This document shows positions 1-56,390 of a stretch of DNA of 56,390 nucleotides, piece by piece. Origin of the DNA: Candidatus Uhrbacteria bacterium (GTDB lineage: Bacteria; Patescibacteriota; Patescibacteriia; GWA2-47-26); the NCBI GenBank assembly GCA_016187515.1, contig JACPJN010000005.1, forward strand, positions 1 through 56,390, written 5' to 3'. Position numbers and translations under genes: made by a program. Below the pieces are notes generated by a model. It searched no databases, was not told where the DNA came from, and was given only the letters and a program-made list of their open reading frames with translations. How positions within the stretch are numbered: position 1 is the stretch's first letter; each line of letters starts with the position of its first letter.

Positions 1-82
1 TGCGGACCCTTCTATGAAAATAACGATCGGCGATCTCCTTTCTTTGAATGGGGGTGAGCCGTGTAGATTTATGAATTGTCAT
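1..82 (-). CDS. IS481-like transposase, N-terminal fragment (runs off window)
   Basis: Not in the ORF track because it is cut by the window edge. Reading the minus strand from ATG at 82-80 gives a peptide starting MTIHKSTRLTPIQRKE. This resembles the N-terminal helix-turn-helix start of IS481-family DDE transposases, where a LTP..R.E pattern is common. Only 27 codons are visible, and the catalytic DDE core would lie outside the window. A weak promoter-like pair, TTCACA and TAAAGT, lies between the terminal repeat and the start. The same element's C-terminus is recognised at the other end of the window, which supports the family call. Confidence 0.65.
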   Translation of the reverse strand, partial: MTIHKSTRLTPIQRKEIADRYFHRRVR

Positions 83-127
83 AGTGTTCCCACTTTATCC
101 CAAGAATGGTAAAGTGTGAACAACGCG
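1..127 (-). mobile_element. Left fragment of an IS481-like insertion sequence
   Basis: The first 127 bases are the 5' part of an insertion sequence that continues beyond the window. It carries the N-terminus of a transposase on the minus strand. It ends in a 13-bp terminal repeat (115-127) that is the exact inverse of one at 56264-56276. The outer edge lies 8 bp from the stop of the 359-aa gene. Target duplications cannot be judged because the other end of this copy is not present. Confidence 0.75.
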
Positions 128-135
128 GCGATTTC

Positions 136-1215
136 TTACACTTTAACATACTGCGCAAACGTAATCCGTGGCTCACAATCGCGGTAGCCGGCCACCAGCC
201 AAGTCAGCGTGAGGTTATGCGTACGCAGAGCAAGGCCAGCGGCGCGCAGAACTGACGGATCGGCGGAGTAGCGCAGCAGCGTTTCCAAGCCGCCGGGATT
301 TGCCACAACGTCGGCGATTGATCGCGCCACTTCGCAAGTAGCGCGCAAATCAAATGGCGGTTTGTGCCTCGCGCGCCATTCCAGCATATCTCGGACAGTG
401 TCCAGCGGAACCGCCTGCGCGCTAAGCCACGGGGCATTGCGCGCAAGTTCACGGACTATTTCCGCCGATACTTGCCCTGATGCGATGCGTAGCGCCAGCT
501 CCAGCAAACAGTGCGCGCAGGAAAAATACTTTGTCAGGGCGGTAATTTCTCCATGCCGGAGTTCGCACAAACGCAGCATTGCCGCGGCCGGTAGCGCGCT
601 AGGCAGAGCGCTTGCGAAATTCCACAGTCGTTCAGTTAGATCCGTATTCGCAAGCGCGATAGGTAATTCCTGGTCGTGTATATGCCCGGCTGGATGTTCA
701 ATCGCCATCCGGACCGCGAGTTGAACGGTTCGCGCGTCGGCGCGCAGAACTTGCGCAAAGCGGATTCCGTCAGATTCCTTTTCAAAGGCAATCTTCAGCG
801 CCGTAATGCCGATTTGCAGAGCTAAAAGACGCTCTGGTTCGGGAAAATGCGCGCGAATTGCCTGGTGCAGAGCCGTAAGATGAGCCAGCACATCGCGCAA
901 GTCCAACCCGACGCCTTCGGCATCAATTAAGAGATCAACCGGAATGACATGCGCGACGCGGCCCGCCGGGGTGTGTACCTTAATGCGTTCAAGATCATCC
1001 CAGATTTTCAGCAGAGTTTCTCCCCGAGGCGCGCCTTTCGCCGCCCGTCGTGTGATTTCACGCATTAAGTAATCCACGAGCGCATCCCGCACGTCTTCTC
1101 CGTCAAAAGCGTATGCGGCGGTAACTCCCTCCAGCAGGAGACCGCGAAATTCATCCGCTGAAAGATCAGCAGCCATCCTTGCGGCGTCCCGAAACAATTT
1201 CTTTTGAACTCTCAT
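136..1215 (-). CDS. Hypothetical protein, all-helical, 359 aa
   Basis: I do not recognise this protein. It is predicted to be soluble and almost entirely alpha-helical, rich in Ala, Leu and Arg, with a possible HEAT-like run in the second half and a lone Cys pair (CAHC). The start at 1215 is supported by an AAAGGA ribosome-binding site about 8 bases upstream and by a good promoter. The leader contains GCTCTTTGA, a boxA-like sequence shared with several accessory genes here. The gene is monocistronic. The IS copy sits immediately after its stop codon, so any native terminator has been displaced. No signal peptide or membrane segment is visible. Confidence 0.75.
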   Translation of the reverse strand: MRVQKKLFRDAARMAADLSADEFRGLLLEGVTAAYAFDGEDVRDALVDYLMREITRRAAKGAPRGETLLKIWDDLERIKVHTPAGRVAHVIPVDLLIDAEGVGLDLRDVLAHLTALHQAIRAHFPEPERLLALQIGITALKIAFEKESDGIRFAQVLRADARTVQLAVRMAIEHPAGHIHDQELPIALANTDLTERLWNFASALPSALPAAAMLRLCELRHGEITALTKYFSCAHCLLELALRIASGQVSAEIVRELARNAPWLSAQAVPLDTVRDMLEWRARHKPPFDLRATCEVARSIADVVANPGGLETLLRYSADPSVLRAAGLALRTHNLTLTWLVAGYRDCEPRITFAQYVKV

Positions 1216-1225
1216 GAGTGGATCC

Positions 1226-1238
1226 TTTCAAAGAGCGC
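1226..1238 (-). promoter_or_regulatory. boxA-like leader element
   Basis: The leader transcript reads GCGCTCTTTGAAA, close to the NusB/NusE boxA consensus (TGCTCTTTAA and Gram-positive TTCTTTGA). It overlaps the approach to the ribosome-binding site. Similar sequences occur in at least five other leaders in this window. Confidence 0.4.
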
Positions 1239-1289
1239 TTCAGCGGGCGATTGCCCCGTTGGGTTTCCGGAAACGGTTTACCCGATTTA

Positions 1290-1318
1290 AGCATAGCAAT
1301 TGCCGGTTAGGGTGTCAA
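1290..1318 (-). promoter_or_regulatory. Sigma-70 promoter of the 359-aa gene, with palindrome downstream
   Basis: On the minus strand TTGACA (1318-1313) and TATGCT (1295-1290) are separated by 17 bases. A perfect 12-bp palindrome, GTTTCCGGAAAC (1263-1274), lies just downstream of the expected start of transcription and could be an operator. Confidence 0.75.
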
Positions 1319-1349
1319 GATAAGCCCCGGCGCTTTTCAATTCGGAACC

Positions 1350-1377
1350 TTGCCACTATGCCGATTCTTGTTATAAT
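1350..1377 (+). promoter_or_regulatory. Candidate promoter of the small membrane protein
   Basis: TTGCCA (1350-1355) and a consensus TATAAT (1372-1377) are spaced by 16 bases and read toward the 1533 gene. The transcript would begin just before the 34-bp palindrome. Confidence 0.6.
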
Positions 1378-1404
1378 CGCGGGTTGATCTGGACAGGACC
1401 TCAA

Positions 1405-1438
1405 GGATCTATAATAAGCGATCGCTTATTATAGATCC
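1405..1438. promoter_or_regulatory. Perfect 34-bp palindrome in leader
   Basis: Two 17-base arms with no loop are exact reverse complements, centred on GCGATCGC. The palindrome lies about 25-30 bases after the TATAAT box. It overlaps the left arm of a second inverted repeat, CCTACCCAAC (1437-1446) with GTTGGGTAGG (1501-1510), just upstream of the ribosome-binding site. It could be a protein-binding operator or a leader hairpin. Confidence 0.7.
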
Positions 1439-1532
1439 TACCCAACGGTGTCTAGATGAGTATTGATGGGGGGGATGGCGGGCTTGACGGCCGCGCTGTG
1501 GTTGGGTAGGATGGGAGTAGGAGGTGTTCCCC

Positions 1533-1736
1533 ATGAGTCAAACAAATTGGGTTCTCCCGTTCATCATCCTGTTTCTCCTGATGGCACTGTTGCTTGCATG
1601 GCGAACCTGGGTAGTGAAGGTCCTTTGGGCACAGCCGCAAAAGAGATCAGCGCGAATTCTTCTCGCCGTGTCCTTTGTTCTCCTATTGGCATGCGCAATA
1701 GGAGCCCCGCTACTCGGTGAAATCATGAGGCGATAG
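1533..1736 (+). CDS. Small two-TM membrane protein, 67 aa
   Basis: The likely start is ATG at 1533 (MSQTNWVLPF), not the in-frame ATG three codons upstream, because AGGAGG sits about 8 bases before it. Two hydrophobic segments (about residues 8-24 and 43-60) flank a basic loop containing WRTWVVK and QKRSAR. Topology is probably both ends outside with a positively charged cytoplasmic loop. I do not recognise a family. The gene stands alone between its own promoter with palindromic leader and a terminator. Other ORFs overlapping this stretch are shadows. Confidence 0.65.
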   Translation: MSQTNWVLPFIILFLLMALLLAWRTWVVKVLWAQPQKRSARILLAVSFVLLLACAIGAPLLGEIMRR

Positions 1737-1769
1737 TGAGGCATGCGCTTCAGCATCCGGTTCTTTCCC

Positions 1770-1806
1770 GCCTTGGTTCCCCTTCGGGGCCCGGGCTTTT
1801 TTTCTT
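1770..1806 (+). terminator. Rho-independent terminator
   Basis: A GC-rich stem built around CCCCTTCGGGG with outer GCC/GGC pairs is followed by a run of eight T residues, just after the small membrane protein gene. Confidence 0.65.
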
Positions 1807-1840
1807 TTTACATTATGGGTTTTTAAATTCTCCCGCACGA

Positions 1841-1870
1841 TTGGTATCCTTGTTCTATTTCTGATACAAT
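1841..1870 (+). promoter_or_regulatory. Candidate ndh promoter
   Basis: TTGGTA (1841-1846) and TACAAT (1865-1870) are 18 bases apart. The promoter would give a leader of about 90 bases that contains a palindromic repeat. Confidence 0.5.
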
Positions 1871-1877
1871 AATAATT

Positions 1878-1945
1878 GTCATTCCCGTGGAAACGGGAAT
1901 CCACGATTGGTCGATTGTGGATACCCGATCGCGGTCGGGGATGAC
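1878..1945. repeat. GTCATTCCC-type palindromic repeat in ndh leader
   Basis: The unit opens with GTCATTCCCG and closes with CGGGGATGAC. It contains an inner hairpin (CGTGG/CCACG) and GATTGGTCGATTG. The same end motif recurs in ndh (2249-2360), in fpg (9324-9452) and before tpiA (to 19612). Confidence 0.65.
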
Positions 1946-1964
1946 CGTAAGTACATACATTACT

Positions 1965-3347
1965 ATGCAAAAGAATATCGTCATTCTTGGCGCGGGGTTT
2001 GGAGGGGTGCGGTGCGCGCTGGACCTGGCAGGGAAGGTGCCGCACGATTGGAAGGTAATCCTTGTTGATCGCAATGCGTACCATTTGTACTATCCGAGGT
2101 TGTACGAGGAAGTGATACCTCACGTATCACGTAACACGTATCACGTAACACGAAAATGCGCAGTTGACGTGAACGAGATTTTGAAAGGGACCAGGGTGGA
2201 GTTTGCGCAAGGGGAGGTGCAGGGGATTGATTGCAAAACCAAAACCGTTGTCATTTCGACCAAGCGACTCGATGGAGCGCGTGGAGAAATCTCTACCGCG
2301 AGAAATACGTATGGTAAAGAGATCTCTCGACTTCGGCCTCCGGCCTCCGCTCGAGATGACGAAAATTTTTCTTTAGCTTATGACTATCTGGTGCTTGCTT
2401 TTGGAGCGGATGCGGATTATTTTGGGATTCCGGGACTTAAGGAATATGCCTGTACGCTTAAGAGTTTGGAGGATGCGGAGATGATTCGGGAGCGGGTGGG
2501 GGAGTTTCTTAGGGTTCATAACCCACCCCGACCCCCTTCTACCCCCAGGGAGAGAGAGACGCCTTTTTCAATCGTGATCGGGGGGGCGGGAGCAACTGGA
2601 GTAGAAGTCGCGGCCGAACTGGCGTATTTATTTCGCAAGATTCCGCAAGAGCGGTGGTCAATTACGCTGGTGGAGGCGCTAAGCCACGTGCTGTGGATGT
2701 TTCCGCCAGCAGTGGGCCGGTATGCGCATAAGCGGCTCGAGGAGTTGGGAGTGAAGCTCATGCTGGATACATGTATTAAGGAGGTACTGGGTGGAGAGCG
2801 TGGAGTTGAAGTAGTCCTTGCCCCGCGGCCGCTGAAACCCGGAGAAAAGGAAAGCGAACTGGCGTGTGATTTTTTGCCGGAGCATGAAAAACGCGTGGCC
2901 GCTGACATTTTGCTTTGGGCCGGCGGTGTGCGTGCCAACACTTTAATTGCGCAGTGCGGGATTCCGACTGATCGCAAGGGACGGGTAGAAGTGGATGAAC
3001 ACTTAGTGGTGAAGGGAATGGAGGGTGTGTTTGCAATTGGCGACAACGCGGCGCTTACGGATCCGACTTCAAAGCAGCCGGTTCCGGCAATTGCCCAGGC
3101 CGCGCTTCTTGAAGGCAAGATCGCGGCGGAAAACATCGCGCGCGCAATCCGCGGACAACCGCTGGCGCTCTACCCTTTCCCACAATTTCCCGCCATTGTG
3201 CCGCTGGGCAGACGCGATGGGGTGGCCTTGCTGGGCAACCGCGTGCTGTGCGGATTGCCCGCATGGTTACTTCGCCAAATGGCGGATGGCCGATATTTTG
3301 CGAGCATTGTGGGATGGCGGAAGGCGTTGAAAAGGTGTATACTGTGA
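1965..3347 (+). CDS. ndh: Type II NADH dehydrogenase (NDH-2)
   Basis: This is a single-subunit FAD enzyme that oxidises NADH and passes electrons to quinone at the membrane without pumping protons. ATG 1965 is chosen because it places the FAD-binding GAGFGG at residues 7-12; the ORF-track start is upstream inside a repeat. A second Rossmann motif (IVIGGAGATGVEVAAELA, near 205) binds NADH. The FAD-contacting FAIGDNAA and AIAQAA segments follow near 350. Three insertions carry repeat DNA in frame: a TCACGTAACACG tandem, a 110-bp palindrome rich in Arg/Ala, and a proline-rich unit (PPRPPSTP). The C-terminus is short for the family and has no obvious amphipathic anchor. The gene ends 4 bases before pgk. 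Confidence 0.88.
   Translation: MQKNIVILGAGFGGVRCALDLAGKVPHDWKVILVDRNAYHLYYPRLYEEVIPHVSRNTYHVTRKCAVDVNEILKGTRVEFAQGEVQGIDCKTKTVVISTKRLDGARGEISTARNTYGKEISRLRPPASARDDENFSLAYDYLVLAFGADADYFGIPGLKEYACTLKSLEDAEMIRERVGEFLRVHNPPRPPSTPRERETPFSIVIGGAGATGVEVAAELAYLFRKIPQERWSITLVEALSHVLWMFPPAVGRYAHKRLEELGVKLMLDTCIKEVLGGERGVEVVLAPRPLKPGEKESELACDFLPEHEKRVAADILLWAGGVRANTLIAQCGIPTDRKGRVEVDEHLVVKGMEGVFAIGDNAALTDPTSKQPVPAIAQAALLEGKIAAENIARAIRGQPLALYPFPQFPAIVPLGRRDGVALLGNRVLCGLPAWLLRQMADGRYFASIVGWRKALKRCIL
2121..2152 (+). repeat. In-frame tandem repeat in ndh
   Basis: The unit ACGTATCACGTAACACGT is repeated within the coding sequence and read as SRNTYHVTR. The frame is preserved. Confidence 0.6.
2249..2360 (+). 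repeat. In-frame palindromic element in ndh
   Basis: The element begins TGTCATTTCGACC and ends GCTCGAGATGAC, giving inverted ends (GTCAT/ATGAC). It adds roughly 35 residues between VVIS and the YDYLVLAFGA strand with no frame break. Confidence 0.7.
2519..2562 (+). repeat. In-frame ACCCCC/GGGAGAG element in ndh
   Basis: The sequence CACCCCGACCCCCTTCTACC is followed by CCCAGGGAGAGAGAG. It is read as PPRPPSTPRERE just before the second Rossmann fold. Confidence 0.6.
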
Positions 3348-3351
3348 CCAT

Positions 3352-4626
3352 ATGAAATCAGCGCGGGAGCTAAAAAATATCCGCGGCAAGCGCGTACTGG
3401 TACGGGTTGATTTTAACGTGCCGTTGGCGAAGTCGTCAGTTCACAGTTCACAGTTCACAGTAGAGGACGATACGCGGATCAATGCTGCAATTCCTACGAT
3501 TGAATTTTTGCTCAAAAAGGGGGCGAAGGTGGTGTTGATGAGCCATTTTGGAAGGCCAGGAAAAATTAAAAATGTAAAATTGAAAATGAAAAATGATTTG
3601 GAACCAATTGTGGATCGGCTTAGTGAGTTGTTGAAGAAGAAAGCGGGCGGGGTGGAGAAATGGGATTTTACGCTCATTTACGAGCGAATAAAAAAAATGA
3701 AAGCCGGAGGGATTTTAATGCTTCCGAATTTGCGTTTGCATCCCGGGGAGGAAAAAAATAGCGCGGCATTTGCGCGCGATCTGGCCGGGCTGGGGCAAAT
3801 TTACGTGAACGAAGCATTTTCCGTATGCCACCGTAAGCATGCTTCCGTGGTTGGCGTGCCGAAATTTTTGCCATCCTATGCCGGACTGCAGTTGATGAAA
3901 GAAGTGGAAGTGCTTAGTCGTGTACTCCATAAACCAGAAAAGCCGCTCCTGGCGCTTATGGGTGGCGGAAAAATTGCCGATAAAATCGCACTAATGCGTG
4001 CGATGGTAAAACGCGCAAACGCAGTGCTCGTAGGCGGTGCGTTAGCTACGCATTTTTTCAAAGCCATGGGCTATGGAGTAGGCGACTCGCGCATTGAGGC
4101 CGAGGGGGTGCAGCTGGCCAAGAAGTTAGTGGGGAACCACCGCCATGGCGGGGCAAGTAAAAAAATTGTGCTTCCGCGTGATGTGGTGGTGGGAAGGGAT
4201 GATGGGGAAGGGGCGAGGGTGGTGGAGGTTCTGGCCAAGAGCCAAGAGCAAAGAGCAAAGAGCTCTACGCCCTACGCTCTATGCTCTAAGCCAGATGCCG
4301 TTTTAGACATTGGGCCGCAGACCATTTTGGAATATGCCAAACATATTAAAGGCGCGCGCACGCTGATCTGGAACGGGCCAATGGGGCTTTATGAGATAAA
4401 GCGATATTCGCATGGCACCCTTGCGCTTGGTCGGCTGTTTGCCGCGCGCTCGCGTGGGCGCGCATTTGGCGTGGCCGGAGGAGGGGAGACGATTGATGCG
4501 CTCAATCAAACCGGTATGCTGGAATATGTGGACTTTGTTTCCACCGGCGGAGGCGCGATGCTGGAGTTTTTAGGAGGCCGGAAATTACCGGGGATTGAAG
4601 CCCTGCATAACACTGAAAAACACTGA
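3352..4626 (+). CDS. pgk: Phosphoglycerate kinase
   Basis: This glycolytic enzyme transfers phosphate from 1,3-bisphosphoglycerate to ADP in the cytoplasm. The protein has 424 aa, slightly longer than the usual ~390-400. Visible motifs are the signature VLVRVDFNVPL (about 14-24), SHFGRPG, NEAFSVCHRKHASVVGVP (the usual NDAFGTAHRAHAS site, with changes), LALMGGGKIADKI, LIWNGPMG, and the nucleotide-binding STGGGAMLEFL near the C-terminus. Two repeat insertions lengthen it: a CAGTTCACAGTTCA tandem near residue 30 and an AGAGCAAAGAGC/CTACGCTCTATGC unit near residue 300, both in frame. It starts 4 bases after ndh and is followed 2 bases later by the DUF5654 gene, so the three probably form an operon. 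Confidence 0.93.
   Translation: MKSARELKNIRGKRVLVRVDFNVPLAKSSVHSSQFTVEDDTRINAAIPTIEFLLKKGAKVVLMSHFGRPGKIKNVKLKMKNDLEPIVDRLSELLKKKAGGVEKWDFTLIYERIKKMKAGGILMLPNLRLHPGEEKNSAAFARDLAGLGQIYVNEAFSVCHRKHASVVGVPKFLPSYAGLQLMKEVEVLSRVLHKPEKPLLALMGGGKIADKIALMRAMVKRANAVLVGGALATHFFKAMGYGVGDSRIEAEGVQLAKKLVGNHRHGGASKKIVLPRDVVVGRDDGEGARVVEVLAKSQEQRAKSSTPYALCSKPDAVLDIGPQTILEYAKHIKGARTLIWNGPMGLYEIKRYSHGTLALGRLFAARSRGRAFGVAGGGETIDALNQTGMLEYVDFVSTGGGAMLEFLGGRKLPGIEALHNTEKH
3434..3463 (+). repeat. In-frame CAGTTCA tandem in pgk
   Basis: Three copies of AGTTCAC are read as SSVHSSQFTV, inserted a few residues after the conserved DFNVPL signature. Confidence 0.65.
4234..4292 (+). repeat. In-frame AGAGCAA/CTCTATGC element in pgk
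   Basis: The AAGAGCAAAGAGC left half and the CTACGCTCTATGCTCT right half form an imperfect inverted repeat. It is read as KSQEQRAKSSTPYALCSK. The same class is inserted in enolase at 6656-6726. Confidence 0.75.
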
Positions 4627-4628
4627 AT

Positions 4629-4886
4629 ATGAACGGAAAAGACACAGAAAATAAAAAATCACTCAAAATTGAAATCGTGGAGAAACTTTCCACGCTGATG
4701 GCCGCCGGATTTGGATTGGTGGCCGCGTTGGCCTGGAACGACGCGATACAGTCGTTGTTTACAACAATCTTTCCCACTGCCTCAAATGTCGTGGCAAAAT
4801 TTGTGTACGCCGGGCTCATTACCGTGCTGGTGGTACTGGTTACCACTCGTCTGGCCCGCCTTGCGGATAGATTAAAAAAAGAATGA
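4629..4886 (+). CDS. DUF5654-like small membrane protein
   Basis: The 85-aa protein has a basic/polar N-terminus and two hydrophobic segments (about 24-46 and 55-75) joined by AWNDAIQSLFTTIF, a pattern I associate with DUF5654 proteins (a GLVAALAWNDAI core) of archaea and CPR bacteria. Its function is unknown. The end is strongly basic (RLARLADRLKKE), as expected for a cytoplasmic tail. It starts 2 bases after pgk and is probably cotranscribed with it. The family assignment is from memory of the motif. Confidence 0.7.
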   Translation: MNGKDTENKKSLKIEIVEKLSTLMAAGFGLVAALAWNDAIQSLFTTIFPTASNVVAKFVYAGLITVLVVLVTTRLARLADRLKKE

Positions 4887-4918
4887 GAGGTCAGCGAGGT
4901 ACCAGGCGGATCGGTTAG

Positions 4919-4947
4919 TTGCCGGGGTTTGTCAAGTGTGGTATGAT
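4919..4947 (+). promoter_or_regulatory. Promoter before the hicBA-eno operon
   Basis: TTGCCG (4919-4924) and TATGAT (4942-4947) are separated by 17 bases, with GTGTGG before the -10 as in other promoters of this window. Confidence 0.6.
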
Positions 4948-5026
4948 AGGCGTATATAGGATTGCTCGAAAATATGACTCAAAGTGTCAATACTATACGC
5001 AATACAATATTGCAATAACAATAAAT

Positions 5027-5224
5027 ATGACTCAAACAGCACAGATTACTACCACTGAAAGAGAAATTATTATTCGCATTCCTCGTACTGTAGTTGAAAA
5101 GCAAGCAAAGAAAATAGTGAGTATCAGTCATTTACGCGGTTTAATGAAACGATCCCGATACGCGAAAGCGGGATCAGTTGCCGCACAACACGCTGCATGG
5201 AGGAAAGAAAATAATCAACAATAA
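5027..5224 (+). CDS. Hypothetical 65-aa basic protein upstream of hicBA
   Basis: ATG 5027 is preferred over the ORF-track start because it follows the promoter and gives a compact small protein. It begins with a beta-like segment (EREIIIRIPRTVV) followed by a basic helix, which is reminiscent of ribbon-helix-helix or AbrB-type antitoxins but not diagnostic. There is no Shine-Dalgarno. The 12 bases around the start (ATATGACTCAAA) are duplicated about 50 bases upstream, where they open a frame that stops after 14 codons. It sits 32 bases before hicB and may be part of the same transcript. Confidence 0.45.
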   Translation: MTQTAQITTTEREIIIRIPRTVVEKQAKKIVSISHLRGLMKRSRYAKAGSVAAQHAAWRKENNQQ

Positions 5225-5256
5225 CGTGGGCGTGGGAAGTAACTAATTTTCTTTAT

Positions 5257-5499
5257 ATGCAGATCAGTAACATCCTTACGTACACGGTTTTATTCGAACA
5301 GGCCGAGGAGGGTGGTTATGTGGCATATGCGCCGCTTCTTCCGGGTTGTCATTCGCAGGGTGAAACGCTTGAAGAAGTAGAAGTTAACATTCAAGAGGCA
5401 ATTGAGGCATATCTTGAATCCTTGCGAGCACATGGTGAAGAAGTGCCTGTGGAGCGTAAAATATTTCATGGCAGTGTGACGGTCCCTGTCGCGGTATAG
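5257..5499 (+). CDS. hicB: HicB-family antitoxin
   Basis: The 80-aa protein has the partial RNase-H-like HicB fold: a strand (YTVLFEQAEEGGYVAYAP), the LPGCHSQGETLEEVEVNI signature and a helix (QEAIEAYLESLRAHGE). HicB proteins bind and neutralise HicA and usually repress their own operon. A longer HicB would carry a C-terminal DNA-binding domain, and none is present here, so autoregulation may be through another protein. It lies 6 bases before hicA in the antitoxin-first order. The operon continues directly into enolase. Confidence 0.85.
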   Translation: MQISNILTYTVLFEQAEEGGYVAYAPLLPGCHSQGETLEEVEVNIQEAIEAYLESLRAHGEEVPVERKIFHGSVTVPVAV

Positions 5500-5505
5500 G
5501 AAGCT

Positions 5506-5733
5506 ATGCCCAAAGTTCCACCGCTTCAAGCAAAAGAGGTAGTCCGCGCTCTGAAGCGTCTTGGTTTTATTGAGGATCGACAAAAGGGAAGTCATCTGGT
5601 GATGTGGAATCCAAAGACAGGCGCTCGGACAGTGGTGCCGATGCATTTTGGAAAAACGCTCAAACGAGGACTTCTTTTTGGTATTATTAAAGACGCGCAG
5701 GTAAGCACAGAGGAATTTACCAAAGCATTATGA
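5506..5733 (+). CDS. hicA: HicA-family mRNA interferase toxin
   Basis: The 75-aa protein has the small double-stranded-RNA-binding-like HicA fold. It shows KEVVRALKRLGF, the catalytic histidine in the RQKGSHLVM segment (GSH), and VVPMHFGKTLKRGLLFGII. HicA toxins cleave mRNA and tmRNA and are held inactive by HicB. The protein appears intact, with no missing key residue. Its stop overlaps the enolase start (ATGA), so enolase translation is probably coupled to hicA. Confidence 0.87.
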   Translation: MPKVPPLQAKEVVRALKRLGFIEDRQKGSHLVMWNPKTGARTVVPMHFGKTLKRGLLFGIIKDAQVSTEEFTKAL

Positions 5734-7049
5734 AAATCAAAAAAATTTTTGCCCAAGAGATTTTGGATAGCCGGGGAAATCCGACGGTCAAGGTGCGCGT
5801 TATGCTGCGAAATGGCGCGATGGGGGATGCGGCCGTGCCGTCGGGCGCCTCCACCGGCACGCATGAGGCGGCGGAGCTTCGTGATCACGACAAAAAGCGC
5901 TATGGCGGCAAGGGCGTGCTTAAGGCCGTGAAAAATGTAAATACGGTAATCGCAAAAAAGGTGCGCGGCATGAGCGTGGCGAATCTTCGCGCGATTGACG
6001 CAGCCATGATAAAGCTGGATGGCACAAAAAATAAACGCAAGCTCGGCGCCAATGCGATTCTGGGCGTGTCCCTGGCCTGCGCGCATGCTGGCGCCCGCGC
6101 CTCCGGTATGCCCCTTTATAAATGGCTCCGCAAAACTTACTCACTTACTCACTTACTCACTTACTCACTTCCCATCCCCACCATGAACGTCCTCAATGGC
6201 GGGGCGCATGCGGATTGGACTATTGATTTTCAAGAATGCATGATTGTGCCGCAACACCAACTGTTCCGCGAGCGAGTACGGATTGGGTCCGAAGTGTTTC
6301 ACGCCTTGCGCGCAATTTTAAAAGAAAAAGGATTTTCCGTGGGGGTCGGGGATGAAGGCGGATTTGCGCCGCGCCTGAAGCGAAACGCGGATGCCCTGGC
6401 CATGATCGCGCTGGCGGTAAAAAAATCCGGCTATCGTCTTGGCAAAGATGTTTGCTTTGCGATGGATCCGGCGGCATCAGAGTTTTATGATCCTAAGACA
6501 AAAAAATACACCTTGCGCACGGATGGGAAGGCGCTGGATGCGAAGGGCATGATTGCGATGTGGGCGGCGCTCACGAAAAAGTATCCGTTTGTTTCGCTGG
6601 AAGATGGACTGGCCGAGGATGATTGGGAAGGATGGGTTGAGTTGATGCGTACCCTGGCAAAGAGCCAAGAGCAAAGAGCAAAGAGCAAGCATCCGAACTC
6701 TACGCTCTATGCCCTACGCTCTATGCCGTTCATCATTGGGGATGATTTGTTTACCACTAATGTCGCGCGACTAAAGAAAGGGATCGCGCTTAGCGCGGCA
6801 AATGCGATTTTGATTAAAGTAAATCAAATTGGCACGCTTTCCGAAACAATTGATACGATTTTACTTGCGCAAAAACATGGCTATGCGATTTCAGTGTCGC
6901 ATCGTTCGGGCGAGACGGCCGACACGACGATTGCCGATCTTGCGGTGGCAGTGAACGCGGAGTTTATTAAAGCCGGAGCGCCTTCGCGAGGCGAACGTAT
7001 TGCAAAATACAATCGCCTTATGGAAATTGAACAAGAGCTCGCTCATTAA
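5730..7049 (+). CDS. eno: Enolase
   Basis: This enzyme converts 2-phosphoglycerate to phosphoenolpyruvate. The 439-aa length is close to normal. Conserved segments are ILDSRGNPTV (about 11-20), the flexible loop PSGASTG, the catalytic-loop region NGGAHADWTIDFQE, DEGGFAP, AMDPAASEFYD, SLEDGLAEDDW (Mg ligand region), IIGDDLF, the catalytic-lysine segment AILIKVNQIGT, and SHRSGETADTTIADLAV. Two repeat insertions are in frame: ACTTACTC tandems (YSLTHLLTYSL) before PIPTMNVLNGG, and the same AGAGCAAAGAGC element as in pgk before FIIGDD. The start overlaps the hicA stop by 4 bases. No separate promoter is evident, so enolase probably depends on the toxin-antitoxin transcript. Confidence 0.93.
   Translation: MKIKKIFAQEILDSRGNPTVKVRVMLRNGAMGDAAVPSGASTGTHEAAELRDHDKKRYGGKGVLKAVKNVNTVIAKKVRGMSVANLRAIDAAMIKLDGTKNKRKLGANAILGVSLACAHAGARASGMPLYKWLRKTYSLTHLLTYSLPIPTMNVLNGGAHADWTIDFQECMIVPQHQLFRERVRIGSEVFHALRAILKEKGFSVGVGDEGGFAPRLKRNADALAMIALAVKKSGYRLGKDVCFAMDPAASEFYDPKTKKYTLRTDGKALDAKGMIAMWAALTKKYPFVSLEDGLAEDDWEGWVELMRTLAKSQEQRAKSKHPNSTLYALRSMPFIIGDDLFTTNVARLKKGIALSAANAILIKVNQIGTLSETIDTILLAQKHGYAISVSHRSGETADTTIADLAVAVNAEFIKAGAPSRGERIAKYNRLMEIEQELAH
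6134..6170 (+). repeat. In-frame ACTTACTC tandem in eno
   Basis: About four and a half copies of ACTTACTC are read as TYSLTHLLTYSL, lying just before the conserved PIPTMNVLNGG loop. Confidence 0.75.
6656..6726 (+). repeat. In-frame AGAGCAA/CTCTATGC element in eno
   Basis: Same class as the pgk element: AAGAGCAAAGAGCAAAGAGC then CTACGCTCTATGCC. It adds about 24 residues (KSQEQRAKSKHPNSTLYALR) just before the conserved IIGDDLF. Confidence 0.78.
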
Positions 7050-7064
7050 GAAGGAGGATAACGC

Positions 7065-7325
7065 ATGGCCTGTCCATGGTGCAAACAAGCTAACTGTGAC
7101 GGCCCGGAACGTGCCGGACCGTATTGCTGTGAATATGCCAAAGCATGCCGTAGGCGTCCTAGTCCGCCCCATCCGGACGTCGTGTTTCAGATGATCAGAG
7201 GCCGCGTGAGACCCCCGGCACTGGTGCGGATGAGGAAGGGGATATCCGTGCGCGGAGCCGCGTCTTCGCGAAAGAGGGCCGCGGATCAAAATCGTGGAGG
7301 ACCGCGTTCCAAACGCCCCGTTTAA
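7065..7325 (+). CDS. Small Cys-rich basic protein, 86 aa
   Basis: A strong GAAGGAGG ribosome-binding site 8 bases before ATG supports this reading frame, which starts 15 bases after enolase. The N-terminus holds a dense cysteine cluster (CPWCKQANC, then CC and C), suggesting a small zinc- or metal-binding knuckle. The C-terminus is low-complexity and very basic (RKRAADQNRGGPRSKRP), as in proteins that bind nucleic acid. I know no family. The 3' end overlaps the region from which gpmI is transcribed. Confidence 0.5.
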   Translation: MACPWCKQANCDGPERAGPYCCEYAKACRRRPSPPHPDVVFQMIRGRVRPPALVRMRKGISVRGAASSRKRAADQNRGGPRSKRPV

Positions 7326-7389
7326 GGTCAGCTGCGCTTACGGCAGATTACCTTTTGCGGGGTACCTTCTTTTTTGGCACGCTTTCTGT

Positions 7390-7395
7390 TATACT
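7390..7395 (+). promoter_or_regulatory. -10 box of gpmI, near-leaderless
   Basis: TATACT lies 9 bases before the gpmI ATG, so transcription would start within a few bases of the start codon. No convincing -35 is seen. No Shine-Dalgarno is present, consistent with a leaderless or nearly leaderless mRNA. Confidence 0.5.
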
Positions 7396-7404
7396 ATCTC
7401 AAAT

Positions 7405-9003
7405 ATGTCCACACGGCTAAAACCAGTGGTACTCATGATCCTTGACGGATTTGGCATAGCGCCGCCGGGAAACGGCAATGCCATCACGCGCGCCAAGCTG
7501 CCGGTCTATAATCGGTTGATTAGAACGTATCCGGCAGTTACGTTGCGGGCTTCCGGCGATGAAGTCGGCCTTTCTTGGGGAGAGATGGGCAATTCGGAAG
7601 TGGGGCACTTAACCATCGGCGCGGGACGGGTGTTTTATCAGACCCTGCCGCGGATTAATAAATCAATTGAGTCCGGAGATTTTTTCAAAAACGAGGCCTT
7701 TGGGAGAGCAATCCGGCAGGTGAAAAAAGAGGGCGCGACCCTGCACCTTATTGGGCTGGTTTCTCCCGGAGGCGTGCATAGCCATCAGGATCATCTTTAT
7801 AAATTGCTGGAGCTGGCCAAGAAAGAAAAAGTTAAAAATGTCGCGGTGCACGCGATTCTGGACGGACGCGATACGATCCGCGATACCGGAGCGCAATTTA
7901 TCGAAGCCCTGCGGAAAAAGATGAAAGAATTTAAAATTGGAGTGATTGCCTCGATCTCCGGCCGGTATTTTGCCATGGATCGCGACAATCGCTGGGATCG
8001 CACGGGCAAAGCGTATCGGGCGATGGTCGGGAACGGGGAGCGGGGAACGGGGAACGTAGCAACGGCGGAAGATCCCAAAAAAGCGATAGAGCAATCGTAT
8101 AAGGAAAAAGTTTATGATGAGGAATTTGTGCCGACCGTGATTGTGGAAAAAGATAAACCAGTTGCGCCGATTTCCGGAAGCGACGCGGTGATCTTTTTTA
8201 ATTTTCGCGAAGATCGGATGCGGCAGCTGGTTAAGGCCTTCGCGCTTCCCACTTTTGATAAATTCGATCGCGGAGCTTTTCCTAAAGATGCGCTTTTCGT
8301 CACGGTAACCGAATACGAAAAGGATTTGCCGGTTATTGTGGCGTTTCCGCCCGAGATTATTACGACCTGCCTTGCCAAATTGATTAGCGACGCGAAACTC
8401 AAGCAGTTTCATATTGCCGAGACGGAAAAGTACGCGCATGTCACTTTTTTCTTCAATGGCATGACCGAAGCGGCGTTTTCGGGAGAGGATCGCGAGATTA
8501 TTCCCTCGCCAAAGGTGGCCGCTTATGATAAAAAACCGGAGATGTCCGCTAAAGCCGTCGCGGACCGAGTGATCAAAGAGATTCAAAGCGGCAAGCCCGA
8601 TTTTATCGCGCTTAATTTTGCCAATCCGGATATGGTCGCGCATACCGGAGATCTTAAGGCGACGATCGCGGGATTGGAAGCCGTGGACGCGGAAGTGGGC
8701 CGGATTGTTGAGGCGACGCTCGCGAAAGGGGGGATGGCCTTGCTTACCGCCGATCACGGTAACGCGGAAGAGCTCGTTAATTTGCAAACCGGCAAAATGG
8801 ATAAAGAACATTCGACGAATCCGGTACCTTGCGTAGTTATCGGCGCTGCTTACGAGGGCCAAGGCGGGCCGCAAATCGAGGCGGTCGGAGGCGATCTGTC
8901 GCTGCTCCAGCCGGTGGGCACGCTCTCGGACGTGGCGCCCACCGTGCTTAAACTGATGGGACTCAAAAAACCGAGGGAAATGACGGGAGTGCCGCTTGTT
9001 TGA
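7405..9003 (+). CDS. gpmI: 2,3-bisphosphoglycerate-independent phosphoglycerate mutase
   Basis: This enzyme interconverts 3- and 2-phosphoglycerate through a phosphoserine intermediate with two divalent metals. The ORF-track start is too early; ATG 7405 (MSTRLKPVVLMILDGFG) matches the family start. Motifs: LMILDGFGI, GNSEVGHLTIGAG (catalytic Ser), HAILDGRDT, GRYFAMDRDNRWDR, FFNFREDRMRQL, EKYAHVTFFFNG, MVAHTGD, TADHGN and EHSTNPVP. At 532 aa it is slightly longer than usual. A GGGAACGGGGAGC tandem encodes GNGERGTGN in frame just after the RWDRT region. It stands apart from the eno transcript, with its own -10 box. Confidence 0.93.
   Translation: MSTRLKPVVLMILDGFGIAPPGNGNAITRAKLPVYNRLIRTYPAVTLRASGDEVGLSWGEMGNSEVGHLTIGAGRVFYQTLPRINKSIESGDFFKNEAFGRAIRQVKKEGATLHLIGLVSPGGVHSHQDHLYKLLELAKKEKVKNVAVHAILDGRDTIRDTGAQFIEALRKKMKEFKIGVIASISGRYFAMDRDNRWDRTGKAYRAMVGNGERGTGNVATAEDPKKAIEQSYKEKVYDEEFVPTVIVEKDKPVAPISGSDAVIFFNFREDRMRQLVKAFALPTFDKFDRGAFPKDALFVTVTEYEKDLPVIVAFPPEIITTCLAKLISDAKLKQFHIAETEKYAHVTFFFNGMTEAAFSGEDREIIPSPKVAAYDKKPEMSAKAVADRVIKEIQSGKPDFIALNFANPDMVAHTGDLKATIAGLEAVDAEVGRIVEATLAKGGMALLTADHGNAEELVNLQTGKMDKEHSTNPVPCVVIGAAYEGQGGPQIEAVGGDLSLLQPVGTLSDVAPTVLKLMGLKKPREMTGVPLV
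8028..8058 (+). repeat. In-frame GGGAACGG tandem in gpmI
   Basis: GGGAACGGGGAGCGGGGAAC and a further GGGGAACG are read as GNGERGTGN. No frame shift results. Confidence 0.6.
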
Positions 9004-9008
9004 GTGAA

Positions 9009-9084
9009 GTAAATCAGGTGAATCAAGTAAATTAAGTAAATCAAGCCCGTGATTTACCTGTCTTGCCTGATTTACTTGATTTAC
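9009..9084. repeat. Inverted AAATCAAGT repeats between gpmI and fpg
   Basis: Tandem GTAAATCA-type units on the left and their reverse complements (TGATTTAC) on the right surround CCCGTG. They form a long imperfect hairpin that fills the whole gpmI-fpg gap and could attenuate or terminate transcription. Confidence 0.7.
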
Positions 9085-9093
9085 CCAAAACCC

Positions 9094-10020
9094 ATGCCTG
9101 AACTGCCTGAAGTTGAAACCATCCGCCGCCAGCTGCAAAAAAACATGGTCGGCAAGACAATCAAAGTGGTGGAGGTGCAATATCCCAAGGTCGTGCACGG
9201 AATGAGCACGGCTGATTTTGTGCGCGCAATGCACGGGCGTAAAGTGCGCGAGGTTGGACGGCAGGGGAAGTTGATTTTGATACGACTGGAAGGAAACGAG
9301 ACGCTGGTAGTGCATTTGAAAATGACGGGCAGATTGCTATTGCAATCTGCCCGTCATCCTGAGCCCCGACGCGATAGTCGGGGCGAAGGATCCCTATACC
9401 ATGGCATGAGTAAGAGATTGCCACGCTCACTGCGTTCGCTCGCAATGACGGACTATAGCGTCAATAAATCCACTGAAGTCATCTTCACCTTCACCAATGG
9501 CTCAATCCTCCGCTACGACGACCTGCGTCGGTTTGGGTATATGAAAGTAGTACCGACTTCCGAGGAGGCGAAAGTTGTGCAGAAAGAACAGCTTGGAATT
9601 GATTTTTTTGACCGCGTCCTTACCGTGCAGAAGTTTAAAGAGTTAATTCGCGCGCGCGGCGGCTCGCAGATTAAGCCGTTGCTTTTGGATCAATCCTTAA
9701 TTGCGGGCGTGGGTAATATCTATGCCCAAGAGGCCTGTTTTATGGCAAAGATTCATCCCCTGCGCAAAGTCAGCAGTTTGAACGATGCTGAACTTAATGC
9801 GCTTTATCGCGCCTTGCAGACTATCATGAAAAAAGCAATTGTCTATGGCGGAACCACGGCAGATGATTATCGCGATGCTTACGGAAAAGAAGGAAAATTC
9901 GCCGTGCATCTTAAAGTATATGGGCGTCAGGGCAAACCCTGTTTGCGTTGTAAAGGCAAGCTTATCAAAAGCAGTATTGGAGGCAGAGGCACAGTATTTT
10001 GCCCGAAGTGCCAGAAATAA
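9094..10020 (+). CDS. mutM: Formamidopyrimidine-DNA glycosylase (Fpg/MutM)
   Basis: This base-excision repair enzyme removes 8-oxoguanine and nicks the abasic site. ATG 9094 gives the obligatory PELPEVET start, where Pro2 is the catalytic nucleophile and Glu3 is essential. HLKMTGRL, LRYDDLRRFGYM, the H2TH segment (LLLDQSLIAGVGNIYAQEAC) and the zinc finger (CLRCKGKL...VFCPKC) are all present. The protein has 308 aa versus about 270-275 for typical Fpg. The excess is a palindromic repeat translated in frame between MTGRLL and VIFTFTNG (about 40 residues). That site is normally a short loop, so function is probably kept. Confidence 0.93.
   Translation: MPELPEVETIRRQLQKNMVGKTIKVVEVQYPKVVHGMSTADFVRAMHGRKVREVGRQGKLILIRLEGNETLVVHLKMTGRLLLQSARHPEPRRDSRGEGSLYHGMSKRLPRSLRSLAMTDYSVNKSTEVIFTFTNGSILRYDDLRRFGYMKVVPTSEEAKVVQKEQLGIDFFDRVLTVQKFKELIRARGGSQIKPLLLDQSLIAGVGNIYAQEACFMAKIHPLRKVSSLNDAELNALYRALQTIMKKAIVYGGTTADDYRDAYGKEGKFAVHLKVYGRQGKPCLRCKGKLIKSSIGGRGTVFCPKCQK
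9324..9452 (+). repeat. In-frame palindromic element in fpg
   Basis: A 14-bp-arm hairpin (GACGGGCAGATTGC and its complement, loop TATT) is followed by a CGTCATCCTGAGCCCCGACG...CGCAATGACGG unit. Together they encode about 40 Arg/Ser-rich residues absent from ordinary Fpg. Confidence 0.8.
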
Positions 10021-10040
10021 GCTATTTCCAGGTAAAACAC

Positions 10041-10069
10041 TTGACAAAGTGGGCTTTCTGTGGTATACT
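10041..10069 (+). promoter_or_regulatory. Strong consensus promoter
   Basis: TTGACA (10041-10046), a 17-base spacer ending TGTGG, and TATACT (10064-10069). It drives the long structured leader and the 303-aa membrane protein. Confidence 0.85.
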
Positions 10070-10139
10070 GCATTGTTCTTTGATAATGGGATTTATAGCG
10101 AAATAGGCGAGTGAAGCGCAAGGTGTCTTTCGTCTTTTT

Positions 10140-10162
10140 CCTCCCCTTAGGTTAAGGGGAGG
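10140..10162. repeat. CCTCCCCTTAGG hairpin repeat
   Basis: CCTCCCCTTA and TAAGGGGAGG are inverted around G. The CTTAAG-type repeat also occurs at 10205, 11411, 12125 and 18143. Confidence 0.6.
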
Positions 10163-10204
10163 TAGGAGGGGTTACGAGTCATGCACGGCTCATAACTCAC
10201 CCTA

Positions 10205-10227
10205 CCCTCTCTTAACTTAAGAGAGGG
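10205..10227. repeat. CCCTCTCTTAAC hairpin repeat
   Basis: CCCTCTCTTAA and TTAAGAGAGGG form a 23-base inverted repeat of the same class as the one at 10140. Confidence 0.6.
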
Positions 10228-10378
10228 AATACGATTGGACATCGCGCGCTTCACTCGATTCTCTGGGTGCGCTAAAGGGAATCCCATGCCGGGAAACCCA
10301 AGGTCATGCGACCGTTGCGACTAGGCCTGGAGATCAACTCCTGTCCCGACGTAAAGTCGGGAACAAGGGGAGGGACCG

Positions 10379-11290
10379 ATGGAAGATTCGCAGACGAACG
10401 GAAAGAAGTGGTACATGCGGGCGTGGGCGCATCTCACGCGCAAGGTGCAGGGCAGTGCGGTCAGCTGGCAGGTGTGGGGACTGATCGTCTTCACGCTCAT
10501 GCTCACGGCGTTCGCGCTGTGGGTGCTCCCCACCGTGTACGCCATGACTCACCCGATCTTCGCGTGGGTGATGGTGGCGTGCGGGGCCGGCGTGTTCGTG
10601 CGCTTTGTGCGGATGATCGGGCATAAGCGGCCGGAGCGCTGGTCGTTCGCGATCAGAAGCGTGTGGCGTCCGGGAATTTGGCATATGGTGTGCAACAATG
10701 ACACGAAGCGCTCTCATTACACATGGCGGCGCTTCCTCCTTGCCAACCTGCTCATCTTCGGGGCGCTCCCGACGGTGTGGGCCGCGAGCCAGGTGTGGGC
10801 GTGGTTTGGCCCCCAGATCCCCCCGATCTCCTGGCCGGACGTTTTGGCAGACCTTCTCCTTTCCGTGCTTGCAATCGGCGGCGTAGTGTTCGTTCTATTC
10901 TTGGCGTGGAAGGGGATCGAGTGGGTCAAGGACACCGTCGGCCTGCGCAGACCGTACGAGGACAAGCTTCGGGAATTCCGGAACGCCATTGACGGGTGGA
11001 AGAGTGCACTCGAAGAACGCGATGCGACCATCAAGAAGCTGCGCGCCGCAGGGGCCGATGCGCTCGACGCGATTGCCATGGCGATGGTCCAGATCGAGGA
11101 GGAAAAGGGCGCGCGCAGCAAGGACGCGCAGATCGTCGCAGCAGTGGTAGCCAAGCACAAGCTCAAGGAGGCACTGATTCGCCTCGTTCCCGAGGAGAGT
11201 GGACGCAAGGGTGTCATCGGCCGAGCGTACGCGAACTTGCATCCGGAGCTTGCGGAAGCCCCGGCCCAGACCGACGTGCCCGCGGCGTAG
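10379..11290 (+). CDS. Hypothetical membrane protein with C-terminal coiled coil, 303 aa
   Basis: I do not recognise a family. The N-terminal half contains four hydrophobic segments (about 31-53, 57-76, 117-138 and 155-181). A charged helical region with coiled-coil character follows (about 195-255, EERDATIKKLRAAGADALDA). The C-terminus is Pro/Ala-rich. Start ATG 10379 follows a GGGGAGG ribosome-binding site. The gene has its own consensus promoter, a 300-nt leader and a terminator. Base composition is clearly richer in GC than the neighbouring fpg and glycosyltransferase genes, as for the other single-gene accessory units here. Confidence 0.72.
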   Translation: MEDSQTNGKKWYMRAWAHLTRKVQGSAVSWQVWGLIVFTLMLTAFALWVLPTVYAMTHPIFAWVMVACGAGVFVRFVRMIGHKRPERWSFAIRSVWRPGIWHMVCNNDTKRSHYTWRRFLLANLLIFGALPTVWAASQVWAWFGPQIPPISWPDVLADLLLSVLAIGGVVFVLFLAWKGIEWVKDTVGLRRPYEDKLREFRNAIDGWKSALEERDATIKKLRAAGADALDAIAMAMVQIEEEKGARSKDAQIVAAVVAKHKLKEALIRLVPEESGRKGVIGRAYANLHPELAEAPAQTDVPAA

Positions 11291-11309
11291 AAAAATCCCA
11301 TTCGGGTTG

Positions 11310-11354
11310 TACCCCGCCCAGTGCGCAAGCGCTGTGGCGGGGTTGATTTTTTTT
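11310..11354 (+). terminator. Rho-independent terminator
   Basis: ACCCCGCC pairs with GGCGGGGT around an inner AGCGC-type hairpin, followed by a run of T residues. Confidence 0.85.
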
Positions 11355-11410
11355 ATTGGGCGGGGTAAGGTGGGGGAATAATTGTGTGGGCGGAGAATGA
11401 CCCCTCCTAT

Positions 11411-11431
11411 CCTCCCCTTGAAAAGGGGAGG
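11411..11431. repeat. CCTCCCCTTGAAAAGGGGAGG hairpin
   Basis: A perfect 8-bp stem (CCTCCCCT/AGGGGAGG) lies directly before the glycosyltransferase start. Its right arm carries GGGGAGG about 16 bases from the ATG and could act as a sequestered ribosome-binding site. Confidence 0.55.
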
Positions 11432-11446
11432 AAATTGAAAGACAAT

Positions 11447-12598
11447 ATGCCGATATTGGGAATTGACGCTTCGCGGGCGGTGAAAAAGGAGAAAACTGGG
11501 GTGGAGTGGTATTCTTGGCATTTGCTTCAGGCCATGCAGAAACTAGCACCTCCCGATTGGCGGGTTCGTCTTTATGTTCCAGAGGAAATTGGAAATTGGA
11601 AATTAGAAATTAGAAATTGGCAGTGGCGCGTGCTCAAGTGGATCGGGCGGGGGTGGACGCAGGGACGGCTCTCGCTGGAGATGATGAAAAGCCCGCCGGA
11701 TATATTGTTCGTGCCATCGCATACGATTCCGTTGGTGCATCCCGAGCGCACTGTAACTACTGTGCATGATGTGGTGTTCGCGCGACATCCGGAATTATAT
11801 GATCCTAAGGACTTGAAAGCGCAAAAGCGCGGACTGGATTTTGCTTTGAAGTTTGCCAGAAAAATTATTGTGCCGAGCAAGGCAACGCGGGAGGAGGTGG
11901 TGCGGGCAGGGGCGAGAGAGGAGCAGGTGGTAGTGGTGCCGCATGGAGTTGGTGTTGGTGATTGGGGATTAGTTAATTCGTTAATTCAAAACGAATCGTC
12001 TAATCAACCAATTAACCAATCAACCAATCAACGATACATTCTCTTCATCGGCCGCATTGAAAAAAAGAAAAATGTGCTGGGGTTGGTGCAGGCGTTTCGA
12101 CGGTTGATGCATAACGCCCCCCAACCCCCTCTTACCTTAAGAGGGGGAGACGAATTGAAGCTCGTGCTTGCCGGTTCGCTTGGCTACGGGGCAGAAGACG
12201 TACTCCAGGCCATCAAAACTTTCAAACTTGAGGACCGCGTGATACACTTAGGGTATGTGGAGCGCGCGCAGTATCAGACACTGCTAAAGAACGCCGCGCT
12301 CCTGGCATCCCCTTCTTTTGGCGAAGGATTTGGATTTCCGGTTTTGGAAGCCATGGCGGCCGGCGTGCCGGTGGTCTGTGCTGACTTGCCGGTGCTTCAC
12401 GAGGTTGGCGGCAACGCGGCGCAGTATGTTAATCCGCGCGATCCGGAAGATATCGCGCGCGGCATTGAAGGCGTGCTTCAAAATGAAATGCTGCAATCGG
12501 AAATGATCAAGCGGGGGAAGGAAATTGCGGCGGAATTTACCTGGGAAAAGACCGCGCGAGAAACTTGGAATGTGCTATGCAATATAGCTGGCCGCTGA
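11447..12598 (+). CDS. Glycosyltransferase family 4-like protein
   Basis: This is a predicted GT-B retaining glycosyltransferase that uses a nucleotide sugar to extend a cell-surface glycan. ATG 11447 (MPILGIDASRAV) is chosen over the upstream frame start. The N-terminal domain has GIDASRA, TGVEWYS and VTTVHDVVFARHPE. The C-terminal domain has LFIGRIEKKKN, the donor-binding PSFGEGFGFPVLEAMAAGVP with its EX7E-type glutamates, and VVCADLPVLHEV. Three repeat units are inserted in frame: AAATTGGAAATTAG tandems, an AATCAACCAATTAACC stretch, and a CCCCTCTTACC/TTAAGAGGGG hairpin. The 3' end overlaps holB by 22 bases, indicating coupled expression. Confidence 0.85.
   Translation: MPILGIDASRAVKKEKTGVEWYSWHLLQAMQKLAPPDWRVRLYVPEEIGNWKLEIRNWQWRVLKWIGRGWTQGRLSLEMMKSPPDILFVPSHTIPLVHPERTVTTVHDVVFARHPELYDPKDLKAQKRGLDFALKFARKIIVPSKATREEVVRAGAREEQVVVVPHGVGVGDWGLVNSLIQNESSNQPINQSTNQRYILFIGRIEKKKNVLGLVQAFRRLMHNAPQPPLTLRGGDELKLVLAGSLGYGAEDVLQAIKTFKLEDRVIHLGYVERAQYQTLLKNAALLASPSFGEGFGFPVLEAMAAGVPVVCADLPVLHEVGGNAAQYVNPRDPEDIARGIEGVLQNEMLQSEMIKRGKEIAAEFTWEKTARETWNVLCNIAGR
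11585..11620 (+). repeat. In-frame AAATTGG/AAATTAG tandem in glycosyltransferase
   Basis: Five 7-base units (GAAATTGGAAATTAG pattern) are read as IGNWKLEIRNW. Confidence 0.7.
11955..12032 (+). repeat. In-frame TAATTC/AACCAATC repeats in glycosyltransferase
   Basis: GTTAATTCGTTAATTC is followed by AACCAATTAACCAATCAACC, read as NSLIQNESSNQPINQSTNQ, just before the conserved LFIGRIEKKKN strand. Confidence 0.7.
12115..12149 (+). repeat. In-frame CCCCTCTTACC/TTAAGAGGGG hairpin in glycosyltransferase
   Basis: The 23-base inverted repeat (12125-12147) is read as APQPPLTLRGGDE. An almost identical copy occurs outside genes at 18143-18168. Confidence 0.75.
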
Positions 12599-13488
12599 TT
12601 GGTCACCAGAATGTCAGAAATTATTTTACTAAGGCATTTTCCGCCGGCCGGATTCACCATGCTTATTTATTTCAAGGGCCGAGTCAGGTGGGTAAGGATA
12701 CTTTTGCGCGGATGTTAGTAAATACTCTGCTTTGTAAAGACGAGCAGGTCCGGCCTTGCGGAAAATGTCAGGGGTGTCAAGCATTCGCGCGCGGGGCGCA
12801 TCCGGACGTGCTGACGCTTGTTCGCGGGGAGGATGCCTCAATTGGCGTGGAAAAGGCGCGCGAGTTTATTGCGAGTATTTCCTTAAAGCCCTTGCTTGGC
12901 GCGTGGAGAATTGGTATGATAGAGGGAGCCGCGCAGCTTACCAAAGAAGCCGCCAGCGCGCTCCTTAAAACCCTGGAAGAGCCCCCTTTACGCGTAGTTC
13001 TTTTTCTCGTCAGCGCGGTTGAACTGCTGCCGACCATCACTTCGCGCTGTCAACGCATCAGATTCGGGTTTGTCCCCGCCCAAGACATTGCCGAATATTT
13101 AGCGGCAAATTCCGCGGCGTTTACGGGTACCGGATATCGGGAAGTTGCGCAGCTTGCCGCTGGGCGCCCGGGTCGGGCCATTGAACTTACGCAGCCGGCC
13201 GCGTATGAAACGCGGATGCGGGAACTTACCGAGGTGGATGGGCTTCTTGACCAGAGTGAGGCGGCGCGGATTGTCTTTGCGGTGGCGCGGTTTGGAGGAA
13301 AGGGCGATCTTGCCGAAAAGCGCGAGGCATGCTTGGAGTTTATCGAGGTGCTGCAGTATGCTTTGCGGAAGCGCCTGCGCCTGGATAAAGGATTTGTTTC
13401 GCTGCTGAAAAACACTTTTAAAGCCGAGGCATATCTCCAGGCCAATGTTGATCCCAAACTCGTAATGGAATGTTTACTTTTTTCATAA
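12577..13488 (+). CDS. holB: DNA polymerase III delta' subunit
   Basis: This clamp-loader subunit is an AAA+ protein of the replisome. The start ATG 12577 (MQYSWPLIGHQNV) matches the usual W..iiGq..v opening; the ORF-track start is four codons earlier. The Walker A-like GPSQVGKDTFA (about 32-42), the zinc module CGKCQGCQAFARGAHPDV, EASALLKTLEEPP and the sensor-1 region ending TSRCQRIRF (SRC motif) are visible. Length (303 aa) is normal. delta' is generally ATPase-inactive and its P-loop is degenerate here too. It overlaps the end of the glycosyltransferase and is followed 13 bases later by a lipoprotein gene. Confidence 0.88.
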   Translation: MQYSWPLIGHQNVRNYFTKAFSAGRIHHAYLFQGPSQVGKDTFARMLVNTLLCKDEQVRPCGKCQGCQAFARGAHPDVLTLVRGEDASIGVEKAREFIASISLKPLLGAWRIGMIEGAAQLTKEAASALLKTLEEPPLRVVLFLVSAVELLPTITSRCQRIRFGFVPAQDIAEYLAANSAAFTGTGYREVAQLAAGRPGRAIELTQPAAYETRMRELTEVDGLLDQSEAARIVFAVARFGGKGDLAEKREACLEFIEVLQYALRKRLRLDKGFVSLLKNTFKAEAYLQANVDPKLVMECLLFS

Positions 13489-13501
13489 TCCCTAATCGCC
13501 T

Positions 13502-14560
13502 ATGACCAACTCACTAAATAAAATTATTGTCGCCTTTGGCGCGCTGATGCTTTTTGGAGCCGGCTGCATCAGTATAAGCAGCGGACCCGCGGGCAATGAT
13601 GGGGGGGTATTTAAATCCACGACGTTCGGACGAGAATGGGCGCCGAAGGTTACCCTGGTTACCTCGGCCGGACTAAAAAATTTTGGCGGAGCGAACATTA
13701 TTACTTTCGCGGTTGATCCGCAAGATCATCGCGCGATTTACGCCGGATCCGATCTTTCCGGCATGTTTTACACTTATGACGGGGGGGAGACCTGGCAGCA
13801 GCCCCAGGCCTTGACCCACGGATATGTTTCCGCGATCGCGATTGATCCGAAAAATAAGTGTATAACGTATGCGGCGGTTGATAATCGGATACTTAAGTCA
13901 GTGGATTGCAACCGCACGTTTTCCGAAATTTATCGGGAGGTTAGGGCGGAAAATACTTTAACGGCCTTTGTGATTGATCCTCGCGATTCCGCTAATCTTT
14001 ATGCCGGAACCGTGCGCGGAACGCTGCTTAAAAGCAATGACGCCGGTCGGACTTGGATTCTGGAGCATACTTTTCCGGGGCGGCGGATAGTGAGCATCGT
14101 AATTGATCCGCGCGCCTCGGCCGTGCGCTATGTCGCGCTGACGGGCAAGGGGGTATGGAAAACGACCGATGGCGGAAGCACTTTCAAAGAGCTTAGCGAG
14201 CCGCTAAAATCCTTCACCCGCGCGTTTGACGTGCGCTACTTGATCTCCGCGCGCAGCGCTTCCGGACATTTATTGCTCGCGACTCGCAATAGCATCTTGC
14301 GCACCGTGGACGGCGGCGAGCATTTTGAGGCGTTGCCGCTGGTTAGTCCCGGGGATGTCGATATTCTATCGATCGGTATGGATTTGAATAATCCGGACGC
14401 GGTATATTATGGAACCTCGACGACGTTTTATATTTCCGGAGATGGCGGTAAGGGCTGGTCAACAAAAAAGCTCCCTTCGACGCGCGCCGCCACCGCCCTG
14501 ATTGTTGATCCGGAAGAGCCGAACAATCTTTATCTCGGGGTGACCAAGATTAAACGCTGA
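13502..14560 (+). CDS. Lipoprotein with BNR/sortilin-like beta-propeller
   Basis: The N-terminus is a lipoprotein signal with lipobox LFGAGC (Cys at about 21), so the protein should be anchored outside the membrane. The rest consists of repeated blades with Asp-box-like motifs: YDGGETW, SNDAGRTW, TTDGGSTF, TVDGGEHF and SGDGGKGW. Each is accompanied by a D-P strand (FAVDPQDHR, IAIDPKNK, FVIDPRDS). This is the pattern of BNR/VPS10 or Ycf48-like propellers. Ligand and partners are unknown. It lies between holB and frr with short gaps (13 and 5 bases) and is probably cotranscribed with them. Confidence 0.8.
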   Translation: MTNSLNKIIVAFGALMLFGAGCISISSGPAGNDGGVFKSTTFGREWAPKVTLVTSAGLKNFGGANIITFAVDPQDHRAIYAGSDLSGMFYTYDGGETWQQPQALTHGYVSAIAIDPKNKCITYAAVDNRILKSVDCNRTFSEIYREVRAENTLTAFVIDPRDSANLYAGTVRGTLLKSNDAGRTWILEHTFPGRRIVSIVIDPRASAVRYVALTGKGVWKTTDGGSTFKELSEPLKSFTRAFDVRYLISARSASGHLLLATRNSILRTVDGGEHFEALPLVSPGDVDILSIGMDLNNPDAVYYGTSTTFYISGDGGKGWSTKKLPSTRAATALIVDPEEPNNLYLGVTKIKR

Positions 14561-14565
14561 TTTTT

Positions 14566-15117
14566 ATGATTAATCTCGATGGTTCAAAATCAGAATTTGA
14601 AAAAAGCGTCACTCACCTCAAATCCGAACTGGGTGGTCTACGGAGTACGCGAGCCACCCCCGCGCTGGTTGAGCATGTGATGGTTGAAGTATATGGTTCA
14701 AAACAATCCTTGAAGGCCCTGGCTTCAATTTCAGTAGTTGATCCGAAAACGCTTACGATTGAACCCTGGGACAAATCAATTGCCAAAGAGATTGAACGCG
14801 CGGTAAGCGCGGCCAACCTGGGAATAAATCCGGTTAATGAGGGGCAGATTATTCGGATTATTTTACCGCCGCTTACGGAGGAATCCCGAAAAGAGCTGGT
14901 CAAGATTATTCACGATCGTCTGGAATCCGTCCGACAGGCCCTGCGTACTCTACGGGAAAAATTGCGGCAGCAGATTATTGACGCGGAAAAGAAAAAGGAG
15001 ATTAGTGAAGATGAAAAGTATAAGCAACTGGAAAAGCTCGATAAGCTGGTAGGGGAGTATAATGAACAAGTCAAAAAATTAGGAGAGAGTAAAGAAAAAG
15101 AAATAATGACGGTGTAA
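14566..15117 (+). CDS. frr: Ribosome recycling factor
   Basis: This factor, with EF-G, splits the post-termination ribosome. The 183-aa length is normal. The N-terminal helix contains LKSELGGLRSTRATPALVEHVMVEVYGS, matching the family pattern (LRTGRASP..L..I.VeyYG). The central domain has PKTLTIEPWDKS and the C-terminal helices contain LTEESRKELVKII, VRQALRTLRE and KKKEISEDEKYKQLEKLDKL. Start ATG 14566 lies 5 bases after the lipoprotein stop. There is no Shine-Dalgarno. Confidence 0.95.
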   Translation: MINLDGSKSEFEKSVTHLKSELGGLRSTRATPALVEHVMVEVYGSKQSLKALASISVVDPKTLTIEPWDKSIAKEIERAVSAANLGINPVNEGQIIRIILPPLTEESRKELVKIIHDRLESVRQALRTLREKLRQQIIDAEKKKEISEDEKYKQLEKLDKLVGEYNEQVKKLGESKEKEIMTV

Positions 15118-15244
15118 CAGGTATCGTTGGCGGTATCGTAGCCCGTATCGTAGGATGGTATGGGTGTCGTCAATTGACGTAACCGTGTAACGACACCGAT
15201 ACGAGCAGCGAAACCCACACCGTCTCGCGACATCTTTCACTAAT
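15118..15244. repeat. GTATCG repeats and GGTGTCGT hairpin before glyS
   Basis: Tandem GTATCGT-type units are followed by an inverted repeat GGTGTCGT/ACGACACC (about 15163-15197). The gap carries no gene or clear promoter. Confidence 0.5.
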
Positions 15245-16555
15245 ATGGAAAATTTGATGGACAAGGTCGTATCACTCGCCAAGCGGCGAGGTTTTATATT
15301 TCCCGGCAGCGAAATTTATGGGGGGCTGGGGGGGACGTGGGATTACGGTCCGGCCGGCGCGCTTTTGAAAAAGAATTTGAAAGATAGTTGGTGGAAAGAC
15401 CTGGTGCAGCTGCGCGGCGATATTGTGGGAGTAGATGCCGCGATCATGATGAACCCAAAGGCCTGGGAAGCATCGGGACACACGCAGGCGTTTGTTGATC
15501 CTTTGGTTGAGTGTAAGCTATGCCATGAGCGATATCGGGCGGACCACGCGGATGAGATCGCGCTGCATGAGAAAAAACATAAAGGGAAAACAGTTGACTG
15601 GACCGAGCCGCGGCAGTTTAATCTGCTCGTGCGCGCGTATTTGGGAGTTGTGGAAGGCGCGCAATCCGAGATTTTTTTGCGCGGAGAGATTACCAATGGC
15701 GCGCAGGTAAATTTCAAAAATGTGTTGGATTCCACACGGGTGAAAATTCCGTTTGGCGTTGCGCAAATTGGGAAAGCGTTTCGCAATGAAATTACGCCGG
15801 GCAATTTTACGTTCCGCTCGCGCGAATTTGAACAGATGGAGGTACAGTTTTATATCAAGCCCGAGGAAAAAGAAGGAAAGAAATGGTTTGATTACTGGAA
15901 GAAGAATCGCATGGCTTGGTATGTCGGGCTGGGAATGAGCAAAAAGAATCTGCGTTTTCGCGACCACGCGGACGATGAACGCGCGCATTATGCGCGCGCC
16001 GCCACTGATATTGAGTATAAAACGCCTTGGGGCTGGCAGGAATTTATGGGCATTCATCACCGCGGCGATTATGACCTGGCCCGGCATCAGCAGTACTCCA
16101 AAGTTGATTTGCGCTACCGCGATCCGTACACCGGCGAGGCGTATTTGCCATGGGATATTGAAACTTCGGCCGGCGTTGATCGCTCAATTTTGTTTTTGTT
16201 GATTGACGCCTACCATGAAGAAGGCGAGCGAGTGGTGCTGAAATTGCACCGCACGCTTGCCCCGTACAAAGTCGCGGTGTTCCCGCTGCTTGCCAACAAG
16301 CCGCAGTTGGTTGAAAAGGCGCGCGAAATTTATGATACATTGAAACCGCACTACATGGTGGCCTGGGACGAACGCGGCAACATCGGCAAACGCTACTTCG
16401 CCCAAGACGAAATCGGCACGCCGTATTGCGTAACAGTGGACTTTGAAAGCGTGGAGGATAAAAAAGTCACCGTGCGGGACAGAGATACAATGAGGCAGGA
16501 GCGGTTCGATATCAACGAATTGATAGATTATCTACAACAGAAATTAAGATTGTGA
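15245..16555 (+). CDS. glyS: Glycyl-tRNA synthetase (dimeric, class II)
   Basis: This is the single-chain alpha2 type used by many bacteria, archaea and eukaryotes, which charges tRNA-Gly. Motif 1 region is FPGSEIYGGLGGTWDYGPAG. The insertion domain holds a CKLCHERYRADHA metal site of which only one CxxC half is visible. Motif 2 is FRNEITPGNFTFRSREFEQME. The catalytic core has ELMGIHHRGDYDL-like sequence (here EFMGIHHRGDYDL), and motif 3 is IETSAGVDRSIL. The anticodon-binding domain ends with DEIGTPYCVTVDFE and TVRDRDTMRQER. The 436-aa length is compact. Confidence 0.94.
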   Translation: MENLMDKVVSLAKRRGFIFPGSEIYGGLGGTWDYGPAGALLKKNLKDSWWKDLVQLRGDIVGVDAAIMMNPKAWEASGHTQAFVDPLVECKLCHERYRADHADEIALHEKKHKGKTVDWTEPRQFNLLVRAYLGVVEGAQSEIFLRGEITNGAQVNFKNVLDSTRVKIPFGVAQIGKAFRNEITPGNFTFRSREFEQMEVQFYIKPEEKEGKKWFDYWKKNRMAWYVGLGMSKKNLRFRDHADDERAHYARAATDIEYKTPWGWQEFMGIHHRGDYDLARHQQYSKVDLRYRDPYTGEAYLPWDIETSAGVDRSILFLLIDAYHEEGERVVLKLHRTLAPYKVAVFPLLANKPQLVEKAREIYDTLKPHYMVAWDERGNIGKRYFAQDEIGTPYCVTVDFESVEDKKVTVRDRDTMRQERFDINELIDYLQQKLRL

Positions 16556-16584
16556 TTGGTGAGGTTTGCTTTAACGACAATGTT

Positions 16585-16920
16585 ATGTCAAACAGAAAGA
16601 TAACGCTGCTTTACTTCGCCTCTGTCGGTCTGAGCGCACTAGTATTTCCGTTTCTTGTGTATTTTATGCACTACACCGGAGGCCCACAAAGATCGATTCC
16701 ATTCTGGTTCTTGGTCTTTGAGATACTATCTCTAGGAGGATTTACCATCCCAATTATTATTTATGTTATTTTTCCGCTCCATACATTGCACTTCACAGAT
16801 GGTTCTCGTAAATACCTCCACCACCTGTGCATATTAGCTATTGGCATCATACTATATGTGGTGATGGTGATTCTTCTTTTTGGCTTTTTGAACGTTTCAC
16901 CCGCAGTGTTGCCTTTATGA
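16585..16920 (+). CDS. Small membrane protein with three TM segments
   Basis: No recognised family. ATG 16585 (MSNRKITLLYF) is preferred. An in-frame GTG at 16552 overlaps the glyS stop and would extend the N-terminus by 11 residues, so either is possible. Three hydrophobic stretches (about 7-25, 38-60 and 85-108) span most of the 111-aa protein. Base composition is more AT-rich than glyS, and no terminator separates them. Confidence 0.6.
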   Translation: MSNRKITLLYFASVGLSALVFPFLVYFMHYTGGPQRSIPFWFLVFEILSLGGFTIPIIIYVIFPLHTLHFTDGSRKYLHHLCILAIGIILYVVMVILLFGFLNVSPAVLPL

Positions 16921-17001
16921 GGTGTCATTCGTCGAGACTGTGGTAATAGTAATCACTCCACTCGCGGTGAGGTGAGAAAAAGTAAAAACTAGCCCGTCAT
17001 A

Positions 17002-17046
17002 ACTCGTCCTGCATTTGGCTCGATCGCGTCAATGTCAAGACGACTT
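17002..17046 (+). repeat. Left 45-bp terminal inverted repeat
   Basis: The outer end reads ACTCGTCC, the middle GCATTTGGC and CGATCGCGT, and the inner end CAAGACGACTT. All four blocks are shared, inverted, with the right arm. Confidence 0.85.
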
Positions 17047-17085
17047 GGAAATGAAATTTTATGATTATGATTTTCATAAATTACT

Positions 17086-17667
17086 ATGGGTTCGAAATTG
17101 ACTAAAGTTCAGATTACGCTTTTGGAACTTTTTGCGGTCTATCGGGATATTGATGACGCGCTGGCGTCCTATCGGCCATTGTATCCGAGTTTGAAATATG
17201 AACCTGCATATTTTATTGAGAAAGGGCGCAGGCGAGCAAAAAAAGAACAGGCCCAGCTTCGCAAACACCTTGATTATCTCAAGAGCCGGCATTATATTGA
17301 GGTGAAAAATGAGGGGGAGGAAAAATTGGTTCGTCTGACTGCCAAAGCCAAGTACGAATTATTGCGGCTTCAGTTTGCGTTGCACATGCGCGCTCAAAGA
17401 AAGCGCGCGTGGGATCGGAAGTGGCGGCTGGTTATTTTTGATGTACCGGAAATTCGAAAGAGATACCGTGATTTTTTGCGTAAACTCATGCGCGTAAACG
17501 GTTTTCGTATGTGGCAGTTGTCGGTATGGGTGTCACCATATAATCCGGAGCCGCACCTTTCGAATCTGCTTCAGTATTTGGGTATTGAAAAGCATTACGA
17601 GCTGATTGAGGCAGACTGCGCAAAATGCAGTCCGCGCCTACTCCACAAGTTTGCTGAAGTAAAGTAG
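17086..17667 (+). CDS. PaaX-like / Cas2-like protein
   Basis: The 193-aa protein has two parts. Residues 1-95 look like a winged helix with a basic helix (RRRAKKEQAQLRKHLDYLKSR) and a wing. Residues 105-193 match the ferredoxin-like fold shared by the PaaX C-terminus and Cas2: WRLVIFDVPEIRKRYRDFL, then GFRMWQLSVWVSPYN. The first strand ends in the Asp found in Cas2 nucleases. No cas1 or CRISPR array is present, so a role in adaptation is not supported. Alternatives are a PaaX-type regulator or a nuclease used by its own mobile element. The gene fills the interval between two 45-bp inverted repeats. Confidence 0.72.
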   Translation: MGSKLTKVQITLLELFAVYRDIDDALASYRPLYPSLKYEPAYFIEKGRRRAKKEQAQLRKHLDYLKSRHYIEVKNEGEEKLVRLTAKAKYELLRLQFALHMRAQRKRAWDRKWRLVIFDVPEIRKRYRDFLRKLMRVNGFRMWQLSVWVSPYNPEPHLSNLLQYLGIEKHYELIEADCAKCSPRLLHKFAEVK

Positions 17668-17707
17668 GGTTGTGAAAGCAGGCAATGCGGTGATGTATCT
17701 CTAACCT

Positions 17708-17752
17708 AAGTCGTCTTGCAAAAAACGCGATCGCGCCAAATGCGGGACGAGT
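17708..17752 (-). repeat. Right 45-bp terminal inverted repeat
   Basis: The reverse complement matches the left arm at 38 of 45 positions. It contains a 10-bp palindrome, CGCGATCGCG, of which the left arm keeps all but one base. Confidence 0.85.
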
Positions 17753-17795
17753 AGTATTATGGGGCATGGATGGCGTGGTGAGGATAATTGTTGCC

Positions 17796-17824
17796 TTGTA
17801 GCATATTTGCGTGCGTGATATAAT
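17796..17824 (+). promoter_or_regulatory. Promoter of HNH gene (leaderless)
   Basis: TTGTAG (17796-17801), 17-base spacer, TATAAT (17819-17824). The start codon lies 8 bases after the -10, so the mRNA is probably leaderless. Confidence 0.7.
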
Positions 17825-17832
17825 CACTCTCT

Positions 17833-18135
17833 ATGAATTGTGCATGTTGCGGCAGAGATTGCCCGGACATTACAAAACACCATCTTGTGCCGCGCACTCG
17901 GCACAGTAATAAAAAAACGAAGAAATGTTTTACTCGTGCAGAGTTACAAACGACAGTAGATTTTTGTCGTTCCTGTCATCGGCAAGTGCACGCGCTCTTT
18001 ACCGAAAAGGAGCTTGAACGTTCTTATTTTACTCTTGCGGCATTGCTGACGCATCCCGCAATGTCTCAGTTTATTAATTGGATTAAAACCAAATCCGCTG
18101 ATGTGCGGCCGAGGGTAAAGAGGTTAAATTCATAA
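17833..18135 (+). CDS. HNH-type zinc/nuclease-like small protein
   Basis: The 100-aa protein has the layout of a small HNH family: CACCGRDCPD, then TKHHLVPRTRH (HH of the betabetaalpha fold), then FCRSCHRQVHALFTEKEL with CxxC and the final His. Zinc probably binds the two cysteine pairs. Such proteins resemble HNH endonucleases, but the activity of this short family is not established. It is transcribed from its own leaderless promoter directly outside the right inverted repeat of the Cas2-like element. The C-terminus (FINWIKTKSADVRPRVKR) is basic. Confidence 0.75.
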   Translation: MNCACCGRDCPDITKHHLVPRTRHSNKKTKKCFTRAELQTTVDFCRSCHRQVHALFTEKELERSYFTLAALLTHPAMSQFINWIKTKSADVRPRVKRLNS

Positions 18136-18142
18136 CTCCCCC

Positions 18143-18168
18143 TACCCCCTCTTACCTTAAGAGGGGGG
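18143..18168. repeat. CCCCTCTTACC/TTAAGAGGGG hairpin repeat
   Basis: Nearly identical to the unit read in frame inside the glycosyltransferase (12125-12147). It sits between the HNH and M16 genes, with its right arm a few bases from the M16 start. Confidence 0.7.
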
Positions 18169-18181
18169 AAATTACCAAAGT

Positions 18182-19480
18182 ATGTTTGAAAAGAGAATAC
18201 TTAAAAATGGAGTAACCGTGGTGCATGTGCCGCTGGTCTCAACCAAGGCGGCCACAGTTTTGGTTTTGTTTCGGGTGGGATCGCGGTATGAGACGCGCAA
18301 TATCAACGGGATCGCGCATTTTGTGGAGCACATGATGTTTAAGGGGACGAAAAAGCGGCCGACCACCCTGCATATTTCCAAAGCGTTGGATCGGTATGGC
18401 GCGGAATACAACGCGTTTACCAGTAAAGATCAAACCGGTTACTACATTAAAATAGATCGCGATAAACTCGGCGAGGCCATGGATATTTTGTTTGACATGC
18501 TGCTGCACTCCAAAATTGATCCGGCCGAAGTAGATCGTGAGCGCAAGGTGATTTTTGAGGAAATAAAAATGCATGATGAAAATCCGCTGATGCATATTGA
18601 GGATATGTTTGAGAGCGTGCTTTTCCGCGGCTCAACCTTGGGATGGGACATCGCTGGCACTAAAGAGAGCATGTCCAAAGTAACGCGGCAAAACATCGCG
18701 GACTTTGTGCATGATTACTACCGGCCCTCACGTACGCTGGTGGTGGTGTGCGGAAATGTGGATGAACATATTTTCAAAGATGTGGAGAAGGGGACCCGGC
18801 AGTTGCGCGAGCCAAGACATCGTGAGCGAGTATGGAAACCGTGGGTTTCCGCCCCTCACCCTGCCCTCTCCCGCGGGGAGAGGGGTGCCGCAGGCCGGGT
18901 GAGAGTGCAATTTAAGGAATTGGAGCAAACCCAACTCATGCTCGGGTTTCCCGCGTATAAGTATGGCGACGAGCGGCTACTTACGCTTTCGCTTTTGCAT
19001 GTGATATTGGGCGGGACGATGTCTTCGCGACTATTCGTGGCCGTGCGCGAGCGGCGCGCGCTGGCCTATACGGTGCGTACGGATGTGGGGAGTTATGAAG
19101 ACACGGGATCGTTCTCTGTCCATGCCGGTCTGGACGCGGCGCGCGTGCCCGAGGCAATCAAAGTAATCCGCGCTGAACTTTCTCGTGTAGTAAAAAGTGG
19201 TGTGACAGCGCGCGAGCTGGAGGACGCGAAAAATACGATTAAGGGACGCACGGTGTTAAGTTTGGAAGAATCCAATGATCTTGCGGGCTGGTTTGCCAAG
19301 CAAGAGCTTTTTCAGGGCAAGATGGAAACACCGGAGGAGCGGTTTAAAAAACTTGATGCGGTAACGCGCGAAGATGTGTTGCGCGTAGCGCGTCAAGTAA
19401 TTCAACCCCGCAAAATGGCCGCGGCGGTAATTGGACCGTTTAAGGAGGAGGGGAAAGTGCGTGGGTATTTGTTTAAGTAA
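18182..19480 (+). CDS. M16-family zinc peptidase (insulinase/processing peptidase-like)
   Basis: The 432-aa protein has one active N-terminal M16 half and the matching C-terminal half. The inverted zinc motif HFVEH (residues 46-50) is followed about 70 residues later by the acidic VIFEEIKMHDENP region, where the third ligand normally lies. The C-terminal half has LGGTMSSRLFVAVRERRALAYTV, the substrate-binding R-Y segment typical of the family. A palindromic repeat encodes APHPALSRGERGAAGR in frame at the boundary of the two halves. No signal peptide is present, so it is probably cytoplasmic. No second M16 gene is adjacent, unlike many bacterial pairs. Confidence 0.9.
   Translation: MFEKRILKNGVTVVHVPLVSTKAATVLVLFRVGSRYETRNINGIAHFVEHMMFKGTKKRPTTLHISKALDRYGAEYNAFTSKDQTGYYIKIDRDKLGEAMDILFDMLLHSKIDPAEVDRERKVIFEEIKMHDENPLMHIEDMFESVLFRGSTLGWDIAGTKESMSKVTRQNIADFVHDYYRPSRTLVVVCGNVDEHIFKDVEKGTRQLREPRHRERVWKPWVSAPHPALSRGERGAAGRVRVQFKELEQTQLMLGFPAYKYGDERLLTLSLLHVILGGTMSSRLFVAVRERRALAYTVRTDVGSYEDTGSFSVHAGLDAARVPEAIKVIRAELSRVVKSGVTARELEDAKNTIKGRTVLSLEESNDLAGWFAKQELFQGKMETPEERFKKLDAVTREDVLRVARQVIQPRKMAAAVIGPFKEEGKVRGYLFK
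18852..18904 (+). repeat. In-frame CCCTCTCCC/GGGAGAGGG element in M16 peptidase
   Basis: CCCTCACCCTGCCCTCTCCC is followed by GGGGAGAGGGG and a closing CCGGGTGAG, forming nested inverted arms. It is read as APHPALSRGERGAAGRVR between the two M16 domains. Confidence 0.75.
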
Positions 19481-19499
19481 ATGTCATAATTCCCACTAT

Positions 19500-19612
19500 T
19501 CCTTATTACCTCCGACGCCCTGCGGGGTCGGAGTCCGACCTCCGACGCTCCGGTCGGAGCAGGCGAAGCGTCGGACTTAAGAGGGGGGATCGACTAGATT
19601 CCCGCGTGCGCG
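19500..19612. repeat. Cluster of palindromic repeats before tpiA
   Basis: Nested GTCGGAG/CTCCGAC hairpins, including CTCCGACGCTCCGGTCGGAG, are followed by CTTAAGAGGGG and an ATTCCCGCG/CGCGGGAAT unit ending in GAATGAC. No gene lies in the gap. Confidence 0.7.
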
Positions 19613-19626
19613 GGAATGACATTGTT

Positions 19627-20358
19627 ATGAAAAAACTTATTGTGGCGAATTGGAAAATGTACCTTACTCTTAGTCAGAGCGTAACTCTGACTAAGAGAAT
19701 TTCCAAATCACAAATCACAAATCACAAATTGAGGGTGGTGCTGTGTCCGTCTTTTGTGGCGCTGGAGGAAGTGGGAAAGATCGTGCATGGCACGCGCGTG
19801 AAACTTGGCGCGCAGGATGTTGAGCCGGAAAAGCGCGGGGCGTTTACCGGCGAGGTGGGACTTGACGATCTGGCCTCACTTCAGGTAGAATACGTCCTTG
19901 TTGGCCATTCCGAGCGGCGGCGGATTTTCCATGAAACCGATGCGCTGGTCAACGAAAAGTTGCGCGCGGTAATCAAAGCCGGAATGCGGCCGATCCTATG
20001 TGTCGGGGAGCCGCATGGCGTGAGAACGCAGGGGATGGCGAAGGTACGAAGGTATGTAGGTACGCAGGTAAAAACTGGACTTCGCGGTGTGGCGAAGAAA
20101 GATTTAAGGCGTACCGTGATTGCCTACGAGCCGATTTGGGCGATTGGGAGTGGAAAATCTGATATGCCTGAAGACGCGGTCCAAATGCACGCCTGGATTC
20201 GTAAGGTTGTCGGTATCAAAAGCGTGCGGATTCTCTACGGCGGCAGCGTCAGCGCAAAAAACGCCCGCGCGTTTCTGCGCGCGCCGGGTATAGACGGTCT
20301 GCTGATTGGAAAAGCGAGCGTTAACCTCGGTCAGTGGCGAGCGATTACTCATCTATAA
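19627..20358 (+). CDS. tpiA: Triosephosphate isomerase
   Basis: This enzyme interconverts dihydroxyacetone phosphate and glyceraldehyde-3-phosphate. ATG 19627 gives the standard start MKKLIVANWKM with the active-site Lys. Other motifs: LGAQDV, LVGHSERRR (electrophilic His), AYEPIWAIGSGK (catalytic Glu), ILYGGSVSAKN and GLLIGKASV (phosphate loop). The 243-aa length is normal. Repeat DNA is present even here: a 13-bp-arm hairpin encoding LTLSQSVTLTKR and CAAATCA tandems encoding SQITNHK shortly after NWKM, plus GGTAnGnA units near 20050. All keep the frame. Confidence 0.94.
   Translation: MKKLIVANWKMYLTLSQSVTLTKRISKSQITNHKLRVVLCPSFVALEEVGKIVHGTRVKLGAQDVEPEKRGAFTGEVGLDDLASLQVEYVLVGHSERRRIFHETDALVNEKLRAVIKAGMRPILCVGEPHGVRTQGMAKVRRYVGTQVKTGLRGVAKKDLRRTVIAYEPIWAIGSGKSDMPEDAVQMHAWIRKVVGIKSVRILYGGSVSAKNARAFLRAPGIDGLLIGKASVNLGQWRAITHL
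19667..19697 (+). repeat. Perfect 13-bp-arm hairpin inside tpiA
   Basis: CTCTTAGTCAGAG and CTCTGACTAAGAG are exact inverses around CGTAA. It lies 40 bases after the start codon and could form an mRNA hairpin that limits early elongation. Confidence 0.8.
19702..19730 (+). repeat. In-frame CAAATCA tandem in tpiA
   Basis: Copies of CAAATCA are read as KSQITNHK. The same heptamer family forms the repeats at 25828 and 46537. Confidence 0.7.
20041..20070 (+). repeat. In-frame GGTA-rich tandem in tpiA
   Basis: AAGGTACGAAGGTATGTAGG and TACGCAGGTA are near-repeats read as KVRRYVGTQVK. The sequence may be partly native. Confidence 0.4.
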
Positions 20359-20366
20359 GCGGTCTT

Positions 20367-21128
20367 ATGATTATTGGTATTTTAGCGGTTGCCGCGCTTG
20401 TCGCGCTGGGGGTCATGGCTTGGGTCGTGGTTCCGAAATTATCACTGCTATCATCACTGCAAATTGAAGAATCTCCGCGGGAGCGGTGGAGACGCCTTAA
20501 AAAGCATATTGTAATTAGCCGGATGATCAGAAAAGTCAAAGAGCAGTCGACCGAGCTGGAAAAAAGGATATTCAATAAAGAACGCCGAGCGCGGTTTCGC
20601 TTCCGCATCGAAAGCGCGATTGCAAAATTGAGGAAACTGGAGGAAAATTATCGCGAGCAGACCAAGGATCACAAGATTGTAATGCTGTTAAAAAAGGCGG
20701 CCGAGCAGCTGGAGGATAATTCAGAAAGCGCGGAAGAAAAATTTTTGGAGGTGGTGCGGCTTGATCCGCACAATCTTGAGGCCTATGAAGGTCTTTTACA
20801 GATCTATCTTACTCGGAAAAAGCTGGCGGAGGCCTCCGAGATAGTTGATTTTCTAAAGAAAATAAACCCGGCTTCGGTTGGCCGGTACTCCTTTGATCTG
20901 GCAAAGTTGCTGCTGGAAGGAGGGGAGTTTAAAAAAGCCAGGAAGTATGGCGAGCAGGCGCTTAAAGATGAACCGGAAAATCCCAAGTACCTTGATTTTT
21001 TGATTGAGGTTGCTATACTGGGTGGCAAGCGCGGCGAGGCGCAGCAGCACGTGGACAGATTAAGGGAGGTTAACCCGGAGAACGCCAAGATCGTCGAATT
21101 TGAGAGTAGGATCGGGGCATTAAATTAG
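20367..21128 (+). CDS. Membrane-anchored TPR-repeat protein
   Basis: ATG 20367 (MIIGILAVAALVALG) gives an N-terminal transmembrane anchor (about 2-24). It is followed by a long charged helical region (about 45-110) and TPR-like helix pairs (KAAEQLEDNSESAEEKFLEVVRLDPHNLEAYEGLLQIYL and YGEQALKDEPENPKYLDFLIEVAI, quoted only to residues 20 at a time elsewhere). Such proteins act as scaffolds at the membrane. The start lies 9 bases after the tpiA stop, so they are cotranscribed. The ORF-track start inside tpiA is a GTG and less likely. Confidence 0.75.
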   Translation: MIIGILAVAALVALGVMAWVVVPKLSLLSSLQIEESPRERWRRLKKHIVISRMIRKVKEQSTELEKRIFNKERRARFRFRIESAIAKLRKLEENYREQTKDHKIVMLLKKAAEQLEDNSESAEEKFLEVVRLDPHNLEAYEGLLQIYLTRKKLAEASEIVDFLKKINPASVGRYSFDLAKLLLEGGEFKKARKYGEQALKDEPENPKYLDFLIEVAILGGKRGEAQQHVDRLREVNPENAKIVEFESRIGALN

Positions 21129-21129
21129 C

Positions 21130-21204
21130 GCCGTTGTAGCTCAGTGGTAGAGCAACTCCATGGTAAGGAGTAGGTCGCCGGTTCAATCCCGGCCAACGGC
21201 TCCA
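21130..21204 (+). tRNA. tRNA-Thr(GGT)
   Basis: Acceptor GCCGTTG/CAACGGC, D arm GCTC/GAGC, anticodon stem ACTCC/GGAGT with loop ATGGTAA (anticodon GGT), T arm GCCGG-TTCAATC-CCGGC, and an encoded CCA. It directly follows the TPR gene. Confidence 0.95.
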
Positions 21205-21217
21205 GATAAGCGAGTGT

Positions 21218-21301
21218 GGGCAGGTGGCAGAGCGGTCAAATGCACCTGACTGTAAATCAGGCGCCCCTGTGGCTACCTAGGTTCGAATCCTAGCCTGCCC
21301 A
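21218..21301 (+). tRNA. tRNA-Tyr(GTA)
   Basis: Acceptor GGGCAGG/CCTGCCC, anticodon stem CCTGA/TCAGG with loop CTGTAAA (anticodon GTA), long type II variable arm, and T loop GTTCGAATC. Unlike the Thr genes, no CCA is encoded. Confidence 0.95.
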
Positions 21302-21361
21302 ATTTTCTGGTTAGTTTTGTAAAAGCTGAATTCGCGAAGAATTCACTTTTTGGTTTCAGAC

Positions 21362-21396
21362 AAAAAAATACGACCCCACGCACGGTGCATGAGGTC
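21362..21396 (-). terminator. Terminator of the Cys-rich membrane protein gene (minus strand)
   Basis: On the minus strand GACCTCATGCAC pairs with GTGCGTGGGGTC-like sequence (TGCGTGGGGTC), followed by a T run, about 30 bases after the stop of the 21425-22192 gene. Confidence 0.7.
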
Positions 21397-21424
21397 AAGG
21401 AACGATTTACTACTCCTTACTACA

Positions 21425-22192
21425 CTACTCCACGTAGCAGGATTTGTCGTCGTGGTGTTGCTGGTGGGGTTGGCAGGTGCTGTAATCCACGCAGAATTTT
21501 GACCCGCCTTTGTAGTAATCTTCTGGCGAGCAGAGGCGCGGTATGTTGTCTGTACACTCGATGAAATTGCCTTGGGTATTGCGGTAGATCACCGTGACGT
21601 GTGTCTTACCGCGATCACACCACAACTTGCGACTCCAGAATTTACCGGGTGCCTGGCGAGAGAGACAAGTTCGCCCATCAATCTCTCCGGCGGTAGCACA
21701 CGGGCTGTCGCTAAAGGGGCGAGCGTAAGCGCACCAGAACACTTCGCCGCGCTTGGTCACGTAAGGGACTACGCGCGGACATTCCGGCTCCGGCACAGAT
21801 GAGTCCGAGCGGCGCGTACTTTCTCCCGGACCTGGAGTCATGGAGTATTGGCGTGTGTTTGGCGCGTGACATGGAGGCATTATACTTGCCACGAAGAACA
21901 TGGCAAGCAGAATCTCGGTGAGCCGACCGAGTAGCCACATCCGCAATATCCGTTCCACTACGAGTGGCTGCCACCAGGGATCGCGGGGAGTCGGCGCATA
22001 CCTGGTCTCGCACAACCACGCGGCGCGTAGTGCAAGCGTACATGCCAGGAGGATTCCTGTAGTTGTAAGGAGCAGCACCGGCCTCGTATTCCACGACAGG
22101 GCGAACATGATGGCCGTCATTGCCGCAAAGGCAATAGTGAGAATCCGGTAGGACTTTACGTCCGCAGAGGTTGGAGACAGTGTCGTATCCAT
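21425..22192 (-). CDS. Hypothetical membrane protein with Cys-rich C-terminal domain, 255 aa
   Basis: I do not recognise a family. Two close N-terminal hydrophobic segments (about 16-32 and 37-56) and a third (about 88-104) precede a domain with about ten cysteines (CPRVVPYV, FWCAYARPF, TCLSRQAPGKFWSRKLWC, CTDNIPRLC, FCVDYSTC). This domain is likely exported and held by disulfides. The start is supported by GGGAGGAA before ATG and a TTGACA-17-TGTAAT promoter. The gene is monocistronic, with its own terminator. It lies antisense between two tRNA groups. Confidence 0.7.
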   Translation of the reverse strand: MDTTLSPTSADVKSYRILTIAFAAMTAIMFALSWNTRPVLLLTTTGILLACTLALRAAWLCETRYAPTPRDPWWQPLVVERILRMWLLGRLTEILLAMFFVASIMPPCHAPNTRQYSMTPGPGESTRRSDSSVPEPECPRVVPYVTKRGEVFWCAYARPFSDSPCATAGEIDGRTCLSRQAPGKFWSRKLWCDRGKTHVTVIYRNTQGNFIECTDNIPRLCSPEDYYKGGSKFCVDYSTCQPHQQHHDDKSCYVE

Positions 22193-22227
22193 CGGTTATT
22201 CCTCCCTCTTGAGAAGGCCTCGCCCTC

Positions 22228-22256
22228 ATTACAACACGAAAGCTAGCCCTTGTCAA
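22228..22256 (-). promoter_or_regulatory. Promoter of the Cys-rich membrane protein gene
   Basis: On the minus strand TTGACA (22256-22251), 17 bases, TGTAAT (22233-22228). Its -35 overlaps the -35 of a divergent promoter. Confidence 0.75.
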
Positions 22257-22279
22257 GTGCTGTGCCAACGTGCTATATT
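22250..22279 (+). promoter_or_regulatory. Divergent promoter toward the tRNA-Thr(TGT) region
   Basis: TTGTCA (22250-22255), 18 bases, TATATT (22274-22279). The -35 hexamers of the two strands share CTTGTCAAG, so only one polymerase could bind at a time. Confidence 0.55.
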
Positions 22280-22337
22280 ACGAAGACAGACAATAGTGAA
22301 ATCTGGATCCCGTGCATTCAGAATTTTGCCACCTTAG

Positions 22338-22380
22338 GGCCGACGCTACGGTCGGTCGGCCGACTGAAACGTCGGCCCTC
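22338..22380. repeat. GGGCCGACG palindromic repeat
   Basis: AGGGCCGACG and CGTCGGCCCT bound a GGTCGGTCGGCCGAC core. The repeat lies in the tRNA leader, followed by a stray D-arm-like fragment (CTCAATGGTAGAG). Confidence 0.65.
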
Positions 22381-22403
22381 AATGGTAGAGTCCCGCACCT
22401 TTT

Positions 22404-22480
22404 GCCAACGTAGCTCAGTGGCAGAGCAGCTGTTTTGTCCCCCTGCGGCGGATCACCCGTAGGGTGATAAACAGTAGGCC
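22404..22480 (+). pseudogene. Broken tRNA gene with a palindrome inserted in the anticodon loop
   Basis: The 5' half of a tRNA is clear: GCCAACG acceptor strand, TAGCTCAGTGGCAGAGC D arm, and CTGT TTTGT. After TTTGT, about 29 bases with hairpin arms CCCTGCGG/CCCGTAGGG intervene before TAAACAG completes the anticodon stem. The T arm and 3' acceptor are missing and the sequence runs straight into tRNA-Thr(TGT). If the loop is rejoined it reads TTTGTAA, i.e. another tRNA-Thr(TGT). Confidence 0.65.
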
Positions 22481-22552
22481 GATGTAGCTCAATGGCAGAG
22501 CAACGCTTTTGTAAAGCGTAGGTTGTCGGTTCAACTCCGACCATCGGCTCCA
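22478..22552 (+). tRNA. tRNA-Thr(TGT)
   Basis: Acceptor GCCGATG/CATCGGC, D arm GCTC/GAGC, anticodon stem ACGCT/AGCGT with loop TTTGTAA (anticodon TGT), T arm TGTCGG-TTCAACT-CCGAC, and encoded CCA. Confidence 0.93.
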
Positions 22553-22603
22553 GAATCTGACAACCCATGATTCATTATTCCTGATTCATAATTCATTCAA
22601 CGT

Positions 22604-22759
22604 ATGTCCCAAGACAATCTTATCAAGTTCGAATGCACCGTGTGCAAAAAGATAAATTATCACTCCACGAAAAATAAGAAGACGCTCAAGAACCGGCTGG
22701 AACTCAATAAATTCTGCAAGGGGTGCAGGAAGCATACGGGGCATAAAGAAACGAAGTAA
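22604..22759 (+). CDS. rpmG: Ribosomal protein bL33
   Basis: This gene is too short for the ORF track. It encodes 51 aa starting [16 protein letters not shown], with the bL33 pattern: CxxC, then [18 protein letters not shown] and [13 protein letters not shown]. Both CxxC pairs are present, so this is the zinc-binding (C+) form. It lies 51 bases after tRNA-Thr(TGT), a common neighbourhood for rpmG, and may be transcribed with the tRNA. The start is the only ATG giving the conserved N-terminus, and no Shine-Dalgarno is evident. Confidence 0.93.
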
Positions 22760-22855
22760 ACGGGATAGCCATGGATAGGAGACAGGATAGCCACAGGATC
22801 ACAGATCCGTGATCAGTCGGCCATCCGTCAAAAATCAGTGGCAATCCGTGTTCAC

Positions 22856-23545
22856 ATGAACCCCATTATCAAGATTCTCATTTTCGCGGATTTTTTCGTG
22901 TTTTCCGGTCTGGGGCTGATTAACCCGATTTTTGCGGTTTTTATCAAAGAAGATTTGCGCGGCGCAACGCTGGCCTCGGTCGGCATGGCCGCCACGATTT
23001 TTCTGGTGGTCAAAGCCGTTTTACAGATTCCGATCGCGCGCTTTACTGATCGGGAGCCAGCCAGTTTGCGAGAGTTTTGGACTCTGGTTGTCGGGCAGGG
23101 TATTATCGCGATTGTACCCTTTTTGTATCTCCTAATTGATAGTGTGGGAGAGCTTTATGGCGTGCAAGCGCTTTATGGCCTTGGCGCGGCCTTGGCCTTC
23201 CCCGGCTTTATGGCCATCTTCACCAAATTCGGCGATCATGAAAAAGCCGCGTTTTCTTGGTCGCTGCATAGTACCGTGGTCTTGCTTTCCATGGCCGCTG
23301 CCGCGGGTATTGGCGGATATGTTGGCCAGCACTATGGATTTAGGGTTTTGCTTGTCGGCGTTGGGGCGCTGACTTTTTTGGGATTTTTTACCACGCTTGG
23401 CCTCGCGCTTTTTTACCGCGAATTGAGTAATGAGAAATTAAAAGCGGGCGGTTCATTTTGGAAGCGTTTAGCGTCCGCGCTGCGGCGCAGTAAACAACCG
23501 CCGCCGCCTCCGGCCGCGCTGGCCGGAACAAGTGTTCCGAAATGA
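22856..23545 (+). CDS. MFS-type membrane protein, half-size (6 TM)
   Basis: ATG 22856 (MNPIIKILIFADFFVFSG) is preferred; the ORF-track start is a GTG six codons earlier inside repeat-like DNA. The protein shows about six transmembrane segments and MFS-like features: an inter-helix region (VVKAVLQIPIARFTDRE) resembling the loop-2-3 motif, and a Gly-rich helix (YGLGAALAFPGFMAIF). At 229 aa it corresponds to the N-terminal half of a 12-TM transporter, followed by a basic/proline tail (PPPPPAALAG). No second half follows, so it is either a genuine half-size homologue or a truncated gene. Confidence 0.72.
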   Translation: MNPIIKILIFADFFVFSGLGLINPIFAVFIKEDLRGATLASVGMAATIFLVVKAVLQIPIARFTDREPASLREFWTLVVGQGIIAIVPFLYLLIDSVGELYGVQALYGLGAALAFPGFMAIFTKFGDHEKAAFSWSLHSTVVLLSMAAAAGIGGYVGQHYGFRVLLVGVGALTFLGFFTTLGLALFYRELSNEKLKAGGSFWKRLASALRRSKQPPPPPAALAGTSVPK

Positions 23546-23600
23546 GAAGAAGAAGGAGGATTCTGCCCGTTTCGGGCGGTAAATGGGGCGGTAAGAAAAT

Positions 23601-23629
23601 TTGACAGATTTAAGGATGGTTGATATAGT
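23601..23629 (+). promoter_or_regulatory. Promoter and candidate operator of the RHH antitoxin
   Basis: TTGACA (23601-23606), 17 bases, TATAGT (23624-23629). ATAGT-ATTA-ACTAT (23643-23656) between the -10 and the start is an inverted repeat suitable for ribbon-helix-helix autorepression. Confidence 0.75.
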
Positions 23630-23664
23630 GGGAGTGTAATACATAGTATTAACTATCATTCAAT

Positions 23665-23898
23665 ATGCGCACATCATCTCTAGTAAGTATTTCTCTGCCG
23701 CCTTCAATGGTCAAGGAAGCCGAAAAGGTCGCGAAAAAGAAACATATGACCCGTTCAGAGTTTATGCGCGCCGCGCTGCGGCATTTTATTGAGGAGATGC
23801 AGTTTGATGAAGCGGTTCGTATTGCGGATGAAGAATTAAAGACCGGAAAGTACAAGGTCTTGCCGCCGGGTGGTCTTGCCGCCTTAATACAACGGTAA
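23665..23898 (+). CDS. Ribbon-helix-helix (CopG-like) antitoxin
   Basis: The 77-aa protein has the RHH pattern: strand SSLVSISLPPSMVKEAEKV, helix-turn AKKKHMTRSEFMRAALRHFIEE, and an extended acidic C-terminal segment likely used for toxin binding. Such proteins pair with RelE/ParE-type toxins and repress their own promoter. Here the toxin gene just downstream is only a fragment, so the antitoxin appears to be an orphan. The promoter has an adjacent inverted repeat. Confidence 0.82.
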   Translation: MRTSSLVSISLPPSMVKEAEKVAKKKHMTRSEFMRAALRHFIEEMQFDEAVRIADEELKTGKYKVLPPGGLAALIQR

Positions 23899-23900
23899 AA

Positions 23901-24020
23901 GGTACTCGCAAAGACCACTGGTCGTTTTCAATCACCTATAAACATCGTATCGTGTTCAGATTTCTTAGCGGCGATACGGTGTATTTTGTTGATGTAGGAG
24001 ATCACTCGATATATCTATGA
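23901..24020 (+). pseudogene. RelE/YoeB-type toxin remnant (C-terminal half)
   Basis: Directly after the antitoxin stop, a frame reads GTRKDHWSFSITYKHRIVF, then RFLSG, DTVYFVDVGDHSIYL and a TGA stop. This is the conserved C-terminal half of RelE-superfamily toxins (WSF.I.y..RIvF...dVG.H..Y). The same frame upstream hits a stop within the antitoxin gene without any start codon, so the N-terminal half is missing. Toxic activity should be lost. The remnant's stop overlaps the next gene's start (ATGA). Confidence 0.65.
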
Positions 24021-24270
24021 AACTTCAATTTCAAAAATCCGAAATTGGAAATGCGGCCGTATTTATCCGCCGTTGCGGATATGGAGAGTATTACGATCGG
24101 CGGATGAGAAAAACCAGCTATATGAAGCGGGCGCGGATGAGCGATATGTTTCCGCGTTACCATGTCTATATTGAAGAGCAGGGCGAGGAGGTCGTGCTCG
24201 ATTTGCATTTGGATCAAAAACGGCCGAGTTATGAAGGGTCGGCCATGCACAGCGGGGAATATGACGGGGC
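24008..24270 (+). repeat. 263-bp direct repeat, copy 1
   Basis: The stretch from CGATATATCTATGAAACTTC to GGGGAATATGACGGGGCG is repeated at 25547-25809. The 3' ~150 bases are identical by eye. The 5' part differs at about ten positions. Confidence 0.88.
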
Positions 24271-24304
24271 GTTTGACAGGTTGGGCTGTTTGTGCTATTA
24301 TTAA
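24017..24304 (+). CDS. Conserved CPR-type hypothetical protein, copy 1 (3' end replaced)
   Basis: The 95-aa protein reads MKLQFQKSEIGNAAVFIRRCGYGE, with conserved DRRMRK, FPRYHVYIEEQGEEVVLDLH, LDQKRPSYEGSAMHSGEYDG segments (each read in order). I have seen this type in Patescibacteria genomes but know no function. Copy 2 at 25556 is nearly identical up to SGEYDGA. After that point copy 1 ends in 11 unrelated residues (FDRLGCLCYY) that are actually encoded by the promoter of the next gene. The native C-terminus is therefore probably lost. The start overlaps the stop of the toxin remnant. Confidence 0.65.
   Translation: MKLQFQKSEIGNAAVFIRRCGYGEYYDRRMRKTSYMKRARMSDMFPRYHVYIEEQGEEVVLDLHLDQKRPSYEGSAMHSGEYDGAFDRLGCLCYY
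24273..24301 (+). promoter_or_regulatory. Promoter of the GC-rich 270-aa gene
   Basis: TTGACA (24273-24278), 17 bases, TATTAT (24296-24301). It begins 2 bases after the 263-bp repeat ends. The leader contains TTGCTCCTTAAT (24308-24319, boxA-like) and a strong hairpin (24333-24387, GAAAACGGCG/CGCCGTTTTC). Confidence 0.8.
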
Positions 24305-24461
24305 GCGTTGCTCCTTAATATTAAGAATTTGGCTTGAAAACGGCGTGGTGTGGTTATATCTATGACCTCACGCCGCCGTTTTCAATCAAAGGCAAGTTCG
24401 TACAACCGTGAATGTTCACGGAACGGACCAGCCGAACGGCACAAAAAGGAGGCAAGCCATC

Positions 24462-25274
24462 ATGGCCAGCCTTTCGACCGCAACGGACGGAGAGATCACG
24501 GAGTTCAAGAGGCGTCTCGGTCGCGCGGGGTTCAGCGCGGAGATCATCCGCGAAGTGAACCGTGGTGACGACAACGTGCTCGCCACGACCATGTACGAGG
24601 CCCTGATGCGCCACCCGCGCTTCACCCTCGTCCACGGCGTGTTCACGAAGCAGGACAACGTGCTCGCGGCCTTCAAGGCGCGCTGCGCGGCGAAGGACAT
24701 CAACTTCGGCAAGTTCTCGTGGGTCGGTCCCGAAACCGCGCCCGACTTCGATCCGGACGATCCGGAGACGGTCGTCGTCCTCGACGCCACCCTCGACACG
24801 CTCCAGAACACGTTCGAGTTCGCCTGGGCGTGGACGGTCGACGGACAGGACGACAAGTGGCGCTGGGATGGCATGGTGTCGGATGCCAGCAAGCTCCGAC
24901 TCCTGTCCGATGAGCGTCCGGACGATGCCGAGGGTGACAGCCCCGAGTTCAAGCCCTGGACGATCTCGTGGCGTCGCATCAAGCTCAACACCTTCGTCGG
25001 CAAGAAGCCCGGCGACGTGCGCAACGCGAAGTCCTCGCCCGGCTGCGCCCTGCTCTTCGTGGCGGCGGAGCACCCGGCCCGGATCAAGGCCACGGACTAC
25101 AAGACCCGCTTCGGCTTCTGGCTCGCTGGCCTGAAGTGCACGGCGCCCGACGAGGAGCCGTGGCAGGACGTTCCGTACGTCAGCTTCAACCTCGGCCACC
25201 GTCAGGTGGAGCTCTCCTCGGACCCGTGCCCTGACGCCCACGGCCACCTCGCCGTGCCGTCCTTCAGGGAGTAG
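24462..25274 (+). CDS. GC-rich hypothetical protein, 270 aa
   Basis: I do not recognise a family. ATG 24462 follows AAAAAGGAGG, so the ORF-track start 18 codons earlier is rejected. The protein is acidic and soluble. It is rich in Trp and Asp in the middle (FEFAWAWTVDGQDDKWRWDG) and contains CALLFVAAEHPARIKATDY. GC content and synonymous codon choice (GAC, CTC and GTC dominant) differ sharply from the flanking genes, suggesting transfer or very different selection. It forms a complete unit (promoter, boxA-like leader, hairpin, ribosome-binding site, terminator). It is bounded on both sides by copies of the same 263-bp repeat. Confidence 0.75.
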   Translation: MASLSTATDGEITEFKRRLGRAGFSAEIIREVNRGDDNVLATTMYEALMRHPRFTLVHGVFTKQDNVLAAFKARCAAKDINFGKFSWVGPETAPDFDPDDPETVVVLDATLDTLQNTFEFAWAWTVDGQDDKWRWDGMVSDASKLRLLSDERPDDAEGDSPEFKPWTISWRRIKLNTFVGKKPGDVRNAKSSPGCALLFVAAEHPARIKATDYKTRFGFWLAGLKCTAPDEEPWQDVPYVSFNLGHRQVELSSDPCPDAHGHLAVPSFRE

Positions 25275-25297
25275 AGGAGCTCGTACCTCGGACTCTT

Positions 25298-25346
25298 GGG
25301 TCTCGGGGATCATGGACTTCGGTCCTTGGTTCTCGAGCCCTTTTTT
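25298..25346 (+). terminator. Strong Rho-independent terminator
   Basis: A long stem GGGTCTCG...CGAGCCC capped by GGACTTCGGTCC, then six T residues, follows the GC-rich gene. Confidence 0.88.
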
Positions 25347-25546
25347 AATTTACTGCATTATGATATTCTGGCATTGGAGAGTAGGCTCATGAATCTTGAT
25401 TGAAGGATCAAGATCGCCGAAATCCGCTCAATTCGCAAAAGCCGCCAGAGTCTTCACTTATTTGTAAGTGTTGAGCGTGTGGCGCGAATGATGAGTACTC
25501 CGTGCTTCTTTTTGGGACTGGTCTATACAAAGAAGCGAGTCCCGCC

Positions 25547-25809
25547 GATATATCTATGAAACTTCGATTTCAAAAATCAGAAATTGGAAATGCGGCCGTA
25601 TTTATCCGCCGTTGCGGATATGGCGAGTATTACGATCGGCGGATGAGGAAGGTGAGTTATATGAAGCGAGCGCGGATGAGCGATATGTTTCCGCGTTACC
25701 ATGTCTATATTGAAGAGCAGGGCGAGGAGGTCGTGCTCGATTTGCATTTGGATCAAAAACGGCCGAGTTATGAAGGGTCGGCCATGCACAGCGGGGAATA
25801 TGACGGGGC
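25547..25809 (+). repeat. 263-bp direct repeat, copy 2
   Basis: Second copy of 24008-24270 in the same orientation. The sequence before it (25347-25546) shows no gene. It contains AGTCTTCACTTATTTGTAAG and a GGGACT/AGTCCC hairpin. Confidence 0.88.
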
Positions 25810-25903
25810 GACGACAGCAGGTGAAAAAATAACAAATAACAAATTCCAAATTACAAACAAATCACAAACTCCAATGATCGAAATTACAAATTCAAGTTTG
25901 TAA
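25556..25903 (+). CDS. Conserved CPR-type hypothetical protein, copy 2 (repeat-derived tail)
   Basis: ATG 25556 is chosen by alignment with copy 1; the ORF-track start is 18 codons earlier. Residues 1-85 match copy 1 almost completely. The last ~30 residues (KITNNKFQITNKSQTPMIE) are encoded by AAATTACAAATC-type repeats and are probably not native. Neither copy shows a normal C-terminus, so I cannot say where the family usually ends or which copy is functional. No promoter is obvious directly upstream. Confidence 0.65.
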   Translation: MKLRFQKSEIGNAAVFIRRCGYGEYYDRRMRKVSYMKRARMSDMFPRYHVYIEEQGEEVVLDLHLDQKRPSYEGSAMHSGEYDGATTAGEKITNNKFQITNKSQTPMIEITNSSL

Positions 25904-25945
25904 TTTGTAAATTGTGGTTTCCTTGGGATTTGTGATTTGGAATTT
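25828..25945. repeat. AAATTACAAATCAC inverted heptamer repeats
   Basis: Left half: ACAAATAACAAATTCCAAAT and similar units. Right half: their complements (GGGATTTGTGATTTGGAATT). The same class occurs at 46537-46650, with short runs in tpiA and the glycosyltransferase. Confidence 0.8.
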
Positions 25946-25958
25946 TATATGGTATAGT
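25930..25958 (+). promoter_or_regulatory. Candidate pyrG promoter with -35 inside the repeat
   Basis: TTGTGA (25930-25935) lies within the repeat's right arm. After 17 bases comes TATAGT (25953-25958), 40 bases before the pyrG start. Confidence 0.5.
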
Positions 25959-25998
25959 TTTTAACGAAGTTTAGTTGTATCTGTGGATAATATCGTGT

Positions 25999-27624
25999 AT
26001 GTCCAAATTTATTTTCGTCGTCGGCGGGGTGATGTCCGGGGTGGGCAAGGGGACGGCCGCGGCCTCCATTGGAAAAATTTTGCAAAGCAAGGGGTTTGCC
26101 GTTACCGCCCTGAAGATTGACCCTTACATTAACGTGGACGCGGGCACGATGAATCCGGTGGAACACGGCGAGGTTTTTGTTACCGACGATGGGGACGAGA
26201 CGGATCAAGATATTGGGACCTACGAGAGGTTTTTGGATACGACAATCAGTTCGGTAAATTACATGACCACCGGCCGAGTGTATCAGACCGTGATTGAGCG
26301 CGAGCGGAATTTGGAATATGGAGGGAAGTGCGTGGAAGTGGTTCCGCATGTGCCGGAAGAAGTGATCCGGCGCATTCGCCTTGCCGCCAAACGCGCCAAG
26401 GCCGACATTACGCTTATTGAAGTGGGCGGAACGGTCGGGGAATACCAGAATATCTTATTTTTGGAAGCGGCGCGCATGATGAAACTGGCTGCTCCGCGCG
26501 AGGTGCTGTTTGTGCTGGTGTCTTATCTTCCGATTCCGGGCAATTTGGGGGAAATGAAGACCAAGCCCACCCAATATGCCTCCCGCACCCTTAACTCCGC
26601 CGGAATTCAGGCCGATATTGTAATCGCGCGTTCGGAGCGTCCTTTAGATGAACCGCGGCGCAGGAAGCTCGCCATGTTTTGCGGTGTTGCCGCGCAGGAT
26701 ATTGTTTCCGCGCCCGACGTTGATTCCATCTACAAAGTGCCGCTCAATTTTGAAAAACAGCGTTTAGCCGAACTGATTCTGGCCAAGTTTGCCATGAAGG
26801 TCCGCCGCGGCCGGGACATGAGCGATTGGAAGAAAATGGTACGCACCGCGGAGCACGCCAAACGCACGGTGCGCATCGGGGTGATTGGCAAGTATTTTTC
26901 CACCGGTGACTTTACGCTCTCCGACGTATATCTTTCGGTGATTGAAGCGCTTAAACACGCGGCCTGGTTTCATCGCGTAAAGCCGGAACTCCTCTGGCTG
27001 AATTCGGAAGCGTATGAAAAAAATCCCGCCCTGCTTAAAGAGCTGGACGATCTTGACGGCGTAGTGATTCCCGGCGGTTTTGGCACGCGGGGAGTAGAGG
27101 GGAAGATCGCGGCCATTCAGTACGTGCGCACGCGTAAAATTCCGTATCTGGGATTATGCTACGGCATGCAACTGGCGGTCGTGGAATTTGCCCGTCATGT
27201 CGCGGGTCTGAAAGACGCCAATACCGCCGAGATTAAGCCGGATGTCATTACGCCGGTTATTCACATCATGCTCGGGCAAGAAAAAATTATGGCTACCAAA
27301 AAATACGGCGGGACCATGCGGCTCGGCGCGTATCCGTGCGTACTTCATGCTCACTCCATCGCGCGGAAGGCCTATGGCGCGCGCGCGATCTCGGAACGCC
27401 ATCGTCATCGCTACGAACTTAACAATAAATATCGGCCGCTTTTTGAAAAAAGGGGCCTGCTGATCGCCGGGACCTCGCCGGACCGCAAACTCGTGGAAAT
27501 TATAGAACTTCCGCAGCACCCGTTTTTTGTGGGCACGCAATTTCATCCGGAATTTAAGTCCCGCCCGACCCGTCCGCACCCGCTTTTCCGGGAATTCATC
27601 CGTGCCGCGATGAGAAATCGGTAG
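25999..27624 (+). CDS. pyrG: CTP synthase
   Basis: This enzyme converts UTP to CTP with glutamine as nitrogen donor. ATG 25999 gives the usual start MSKFIFVVGGVMSGVGKG (P-loop). The synthetase domain has KIDPYINVDAGTMNP, EHGEVFVTDDGDETDQDIGTYERF (each conserved) and EVGGTVGEYQ. The C-terminal class I amidotransferase has the oxyanion motif PGGFGTRG, the nucleophile in LGLCYGMQ, and the His/Glu pair in GTQFHPEFKSRP. Length (541 aa) is typical and, unusually here, there is no repeat insertion. It is monocistronic and followed by a MITE-like element. Confidence 0.96.
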   Translation: MSKFIFVVGGVMSGVGKGTAAASIGKILQSKGFAVTALKIDPYINVDAGTMNPVEHGEVFVTDDGDETDQDIGTYERFLDTTISSVNYMTTGRVYQTVIERERNLEYGGKCVEVVPHVPEEVIRRIRLAAKRAKADITLIEVGGTVGEYQNILFLEAARMMKLAAPREVLFVLVSYLPIPGNLGEMKTKPTQYASRTLNSAGIQADIVIARSERPLDEPRRRKLAMFCGVAAQDIVSAPDVDSIYKVPLNFEKQRLAELILAKFAMKVRRGRDMSDWKKMVRTAEHAKRTVRIGVIGKYFSTGDFTLSDVYLSVIEALKHAAWFHRVKPELLWLNSEAYEKNPALLKELDDLDGVVIPGGFGTRGVEGKIAAIQYVRTRKIPYLGLCYGMQLAVVEFARHVAGLKDANTAEIKPDVITPVIHIMLGQEKIMATKKYGGTMRLGAYPCVLHAHSIARKAYGARAISERHRHRYELNNKYRPLFEKRGLLIAGTSPDRKLVEIIELPQHPFFVGTQFHPEFKSRPTRPHPLFREFIRAAMRNR

Positions 27625-27636
27625 AAAATACAATCG

Positions 27637-27777
27637 CTTGACCCCGCGCCTTAAGGCGGATATGTAAAATGAAAAATGCGGAGAGCGAGACAGTCTTTGA
27701 TTACAGGGCATAGCCCCGCACACGATTGTACCCCACGGCGTGTTGCGCCGAAGTCCGCTTAAGGCGCGGGGTTGACA
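27637..27777. repeat. MITE-like inverted-repeat element, copy 1 (141 bp)
   Basis: Ends TTGACCCCGCGCCTTAAGGC and CTTAAGGCGCGGGGTTGACA are imperfect inverses of about 22 bp. The ends match copy 2 (32737-32878) closely, including CCGAAGTCCGCTTAAGG, while the interiors differ. The right end supplies the -35 of the helicase promoter. Confidence 0.8.
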
Positions 27778-27800
27778 CGCTATTATTCTTGCGTTAGGAT
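27772..27800 (+). promoter_or_regulatory. Promoter of the DEAH helicase, -35 in MITE arm
   Basis: TTGACA (27772-27777) is the last six bases of the element. After 17 bases comes TAGGAT (27795-27800). Confidence 0.8.
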
Positions 27801-27870
27801 AAGAAATCGTATCCTGTCAATGGTGGCCGGGATGCGGGTTCCTTTTTTGCGCAACAAGATGGAGGAGAAC

Positions 27871-29967
27871 ATGAACGGTAAAGAGTTGCCGATTTGGGCG
27901 GTCATGCCGCAAGTACTCGCTCCTCTGCGGGAGGGGCGCAATGTCGTCGTTACGTCTCCGACCGGTTCCGGGAAGACCACGCAGGTTCCGCAGGCCATCC
28001 TTGATTCCGGGCTTGCCTATGACGGTATGATTTTCGCGGTTCAGTCACGGCGGGTCGCGTGCCGGGCTGCCGCGGTGCGCGTGGCCGAAGAGCGTGGCGC
28101 ACAGCTAGGTCGGGAGATTGGCTACATTGTTCGGTACGATAGGAAAACGTCCGAAGGTACGCAGATTTGCTTTGTAACCGATGGCGTGCTGATGCGTTTC
28201 CTGGAGAAGGATCCGGAACTGCGCAAAGTGAGCGTCGTCATTCTGGATGAGTTCCATGAGCGGCGGATGTTGTCCGATGCGGCGCTCGCGCTGATGCGGC
28301 AGGTGCAGAAGAAGCGCACGAACCTGCGGCTTGTCGCGATGTCGGCCACCCTCGATACGCTCGCGGTGCAGAAATTTCTTGATGCCGCGGTGGTGGACTC
28401 CGGAGGGGAAAAACTTTTCCCGATCGAGATCCGCCAATTCGGGAGAAGGCCGTTAACCAGGATGCTTCCGGAACAGATCGCAACGAGCGTACGCAACCTG
28501 TGCAGTAGCGGGAAATCCGGTCACATTTTGGTATTCCTTCCGGGCAAGGCCCTTATCCAAGATACGCGGCAAATGCTTACGCGCCGGGCCGAAAGATTTC
28601 CAAAGGAGTTTGCCAATACGGTCGTATTGCCGCTTCACGCGGAGCTTTCCGAAGAGGAACAGGATCGGGTCTTTAAGCCGACTGCGGAGCGCAAGATTAT
28701 TCTCGCGACCAACGTGGCCGAGACCTCGCTGACCATTCCCGGAGTGACCATGGTGGTTGATTCGGGATTGGAGCGTCGCGCGCGGTACTCTCCGCACAGC
28801 AGTATTACGCACTTGGGGATTGTTCCGATCTCCAAGGCATCCGCCACCCAGCGTACCGGCCGGTGCGGCCGCGAAGCGCCCGGGATTTGCGTGCGGCTGT
28901 GGTCGGCGAGCGAACATGCGCGCCTTGAAGCGCTGACGCCCCCGGAAATTCGGCGTACGGATGTGGGTGGACTGGTACTGTCGCTCAAAGCCGTAGGTGT
29001 CAATGAAGTTGGGAAGTTCCAATTTTTTGAGCCGCCTTCGGAAGAGCGACTCGCGAAAGCGCAAGAGTTGCTCACGAGATTGGGCGCGCTTGATCAAGGG
29101 GGAGGTCTGACCAAGATTGGTTGGAAAATGCTCCGCCTGCCGCTTCCCCCAAGACAGGCCAGAATGGTGGTTGAAGCACGAAAGAGCCGATGTCTGAAGA
29201 TGGTGTCAACGATTGCCTCTTGCATGCTTGATCCCTCAATTTTCGCGCGGCCGATGGGAAAGCGTGAATGGGCGCAAGATCAGCATCGCTCGTTCGCGAT
29301 TGATGATACCTCGGATTGCTTCAGTTTCCTTCAGCTCGTTCGCGAGGCCGATCATTTTAAGTTCAGTCCGGAGTGGTGTACGCGGCATGCAATCAATCGA
29401 AGCGCGCTTCTTGAGGCGTGGCGGTTGCGTTGGCATGTAATGCGCGCGGTGCATCGGATTGATCCAATGCATGTGGCGCCCGGACGAGAGCCCCACTTGC
29501 CTTCGCTTAGGGAACAGCGCGCGGTAATCCGCCGTTGTATTGCCGCCGGACTGGTGGACCGGGTTGCGCGGCGCGTGGCGCCCGGGCGGTACGAGCTTTG
29601 CACCGGAGCTGTCGTGGACCTTGACCAGGGCTCGGTGGTTGATGCGGAGTGGATCGTTGCCGGAGATATGCGCAAGGTGGGTACCACCAAAAAAGCGCCG
29701 GTTCGAATTTCGCTTGCCACCATGGTAGACCTTCCGATGATGGAGCAATTGGCGCCAACGCTCTTTCGAAGCAGTCGCGAGGTGATTGAGCGCTACCCGC
29801 TTACCAAGACCGCGCGGGTGCGTCGTGAACGCCGCTATCTGAACCTTGTTCTTGAGCAGGAGGAAGGATTGGTCGCGGACGGAAACGCCGGCGGAGAAAG
29901 CGGGCTTGCAAAACGCCTGGCGCCGCTCTCCGAGGCCGTTGCGCGGCTTACCGGAAAAACCAAGTAG
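27871..29967 (+). CDS. DEAH-family RNA helicase (HrpA/HrpB-like)
   Basis: This is a superfamily 2 ATP-dependent helicase. ATG 27871 is chosen because GGAGGAG lies just before it; the ORF-track start is 33 codons earlier, inside the promoter. Motifs in order: I TSPTGSGKTTQVPQ (about 28-41), Ia region RRVACRAAA, II DEFHER (a DEAH variant), III SAT, IV/V ILATNVAETSLTIPGV, VI QRTGRCGRE. Winged-helix and HA2-type helical segments follow (FEPPSEERLAKAQELLTRLG, MLRLPLPPRQARMV). At 698 aa it is shorter than E. coli HrpA or HrpB. It may act in rRNA or mRNA remodelling. It is monocistronic with a terminator. Confidence 0.87.
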   Translation: MNGKELPIWAVMPQVLAPLREGRNVVVTSPTGSGKTTQVPQAILDSGLAYDGMIFAVQSRRVACRAAAVRVAEERGAQLGREIGYIVRYDRKTSEGTQICFVTDGVLMRFLEKDPELRKVSVVILDEFHERRMLSDAALALMRQVQKKRTNLRLVAMSATLDTLAVQKFLDAAVVDSGGEKLFPIEIRQFGRRPLTRMLPEQIATSVRNLCSSGKSGHILVFLPGKALIQDTRQMLTRRAERFPKEFANTVVLPLHAELSEEEQDRVFKPTAERKIILATNVAETSLTIPGVTMVVDSGLERRARYSPHSSITHLGIVPISKASATQRTGRCGREAPGICVRLWSASEHARLEALTPPEIRRTDVGGLVLSLKAVGVNEVGKFQFFEPPSEERLAKAQELLTRLGALDQGGGLTKIGWKMLRLPLPPRQARMVVEARKSRCLKMVSTIASCMLDPSIFARPMGKREWAQDQHRSFAIDDTSDCFSFLQLVREADHFKFSPEWCTRHAINRSALLEAWRLRWHVMRAVHRIDPMHVAPGREPHLPSLREQRAVIRRCIAAGLVDRVARRVAPGRYELCTGAVVDLDQGSVVDAEWIVAGDMRKVGTTKKAPVRISLATMVDLPMMEQLAPTLFRSSREVIERYPLTKTARVRRERRYLNLVLEQEEGLVADGNAGGESGLAKRLAPLSEAVARLTGKTK

Positions 29968-29990
29968 AAAAATCCGTCCATCATGGCGGT

Positions 29991-30020
29991 GAGGTCGCAG
30001 AATATCGCGACCTCTTTTTT
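29991..30020 (+). terminator. Rho-independent terminator
   Basis: GAGGTCGC and GCGACCTC form an 8-bp stem around AGAATATC, followed by six T residues. Confidence 0.9.
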
Positions 30021-30045
30021 ATTGAGGGGTCACTCCGGTGGGGTG

Positions 30046-30075
30046 TTGATAAGTGATTATTAAGTGTGGTATACT
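30046..30075 (+). promoter_or_regulatory. Promoter of the DUF2335 pair
   Basis: TTGATA (30046-30051), 18 bases ending GTGTGG, TATACT (30070-30075). Confidence 0.65.
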
Positions 30076-30118
30076 CAATTTGACAGGAATCTAAGCAGAT
30101 GGTAAAAGGATAAGCGAT

Positions 30119-30340
30119 ATGGGCATTGAGAATACATTCTATCTTTTTGCAAAGCCTTCATTTATTGAAGGAGTTGGGCGCGTACTTGACTTAGGTGGAG
30201 TACTTGATACCTATAACATCAGTACAACCCCAGCCGAAGCAGATGCCAAGGCACTCCGCACTGATTGGATGGCAGTCGGTAATGATCTAAGGAGTGCCAT
30301 GCAACAATATGCAAGCCAATTCTCCGGCGTCGCAAGATGA
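30119..30340 (+). CDS. Short protein preceding DUF2335, 73 aa
   Basis: The sequence (MGIENTFYLFAKPSFIEGVG, then DLGGVLDTYNISTTPAEADAKALRTDW in two parts) resembles small proteins that often precede DUF2335 genes, with the pattern AKPSFLEG..R..DfGg.l..YN.S....EAD..A...DW.aVG.Dl. Function is unknown. The ribosome-binding site AAAGGA is 10 bases upstream. The end overlaps the DUF2335 gene, so the pair is translationally coupled. A toxin-antitoxin-like pairing is possible but not shown. Confidence 0.7.
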   Translation: MGIENTFYLFAKPSFIEGVGRVLDLGGVLDTYNISTTPAEADAKALRTDWMAVGNDLRSAMQQYASQFSGVAR

Positions 30341-30716
30341 ACGACGTATCTTTTCCGCTACTCAAGAATTACATGTGGGTCCTCTTCCGAAGCCGCAAGA
30401 TTTCGAGTATTATGAGCGAGTGTTGCCCGGAGCTGCTCAAAGAATACTCGCGATGGCGGAACAGCAATCAATGCATCGGCGCAAGCAAGAAAATCGCGTG
30501 ATCCTGGGAGATTTGATAAAATCGGCAGTCGGGCTCCTTTTTGGATTTTTGATAGGTATGGCGAGCATTATAGGAGGGATTTGGTTGGTATATCAAGGTA
30601 AATCAGTAACAGGAGGGTTTATTAGTTTTACAGGCGTTGCAGCATTGACAAGTGTTTTTGTCTATGGTTCTCAACAACGCAGGAGAGAACGCGAAGAACG
30701 ACGAATTACTAATTGA
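30309..30716 (+). CDS. DUF2335 family membrane protein
   Basis: The 135-aa protein contains the DUF2335 core: HVGPLPKPQDFEYYERVLPG, AAQRILAMAEQQSMHRR, and two adjacent hydrophobic segments (about 80-99 and 105-122) before a basic tail (QQRRREREERR). I take ATG 30309; an in-frame GTG at 30294 would add five residues. An AAGGAG lies about 14 bases upstream. Function is unknown. The pairing with a short upstream protein is conserved in other bacteria to my knowledge. Confidence 0.78.
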   Translation: MQANSPASQDERRIFSATQELHVGPLPKPQDFEYYERVLPGAAQRILAMAEQQSMHRRKQENRVILGDLIKSAVGLLFGFLIGMASIIGGIWLVYQGKSVTGGFISFTGVAALTSVFVYGSQQRRREREERRITN

Positions 30717-30792
30717 ACGATTATAATAATAGAGAAAAAAACGGCCCGCAAAAACATCGCGGTCCATTTTCTTATAAACTGCCCTCGCGATC

Positions 30793-30821
30793 TTGACGGA
30801 AAGCATAGGAGGCGGTACTAT
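30793..30821 (+). promoter_or_regulatory. rnpB promoter
   Basis: TTGACG (30793-30798), 17 bases, TACTAT (30816-30821), about 15 bases before the RNA's predicted 5' end. Confidence 0.7.
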
Positions 30822-30835
30822 CCTTTTGCTCACAG

Positions 30836-31347
30836 GGAACTGGATGGTCGCTGCCCCGTGCTTAAGGCGGGGGAGAGGAAAGTCCGGACACCCTCCGCAG
30901 CAATGCGGAGAAAAAGGTACCAGCTAACGGCTGGGCATCTTGACCGGGATAACTCCGACGCTTCGGTCGGAGAAAAACCGGCTGACGGACAGTGCTACAG
31001 AGACCATACTACCCGAGCGTCACCCACTCTCTCCTCCCAGTGTGGGTTAATAGCCCCACTGGTCAGGGTGGCGTTGGGGAAAGGTGAAAAGTGAGGTGGT
31101 GTTGAATTATGTGCTTCGCCCAAAAGGTGGCGCATGTAAAACGGCTACACCTCTTCCCGGCAGGCAACTGTCGCGGAGGAAAACCCTACCTGGTGCAAGG
31201 CCTAGAGCCGCTTGAGCCCAATCGCGAGGTTGGGCCTAGAGGAATGACCGTCGCCTTTTGCGCAGGGCCTTGTTTGGCAAGTATCCGCAAGGATACTTAG
31301 TCAGCCGAAGCTTTGGCAGGAGGAACAGGATCCGGCTTATAGGTTCC
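30836..31347 (+). ncRNA. rnpB: RNase P RNA (catalytic subunit)
   Basis: The conserved cores are clear: GAGGAAAGTCCGGACACC near the 5' end, GACGGACAGTGCTACAGAGA, GGTGAAAAGTGAGGTGGT (a GGTGAAA...GAGG block), GCAACTGTCGCGGAGGAAAACC, and the 3' CAGGATCCGGCTTATAGG. P1 can form between GGAAC at 30836 and GGTTCC near 31342-31347. At about 510 nt the RNA is longer than the usual 350-400. The excess includes hairpins such as CTCCGACGCTTCGGTCGGAG (30953-30972), which match repeats elsewhere in this window. The RNA is essential for tRNA 5' maturation. ORFs predicted inside it are spurious. Confidence 0.92.
30953..30972 (+). repeat. CTCCGAC/GTCGGAG hairpin inside rnpB
   Basis: The 20-base palindrome differs at one base from the copy in the tpiA leader repeats and resembles GCTCCGACTGCGGTCGGAGC in the sigma gene (35611-35630). 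Confidence 0.65.
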
Positions 31348-31389
31348 TTGTGAGCGTTTTTGACGTTTTTCAAACGGAAGGGGAACGGA

Positions 31390-31593
31390 ATGTCTGCAAA
31401 AAGAAAAAAGAAGGCAAGAGGTCAGCCATTGCCACAGGAATCCATACCACAGAAGAGTGGCCCCCCCGCAGTGATAAAGGATGCGGACGGCAATGTGGTT
31501 CGTTTGGTTGCTACGCCCGAGCAGGAAAAGGAGGTTCTACGGAAAATCGTGAGAATACTGCTTGGCTCAACCTCATCATCCTCTTCTAAATAA
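31390..31593 (+). CDS. Small basic/hypothetical protein, 67 aa
   Basis: No family recognised. ATG 31390 follows AAGGGGAA. The N-terminus is very basic (MSAKRKKKARGQPLP). The middle resembles a short beta hairpin (IKDADGNVVRLVATPEQE), and the end is a helix plus poly-Ser. It lies 40 bases after rnpB without its own clear promoter, so it is probably transcribed by readthrough. A terminator follows. Confidence 0.5.
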   Translation: MSAKRKKKARGQPLPQESIPQKSGPPAVIKDADGNVVRLVATPEQEKEVLRKIVRILLGSTSSSSSK

Positions 31594-31656
31594 GGTGGCA
31601 CTGCGGTACCTATTCATCAATCAACGCGCGCCAATTGGGGCGAGCGTGCTCTTTCT

Positions 31657-31692
31657 CGCCCGGCATGAATGTGTTGGGCGCTTTTCTTTTTT
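31657..31692 (+). terminator. Rho-independent terminator
   Basis: CGCCC and GGGCG pair around GGCATGAATGTGTT and are followed by CTTTTCTTTTTT. A preceding GGGCGAG/CTCGCCC hairpin competes with it. Confidence 0.65.
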
Positions 31693-31704
31693 AGGTACAG
31701 GTGC

Positions 31705-31732
31705 TTGACACGCACCACTTGGTGTGTAATAA
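31705..31732 (+). promoter_or_regulatory. Promoter of the presenilin-like gene with spacer palindrome
   Basis: TTGACA (31705-31710) and TAATAA (31727-31732) are spaced by 16 bases (17 to AATAAT). The spacer is nearly a palindrome (CGCACCACTTGGTGTG) and could be an operator. Confidence 0.7.
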
Positions 31733-31740
31733 TGCGGACA

Positions 31741-31750
31741 TGCTCTTTGA
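31741..31750 (+). promoter_or_regulatory. boxA-like leader element
   Basis: TGCTCTTTGA matches the boxA consensus TGCTCTTTAA in nine of ten bases and lies about 10 bases downstream of the -10. Confidence 0.5.
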
Positions 31751-31775
31751 TATATGAGCAGGAAAGGAGACGATC

Positions 31776-32672
31776 GTGATAAATACCGTGCTGGTTGGGA
31801 TTTTGTTCTTCATTGTGGTTGCAAGCCTTCTCACGATCGTGAGTTGGATTGCCGCGAGGTTTGCGCAACTCTATCCAAAGAAGGAAGGGCTTTTTGCCGC
31901 CGGGTCGAAGCAGTCTCATTCTGACGAAGCGCGCCCGCTCTCTCTCGCTCAAAAGGTATTGATAGGGGTGGTGTTAGTTCTGACTACGATTGTTGTACAA
32001 GTCATTGAGCAGAGAACCGGTCTCCGTATCTTTCTCATCGCCAGTTACTGGTGTGGGGTTCGGTTGCTTGTATTGCTTGTGCAAGAAACGATGGGCGACT
32101 CGCGCAACTCCGTTGTTTGGTGTGTTACATCATGGAGTATCCCAACCATTATTACGGCCGGATGGATGGGATTTCCCAATTGGGTAACGCTCAACAGCAC
32201 CGGCATAATGATAGTGTGCGCAATGTTGATTACCATGCGGCATATTTCGCCTCGCGCGGTGGTCATTATTTCGTTTGTGATCATGGTGTTCGACATCGTT
32301 GCGGTCTACGCCTCGGACATCATGCTCAAGATAGTAGGAGTGTATGACGGAATGCCCGGAATGCTTTGGGTGCCAAAGGATTGGTCGCTTGCTGGAGGGT
32401 TTGGAGTACAGAATAGAATCATGGATCTTGGGTTGGGCGACTTGTTTTTTCCGGGCCTTTCCATGATATATATCGCGCGGATCGCGCTTGAGAAGAATGC
32501 AATCGCGTCGGTTGTCGGCGCGTATCTTGGATACATTTTCGGCGGCGCAATTGCGATGAGCGTCTCTGCGGTAACCCACACGGGGCAACCGGCCACGATC
32601 TTTCTCATCCCCGCGGTGTTTGTCGGATACCGACTGGGAAATGCACTTGCGCAACCGCAGGTTGCGCAATAG
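31776..32672 (+). CDS. Presenilin/signal-peptide-peptidase-like intramembrane aspartyl protease
   Basis: The 298-aa protein has about nine hydrophobic segments and the three hallmarks of GxGD proteases in order: an FD pair in a helix (IMVFDIVAVYAS, about residue 172, the YD motif), LGLGDLFFPG (about 226, the GxGD motif), and QPATIFLIPAVF (about 273, corresponding to the QPALLYLVP or PAL motif, with Thr replacing Leu). This predicts cleavage of transmembrane segments. GTG is used as start, with AAAGGAG 6 bases before it. The gene has its own promoter, a boxA-like leader and a terminator. A TTGCGCAAC/GTTGCGCAA hairpin overlaps the last codons. Confidence 0.75.
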   Translation: MINTVLVGILFFIVVASLLTIVSWIAARFAQLYPKKEGLFAAGSKQSHSDEARPLSLAQKVLIGVVLVLTTIVVQVIEQRTGLRIFLIASYWCGVRLLVLLVQETMGDSRNSVVWCVTSWSIPTIITAGWMGFPNWVTLNSTGIMIVCAMLITMRHISPRAVVIISFVIMVFDIVAVYASDIMLKIVGVYDGMPGMLWVPKDWSLAGGFGVQNRIMDLGLGDLFFPGLSMIYIARIALEKNAIASVVGAYLGYIFGGAIAMSVSAVTHTGQPATIFLIPAVFVGYRLGNALAQPQVAQ

Positions 32673-32675
32673 CTT

Positions 32676-32715
32676 CCGCCCGGCGCTCTCTGCGCTGTGG
32701 CGGACTTTTTTATTT
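32676..32715 (+). terminator. Rho-independent terminator
   Basis: CCGCC and GGCGG pair around an inner GCGC hairpin, then ACTTTTTT. Confidence 0.8.
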
Positions 32716-32736
32716 ATTCAATAAATGCTACAATGT

Positions 32737-32878
32737 TTGACCCCGCGCCTTAAGGCGGACATGTAAATATAGGGTAACTCAAAAACCAGGTGAACTTTAA
32801 TTGTATCCCTGAACTTACTCATAAAATTGCACCAAGCGGCGCCTTGCGCCGAAGTCCGCTTAAGGCGCGGGGTTGACA
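32737..32878. repeat. MITE-like inverted-repeat element, copy 2 (142 bp)
   Basis: Ends TTGACCCCGCGCCTTAAGGC and CTTAAGGCGCGGGGTTGACA are shared with copy 1, while the ~80-base centre differs. The right end again forms a -35 box, here for rnc. Confidence 0.8.
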
Positions 32879-32901
32879 GCCGAGCCAAAGGGTGGTAGGT
32901 T
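32873..32901 (+). promoter_or_regulatory. rnc promoter, -35 in MITE arm
   Basis: TTGACA (32873-32878), 17 bases, TAGGTT (32896-32901). The leader then reads GGTCCTTTGACAATAATGGG (boxA-like). Confidence 0.72.
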
Positions 32902-32958
32902 GAAAGGTCCTTTGACAATAATGGGCAACAGGCCCAAAAACAGAAAGGTAGAAAACCC

Positions 32959-33678
32959 ATGTATTCCGACATGGAGGCGCGGCTGGCCGCGCTGGAACAA
33001 CGACTGGGCGTGGAGTTCAAGGATCGCAAGCTACTGCTGGAGGCGGTAACGCACCGTTCCTACCTGAATGAAAATCGGAGGCATCCGGTAGGGCACAACG
33101 AGCTTTTGGAGTTCTTGGGCGACTCGGCGCTTGAACTCGCCATCACCGAGTACTTGTTCAAAAGGTTCCGCGGCAAGGAAACCGAAGGTGTGCTTACCAA
33201 CTTTCGCGCCGCACTCGTCAATCTGGATTCGTGCGCCACTATCGCCATCGAGTTGAAGCTCGACGAAGCGATCCTCATGTCGCGCGGAGAAGTCAAGTCA
33301 GGGCGCGGTTCCAAGAGTTGGCGCGTCATCATGGGTAACGCCATGGAAGCAGTGCTTGGCGCGATCCTCGTGGATCAAGGAATCGGCGCGGTGCGGCTGG
33401 TGGTGGATGCGCTTTTCAGCGCGCGTTTTTCCCAGATCGTCGCGCGCCACGAGGATCCCAAGAGCGAACTTCAGGAGTTGGTGCAGGATCGTCAAAGCAT
33501 CACTCCGCATTACAGTGTGGTGCGCGAGTGGGGCCCGGATCACGCGCGCCATTTTCGGATGGCGGTGTATGTGGGCTCCATGAAGATCGGGGAAGGGGAA
33601 GGAGATTCCAAGCACGAAGCGGAAAAACAGGCGGCGCGGGCAGCTCTCAAAACCATCAACCGTCAAAGTGACGCTTGA
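32959..33678 (+). CDS. rnc: Ribonuclease III
   Basis: This is a double-stranded RNA endonuclease for rRNA and mRNA processing. The catalytic domain holds LLLEAVTHRSYLNE (about 25-38), the signature HNELLEFLGDSALELAI (about 50-66; usually NERLEFLGDAVL), and the second acidic site GNAMEAVLGAILVDQG (about 130-145). The dsRNA-binding domain follows (DPKSELQELVQDR, then GEGEGDSKHEAEKQAARAAL). Length (239 aa) is normal. The start ATG 32959 follows AGAAAGG by about 8 bases. The promoter is supplied by a MITE-like element. The sigma-factor gene starts 54 bases downstream without a clear terminator, so the two may be cotranscribed. Confidence 0.92.
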   Translation: MYSDMEARLAALEQRLGVEFKDRKLLLEAVTHRSYLNENRRHPVGHNELLEFLGDSALELAITEYLFKRFRGKETEGVLTNFRAALVNLDSCATIAIELKLDEAILMSRGEVKSGRGSKSWRVIMGNAMEAVLGAILVDQGIGAVRLVVDALFSARFSQIVARHEDPKSELQELVQDRQSITPHYSVVREWGPDHARHFRMAVYVGSMKIGEGEGDSKHEAEKQAARAALKTINRQSDA

Positions 33679-33732
33679 GGTAGCGGGGCATTGCCCCCCT
33701 GCCTTAAGCGCCTCTGGAGAAAGGAAAACAAC

Positions 33733-36024
33733 ATGTCCGACACGGATGATACCTTGTTTCATCGGGACTTTGAGGGTAAAGAAGGCCGCCAGTTGGACGC
33801 GATCGAGGAGGCGCGTGCGGTACTTCCTTTTAACCGAAACGACGAGCTTGACAAATACTTCGCCGCGTTCAAGCGGTATCCGAAGTTCCCGAATCGGGAA
33901 GCGTTTTTGGAAGCGCACACGCGCTTTCGCGCCGGCGCAACCGAGGAAGAACGCTTGGCGGCGCGCGACGAAATCGTGTATCGCAACGCGCGGCTGGTGT
34001 TTTCGGTGGCCTACCCCATGTCAGGTCGCGGCCTTGGGCTTTTGGACATGCTCCAAGAAGGAGCAATTGGACTCATGACCGCGCTTGAGAAGTACCAGGT
34101 CGAGCTGGGCTACGCGTTTTCGACCTACGCCACGCACTGGATTCGGCAGGCAATCAGCCGGGCGATCACCGAGCTCAACGAAAGGCGTCCGTACCGAATC
34201 CCGGTGCATGTCGCGGATAAGATGTGGCCGGTACAGCAGATCATTGAGAAGCATGTGCTTGAACAGGGTCAGTGGCCCAAGCCCAAAGAGGTGCTGGAGG
34301 AGCTGCAGCGCAGTGACAGTATCACTGACCGTCAGACCACGCTTGGGCAAGTTGTGGCGTGCATGCGCATCTTGCTCGAGGGGTATGTGTCGCTCGATCA
34401 GTCCGTCGGTGAGTACCAAGACGACGGCGATTTACCTACTCTCGGGACCATCGTAGAAGACGAACGCGTGGACACCGAATCCGTGGTAGAAGCGCGGCGC
34501 ATGCTTCACGAGTACGAGCAAGCGTTGGCCCGCATCGAGGCCGAGGTGGACAAGCTTGATCCGCGCAGTGCCATGGTCATCCGACTGCGCTTCGGTTTTG
34601 GCGAGTTTGACTCCATGACACTCCAAGAAGTGTCCGAGCGCTACGAGATTACTCGCGAACGCATCCGGCAGATTGAGGTCAAGGCGCTTGGTCAGCTGGG
34701 AGAGATACTCAGCGTCACCGGCGAGGAAATCAGCCAGATCATCGCGGCAGTGACCGAGCTTCGAAACATCACGGGTGCAGAGCCGGCAGAGCGGGCGGCG
34801 GAAACTGCGCCGGAGAAGAATGCTTCGGTCGTTGCGTCGCTTGATCATTTGTTCGGCTTGCTCTGCGAACATGTCATGCTCACCCCCGCAGGATTGCGGA
34901 TCGTGAAGGCGCCGCTTGCCACGCTTCAAGTGCGCGGGCGGCTGATCTATGGCGAGGCGTGCGCTGCGCTCGGCGAACTCCAGACGCGCGGGTTGATCGA
35001 GGGAGTTGCGCCTTGGGTGATGATCAAGATCATTCCCGAGGTGGCAATTCCGGAGTACCGTCACGGCGCCGGTCAGATGGGCAAGAGGGACGTGGAAGAA
35101 GATGACGAGGAAGTGGAAGATGCGGCTGACGAGGGCGCTGATGGAATTGTTCCCTCACCCCAACCCCCTCCCACCGGGCTCGCGGAGCGATCCAAGGGAG
35201 AGGGGGTCTGTGTACCGGTGGTGGTTGCGCCGAGGGTGGCGGGTTCGCCAGAAGCGAAGCCGCGCGGACGACCGCCGGCTAGTCAGTCCGGGATTCAGCA
35301 TTTCCCGGCGCACAAGGGTCCGCAAAAGCGTCGCGCGGGTGTCATCCTCGATCGGCTGACCTATGCCGAGGTGTACGAGGTGCTTACCTCGCGGGCGAGC
35401 GCAGTGTCTGGCGAACGGGTGGTGCGTGGCGCAGCGCCCATCCTCGAGACCTGGTTCAAGATCTGGACGCAAGACGCGACCCGGGTCTTGGAAAAGCTCG
35501 CGGAACAAGGGTACATCACTGCGCGCGACGGTTTCCGAGTAATCGTACTTCATTACGATCGTCTGGACCGGCAGGAGCTGATGTTCGGGGTTGGAGTTGT
35601 TTCCGCACCCGCTCCGACTGCGGTCGGAGCACCCTCTCCTGTCGGGAGAGGGGAACGTCGCGCGGTATTTTATGTGCCGCCAAGCGGGGCACAAGACCCC
35701 GTGCTTCGGGTGATTCCGGGCGGTGAGGCGTCTCCGCGCAAGGAGGCCGCGGTGCGTGCTCCTGCGCCTCTGGCCACGCAGCAGGCGCGAGGACCCCGCC
35801 ACGATGTGCTCGATACGGCGGTCCGCTGGATCGAGCAGCAGCTTCCGCACCTGCGGGCTTCGCTTGGCGAGGCGCACGAGCGGCTGGTCAAGCTTGAGGT
35901 GGCGTGTATCACCTTGAGAAAGGCGCGCGACGGCCATCAGCAGACGGCCTCCGCGGTGGAAGGCGCGATTGCCGAAATGGAGTCGGCAATGCAAGAGTTC
36001 TTTACTTTGCTTCGGCAGGGCTAG
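33733..36024 (+). CDS. Sigma-70 family protein with ~430-aa C-terminal extension
   Basis: ATG 33733 follows GAAAGGAA. Residues ~75-150 are sigma region 2 (NARLVFSVAYPMSGRG, LDMLQEGAIGLMTALEKY, FSTYATHWIRQAISRAI). Region 3 follows, and region 4 is at ~270-330 (SAMVIRLRFGFGEFDSMTLQ, YEITRERIRQIEVKALGQL). This resembles RpoD/SigA, but instead of ending there the chain continues for about 430 residues. The tail has two wHTH-like modules (~375-435 and ~535-610) and a C-terminal coiled coil (~690-763). Linkers rich in Pro, Glu or Asp contain two palindromic repeats. The tail is unlike any sigma factor I know. It could bind DNA or helicases encoded downstream. GC is high. Confidence 0.82.
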   Translation: MSDTDDTLFHRDFEGKEGRQLDAIEEARAVLPFNRNDELDKYFAAFKRYPKFPNREAFLEAHTRFRAGATEEERLAARDEIVYRNARLVFSVAYPMSGRGLGLLDMLQEGAIGLMTALEKYQVELGYAFSTYATHWIRQAISRAITELNERRPYRIPVHVADKMWPVQQIIEKHVLEQGQWPKPKEVLEELQRSDSITDRQTTLGQVVACMRILLEGYVSLDQSVGEYQDDGDLPTLGTIVEDERVDTESVVEARRMLHEYEQALARIEAEVDKLDPRSAMVIRLRFGFGEFDSMTLQEVSERYEITRERIRQIEVKALGQLGEILSVTGEEISQIIAAVTELRNITGAEPAERAAETAPEKNASVVASLDHLFGLLCEHVMLTPAGLRIVKAPLATLQVRGRLIYGEACAALGELQTRGLIEGVAPWVMIKIIPEVAIPEYRHGAGQMGKRDVEEDDEEVEDAADEGADGIVPSPQPPPTGLAERSKGEGVCVPVVVAPRVAGSPEAKPRGRPPASQSGIQHFPAHKGPQKRRAGVILDRLTYAEVYEVLTSRASAVSGERVVRGAAPILETWFKIWTQDATRVLEKLAEQGYITARDGFRVIVLHYDRLDRQELMFGVGVVSAPAPTAVGAPSPVGRGERRAVFYVPPSGAQDPVLRVIPGGEASPRKEAAVRAPAPLATQQARGPRHDVLDTAVRWIEQQLPHLRASLGEAHERLVKLEVACITLRKARDGHQQTASAVEGAIAEMESAMQEFFTLLRQG
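35150..35207 (+). repeat. In-frame palindromic element in sigma tail (1)
   Basis: CCCTCACCCCAACCCCCTCC is closed by CCAAGGGAGAGGGG with an inner CGGGCTCG/CGGAGCG stem. It is read as PSPQPPPTGLAERSKGEG. Confidence 0.75.
35606..35655 (+). repeat. In-frame palindromic element in sigma tail (2)
   Basis: GCTCCGAC/GTCGGAGC and CCCTCTCC/GGAGAGGG hairpins are adjacent and read as APTAVGAPSPVGRGE. Confidence 0.75.
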
Positions 36025-36039
36025 GGTAAGTGAAACCCT

Positions 36040-36078
36040 GGGGCGGCGGTTCTTCGCGAACCGACCGCCCCTTTTTTA
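36040..36078 (+). terminator. Strong Rho-independent terminator
   Basis: GGGGCGG-CGGTT pairs with AACCG-CCGCCCC around a TTCGCG loop, followed by six T residues. Confidence 0.92.
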
Positions 36079-36107
36079 TTGACGAGATGCCACGGATGTT
36101 ATATGGT
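36079..36107 (+). promoter_or_regulatory. Promoter of the DnaA-C/sigma-4 fusion gene
   Basis: TTGACG (36079-36084), 17 bases, TATGGT (36102-36107), beginning directly after the preceding terminator. Confidence 0.6.
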
Positions 36108-36133
36108 ATGGATGGTTCTTTTAAGGAGAAACC

Positions 36134-37054
36134 ATGGCTCATGAGCACGATCCTGTAGAACAGTTGAGCAGCGTAGTTTCCGCGTTGCGCGCGATTCAAC
36201 CCCGGTCGCCGGCGCCAGGTTCAAAAGATGTGGCACCGGCAATCGTGCCGAAGTGTCCACGCATTACAGAACTGCGTCTTCCCAGCGGGCATCAACCACT
36301 GAAAAAGTTTCAGCGCCGCGCCGCGCCGGATCTGCCCGTGGTAGAGGAAATAGTGAAAGACGGTCACCCGTATGATGTGATCGGGCGTGCGCTTGCCGCT
36401 TATTACGGGGTGGAGGTCATGTTTATCTATGGCTTGACGCGCGAACAACCGTCAGCGCTGGTTCGCCAAATCATGATGTATCTGATCGTGCGCGTGCTGG
36501 AAGTACCCCAGGCGGAGGTTGGACGGGTGTTTGGATATGATCACACCACGATAATGAGTGGATGCAATAAGGTGGCGAAGTTACGGACGCTGGATGCGCG
36601 CCTTGACGAACAATTGACCGCGTTTGGTCAGCAGTTCGCACCCCTGCGGGAAAAGGTTGCGCCATTCCGGAGAGTAGTGAACAGCCCGCTTACGCAAGCC
36701 ATGTACGCGATTGTGCAAACCCACCGCCAAGCCGAATCGCAGGTACAGGCGCAATCCGCGGCTGAACTGGGGCTTACTTCATTTCCCCCGGGAATGTCTC
36801 CATCGCGCCTGCGCTGTTATCACGCAATTGTGATGGCCTTTCATGCGGGGAAGCTGGAGAAAATGGCGGCGATCAGTGCAAATCTTCCCCGAATGCTGAC
36901 CCTGCGTTTTGGGCTGGATCAGCTTGATCGGCCGGTGTACCGCACACTCCAAGAAGTTGCTGACCTGATGAACGTGAGCCGGCAGCGGGCGCTTCAAATT
37001 GAACAGCGCGCGTTCAAACTTTTGGGCATCACGAAAGAGAAATCCGCACCTTGA
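36134..37054 (+). CDS. DnaA domain IV-like / sigma-70 region 4-like fusion protein
   Basis: This 306-aa protein has no AAA+ motor. Residues ~70-160 resemble the DnaA C-terminal DNA-binding domain: a helix (ALVRQIMMYLIVRVLEVPQ), then VGRVFGYDHTTIMSGCNKVAKL, close to the DnaA signature GRDHTTVlhA..Ki (with Tyr for Arg before DHTT). Residues ~250-303 look like sigma region 4: LTLRFGLDQLDRPVYRTLQE, VADLMNVSRQRALQIEQRAF. It may recognise DnaA-box-like DNA and contact RNA polymerase or promoters, but this is inference. ATG 36134 follows AAGGAG. Own promoter and terminator. It sits between the tailed sigma factor and two helicases. Confidence 0.72.
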   Translation: MAHEHDPVEQLSSVVSALRAIQPRSPAPGSKDVAPAIVPKCPRITELRLPSGHQPLKKFQRRAAPDLPVVEEIVKDGHPYDVIGRALAAYYGVEVMFIYGLTREQPSALVRQIMMYLIVRVLEVPQAEVGRVFGYDHTTIMSGCNKVAKLRTLDARLDEQLTAFGQQFAPLREKVAPFRRVVNSPLTQAMYAIVQTHRQAESQVQAQSAAELGLTSFPPGMSPSRLRCYHAIVMAFHAGKLEKMAAISANLPRMLTLRFGLDQLDRPVYRTLQEVADLMNVSRQRALQIEQRAFKLLGITKEKSAP

Positions 37055-37071
37055 GCCGCAGGCCGTTTACC

Positions 37072-37096
37072 GCGCAATGGTCAACGGCTTTTTTCT
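37072..37096 (+). terminator. Rho-independent terminator
   Basis: GCCGTT and AACGGC pair around a 15-base loop and are followed by six T residues. Confidence 0.82.
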
Positions 37097-37113
37097 TTGC
37101 AAATTGCAAGCCC

Positions 37114-37142
37114 TTGACACGCCTGAAAATTGTTGCTACATT
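37114..37142 (+). promoter_or_regulatory. Promoter of helicase 1
   Basis: TTGACA (37114-37119), 17 bases, TACATT (37137-37142). The leader has TGTTCTTTGG (37151-37160) and TGCCCTTTGACAT (37167-37179), both boxA-like, around a GGGCATGGTGCCC hairpin. Confidence 0.8.
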
Positions 37143-37207
37143 AGAGCCAGTGTTCTTTGGGCATGGTGCCCTTTGACATGAGCAAAAACGAGCAGAAGGA
37201 GGACGCC

Positions 37208-39484
37208 ATGACGCACGCGGAAATTCGACGCGCGCTGGCGGAGCGTTTGCGCGCCCTTCTTGGGGCGCATCAGAATCTTCCGATTTCGCTGCGGCCCTAC
37301 CAGTTGGAAACACTTCGCGCCATCCTTTCCTTGCTTGAAGATCCGGAAGGCAGCCGGCGCGGCTATGTGGAACACGCGACCGGTCTGGGCAAGACCGTGC
37401 TGTTTGCGGCGCTGGCCGGGTTCTGTACGGATCTGCGCGTGCTGATTGTGGTGCCGAGCTTGATCCTGGTTGAGCAGACGGCGAGAGCGGCCGTGAAGTT
37501 TACCGGCGGCATGCTGGGCTACTTGGGCAGCAATCCGTCAGTGACGGATGAGCGCGGACAAGTGATTGCGATGCGCGGACACAAATTTTCCAATGTGGTG
37601 GTTACCACGGACGAAAGTTTCGCGCGCAGTCCCCGCCGCATTGCGGAGGAGTTCAATCCGCATTTGATCGTGTTTGACGAGTGCCACTGGGCCTATACCG
37701 GAAAGTCGTCGTGGGCGCTGACTCTTTTCCCGGAGTCGGTGATCATCGGGTTTTCCGCCACGCCGGATTATCTGACCACGACTGCGCGATCCGACTACAC
37801 GCCAGTGGCGCTCGATAACGGCCAGACGCTTTACGCGCCGCCCGCGCGGCTGGCGCAGCACGAGTTTGGCACGCTGATTGATAAGCGCACGGTGCCTTGG
37901 GGCGTGAGTCAAGGATGGCTTGCGCCGCTGGCCTGGAGCCGGGTGGAATTTGATGTCTCGCTTGACGGCCTACCGGTCAATGAGGGCGAGGGCGGCATGG
38001 ATTATCAGGTCAATGCTTTGACCCGGTATATGGAGCAGGAATGGTGGAGGATGATGCGTGCGATACGCCGCGTGTACGGAGAAGGAAGGTACGGACTTGC
38101 GAATCGGCAAGTATTCGCAGTTTGCCCCTCGGTGGTAGCCGCGAATGAGCTTGCTCGCGCAATTTCCGAGCTGGGGGTTTCCTCGGCCTGCATCACCGGG
38201 CATACGCCCGGGCAGGAGCGACATCGGATTCTCCGGGCCTACGCCCGCAATGAAGTACGCCTGCTCACCTCGGTTATGGTTTTGCGGGAAGGATGGGATG
38301 CTCCTAACGCCGAGGTCTGCCTCATGATGCGGCCGACCAAGTCGCGCGTGCTCTATGTGCAGGCCGTCGGGCGCGTACTGCGGCCTTCGCCTGATGGCAA
38401 GGACAAGGTTGCGCTGGTGCTGGACGGGCACTTTAGGGATACCATCTTCCAGCCGCTTTCCGCGCCGGTCTTGTTTGCGCCGGTAGGAAGAACTATGGCT
38501 ATGGGTGAGATTATCCTGCAAGTGAACCAAGGCGCAGCAGGTCCGGCACGGCCGGTTAAATCTCCCTATGTGGTTGACGGCGCGGATACGTACACGGTTG
38601 AACCGATCGCGCTGGAACATCACGCCGGGAAAGACGGGACGTTCGTGGATAACGGCGAAATTTGGGGTTCGGAACGCGGACTGGCCAAGAAGCTGGGAGT
38701 CGACATTCACTATATCCAGACCTGGGTAATCCACAGCAAGGCGCGTACGCGGGTTGCCAAGACCGAGACCGGACAAACCGCAACCTTTTACGCGTTGTCT
38801 GATGTCGTGGCTGCGGCACACACGACGGGCTACCATTCGGATGTGCAGTCCGGAGCGATCGCAGATCGCGCGAAAGCGGCCTTGGCCGAGGTGCGCCAGC
38901 GGTCGGTTGCGGCACTTCCTGCGCCAAAGGCGGTGAAGGAGATTCCTGCGGCTGTGGCACAGCCGGTAGTGATTGAAAAGGTTGTTCCCTCGCCGGTTAC
39001 GCCGAGGGTGTCAGCCCCAGTTCAACTGGAGCTGAAGGCGCCTGTAAGCGGATCGTTGGTCGTGGAAAAGAGGGAAGTGCAACCCGAAGGCGTAGCGCCT
39101 CCGTGGGCAGCAGCCGGATCTGGCTGGGGTCAGGTGATTGAATTCAGACCGCGGCCTGTAAGACCGTCTCCCAAGGCGCGACCAGTGGCGGCGCCAGCGA
39201 CGGTCGTTCCTACCAAAGCCAAACCGCGCAAGAAAACGCGAAAGGCGGAGGCGCAGAGCGATCTCCGCGGGCTTCGCCGCGGATGGATCAGTGCTGCGCA
39301 AAGCGTACTTGGGAAAATCCAGCGCAGGGTTGACCTTCGCACGCAGGACCGCAAGGTTCGCGAGCTTCTGCGTATTGCCAAGGAGCTGGCGCGGCTCGAG
39401 CGTTCCGGTACGCGCAAGGTTCGCAGGAAAAAGCACCATACGCTTCGCGTGAAGAACGCAAAAGCGGCGGGCGAGGATGAGTAA
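37208..39484 (+). CDS. SF2 DNA helicase-like protein 1 (SSL2/type-III-res like) with one tail module
   Basis: The 758-aa protein begins with a helicase core: RPYQLETL (Q-like motif), EHATGLGKTVLFA (motif I, ~57), DECHWAYTG (motif II DEXH, ~157), GFSATPDY (III), VMVLREGWDAPNA (V) and QAVGRVLRPS (VI, ~386). Next comes a domain with DNGEIWGSERGLAKKLGVDI and TATFYALSDVVAA, one copy of a module present three times in helicase 2. A Pro/Val/Lys-rich linker and a basic C-terminus (TRKVRRKKHH) follow. It resembles the helicase part of restriction or XPB-like proteins; no nuclease motif is seen. ATG 37208 follows AAGGAGG. GC-rich. Confidence 0.82.
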   Translation: MTHAEIRRALAERLRALLGAHQNLPISLRPYQLETLRAILSLLEDPEGSRRGYVEHATGLGKTVLFAALAGFCTDLRVLIVVPSLILVEQTARAAVKFTGGMLGYLGSNPSVTDERGQVIAMRGHKFSNVVVTTDESFARSPRRIAEEFNPHLIVFDECHWAYTGKSSWALTLFPESVIIGFSATPDYLTTTARSDYTPVALDNGQTLYAPPARLAQHEFGTLIDKRTVPWGVSQGWLAPLAWSRVEFDVSLDGLPVNEGEGGMDYQVNALTRYMEQEWWRMMRAIRRVYGEGRYGLANRQVFAVCPSVVAANELARAISELGVSSACITGHTPGQERHRILRAYARNEVRLLTSVMVLREGWDAPNAEVCLMMRPTKSRVLYVQAVGRVLRPSPDGKDKVALVLDGHFRDTIFQPLSAPVLFAPVGRTMAMGEIILQVNQGAAGPARPVKSPYVVDGADTYTVEPIALEHHAGKDGTFVDNGEIWGSERGLAKKLGVDIHYIQTWVIHSKARTRVAKTETGQTATFYALSDVVAAAHTTGYHSDVQSGAIADRAKAALAEVRQRSVAALPAPKAVKEIPAAVAQPVVIEKVVPSPVTPRVSAPVQLELKAPVSGSLVVEKREVQPEGVAPPWAAAGSGWGQVIEFRPRPVRPSPKARPVAAPATVVPTKAKPRKKTRKAEAQSDLRGLRRGWISAAQSVLGKIQRRVDLRTQDRKVRELLRIAKELARLERSGTRKVRRKKHHTLRVKNAKAAGEDE

Positions 39485-39520
39485 GGAAACAAACTCATCT
39501 CCGCCCGTTTTTTGTTTTTT
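39468..39520 (+). terminator. Terminator overlapping the helicase 1 stop
   Basis: CGGGCGAGGATGAGT pairs with AACTCATCTCCGCCCG and is followed by TTTTTTGTTTTTT. The stem includes the last codons and stop. Confidence 0.88.
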
Positions 39521-39522
39521 GT

Positions 39523-39547
39523 CTAAAATTTTTTGCAAAAATTTTAG
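39523..39547. repeat. CTAAAATTTTT hairpin
   Basis: CTAAAATTTTT and AAAAATTTTAG are perfect inverses around TGC. AT-only stem directly after the terminator; role unclear. Confidence 0.6.
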
Positions 39548-39627
39548 GTACAAAAACCAATCCGCCGAGCTACAGGTGCCTCGGAGCCGAATGGTATGGG
39601 CGGTGGGCAGAGAGGCGGATATGTCTC

Positions 39628-39656
39628 TTGCAAGCATTGAGTATCTGTGTTAATGT
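39628..39656 (+). promoter_or_regulatory. Promoter of helicase 2
   Basis: TTGCAA (39628-39633), 17 bases, TAATGT (39651-39656). The leader contains AGACCTTTGACAT (39671-39683), a boxA-like element also found before helicase 1. Confidence 0.65.
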
Positions 39657-39713
39657 CTTTGTAGGTCAGAAGACCTTTGACATTCACCAATAAAAAAGAA
39701 AGGAAGGAGAGTC

Positions 39714-41831
39714 ATGCAGCATCCAGATATTCGCCGTGCGCTTGCGGAGCGGCTGCAGGCCCTCCTGGAGTCGCAAGAACGGCTGCCGATCAAACCGCGT
39801 CCGTACCAGTCCGAAACGCTCGGTCGTACCGCGCAGTGGCTTGAAGATTTTGGCGGGACTCGCCGCGGCTATGTTTCCCAAGCCACCGGTTTAGGCAAGA
39901 CCTGGCTTTTCTCGGCCATGGTCAGCCACTGCACCGGCCTGCGAACGCTGATCGTGGTGCCCACCAAGGTTCTGATTGAGCAGACGGCGCGTTTTGTGGT
40001 GCAGTTTACCGGCGGACTCATCGGACATCTTTCCGGTCTCAAGCAGATTCGACGCGCTGACGGAGAGGTGGTCGCCGTGCGCGGCCATGAGCACTCGGAT
40101 GTGGTCATCACCACGGATGAAAGTTTTATCAAGCACGCGGGCAAAATCGCTTCCGAGTTTGGACCGCATCTGATCGTGTGGGACGAATGCCATTGGGGTT
40201 ACACTGCCGAAGCGCAACGGGCGCTGGCGGCGTTCCCCGAGGCGGTCGTGATCGGGTTTTCCGCAACGCCGGACTACCTCGGCACTGCGGCGCGCGGTGG
40301 ATTTGTGCCGGTTACCCTCGACAATCGTCAAGTGCTTTACGGCGATCCGCAGCGGCTCGCGGCAACGCACTTTGGTACTTTGATTGACGAGCGGACGGTG
40401 CGGTGGGGCATTGAGAACCAGTGGCTGGCACCGTTTGCCTGGGGCATGCTGGAGTGCAACATCGCGCTTGACCAACTGCCTACGGCGCTTACCGGTGCGG
40501 GCATGGATTATTCCGAAAACGCGCTTCAAACGCTCATGTCGCGGCACTGGTCAACGATCGTTGAAGTGGTGCGACGCTTGTACGCGGATGCGCAGTACAC
40601 GCTGGCGCAGCGTCAAGTGTTTGCGGTGTGTCCGAGCGTGAAAACCGCGGAAGCGCTCGCCAAGGCAATCCATGAAAGCGGGGTGCGCTCCGCTTGCATC
40701 ACGGCGGCAACTTCGGATACGGAGCGCAATGTGGTTCTGGCTTCTTACGCCACCGGCGAGATCAAGTTTTTGACCTCGGTCATGGTGCTTCGCGAAGGAT
40801 GGGATGCTCCCAACGCCGAAGTGTGCCTTATGCTCCGGCCGACCAAGTCGCGGGTCTTGTACCTGCAGAGCATGGGGCGAGTCCTGCGGCCCGCGGCAAA
40901 TGGCGGACGCAAGGTCGCGCTAGTGGTGGATGCGTTTTCCCAGAGCGAAAAGTTTTCCGCGCTTTCCGCGCCGGTGCTTTTCGGCGAGCCCGGGAAGTCC
41001 GTGCGCGAGCGCGCGATTCTCTTGGGGCCGAAGCTTCCCACTGCGGATGCTCCGGAAGAAACTTCGCCCTATCTGCCCGAAGGAGTGCAACCGCGGCTCG
41101 TGTTCGTACATCCGCTTCAGATCGAGTACTGGGTGGGCAAAGACGACATCCTTGAGTTGGACGGGGAGACATGGGCACTGGCAGGTGTACTTGGAAGATT
41201 GTTTAAGCTTGATCCTAACACGGTTAGGAGTCGCTTAGCTCGAGCACAGGTACGCACCAAGGAGATGAGAGGTGGGCGTAGCCAAATCAACACCTTTTAT
41301 TGCGTTTCTGATGCTCGTCAAGCATGCGCTGACCTGTTGCGCTTTCCGAGAGCCGGGGCGAAGGGTATGTTCCGTGCCGATAGTCGGTTGTGGGCAAGCC
41401 CGCCGGCGCTTTACTCTTGGTTCGGTATCAAAAGAGCGCGGGTGATAGAGGGTCGGATTAAGACGCACAAAATACGGCCTCGGAAAGGACGAGACCGTTC
41501 GGGCAGGGTTGCCGATTTCTATTCTGTGGTTGCGGTGAGGAAGATCTGTGGGGATTTGGTGGAAGCATCGCGGGTGGGCCTGACGCACCACGGCATACTA
41601 AAGGTCCGAGGCATGCTCTGGGTAAGTCGGAGTGGACTCATACCACTCTTGAAGGCAGATGCACACACGATCGCAGCGTATTTGCAATCTCCGATGGTGC
41701 GGCGCCTTCAAGCCAGGAATCGGGCTGGACGTGTAGTGACTGTATATGCTCTTAGGGATGTACGGAAGCTCCGTCATAGTATGCAAAAAGGCACCAGCAG
41801 AGACAAGGTGTCAGTTGAGAAAGAAACTTAG
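39714..41831 (+). CDS. SF2 DNA helicase-like protein 2 with three tail modules
   Basis: The 705-aa paralogue of helicase 1 is collinear through the whole core: RPYQSETL, QATGLGKTWLFS (I, ~57), DECHWGYT (II, ~156), GFSATPDYLG (III), VMVLREGWDAPNA (V), QSMGRVLRPA (VI, ~384). The tail has three consecutive ~75-aa modules, each with a Trp-start strand, a helix pair and a closing R..G...FY...DvR segment: ETWALAGVLGRLF...FYCVSDARQ, RLWASPPALYSWF...FYSVVAVRK, and MLWVSRSGLIPLL...VYALRDVRK. The modules look like winged helices for DNA binding. GC drops toward the last modules, suggesting a different origin for them. ATG 39714 follows GGAAGGAG. Confidence 0.82.
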   Translation: MQHPDIRRALAERLQALLESQERLPIKPRPYQSETLGRTAQWLEDFGGTRRGYVSQATGLGKTWLFSAMVSHCTGLRTLIVVPTKVLIEQTARFVVQFTGGLIGHLSGLKQIRRADGEVVAVRGHEHSDVVITTDESFIKHAGKIASEFGPHLIVWDECHWGYTAEAQRALAAFPEAVVIGFSATPDYLGTAARGGFVPVTLDNRQVLYGDPQRLAATHFGTLIDERTVRWGIENQWLAPFAWGMLECNIALDQLPTALTGAGMDYSENALQTLMSRHWSTIVEVVRRLYADAQYTLAQRQVFAVCPSVKTAEALAKAIHESGVRSACITAATSDTERNVVLASYATGEIKFLTSVMVLREGWDAPNAEVCLMLRPTKSRVLYLQSMGRVLRPAANGGRKVALVVDAFSQSEKFSALSAPVLFGEPGKSVRERAILLGPKLPTADAPEETSPYLPEGVQPRLVFVHPLQIEYWVGKDDILELDGETWALAGVLGRLFKLDPNTVRSRLARAQVRTKEMRGGRSQINTFYCVSDARQACADLLRFPRAGAKGMFRADSRLWASPPALYSWFGIKRARVIEGRIKTHKIRPRKGRDRSGRVADFYSVVAVRKICGDLVEASRVGLTHHGILKVRGMLWVSRSGLIPLLKADAHTIAAYLQSPMVRRLQARNRAGRVVTVYALRDVRKLRHSMQKGTSRDKVSVEKET

Positions 41832-41834
41832 TGC

Positions 41835-41866
41835 CGCGCGACTCTACGGAGTTTCGCGGTTTTTTA
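41835..41866 (+). terminator. Rho-independent terminator
   Basis: CCGCG-GACTC pairs with GAGTT-CGCGG around TACG, followed by six T residues. It also abuts the converging pilus operon's last stop. Confidence 0.88.
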
Positions 41867-42175
41867 TTCGGGAAGCGCGGAATCGGGATTTACCGCAAAG
41901 GGGTCCCGGATTCCGTTTAGCTTTAAGACCGCCCCGCTTTTTTTGATCTCTAACCAGCGCATCGCTTTCGTAAATAAGTTCAATTTTAGCGGTTCAAGCA
42001 CGGCTTGTTCTTTGAGTTCGGCAAGCGTCTTGGTTTCCTGAAGAGCAAGAAAGAAGTTTTGATACAAAAATGCTCCTAAAGCGGCGCAAAGCAGGATAAC
42101 AAAAATGATCGCGAGCACAAAGTGATAGCGCGATAAAAAACCGCTGAAACGAGCCGAGGATTTATTGATGAACAT
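41864..42175 (-). CDS. Type IV pilus operon protein, possibly PilP-like
   Basis: The 103-aa protein is the last of the pilus operon. It has one transmembrane segment (about 20-42) after a basic N-terminus, a short helical region, and ends near VLKLNGIRDPFAV, which recalls the DPF motif of PilP lipoproteins. The similarity is slight, so PilP is a suggestion only. Its start overlaps the end of pilO by 14 bases, indicating translational coupling. The 3' end meets the terminator of the convergent helicase 2 gene. Confidence 0.6.
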   Translation of the reverse strand: MFINKSSARFSGFLSRYHFVLAIIFVILLCAALGAFLYQNFFLALQETKTLAELKEQAVLEPLKLNLFTKAMRWLEIKKSGAVLKLNGIRDPFAVNPDSALPE

Positions 42176-42698
42176 AGGCGGCGCCTCTAAATATACTAGT
42201 CAATTCATTTTTACGCTCTTCGCCAGCCGGGTTCAGACGAAATTCGAGTTCGGAAAGCGGTAAGAGCAAGGGAGCGCTTTCCAATTCCCCGATGAAATTA
42301 AGCGTGCTGGTGAGGTTGCCTTTGACCTCGATTTCAATGGGTAGTTCCAGGAGCGCATGTTTACCGGCTTGCGGTTCACCCAAGCGCAGTTTTTCGGACA
42401 GTCCGGACCGGCGGCTCTTCTCCTCCAGCAGAGTGAACAGCTCGATTTCGCGGCCCGGTTTAATAAAGAGTTCCATGAGCCGGGGCAGGGCCTCTTTTAC
42501 TTTTTGCACGTCGCCCCCGGTGTGCCGCAGTCCCAAGGCGCCGCTCACGGTTTTTTCAATGCGCGCGCGTTCTTCGTCAATGGCTTGCGCCAGTACCCGC
42601 ATACTTGCGATTGTCGGCGCCACGACGATCAGCATAATCACGGCCAAACCGGCAACTAAGACGGCCACGGACAGCAGTGCGCGATAAAAAAGAGACAT
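42162..42698 (-). CDS. pilO: PilO-like type IV pilus alignment protein
   Basis: The 178-aa protein has an N-terminal transmembrane helix (about 8-30), a coiled-coil stretch (AIDEERARIEKTVSG), and a ferredoxin-like C-terminal part with LFTLLEEKSRRSGLSEKLRL and the PilO-type core ELPIEIEVKGNLTSTLNFIG. PilO dimerises with PilN in the inner-membrane alignment complex. Order pilM-pilN-pilO matches the usual operon. It starts 9 bases after the pilN stop. Confidence 0.83.
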   Translation of the reverse strand: MSLFYRALLSVAVLVAGLAVIMLIVVAPTIASMRVLAQAIDEERARIEKTVSGALGLRHTGGDVQKVKEALPRLMELFIKPGREIELFTLLEEKSRRSGLSEKLRLGEPQAGKHALLELPIEIEVKGNLTSTLNFIGELESAPLLLPLSELEFRLNPAGEERKNELTSIFRGAAYVHQ

Positions 42699-42707
42699 AT
42701 CCTTTGT

Positions 42708-43247
42708 TTACGGCTTAATTTTCTGCGCATCGATTGCGCCCGTGATCCGGAAATTGGCCGCCTTTTCTTTTACAAGAAACTGCAGGGGCAGGTCCACGCT
42801 TTTTAGGTAAGGGATTTTTTCAAGCGCGCTTTTGAAGGCCAGCAGCTGATCCCGCGCCGCGGCCGTTCCCTGGATCTCAAGGGTTCCGGCGCTATTGATC
42901 CTTAGCGAAGAAAACGAGATCTCGGCAGGGGCGGCCTGCAGCACGCCTTGAATAAGCGGCGACCAGAGCAGGGAATTCTGCATTACGGAATCAATGGCCA
43001 GCAGGTCCCGATTGATCAGGCGAATATCGCGGTTCAGCCGTTCAATTTTGGCGGTCCCCGGGACATATTCCACAACGACCGCGCGGAATTTTTGTGAAAG
43101 TATAAAATGCGCGGCCAGGAGGATCAGCGCTCCCAGCGAGAAGGCGATAAAAATAAATAGCAAAATTTCATGGAGCAGCGTGAGGGCCGCCACGCGCTCC
43201 AGTTCCTGTTTATGAGTTGGCGGTAGGAGATTAAGGGCGGGGAACAT
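42708..43247 (-). CDS. pilN: PilN-like type IV pilus alignment protein
   Basis: The start is ATG at 43247 (MFPALNLLPPTHKQELE); the ORF-track start lies 52 codons upstream inside pilM. The INLLP-like opening, which in PilN binds PilM, is followed by one transmembrane helix (about 25-47), a coiled coil, and a ferredoxin-like periplasmic domain with ISFSSLRINSAGTLEIQGTA. The length is 179 aa. It is the third gene of the pilM-N-O block. Confidence 0.82.
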   Translation of the reverse strand: MFPALNLLPPTHKQELERVAALTLLHEILLFIFIAFSLGALILLAAHFILSQKFRAVVVEYVPGTAKIERLNRDIRLINRDLLAIDSVMQNSLLWSPLIQGVLQAAPAEISFSSLRINSAGTLEIQGTAAARDQLLAFKSALEKIPYLKSVDLPLQFLVKEKAANFRITGAIDAQKIKP

Positions 43248-43288
43248 AAGACCTTTTGAGGAATTAAAATCCAGCGGCGGGAAGCAGA

Positions 43289-44329
43289 TTAAATCGCGTG
43301 TTCCCGGGTTAAACCCGTAAGCGCCAGGCCGCAGGCCGTGGTAAAACGTATCCCGGCCTTTACGCCGATCTGGATGCCGATGGCTTCCGGGGTGTTGGTC
43401 CACGGGTCGCCGATTTTAACTGGGATACGCAGCAGGGGAGTCAGCGCCTCCGGAAGTCCCGTAAGCAAACTGCCGCCGCCGGAAAGGATTATTTCGGAAA
43501 TTGCCGGACCCGGGTGAACGCGGTTTAAGATAAAGGAAATCGTGCTGTTGATCCGCTCGGAAAGAGTCGCGAGGTAGGTTTGGACGACGGCGCGGTATGG
43601 TTCAGTACCATCCCGGGCGCCATATTTATATTTCATTTCTTCAGCCGCCCCAAGCTCAATATTCATTCTTTGCGCGATAGCGCGGTTAAGTTCGTTTCCC
43701 GGACTTCTCCCATCAGCGGTGGTGAGTATGGTTCGCTGATTAGCCACAATAATGGTGGACTTTGTCGCGCCCAGGTCAACGATCGCAACACATCCGGGAG
43801 TTTGGCGCTCATTAATCATGGATCGAACAATGCAGAGCGGCTCCAGGTCAAAGATGAAGGGAATCAGTCCGGCCTGCTTCACGGCGTTTTGGTATGACGC
43901 AATAAGGGTTTTGGGCGCGGCGCCGACCAGGACTTCCAGACCGGTAGCTCCGGTTGAGACAATCCGGAAATCCCACCAGACCTCGTTCAATTCATAGGGG
44001 AGGAGCTTGGACAGTTCTAATCGGATTTGCTCTTCGACGTTTTCCGGATTGGCGCCCATTACGTTAAGCGTAGTTATAAAACTTTTGGCTTCCGGAAGCG
44101 CCAGGACCACCCGTTTGGCAACGATGTGGGTTTTACGCAGGAGCGCTTGCAGCTGTTTGGCCAATTCATCAGACCGGAGGATTTCCCCCTTTTCAATAAT
44201 ACCTTCGGGCAGGGTGAGCTCTCCAAAGGCGACCAGGTAGGTTTTATGCTTGCGAATTCTAAACTGGAGGACCTTGAGCGAACGATCTCCAATATCCAGA
44301 CCGAAAGCAAGTTCGTTGCGATAACTCAT
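43289..44329 (-). CDS. pilM: PilM-like type IV pilus ATPase
   Basis: This actin-like cytoplasmic protein binds PilN's N-terminus. The 346-aa protein shows the actin/FtsA-fold motifs: FGLDIGDRSLKVLQF (phosphate 1), ALPEAKSFITTL, VAIVDLGATKSTIIV (phosphate 2), LTTADGRSPGNELNRAIA, and the adenosine motif IILSGGGSLLTGLPEAL. The C-terminal ACGLALTGL is typical of PilM. It begins about 60 bases after the upstream 391-aa gene's stop on this strand. Confidence 0.92.
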   Translation of the reverse strand: MSYRNELAFGLDIGDRSLKVLQFRIRKHKTYLVAFGELTLPEGIIEKGEILRSDELAKQLQALLRKTHIVAKRVVLALPEAKSFITTLNVMGANPENVEEQIRLELSKLLPYELNEVWWDFRIVSTGATGLEVLVGAAPKTLIASYQNAVKQAGLIPFIFDLEPLCIVRSMINERQTPGCVAIVDLGATKSTIIVANQRTILTTADGRSPGNELNRAIAQRMNIELGAAEEMKYKYGARDGTEPYRAVVQTYLATLSERINSTISFILNRVHPGPAISEIILSGGGSLLTGLPEALTPLLRIPVKIGDPWTNTPEAIGIQIGVKAGIRFTTACGLALTGLTREHAI

Positions 44330-44392
44330 GGTTGTAAGAGAAATAGGTGGTTAGGAAATCAGAAAGCGGTCGCTGATCTCATTATACCACAA

Positions 44393-45568
44393 CTAGTATT
44401 GTTCTTCCCAGTGGCTGGTTTCGATAATCGGGGAGGAAAGATTCAGGTCAGCGTTTAAAATACGGCGAAGCAGCGCGGGATCGTGAGTTATTATGATACT
44501 CACGGATCCCTCCTGGTCGCGCTCCAGCTCGATTTCCCTGGCCATTAATCCGCCGCGGACGCTGACTTCAAGCGGCGCGGCAGTGTCATCGTCATCAAAT
44601 TCGATCTCCAGGGTATTGGTGGCGTAGACCAGTCCTTCCAAGGAGGAGGAATTTTCAATTTCCAGATCGCCGCGAACCAGCAGTCCGGCCGGACCGGTCT
44701 CCGGCGCTTCAATATACAGGTGCCCGGGCTGTTCAATTTCAAAACTTCCGTTGATGACCAGCAGCCCCCGCACCGTCAGGTCGCGCCGCAGATCGTTGGG
44801 GGCCCCTTCCAAGTAAATGATGCCTTCTAGGATGGTACCGCTCGGGAGCCGATTAAACTCGTGCGGGGTAATTCTTTGAGTGGCTTGATTTCTCCAGGAG
44901 GTGGCGAGGGCGGAATTAAAATCCACCGCCGGCAGCTGAATTTGGTCAACGCCGGTCCTGGTCGGGCCGATAAGCGCGGACCCTTCCGAGACGCGAATTT
45001 CATCATGGGCGTGAAAACGTCCGTTGGTCCGGGCCTGGACGCGCGCGTTATTTCGCACGTCGATGTCATCGTTGGAAAATAGAATTCCGCCGACCAGATC
45101 AAGATCCAGTTCCAGTTCAATATCGCGTCCGGGCGCGCCGCTGAAAACCGAGTAATCCGTGATCGCGCTGCCCAGCGCGCGGGCGACCGCGGTTTCGATC
45201 CGGCGCGTCGCCGAGGTTTCCGCCAGGGGCGTTTGTCCTTGCGATATCAGGGTGGCTTCTCCCGGCGCGCTACTTACCGCGTGGGCGACAAGAGTTTCTC
45301 CGATCCGAAAGACATCCAGGTATTGACGCTGTGAGGATGCCTCGGTTAGCGTACCCTCCACAAAGGCCGTTTGCAACTCGCCCGTTTCTTCCAGTTCATG
45401 GGTAAGTAGCATGCGCGCGGTTTCCGCCAGATAGTAGGCCCGCACCGTGGCGCCGTGGGCTTGCGCGATCCGGATTTCGCTAAGCGACCCGGAGACAAAA
45501 AATATACCCAACAGCAAAATCAGCGCGGTAATAATGGTGGCCGCGATTAGCGCGAATCCCTGTTTCAT
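44393..45568 (-). CDS. PilX-like type IV pilus assembly protein with beta-helix domain
   Basis: The 391-aa protein has a pseudopilin-like N-terminus (MKQGFALIAATIITALILLL) followed by YYLAETARML, as in PilX and related minor pilins that lack the Glu5 cleavage context. The middle (about 130-330) is a series of short strands with regularly spaced hydrophobics (NNARVQARTNGRFHAHDEIR; RDLTVRGLLVINGSFEIE), suggesting a bactofilin- or beta-helix-like fold. It could be a pilus-tip or adhesive subunit. It sits between the PilW-like gene and pilM. Confidence 0.68.
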   Translation of the reverse strand: MKQGFALIAATIITALILLLGIFFVSGSLSEIRIAQAHGATVRAYYLAETARMLLTHELEETGELQTAFVEGTLTEASSQRQYLDVFRIGETLVAHAVSSAPGEATLISQGQTPLAETSATRRIETAVARALGSAITDYSVFSGAPGRDIELELDLDLVGGILFSNDDIDVRNNARVQARTNGRFHAHDEIRVSEGSALIGPTRTGVDQIQLPAVDFNSALATSWRNQATQRITPHEFNRLPSGTILEGIIYLEGAPNDLRRDLTVRGLLVINGSFEIEQPGHLYIEAPETGPAGLLVRGDLEIENSSSLEGLVYATNTLEIEFDDDDTAAPLEVSVRGGLMAREIELERDQEGSVSIIITHDPALLRRILNADLNLSSPIIETSHWEEQY

Positions 45569-45584
45569 AAAATGATGTTTAAAA

Positions 45585-46160
45585 TTAGGCGCCGGTGAAA
45601 TTTCTGCCGAAAATACTGGTGTTTGAAATTACTCGCGCCTCTCCGCGGCGAACTTCGAGGTTGATGTGAATATTCTCGTCTCCCCAAAAAGATAGGACGC
45701 TCACGCCTTCCGCGACGGCTAGATCCTGCACCACCGTTTTTACCGGAGCATTGCCGTCTTCGTCGCGGACATTGTAAACGACGCGGAGCTCCGGCGCGGA
45801 GGGAAAGGCGTAGTAGGATTCTTCCCGATAGAGCAGCCCATCAATTAGATGATAGCGCAGATAAGTGAGGGTCTCCGGATCATGGCCATCGTGAAATTCT
45901 ATTTCCGTAGGCGGAGGCAAAAGGGGATCATCGGCGGTATCCGGAAGATTGGTGACCAGTTCTTCGGCTTGGCGCAGATCGCGAGTGATTCTTTCCAGCG
46001 CGATGCGCGCGTTTTGAACGGCCTCCGCGCGGTCGCCTCCGCTATTTAGCGCGACTCGCGTTAAAGAAAGAATGTGTAAAACTCCTAACAAAATTATCAA
46101 GCTCGCGGCAACCCCGGCGACCAGTTCAATCAAAGTAAAACCACGGCCCTTATGATTCAT
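45585..46160 (-). CDS. PilW-like minor pseudopilin
   Basis: ATG at 46160 (MNHKGRGFTLIELVAGV) gives a standard type III prepilin signal with cleavage before Phe (G|FTLIE); the ORF-track start is 22 codons earlier. A hydrophobic helix follows, then DRAEAVQNARIALERITRDLRQAEELV, typical of PilW/GspJ-like proteins, and a beta-rich C-terminal domain. Length 191 aa. The start overlaps the end of the PilV-like gene by 11 bases. Confidence 0.85.
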   Translation of the reverse strand: MNHKGRGFTLIELVAGVAASLIILLGVLHILSLTRVALNSGGDRAEAVQNARIALERITRDLRQAEELVTNLPDTADDPLLPPPTEIEFHDGHDPETLTYLRYHLIDGLLYREESYYAFPSAPELRVVYNVRDEDGNAPVKTVVQDLAVAEGVSVLSFWGDENIHINLEVRRGEARVISNTSIFGRNFTGA

Positions 46161-46536
46161 TGATGATCGTGGAGATTTCATATAAACGCGAACCAAAGGA
46201 GGTTCCGTAAAATACGCGGACATCAACGCGCTTAAGGCCTTGATTTACCGCGCTTGGCGCGAAAGTGTCAGGATCAATATAGCTTACCGCGGTTTCACGC
46301 TCAAAATTCGGACTGACCAGATGGCGCGCTTCAGCGACCCCCACGGCCACGGTTGCATAGGATTGATTAAGCAGGGCTTCCATCTGGTCCTGGGCAAGAT
46401 TGGCGGCATTCGTGATCGCCTCCGCGCGGCTGACCAGATTTAACGCGCGCGGAAAAATTTGCGCGCTGCCCATTACCAGAAATACCAGTAGCGCGATGGA
46501 GACGATCAGTTCAATAAGGGTAAATCCCTGCTTCAT
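46150..46536 (-). CDS. PilV-like minor pseudopilin
   Basis: ATG at 46536 gives MKQGFTLIELIVSIALLV, a clear prepilin leader with Glu5 after cleavage. The downstream AITNAANLAQDQMEALLNQSY is the pattern of PilV/GspI proteins. At 128 aa it is short but complete. The ORF-track start lies inside the AAATTCC repeat block, which fills the gap to the upstream gene. Confidence 0.85.
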   Translation of the reverse strand: MKQGFTLIELIVSIALLVFLVMGSAQIFPRALNLVSRAEAITNAANLAQDQMEALLNQSYATVAVGVAEARHLVSPNFERETAVSYIDPDTFAPSAVNQGLKRVDVRVFYGTSFGSRLYEISTIINES

Positions 46537-46650
46537 AAATTCCAAATTCCAAATTACAAACAAATCTCAAATCCCAAATACCAAACGTTTGTGATTTGTG
46601 ATTTGGAGCTTGGAATTTCCTTGTAATTTGGTGTTTGTGATTTGGAATTT
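46537..46650. repeat. AAATTCC/AAATCAC inverted heptamer repeats in pilus operon
   Basis: Tandem AAATTCCAAATTACAAAC units face their complements (GTTTGTGATTTGTGATTTGG) around CGTTTG. It fills the 110-base gap between two pseudopilin genes and could fold into a long hairpin in the polycistronic mRNA. Same class as 25828-25945. Confidence 0.82.
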
Positions 46651-47116
46651 ATTCGATTCTGACATATCCGGAAGGGCGAACGTTAATTAGCATCGTGGTT
46701 CCGCTTGCGTGTATCAGCGTAATTATCCCGGGCGTGGCAGTGGCCCCCAGCGTGTTGAATACTACGGTTGCCTCCGGAACGGTAATTTCCCCCAGCCGGA
46801 CCGTTTCGTTTATTCGGGCGTTTTTTATTATAATTTCCGGATCAGCAAGGCGGACTAGCGCGTAAGCTGAACCAGCCGGATTAAGGCGGAGTGCGTGAGC
46901 GGTTTGGGTTGAACTGGCCAGTTCCGAGGCGTAGCGCAGGTCCGCGGCCAAGGTCCGCGCTGCCGCCCTTGTGGCGAGCGTTGGTCCGGCGGCGCGCAAG
47001 GAAGCGGCGGCAACGGTCAAAAGCAGCGCCAGAATTCCAAAGGTGGTGAGGAATTCGACCAGAGTAAACCCTTTAGCCATCACATTGCGATAAAACCAAG
47101 TCATAGCGGATTTCAT
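46649..47116 (-). CDS. GspH/FimT-like pseudopilin
   Basis: The protein has a prepilin signal (NVMAKGFTLVEFLTTFGIL) with cleavage before Phe and Glu5. An internal ATG at 47080 would give a shorter, more typical leader (MAKGFTLVEF). I keep the first ATG (47116) because it follows a weak GGAG and starts 3 bases after the pilC stop. The C-terminal domain (AADLRYASELASSTQTAHAL, then a beta-rich part) fits the GspH/FimT family. 155 aa. Confidence 0.8.
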   Translation of the reverse strand: MKSAMTWFYRNVMAKGFTLVEFLTTFGILALLLTVAAASLRAAGPTLATRAAARTLAADLRYASELASSTQTAHALRLNPAGSAYALVRLADPEIIIKNARINETVRLGEITVPEATVVFNTLGATATPGIITLIHASGTTMLINVRPSGYVRIE

Positions 47117-47119
47117 TCT

Positions 47120-48169
47120 CTAGATTTGCTCCAGTAAACTATACATCGGAAGCAGAATGGCCACCGCGATTCCGCCGACCCCGGCGCCCAGGATCAGAAT
47201 CAGCAAGGGCTCGATTATCGAGGATAAATTTTTTGTCATTTCATCCACGCTTTCTTCATAAAATCCGGCGACTTCTTCAAGCAGGTCGGTCAAAGTGCCG
47301 GATTCCTCGCCAATCTGGAGCATGGTAATCATGGTGGGAGGAAAAAGATTTTTGGTTTCCTTAAACGCGGCGGCCACCGCGACTCCTTGGCCGATTTTTT
47401 CCGCGGCGGCAATCGTGGCCAGCCGATATTGATCATTGCCCAGCACATCAGCCGTAATCTTTAGGGCGTCCACGACCAGGATGTCGGTGGAGAGCATGGT
47501 GGAAAAAGTGCGGGCAAAGCGGGCCAGATTGACTTTTTTTATCAATCCTCCCAAAATCGGCAAGCGCGTGAGCAGCCGGTCAAATTGTCTCTTTAGCGGG
47601 CCGCGAGCCAAATAGATTAAGAGCCAGAGGGATAGCGCCGCGGAAATGGCGAGGATAATCGCGGAGTTGGAGATAAAATGCGATAGCGCGATAAGCAGGC
47701 GCGTGGGCAAAGGAAGCTGGGCGTTAAATCCTTCAAAAAGCGGAATCAATTTGGGGATAACAAACACCATGATCACGGTCCCAATACCCGCCATCGCGAC
47801 CAGCACAAAAGCCGGGTAGGTAAGCGCGGATTTAACTCGCGAGCGCAGGTCGTAGTCCTTTTTCATCTGGACGTAAAGACGGCGAAGCGCGCCTTCAAGT
47901 TTGCCGCCTAATTCCCCGGCCCGGATCATGTTGATGAAGAGTTGTCCAAATACTTTGGGAAACTCCTCCAAACCCTTCGATAAGGCCTCTCCCTTTTTTA
48001 CGTTTTCAAGCAGGACCGCGAGGATGGTTTTAAAGCCCTTATGCTCGGTTTGTTCCGCCAGCGAGGAGAGCGCCCGGTCCAGCGGAATGGCGGCCTTGAG
48101 CATCACCGAGAGATGCTCAACAAAAAACATTTTTTCCTTAAATGGCACGCGCGGGGTAAAAATTTTCAT
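47120..48169 (-). CDS. pilC: Type IV pilus inner-membrane platform protein PilC
   Basis: The 349-aa protein has two GspF domains. The first: FVEHLSVMLKAAIPLDRALS, then GEALSKGLEEFPKVFGQLFI and RAGELGGKLEGALRRL. The second begins NLARFARTFSTMLSTDILVV and ends MLQIGEESGTLTDLLEEVA. Three transmembrane segments lie around residues 118-140, 168-190 and 320-342. It is the platform that couples the PilB motor to pilin extrusion. The start is 1 base after the pilB stop. Confidence 0.93.
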   Translation of the reverse strand: MKIFTPRVPFKEKMFFVEHLSVMLKAAIPLDRALSSLAEQTEHKGFKTILAVLLENVKKGEALSKGLEEFPKVFGQLFINMIRAGELGGKLEGALRRLYVQMKKDYDLRSRVKSALTYPAFVLVAMAGIGTVIMVFVIPKLIPLFEGFNAQLPLPTRLLIALSHFISNSAIILAISAALSLWLLIYLARGPLKRQFDRLLTRLPILGGLIKKVNLARFARTFSTMLSTDILVVDALKITADVLGNDQYRLATIAAAEKIGQGVAVAAAFKETKNLFPPTMITMLQIGEESGTLTDLLEEVAGFYEESVDEMTKNLSSIIEPLLILILGAGVGGIAVAILLPMYSLLEQI

Positions 48170-48170
48170 A

Positions 48171-49880
48171 TCACTCTTTGGTAACCCGGATAATCTCGGA
48201 GATCGTGGTCAGGCCGCGTTTGGCTTTTATAAAAGCATCTTCCAGGAGCGAAATCATCCCCTGTTTGTTAGCGGATTTTTTTAGTTCATCAGCAGCGGCT
48301 CGGCGATAGATCAAGGAAGACAATTCCGGCGTAACCTCCAGCACTTCGTGAATCGCGACTCGGCCGCGATAGCCGATCTGGCCGCACATGGCACAGCCCG
48401 CCCCTTTGAAGAAACGCATTTCCGTAAGCGGGGTCTTGGCCTCACTGATCACTCCGGTTCGCTCTAAAGCGGCGGCAATCGCCTCCATATCAAAGAGCGC
48501 GCGCAGCTCGTCGGCCATTTCTTTAGGCAGCGTGTAACTTACCGTACAATGCGGGCAAATCCGGCGCACCAGACGCTGCGCGGTAATTAGCGCAGCGGTC
48601 TGGGCGATCAAAAATGGCGGCGCGCCCAGGTCGAATAATCTGGAAATCGCCGTAATGGCGTCGTTGGTGTGCAGCGTGGAGAGCACCAGGTGGCCGGTCA
48701 GCGCGGCATTGATCGCGATATCCGCGGTTTCCGCGTCTCGAATTTCTCCAACCATGATGATGTTGGGATCTTGGCGCAAAAGCGCGCGCAGACCAATGGC
48801 AAAGGTAAAACCAATCCGGGGATTGACTTGGCTTTGGTTAATGCCGGGGATGCGATATTCAATCGGGTCTTCGATAGTGGAGATATTTACCTGCGGTTTG
48901 TTGAGCGCGGCGAGAAAGGCATAGAGCGTGGTGGTTTTTCCCGAGCCGGTTGGCCCGGTGACTAAGATAATGCCGTGCGGTTTTTGGATATTGCGCGCAA
49001 CCAGTTTCAACTGGTCCGGCTCAAATCCCAGCTCATTGATACTCAACAGCCGCAGCCCTTCCTGTAAAATGCGCAGGACAATTTTTTCGCCGTCAAACAT
49101 GGGAAAAATTGAAACGCGGATGGATACTTTATAATTGGGAATTTGCACCTTAAAACGGCCGTCTTGCGGGATATTGTGCTCATCGATTTTAAGATTAGCC
49201 AAAATTTTAACGCGCGCCGCGATGGAGGGCTGAACTTCCTTGGGTAAGATCATGGCCTCGCGCAACATTCCATCAACGCGGAAGCGGACCAGCATTTCTT
49301 TCTCCCGCGGCTCGATATGGATATCGGAGGCGCCCTGCAGGATCGCGTGTTCAAGCAGGGTGTCAACAATCCGCACTACCGGGGCCTCCTTGGCGAGTTC
49401 CTCCACCGGTTTTTTGCTGGCTTTCGCAATCTCTTTAAACTCGGCTTCCAAGCTCTTCTTATATTGCTTAAGCGCGTCCTCACAGCTCTCCGGATCAGTG
49501 AGCGAAATTTCGAGCGCGAGTCCGAGTTTCTTTTCAATAAAATCCAGAATTTGCAGATCGTCCGGATTAAGCGCGGCGATCTTTACGGTTAAACCTTCTT
49601 TGGCATAGGGAATAATGCCGTGGGTCCTCGCGATGGGTTCGGGGATGAGATTAAGCACCGCGCTGGGAATAATGGTCCCCAAAAGTTCGATATAGGGGAG
49701 GTTGAAAAATTTGGCCGCGGCTTTGTAAAGCAGGGGCGGGTTGACCAGGCGTTTCTTAAAAATACACTGCTCCAGTGAAAGTCCTTTGCATTCCGCTTCT
49801 TCCTGGATTTTCGACAGGTCCTTTTTATTCAAAATACCGGCCTGGTCTAAAATGTCGGGGAGTTTTTGGATTGGCAGCAT
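48171..49880 (-). CDS. pilB: Type IV pilus extension ATPase PilB
   Basis: The 569-aa protein has an N-terminal MshEN/GSPII_E_N domain (IQKLPDILDQAGILNKKDLS; FNLPYIELL), then the motor: VRIVDTLLEHAILQGASDIH, Walker A GPTGSGKTTTLYAFL, Asp box DPIEYRIPGINQSQVNP, Walker B region LRQDPNIIMVGEIRD, His box LSTLHTNDA, and a zinc finger of CPHC and CAMC. The start ATG 49880 (MLPIQKLPDIL) is preferred to the ORF-track start seven codons earlier. It opens the operon, driven from a TATAAT promoter about 210 bases upstream. No pilT follows. Confidence 0.94.
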   Translation of the reverse strand: MLPIQKLPDILDQAGILNKKDLSKIQEEAECKGLSLEQCIFKKRLVNPPLLYKAAAKFFNLPYIELLGTIIPSAVLNLIPEPIARTHGIIPYAKEGLTVKIAALNPDDLQILDFIEKKLGLALEISLTDPESCEDALKQYKKSLEAEFKEIAKASKKPVEELAKEAPVVRIVDTLLEHAILQGASDIHIEPREKEMLVRFRVDGMLREAMILPKEVQPSIAARVKILANLKIDEHNIPQDGRFKVQIPNYKVSIRVSIFPMFDGEKIVLRILQEGLRLLSINELGFEPDQLKLVARNIQKPHGIILVTGPTGSGKTTTLYAFLAALNKPQVNISTIEDPIEYRIPGINQSQVNPRIGFTFAIGLRALLRQDPNIIMVGEIRDAETADIAINAALTGHLVLSTLHTNDAITAISRLFDLGAPPFLIAQTAALITAQRLVRRICPHCTVSYTLPKEMADELRALFDMEAIAAALERTGVISEAKTPLTEMRFFKGAGCAMCGQIGYRGRVAIHEVLEVTPELSSLIYRRAAADELKKSANKQGMISLLEDAFIKAKRGLTTISEIIRVTKE

Positions 49881-49973
49881 ATAGAGTAACAAATAGCGCA
49901 CGAATGATAGACAAATGGCTCACGAATCGGGGACGAATGGCTCATCAATTTCTCCTCTCCTGCCCGAGGAATT

Positions 49974-50037
49974 TCTCCCCCTGTCCCGATTCTCGAGAAT
50001 CGAGGATCCTCGGCCGCAGCCGGGACCCGAGGGGGAG
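49974..50037. repeat. CTCCCCC/GGGGGAG palindromic repeat in pilB leader
   Basis: CTCCCCCTGTCCCG and CGGGACCCGAGGGGGAG enclose GATTCTCGAGAATC, a perfect 14-bp palindrome (49988-50001). It lies in the transcribed leader of the pilus operon. Confidence 0.7.
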
Positions 50038-50091
50038 ATTAAGAGGGGGTGGGAGGGAGGGGTGGCCGCAAAGTTCCTCCGCAAGTCCTAT

Positions 50092-50120
50092 ATTATACCA
50101 CATGCCAAAAGGTTTGACTA
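50092..50120 (-). promoter_or_regulatory. Pilus operon promoter
   Basis: On the minus strand a consensus TATAAT (50097-50092) preceded at 17 bases by a weak -35 TAGTCA (50120-50115). Leader of about 210 bases. The -35 overlaps that of the divergent promoter. Confidence 0.6.
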
Positions 50121-50141
50121 AATCCGCCAATATGTTAGGAT
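50114..50141 (+). promoter_or_regulatory. Promoter of the beta-hydroxyacid dehydrogenase gene
   Basis: TTGACT (50114-50119), 16 bases, TAGGAT (50136-50141). It is back to back with the pilus promoter. Confidence 0.6.
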
Positions 50142-50180
50142 GGAGGCAGCTGTAGAAGCAACCAATAAAGGGAGGTCGCC

Positions 50181-51041
50181 ATGCGTATCGGTTTCATTGG
50201 TCTTGGCATCATGGGAACTCACATGGTTCGGCATCTCATCCGTGCCGGCCATCAAGTCATGGTATGGAATCGTACCGCGTCAAAAGCCACCGCGCTTGAG
50301 GCAGAGGGTGTGGTGGTTGCCCGGTCGCCGCGCACGCTTGGGACGATGGTTGAAGTCGTAATCACCTGCGTGACGGACACGAGCGATGTGGAGGAGGTGC
50401 TGTTCGGAGCGCAAGGGGTTGCGGAGTGTGGGACAAACGGCCTTGTGGTCGTTGACATGAGCACGATTTCCGCGGGCGCGACGCGAACAATGGCGGCGCG
50501 GTTCAAGGAGCGCGGAATTGATATGCTCGACGCGCCGGTTTCCGGCGGAGAGCTTGGCGCAAAGAACGCGTCGCTCTCCATCATGGTTGGAGGGAAACGT
50601 GAAGTGCTCGAACGCGTCCGTCCCATCCTGGCCGTTCTTGGCAAGAGCATTGTGTATGTCGGAGAGCATGGTGCAGGGCAAACGGTAAAAGCCTGCAACC
50701 AGATTCTCTGTGCGGTGACGCTCGTGGGCGTGTGCGAAGCAATCGCGCTTGCGCGGAGGGCGGGCGTGGATCCCCAGAAGATGCTGGAGGTTACCAGGCA
50801 AGGCGCAGGAGGATCCTGGACGCTGGACCACCTTGGTCCGAAGATTCTTGCTGGTGATCTGTCTCCCGCGTTCATGGTGATGCTCATGCAAAAGGATCTG
50901 GGATTGGTTGTCGAGCTTGCCGACGAGGTGGACGCGACCATTCCCGGTACCATGCTTGCCCAATCACTCATGGCACAGCTTGTTTCGATGGGCCTTGAAC
51001 GGTTTGGAACACAGGCGCTCGTCAAGGCCTTTGAGGAATAG
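50181..51041 (+). CDS. NAD(P)-dependent beta-hydroxyacid dehydrogenase (3-hydroxyisobutyrate dehydrogenase family)
   Basis: The 286-aa protein is collinear with the 3-hydroxyisobutyrate / tartronate semialdehyde reductase / GLYR1 family. The N-terminal Rossmann motif is IGFIGLGIMGTHMVRHL (about 3-19) with the cofactor-discriminating VWNRTASK. The substrate motif is DAPVSGGELGAKNASLSIMV, and the catalytic Lys lies in GAGQTVKACNQIL. C-terminal helices include MQKDLGLVVELADEV. The actual substrate cannot be told from the sequence; the WNRT segment favours NADPH. AAGGGAGG precedes ATG. It is monocistronic and GC-rich, with its own terminator. Confidence 0.87.
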   Translation: MRIGFIGLGIMGTHMVRHLIRAGHQVMVWNRTASKATALEAEGVVVARSPRTLGTMVEVVITCVTDTSDVEEVLFGAQGVAECGTNGLVVVDMSTISAGATRTMAARFKERGIDMLDAPVSGGELGAKNASLSIMVGGKREVLERVRPILAVLGKSIVYVGEHGAGQTVKACNQILCAVTLVGVCEAIALARRAGVDPQKMLEVTRQGAGGSWTLDHLGPKILAGDLSPAFMVMLMQKDLGLVVELADEVDATIPGTMLAQSLMAQLVSMGLERFGTQALVKAFEE

Positions 51042-51049
51042 CTGACCGC

Positions 51050-51099
51050 ACGACGGGGATCAAGACGGCACACGCGTGCCCGCCTCCCCGTCGTTTTTT
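51050..51099 (+). terminator. Rho-independent terminator
   Basis: ACGACGGGG and CCCCGTCGT pair around an inner GGGCACGCGT-like hairpin, followed by six T residues. Confidence 0.88.
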
Positions 51100-51196
51100 A
51101 TTTAAGGGCATCGAAAAATTCCTCCTCCCTTGGTGGGAGGGGTAGGGGAGGGGGCGGGGGTGGTGCGTTGAAAAAAGTGGCTTATATTTTCGGACA

Positions 51197-51226
51197 AAAG
51201 TTACATAGTGTACACTATGTAACTTT
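51197..51226. promoter_or_regulatory. Perfect 30-bp palindrome
   Basis: Two 15-base arms (right arm ACACTATGTAACTTT) are exact inverses with no loop. It is a possible operator upstream of the GHMP cluster, or a cruciform-forming repeat. Confidence 0.75.
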
Positions 51227-51237
51227 CCACTCAATCG

Positions 51238-51271
51238 CTAAACGGCTCGACCTGCCGGTCGAGCCGTTTAG
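51238..51271. repeat. 15-bp-arm hairpin CTAAACGGCTCGACC
   Basis: CTAAACGGCTCGACC, loop TGCC, and the exact inverse. It is followed by TTTAC rather than a long T-run, and ends 6 bases before the promoter of the GHMP-like gene. It could terminate upstream transcription. Confidence 0.75.
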
Positions 51272-51276
51272 TTTAC

Positions 51277-51304
51277 TTGCAAAATACGGCAGTTGCGGTA
51301 CAAT
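51277..51304 (+). promoter_or_regulatory. Promoter of the GHMP-like cluster (near-leaderless)
   Basis: TTGCAA (51277-51282), 16 bases ending TTGCGG, TACAAT (51299-51304), only 9 bases before the start codon. Confidence 0.6.
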
Positions 51305-51313
51305 ACCATTGCT

Positions 51314-53182
51314 ATGCCAGAACGCATTCCCCACAATAGCGAAGCACTCAAAGCGCGATTTCCCGAGGTTTATCAGGAGTTTTTTTCAAAATGCGCGTTG
51401 GTGTGTTCCGCGCCGCGGGCGGTAACCTGGGTGGGGGAACACACGGTTCGCTACGGCGGGCTGACCATGCGACAGTCGCTCCCGATGCGCACCTATGTTG
51501 GCATTACTCCGGTGAAGACCCCGCGCATAAAAGTGGTCAGTCATACAACTTACGATCCGCTCGTTGACGGCTTTCGTAACGATACGCTTCCACGGGAGGA
51601 GTACATTGACCCGCTAGAACATCACCTACTCACATTTTTGAAAGATGTGGGCGGATATAAATTTGATTCTGGATTTGACATTCATATCCTTACTGGACTG
51701 CCTTTTGAGCGAGCGATCGGCGCGGCTGGATCATTTTTGGCAGCGTTATTTAGCGCGCTTCTTTTGCATAATAAAGTTTTATCCGTAAAACATATTAAAC
51801 TTTGGGCGGATCGCACTGTCGCGGATCTTCAAAAAGATAAAGAATTAATGTTTGACGGAGTTTTACGGTTGATTTGGAAATGGGAAGGAATAATTTTTGA
51901 TAACCCAAGCGCCGCAAATCCGTTTTCCGCGTTGCTCCCTTCTCCAACCCCGATTATTTTTGCTGCCAAGCGTCCGCCAATGACAGAAACACTACAGGGT
52001 TTCCTGCCGGTTGAGCGCTTGGCGACCGGCATCACTTGGGTGGACAGCGCGCGCTGGTGGGGCGCGCGCACCAGCGAAGTATTCGGGAAACACGTTGGGT
52101 GGCCGCTACCTTTTGATTGGGGTGTAATTTCGGCTTCCGGGACCTGGCTACTGCGGGATGCGGTATTTTCAACCGCGAAGTTGAATAGCGAGCTTTTGCA
52201 TGCTACTCGCTTCGCAAAAAATATTTGCGATACTATTTTTAAAAATCTTACGCCGGAAGATTTACCCGATTTTTTAAGTCTTTGTCAGCAAGGGAATCAG
52301 CCGCAACTATGGCAAGAGTACATTAAGCCGCTTCATTTATTGTCCTTTCAAGCGTTTATGCGCTTTAAAAAAATCATTGAAAGCGGCCCTGCGCTTCCAG
52401 AAGCGCAGGCGTTATTTGAGGTACTGTATAAAGCACATTCCATGCTTTATATTTTGGGTTTTTCTTCACCGAGAGTTGAACAAATGGTTTACTGGCTTCG
52501 CACATTAGTTCACGAAAAAAGCGGTGGCGTGCAGATCGGAATTAAGTTAAACTCAACTTCCCAGCGAGGTAATCTGCTTTTCGCGATGCAGGCCTCGGTA
52601 GTGCGCGCATGGATGCCGGAGATTATTGCGGAGCTGCGCGCGAAAATTGACGATAAAATTACGCTTGACTACGCGTCCTGGATTGATGGCTATGATGAAG
52701 AAGGGGGAGTAAAGATTGAGCAGTGGCTTGAGGAAGGGATACACTCGCCGCTTTTAGCTTCTGATGCGGTGCGGGTTATCCTCTGGAATAAGAAAGGAGA
52801 ACAAAGGATCGAAACCTCCGCGCGGGAGGAGGTCTTGAAAAAGAAACACGATCTGCTTTTTGACTGCATTGTGCATCATGTGCGCGTGGCCGGCAAAGAA
52901 TGCACTTCCAAAGAGTTGCCTTCCCAAAAAGCCACGGTGGCCATTATGGACGCGCTTTTGAGCGCCGAAGGTCATCGCCTGCACAATCGCGCGCTTCCGG
53001 AATCCGGATATACCAAGTATCGCAATGAATTTCAAGGTAAGATTACCGGTCCGCTTGTGGCGCTTATTAAAAAACGCTTGAAAAAAGACCTCGCGCTCAA
53101 AGTCGAAGGCACGCTTACCGATTTTACCGTCTCCCTTGACCCGAAAGGATTTGATATTGCGGTGGTGAAGAAGTTGGGGTAG
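51314..53182 (+). CDS. GHMP kinase-like protein with conserved C-terminal domain, paralogue 1
   Basis: ATG 51314 is used; the ORF-track start is seven codons earlier, within the -10. Residues ~35-50 (APRAVTWVGEHTVRYGG) resemble the galactokinase-type opening APGRVNLIGEHTDYNGG. ERAIGAAGSFLAALFSALLL near 132 resembles the GHMP phosphate loop (P.GAGLGSSAA) but with changes. A sugar-kinase role is therefore plausible but unproven. The remaining domains are not recognised. The last 100 residues (GKECTSKELPSQKATVAIMD onward) form a compact basic domain, perhaps winged helix, nearly identical to that of paralogue 2. 622 aa. It starts a three-gene cluster with short gaps. Confidence 0.65.
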   Translation: MPERIPHNSEALKARFPEVYQEFFSKCALVCSAPRAVTWVGEHTVRYGGLTMRQSLPMRTYVGITPVKTPRIKVVSHTTYDPLVDGFRNDTLPREEYIDPLEHHLLTFLKDVGGYKFDSGFDIHILTGLPFERAIGAAGSFLAALFSALLLHNKVLSVKHIKLWADRTVADLQKDKELMFDGVLRLIWKWEGIIFDNPSAANPFSALLPSPTPIIFAAKRPPMTETLQGFLPVERLATGITWVDSARWWGARTSEVFGKHVGWPLPFDWGVISASGTWLLRDAVFSTAKLNSELLHATRFAKNICDTIFKNLTPEDLPDFLSLCQQGNQPQLWQEYIKPLHLLSFQAFMRFKKIIESGPALPEAQALFEVLYKAHSMLYILGFSSPRVEQMVYWLRTLVHEKSGGVQIGIKLNSTSQRGNLLFAMQASVVRAWMPEIIAELRAKIDDKITLDYASWIDGYDEEGGVKIEQWLEEGIHSPLLASDAVRVILWNKKGEQRIETSAREEVLKKKHDLLFDCIVHHVRVAGKECTSKELPSQKATVAIMDALLSAEGHRLHNRALPESGYTKYRNEFQGKITGPLVALIKKRLKKDLALKVEGTLTDFTVSLDPKGFDIAVVKKLG

Positions 53183-53191
53183 ATTTGATTT

Positions 53192-54334
53192 ATGAAACTG
53201 GGTAGTTGTAAAGCAATATTTTTTGACATGAACGGCCTTTTGGTTAATAGTGAAGACTTATTGCCAAGGGCTGGGAAAGCTTTTTTTAGTGCGCATGGCG
53301 TGCGTTGGCATGATAGGTATCAGCAAGAGATTAAAGGAATGGCCGTTCAAGAATATGCGGTGATATGGAAGGTACGATTTGGCTTCCACGAGAGTATTTC
53401 GTATATTGTAAAGGAATTAAAGAGATTGGAGGAACAATTAGTGTATCGCAGTGGTCAGTTGAAATTGCTTCCCGGTGTGATAGATTTTCTTGACTGGGTT
53501 GCTGTACAGCCACTTCGGTGCGGTTTGGTGACTACAAGTTGGCGTGACGTTGCAGTGTTTGTTCTTCGGCGTTTTCATATTAGGCGTTATTTTGATGTTC
53601 TTGTAACATTAGAGGATCTCAACGGTGCTCATTCGAAACCGGCTCCTGATTCTTATCTTATAGCGGCTAACAAGCTGAAAATATCGCCCAAAGAGTGTGT
53701 AGTATTCGAAGATTCAGTGACTGGTGCGCGTGCGGCGAAAAGAGCTGGCATGGCATGTGTGGTGGTGAATAGTACCGCATCGCGACGAAAGTACCCCAAT
53801 GTAGGATTATTTGTTAGATCATTTAAGGACGCACGGGTATTTGATTTTGCGAGAAAGCAGCGTCAAGCTGCCGCGCTCTATTTGGGTCGGTTCCAACCAT
53901 TTCATCGCGGGCATCTTTGGTGTATCAAAAAAATTCTGGAGAATAATCAGAAATTGATTATCGGTCTGTTTAATGACCCATCAGACCATAGGAATATTTT
54001 TACTCTTTCCGAACGCCAAAAAATTATTACCACTGCTCTTCGCGCCGCGGGCATTGACCCCCAGCGATGGCGGTTTGTTGTGGTGGACCGAAGCAAAGCA
54101 GGATGGGCAACGCACTTGCACGAACAATACCCATTTGGTACGCTCTATGCGGGCAACCCTAATCTCAAGAAGCCTTTTCGCAATGTTTCTTGTGTTATTC
54201 GTCATCTTCCACGCAAAGCGAATGCATTTTCCGCTACTGAAATTAGAAAACGATCCAAGCGCGGAGAATCAATTAGTACCCTCGTCGTACCCGGGACGGT
54301 ATCTATGATTAATGCATTGTTTAAAGAAAAATAG
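53192..54334 (+). CDS. HAD-like phosphatase / HIGH-type nucleotidyltransferase fusion
   Basis: Residues ~6-215 form a HAD hydrolase of the beta-phosphoglucomutase/GmhB-like type. Motif I is FFDMNGLLVNSE, motif II LVTTSWRD, motif III HSKPAPDSYL, motif IV VVFEDSVTGARAAKRAGMA. In motif I the second aspartate of DxD is Asn (DMNG), so classical phosphatase or mutase acid-base chemistry may be lost. Residues ~228-375 form an NMNAT/cytidylyltransferase-like domain: LYLGRFQPFHRGHLWCI (HxGH) and FSATEIRKRSKRGESI (ISSTxIR-like). The fusion suggests processing and activation of a phosphorylated sugar or alcohol to a nucleotide derivative. It lies between two GHMP-like paralogues, 9 and 3 bases from each. 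Confidence 0.8.
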   Translation: MKLGSCKAIFFDMNGLLVNSEDLLPRAGKAFFSAHGVRWHDRYQQEIKGMAVQEYAVIWKVRFGFHESISYIVKELKRLEEQLVYRSGQLKLLPGVIDFLDWVAVQPLRCGLVTTSWRDVAVFVLRRFHIRRYFDVLVTLEDLNGAHSKPAPDSYLIAANKLKISPKECVVFEDSVTGARAAKRAGMACVVVNSTASRRKYPNVGLFVRSFKDARVFDFARKQRQAAALYLGRFQPFHRGHLWCIKKILENNQKLIIGLFNDPSDHRNIFTLSERQKIITTALRAAGIDPQRWRFVVVDRSKAGWATHLHEQYPFGTLYAGNPNLKKPFRNVSCVIRHLPRKANAFSATEIRKRSKRGESISTLVVPGTVSMINALFKEK

Positions 54335-54337
54335 AGT

Positions 54338-56209
54338 ATGGACACTTTTGATCGTCGGGAAAATACCGAGGCGTTGCAGGAACGATTTCCGGAGGTGTAT
54401 AAGAAATTTTTTGCAGAAAACGATGTAGTTGTTTCAAGTAGCGTGCATTTTACGCACACCTCAGCGCAAAGTTATCGTATTGGAGGATTGGATATTTTTC
54501 AGAAACTACCGTTCAGGGGATATGTGGGGGTTAAAAAAGATGGAGGGGTGGGACGGCTTCGAATGGGAGACATAGAAGTGTATTTTAGTGACAAAAAATA
54601 CTTCTCATCAGAAGGACACGATCTTCATTTTCGGGACAAGGGTTTCGAATTTCTACAGGAATACTTGGTGAAGGCTCTTGGGAGGAAGGATTTTTCGAGT
54701 GTGAGCTTTAATTTATTGCTCGAGCAACCCGAGAACATTGGTTTTGATACCTCAATTGCTACTCTCATTATGGCGGGTGTGCAACTGTATTATAGCCTGT
54801 TGTTGCCCGAAAATCTTAGGGCGATGACTTTATTGAAGAGTAAGGCAGTGTTAGATAGGAACGGAGATATCGTACAAAAGTATCTGCGTCTCCATGCAGA
54901 TACTTTGAAGTTGATAACCCAATTCGTTCGTCCGACTGCGTCTGGCGGTACTATTTATGCGAATATCATGGATTCCGAGGATCCTCTCGTTTATTTTACC
55001 GAGGATCGACGAGGGAGCGATTTAGATCAGGTTGAGGGGTTTTTCCCCGCTGAGGTATTTGAGAGGGTGGGTTTGTTCGATGATTTTCGATGGTTTGGTT
55101 TTCGATTAGGTGATGTTGTCCGATTGAGCAATCAATTTCCACTTGATGTAGTGAGTATTTTCCCCGGGGTTGGTAAGGGCGAAATACTTGAGATGTATGA
55201 GTCCGTCCATCGTACCATCGGGGAACACTTCGAAGAGTTGCAGACATTTATGGGCAGTGTTTTTTCAGTGGGAACAACTGATTGGAGCCTTGGGCGTCAA
55301 CCTCCTTTTTACAAAGATATCTCGGAAGCAAAAAGTTATTGGTATAAATTTGCGACAGGACAAATGTTTTCGGCATTATTTATATTTAAGCGGCTCTTAG
55401 AATTATATAAGCATAAGTCTTCTTCTTCGGCATTCCAGAATTTTATAGATGCGCTACAAGCGCAGAACACAATCAACGAGCCCTTTGAGGAAACGCCTTC
55501 TTCAAATATGTTGTATATTGTGCGTAGAATTTATCAGAAGGCAGAGGAGGTAGGAGTGCCGGTAGGCGTACGGTTGCTCTCTACAGGTAAACAGGATGCC
55601 AGCATTTTGGTATTTAGTCAGATCCCCAAATTTAGAGAAGAAATAAAGGAATTGGTAGATGAGCTTATTCACCATCACGACAAGCGCATCCATATCAACT
55701 TCGCTTCCTGGCGCGATGGGTGGGGAAAGGACGGATTGCGGGTGGAGCAATTTATTTCCAAAGGCATCTACTCAAAGTTTATCGAGCAGGGCGCAATGCG
55801 CTTGGTGCATTGGACTCGAAAAGGGGAAGTCAACGCGAGTGTGGTAAAGAATGGTGCACTAAAGAGCGCAGGGCGCGATCTGCTGATTGATCTGGTACAC
55901 GAGAAAATTCAAGTGGCCGGAAAAGAATGCACTTCCAAAGAACTGCCTTCCCAGAAAGCCACTGTAAAAATCATGGACGCGCTCCTTACTGCTGAAGGTC
56001 ATCGTTTGCATAATCGCGCGCTTCCGGAATCAGGATATACCAAATATCGCAACGAATTTCAAGGCAAAATTACCGGTCCGCTTGTGGCGCTGGTCAAAAA
56101 ACGCCTTAAAAAGGATTTAGATCTCAAAGTTGAAGGTACGCTTACCGATTTTACCGTCTCGCTTGATCCGAAAGGATTTGATATTGCGGTGGTGAAGAAG
56201 TTGGGGTAG
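54338..56209 (+). CDS. GHMP kinase-like protein with conserved C-terminal domain, paralogue 2
   Basis: The 623-aa protein parallels paralogue 1 in length and layout (opening TEALQERFPEVYKKFF versus SEALKARFPEVYQEFF) but is divergent over residues 20-520. Its GHMP-like motifs are weaker: VVVSSSVHFTHTSAQSYRIGG replaces the GEHT region and ENIGFDTSIATLIMAGV replaces the glycine-rich loop, so kinase activity is doubtful. The final 100 residues (GKECTSKELPSQKATVKIMD onward) match paralogue 1 with about five substitutions. AT content is higher than in paralogue 1. It starts 3 bases after the HAD fusion and is the last gene before the right IS. Confidence 0.65.
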   Translation: MDTFDRRENTEALQERFPEVYKKFFAENDVVVSSSVHFTHTSAQSYRIGGLDIFQKLPFRGYVGVKKDGGVGRLRMGDIEVYFSDKKYFSSEGHDLHFRDKGFEFLQEYLVKALGRKDFSSVSFNLLLEQPENIGFDTSIATLIMAGVQLYYSLLLPENLRAMTLLKSKAVLDRNGDIVQKYLRLHADTLKLITQFVRPTASGGTIYANIMDSEDPLVYFTEDRRGSDLDQVEGFFPAEVFERVGLFDDFRWFGFRLGDVVRLSNQFPLDVVSIFPGVGKGEILEMYESVHRTIGEHFEELQTFMGSVFSVGTTDWSLGRQPPFYKDISEAKSYWYKFATGQMFSALFIFKRLLELYKHKSSSSAFQNFIDALQAQNTINEPFEETPSSNMLYIVRRIYQKAEEVGVPVGVRLLSTGKQDASILVFSQIPKFREEIKELVDELIHHHDKRIHINFASWRDGWGKDGLRVEQFISKGIYSKFIEQGAMRLVHWTRKGEVNASVVKNGALKSAGRDLLIDLVHEKIQVAGKECTSKELPSQKATVKIMDALLTAEGHRLHNRALPESGYTKYRNEFQGKITGPLVALVKKRLKKDLDLKVEGTLTDFTVSLDPKGFDIAVVKKLG

Positions 56210-56225
56210 GCAAGGTTTTTTAAAT

Positions 56226-56254
56226 TTGACATGTATGTGATGGTATGGTATGTA
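56226..56254 (+). promoter_or_regulatory. Promoter truncated by the right IS copy
   Basis: TTGACA (56226-56231), 17 bases, TATGTA (56249-56254) read toward the IS, whose end is 9 bases further on. The gene it served has been separated from it by the insertion. Confidence 0.55.
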
Positions 56255-56263
56255 GGATTTAGT

Positions 56264-56390
56264 CGCGTTGTTCACAGTTTTTGCGGATAAAAGTAATTAA
56301 TTAGTTGTTCCATGGGGGTAAGATTGTTGATGCCTTTGTGCGGTTTAACGGTATTGTAGTAGTTCACGAATCGGATAAGTTCTTGTTTCC
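56264..56390 (-). mobile_element. Right fragment of an IS481-like insertion sequence
   Basis: The terminal repeat CGCGTTGTTCACA (56264-56276) is the exact inverse of 115-127. The transposase's 3' end overlaps it. The rest of the element lies outside the window. Confidence 0.78.
56272..56390 (-). CDS. IS481-like transposase, C-terminal fragment (runs off window)
   Basis: Not in the ORF track because it is cut by the window edge. The minus strand reads KQELIRFVNYYNTVKPHKGI, then NNLTPMEQLINYFYPQKL and a TGA stop at 56274-56272. F.nyYN..rpH..l...TP...l is the conserved end of the rve-type integrase core of IS481/IS3 transposases. The third catalytic residue (Glu) should lie just upstream, outside the window. 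The stop codon lies within the terminal repeat. Confidence 0.82.
   Translation of the reverse strand, partial: KQELIRFVNYYNTVKPHKGINNLTPMEQLINYFYPQKL

Follow-up and report, generated by a model that had tools for sequence, protein, structure and literature searches.

The two MITE-like elements found in the 56,390-nt stretch of DNA under study (the window) are very probably non-autonomous insertions into pre-existing -35 boxes, and belong to a multi-phylum family of which a GIY-YIG nuclease is the most likely mobiliser. As the initial annotation had recognized, they share their ends and differ in their middles (Table 1). In each of them the arms are 15 nt long and 100% complementary, flanking A/T included. 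The left end TTGACCCCGCGCCTTAAGGCGGAYATGTAAA and the right end CGGCGNNTTGCGCCGAAGTCCGCTTAAGGCGCGGGGTTGACA are common to both, whereas the central 75 bp or so are practically unrelated. The sequence CCGCTTAAGGCGCGGGGTTGACA occurs twice in the window, versus 0.00 times expected from shuffles, and TTGAC is found as a direct repeat at both ends of each element, of which the initial annotation made no use, the duplicated word being TTGA. A six-frame profile search of the two interiors gave no protein match and no support for a GIY-YIG remnant; two such remnants picked by eye (KRRLAPKSA* and GELYIG) were dropped on this ground.

Table 1. Elements, duplications, promoters and downstream genes in the window.
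Feature	Position	Strand	Remarks
TTGA, left target-site duplication copy, element 1	27638..27641	+	Same as 27772-27775; exact duplications of 4 bp are the rule in this family
Element 1, MITE-like, 130 bp	27642..27771	+	Inverted arms CCCCGCGCCTTAAG / CTTAAGGCGCGGGG; single long hairpin, z = -4.5
Small internal hairpin CGGCGTGTTGCGCCG, polarity mark of element 1	27736..27750	+	Common to all 4 copies of the genome
TTGA, right target-site duplication copy, element 1	27772..27775	+	First 4 bases of the -35 box
Host promoter of the helicase gene, TTGACA-17-TAGGAT	27772..27800	+	10/12 consensus matches
DEAD/DEAH-box helicase gene, HA2 domain, HrpA/HrpB-like	27871..29967	+	PF00270, PF00271, PF04408, PF21010; downstream of element 1
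TTGA, left target-site duplication copy, element 2	32737..32740	+	
Element 2, MITE-like, 132 bp	32741..32872	+	Arms as in element 1; hairpin folding z = -6.1
Internal hairpin CGGCGCCTTGCGCCG, element 2	32837..32851	+	
TTGA, right target-site duplication copy, element 2	32873..32876	+	
Host promoter of rnc, TTGACA-17-TAGGTT	32873..32901	+	Weak -10, 3/6 consensus; below consensus-scan threshold
Ribonuclease III gene rnc	32959..33678	+	PF14622, PF00636, PF00035; downstream of element 2

Both promoter-like sequences reported in the initial annotation do adjoin the elements, but the -35 box is not part of the arm. It is made of the duplicated TTGA followed by a CA, and this CA, the 17-nt spacer and the -10 are host sequence. 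A consensus promoter scan picked the helicase promoter and missed the rnc promoter; judging from their sequence, both are probably functional.

The two elements are not the only ones in this genome. Four complete copies of the subfamily were found, all at TTGACA, in a count that combines pattern searches and sequence stretches and that arms beyond a few mismatches may escape. Single-arm matches in the same genome (C3, C4:216415, C4:305239 and C4:70172) had no convincing second arm. In all four copies the internal polarity hairpin is located at a constant 21 nt from the right end. One of them (copy 3, C7:92880-93000) has the internal polarity of the window copies and TTGACA at the opposite end, with a weak putative -10 (TGTACT, spacing 18).

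Across the family, the conserved end reads CCCCGCRCCTT...AAGGYGCGGGG, and the window elements have both this end and the 4-bp duplication. An exact 4-bp duplication was present at 82 of 154 distinct related sites, versus 5.4% expected from cross-paired flanks, and only two reached 5 bp; about half of the arm-bounded sites have none that is exact, which is put down to decay, tRNA/rRNA sites or mispaired arms. The most frequent duplication was TTGA/TCAA (28 sites), and TAAA, TGAA and CATA were duplicated in other copies. How often a -10 lies at 17 bases, a check proposed in the initial annotation, gave a clear answer: of the 28 TTGA sites, 13 had a strong -10 at exactly 17 nt, versus 3.1% of 685 background TTGA words (p ~5e-13). 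Therefore, the family truly inserts in -35 boxes. Other spacings gave zero to two strong -10s nearly everywhere, and four at 12 nt. Half of these sites (14/28) read TTGACA, versus 3.6% in the background.

Comparison of relatives revealed empty sites. The rpsL promoter of one genome (G051) reads TTGACG-17-TAATCT and has an element with the TTGA duplication, whereas that of a sister species (G009) reads TTGACG-17-TATTGT, element-free and intact. In the comparison of G034 with G100, a start codon provided another empty site. The search for empty sites that the initial annotation had called for thus succeeded for the family, but none was found among relatives for either window element. For rnc the comparison failed because the relative G001 lacks a counterpart of the window gene and carries only the other rnc paralogue.

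These data bear on the initial proposal that the right arm itself carries TTGACA, so that the repeat hands out half-promoters and captures a chance -10 at 17 bases. The window copies taken alone fit it, their -35 being contiguous with the arm and their -10 lying at 17 nt. It is nevertheless extremely unlikely, and already disproved as a general rule: the TTGA direct repeat is also present at the left end, copy 3 has TTGACA at the other end for the same polarity, other words are duplicated in other copies, the sister species has the rpsL promoter without the element, and it is implausible that 13 of 28 sites have a -10 precisely 17 nt away by coincidence. Moreover, copies devoid of a downstream -10, which the initial annotation had named as evidence against its proposal, do exist, as related elements with the same arms at start codons.

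A conserved structured RNA or 5'-leader (riboregulator, or RNase III substrate), non-mobile and fixed before certain genes, would account for the strong hairpins (z from -4.5 to -6.1), for arms that stay complementary within each element though they differ between elements, for the copy preceding rnc and for the TACAAT directly upstream of both window elements. We regard it as very unlikely, since the interior is unconserved, copies face either way with respect to the gene, and 4-bp duplications and empty sites exist. In addition, the expected transcription start is downstream of the element, and an Rfam scan of the window found RNase P and three tRNAs only, leaving the elements unmatched.

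Insertion into -35 boxes is one of several kinds of placement. In other lineages, gene starts hold all 25 TGAN and all six TATG duplications (31/31), two of the 25 TGAN sites being assigned via gene identity or a GTG start, outside the strict automatic rule; in these start-codon insertions the signal is again regenerated. Overall, the sites (-35 box, start codon, stop codon, tRNA 5' end) largely regenerate or spare signals. Such a distribution could reflect pure survivorship, random insertions at short T-N-R-A words being kept in streamlined genomes only where neutral for expression. This is a real possibility, but neutral intergenic TTGA or TGAA words would then be expected among the targets, and none of the 31 TGAN/TATG sites lies away from a gene start. 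For this reason the data suggest a contribution from a preference for longer targets (A|TGA, TTGAC), or from a coupling to transcription or translation signals, as well. We infer that the observed sites result from target preference together with selection against damaging insertions.

What moves the elements may be deduced from the larger members of the family. Members of about 300 bp, found in Patescibacteria, Omnitrophota, Elusimicrobia and others, contain a single gene, for an 85-95-aa GIY-YIG nuclease, and nothing else. The 19 intact ORFs gathered from them match Pfam PF01541 (E from 1e-13 to 3e-18), with catalytic residues unchanged in 19/19. Of 25 GIY-YIG genes, 10 were enclosed by inverted arms, a configuration seen in none of 91 control windows, and some of these arms are very different in sequence and have their own 4-bp duplications. 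The window elements, devoid of this gene, are at most non-autonomous members. In their genome, no member combining the exact arm CCCCGCGCCTTAAG with a GIY-YIG gene was found, nor an autonomous parent with identical ends, a feature not indispensable for a MITE; its three GIY-YIG genes have different arms or none. GIY-YIG elements with closely related ends were found only in other genomes (for example G001, C22:51816-52122).

Alternatively, an ordinary, unseen transposase of DDE or HUH type may move the family, with the GIY-YIG gene carried along or serving as a helper of homing type. Inverted ends with a short duplication are classically the mark of DDE transposases, identical arms also surround tRNA genes or non-coding DNA, and catalysis of movement by the GIY-YIG protein is deduced rather than observed. 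To our knowledge, characterized GIY-YIG enzymes leave 3' overhangs of less than 4 nt. However, the ~300-bp members have no space for another gene, GIY-YIG recurs with unrelated arms, in some cases with a target-site duplication, and no larger arm-bounded element with a different enzyme was seen, so that an unseen transposase appears rather unlikely. An arm-bounded stretch of 1110 bp in G034 was considered as an autonomous element and rejected; it most likely consists of two elements, one on either side of rpsE. The GIY-YIG nuclease is thus the likely mobiliser, acting in trans on deleted copies too.

The window elements very probably have the following history. Each would have been placed inside the TTGA of an existing TTGACA box by an event resembling transposition, with a stagger of 4 bp. 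Repair would have doubled TTGA, and the right copy, with the host CA, spacer and -10, would again read as a full promoter, only sequences upstream of the -35 being displaced. Because the promoter reads complete after insertion, downstream expression should be largely preserved. The nuclease of the ~300-bp members would most likely move its own element as well as the deleted copies.

Several known systems resemble this family in part. Correia elements have promoter parts of their own at their ends and duplicate TA. Like the window elements, Correia/NEMIS of Neisseria are short, non-autonomous, with inverted ends, and lie upstream of genes with promoter sequence at the element end; their hairpin transcripts can be cleaved by RNase III (PMC10969869, PMC2649163). 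In the window elements, in contrast, TTGACA is outside the arm, the -35 belonging to the target, TTGA is the duplicated word, and a GIY-YIG nuclease is presumed to act as mobiliser. With bacterial MITEs such as ERIC, RUP and MITEAba12 (PMC10969869, PMC6382973), which are geneless and mobilised in trans, the family has in common terminal inverted repeats, a target duplication of fixed length and dispersed copies without transposase gene, and empty sites are known for it; its parent, however, is outside known insertion-sequence families, and its interiors diverge almost fully while the arms persist.

IS200/IS605, REP/RAYT and PATEs insert beside a tetra- or pentanucleotide without duplication, by means of a Y1 transposase. 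They share with the family short palindromic ends, TTGAC/TTAC-like target words and non-autonomous derivatives. An IS200/605-like reading, considered because of the TTGAC words, was ruled out by the exact target duplication and by insertion in both orientations, where IS200/IS605 have no duplication and a fixed orientation to the target. The palindromic elements of Rickettsia and Wolbachia, also short, are tolerated in genes, tRNA and rRNA and kept in-frame inside proteins, and we know of no mobiliser for them; the present family, in contrast, mostly shuns gene interiors and regenerates signals. Finally, free-standing or intron-borne GIY-YIG homing endonucleases (PF01541) have the catalytic domain of the family nuclease. 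GIY-YIG proteins have been described in CPR rRNA genes, within insertions unlike any known intron and at sites not suggesting homing (PMC11270868). The family gene differs from homing genes in being enclosed by inverted arms, outside which 4 bp are duplicated, and its sites are scattered over the genome; therefore its movement is transposition-like and not allelic homing.

We found no earlier description of such elements in the accessible literature, and the family, which is widespread, is apparently undescribed. On balance it probably represents a new class of transposable elements, with a lone 85-95-aa GIY-YIG nuclease as mover and autonomous copies of ~300 bp in Patescibacteria, Omnitrophota, Elusimicrobia and others, inserting in -35 boxes, start codons and tRNA 5' ends with regeneration of the signal. 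In annotation, the promoter next to such an element should be read as made by the host, and a GTG start following ...AAGGTGCGGG can be the scar of an insertion. Movement by the GIY-YIG protein alone, if real, would amount to a new chemistry of transposition, and the autonomous copies, far below the size of known insertion sequences, would rank with the smallest autonomous transposons on record. This would at the same time account for the abundance of small GIY-YIG genes in such genomes, and for the presence of GIY-YIG genes within rRNA insertions unlike introns. Streamlined bacteria have scant spare DNA, which raises the question of how selfish elements survive there; an element restoring whichever -35 box or start codon was interrupted by its entry offers a concrete answer.

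The two elements of the window lie where the initial annotation had placed them, before a DEAD/DEAH helicase gene (element 1) and before rnc (element 2). Each is bounded by inverted arms, CCCCGCGCCTTAAG...CTTAAGGCGCGGGG, contains, 21 nt before its right end, a small hairpin (CGGCGNNTTGCGCCG), and is flanked on both sides, directly outside the arms, by TTGA. Their interiors do differ, about 75 bp being practically unrelated from copy to copy. The elements are MITE-like. One element is common to locus L098 of a relative (G001) and locus L101 of record MGDU01000022 (Candidatus Uhrbacteria, Patescibacteria). The genome of the window (G000, 1.2 Mb) holds two further complete copies, 3 and 4.

Positions of the elements and of other features (square brackets enclose the inserted element)
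Feature	Location	Length	Remarks
Element 1	window 27642-27771	130 bp	perfect inverted arms
Element 2	window 32741-32872	132 bp	perfect inverted arms
Copy 3	G000, C7:92880-93000		TGTCAA[...]TCAA; TTGACA box at the opposite end, oriented toward a gene of the other strand
Copy 4	G000, C4:235190 (L053)		TTGA[TCCCGCGCCTT...AAGGCGCGGGA]TTGACA-17-TACCAT; before a tRNA gene
TACAAT	window, approx. 27629-27634 and 32729-32734		a few bases upstream of both insertions
rnc of the window	window 32959-33678		extra paralogue
Second rnc	G000, C9:12249-12446		matches that of a relative
GIY-YIG element	L132, 1475-1785 (G000:C4:337131 region)		in the 5' end of a tRNA gene
Arms around tRNA genes	G000, C7:164769-164876 (L010); L042, L061, L063, L073, L075, L097		
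Insertions in apparent 23S rRNA gene	L067, 1501-1616; L068, 1501-1611		
Stretch with imperfect 20-nt inverted ends	window 10108-10257	~150 bp	CGAGTGAAGCGCAAGGTGTC / GACATCGCGCGCTTCACTCG; arms unrelated, no clear duplication
Inverted arrangement of repeats	window 25821-25965 and 46537-46650		type AAATTCCAAATTACAAA

The terminal TTGACA had been read as a -35 box carried by the element, which would thus distribute half-promoters. Copy 3 rules this out: its internal polarity is that of the other copies, left-end motif and right-hand hairpin both being kept, and its TTGACA is at the opposite end. TTGACA is therefore host sequence, because an end owned by the element could not switch sides in this way, whereas a 4-bp duplication could. 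Insertion of the elements into -35 boxes as target sites takes the place of the half-promoter reading.

Arms of the form CCCCGCRCCTT...AAGGYGCGGGG, 80-110 bp apart, were present in 12 of 381 genomes of the class, a set in which the reversed control pattern gave no match. When the arms were set 255-285 bp apart, a scan of species genomes yielded 29 loci, from Patescibacteria, Omnitrophota, Elusimicrobia, a WOR-3 bacterium and others; a few, from Holophagaceae, Pseudomonadales and Bacteroidetes, lacked both the duplication and a GIY-YIG gene and may have matched by chance. When all copies were pooled, 82 of 154 distinct sites had identical 4-base flanks, versus 5.4% for cross-paired flanks, in a sample biased by its selection on the arms and by a few genomes rich in copies, so that sites are not all independent. 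Identity reached 5 bases at only two of the 154. Duplicated words were TTGA/TCAA (28), TGAA/TTCA (22), TAAA/TTTA (19), TATG/CATA (6) and few others. Three loci of genome G388 (L218, L221, L223) have nearly identical arm-bounded units of 108 bp, followed by TAAGGTTTTGT and lacking a 4-bp duplication; these are possibly part of a larger repeat.

Empty sites were sought in relatives, and found for family members. In G051 the element lies in the rpsL promoter (TTGACG-17-TAATCT) with TTGA duplicated; at the same place the sister species G009 has TTGACG-17-TATTGT and no element, the adjoining coding flank being 89% identical. The second case is a start-codon insertion of G034 (C32, L088), absent from G100.

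A strong -10 (TA...T, at least 4/6) was located exactly 17 nt from the -35 at 13 of the 28 TTGA sites, versus 3.1% of 685 other TTGA words in the same loci (p ~5e-13). At other spacings, strong -10 boxes numbered 0-2 nearly everywhere (4 at 12 nt). The full TTGACA was present at 14 of the 28 sites, versus 3.6% in the background. The 17-base spacing reported for the two window elements is therefore a property of the family's location, and the observation behind the initial annotation is confirmed, better than chance.

In other lineages, insertions with these arms fall at gene starts. This was the case for 25 of 25 TGAN duplications (Omnitrophota and relatives), cut between A and TGA, in one case between G and TGA; the last G of the arm restores a GTG start, as read from translations (NusG, NrdR, PurN, RadA, L36, others), and the arm's AAGGTG would stand at the position expected of a Shine-Dalgarno sequence. 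All six TATG duplications in G034 carry the ATG. In L132, as the sequence reads, the arm end GGGGC restores the acceptor strand of the tRNA and, with the duplicated CCATA, its 5' end. Complete tRNA genes inside arms of this family, CCCCGCACCTT...AAGGTGCGGGG, without clear duplication, were seen in several genomes; in L073 and L075 the outer flanks resemble a second, interrupted tRNA gene. The same arms bound the insertions of L067 and L068, at a site that we take from its flanks to be the 23S rRNA helix-25 region, known for intervening sequences, as well as GIY-YIG elements within apparent 16S rRNA genes (L105, L112).

Members of ~300 bp have one ORF of 85-95 aa, whose product is a GIY-YIG domain (PF01541, E 9e-14 to 3e-18), the nearest solved chain being UPF0213 protein BH0048; Y5, Y17, G19, R27, H31 and E63 are invariant in all 19 intact ORFs aligned. 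Independently of the arm pattern, inverted arms, varying in sequence case by case, bound 10 of 25 GIY-YIG genes versus none of 91 control windows taken from these loci. Given this association, and since 300 bp leaves no room for another gene, GIY-YIG is the best candidate mobiliser, also in trans for copies like the window elements. Arm positions 12-19 are complementary within an element despite differences between elements, which suggests that a fold-back form matters in movement, or that arms are repaired on themselves. No description of such elements was found in the open-access literature that links GIY-YIG to Patescibacteria or Omnitrophota, or to MITEs, inverted repeats or target duplication, and the family behind the window elements, with GIY-YIG as its only gene, is, as far as tested, new. 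It fits a report of CPR rRNA insertions with GIY-YIG genes that match no intron and are unlike homing (PMC11270868).

The effect of insertion on the helicase and rnc promoters is most likely small: they would persist because the -35 is rebuilt by the duplication, and the sequence upstream of it would be what is altered. For rnc the -10, TAGGTT, is weak; a consensus scan did not list it. TACAAT precedes both window insertions and may serve as a -10 from which the elements are transcribed. Read-through transcription, for example from this TACAAT, may give long hairpins and, beside rnc, potential substrates of RNase III.
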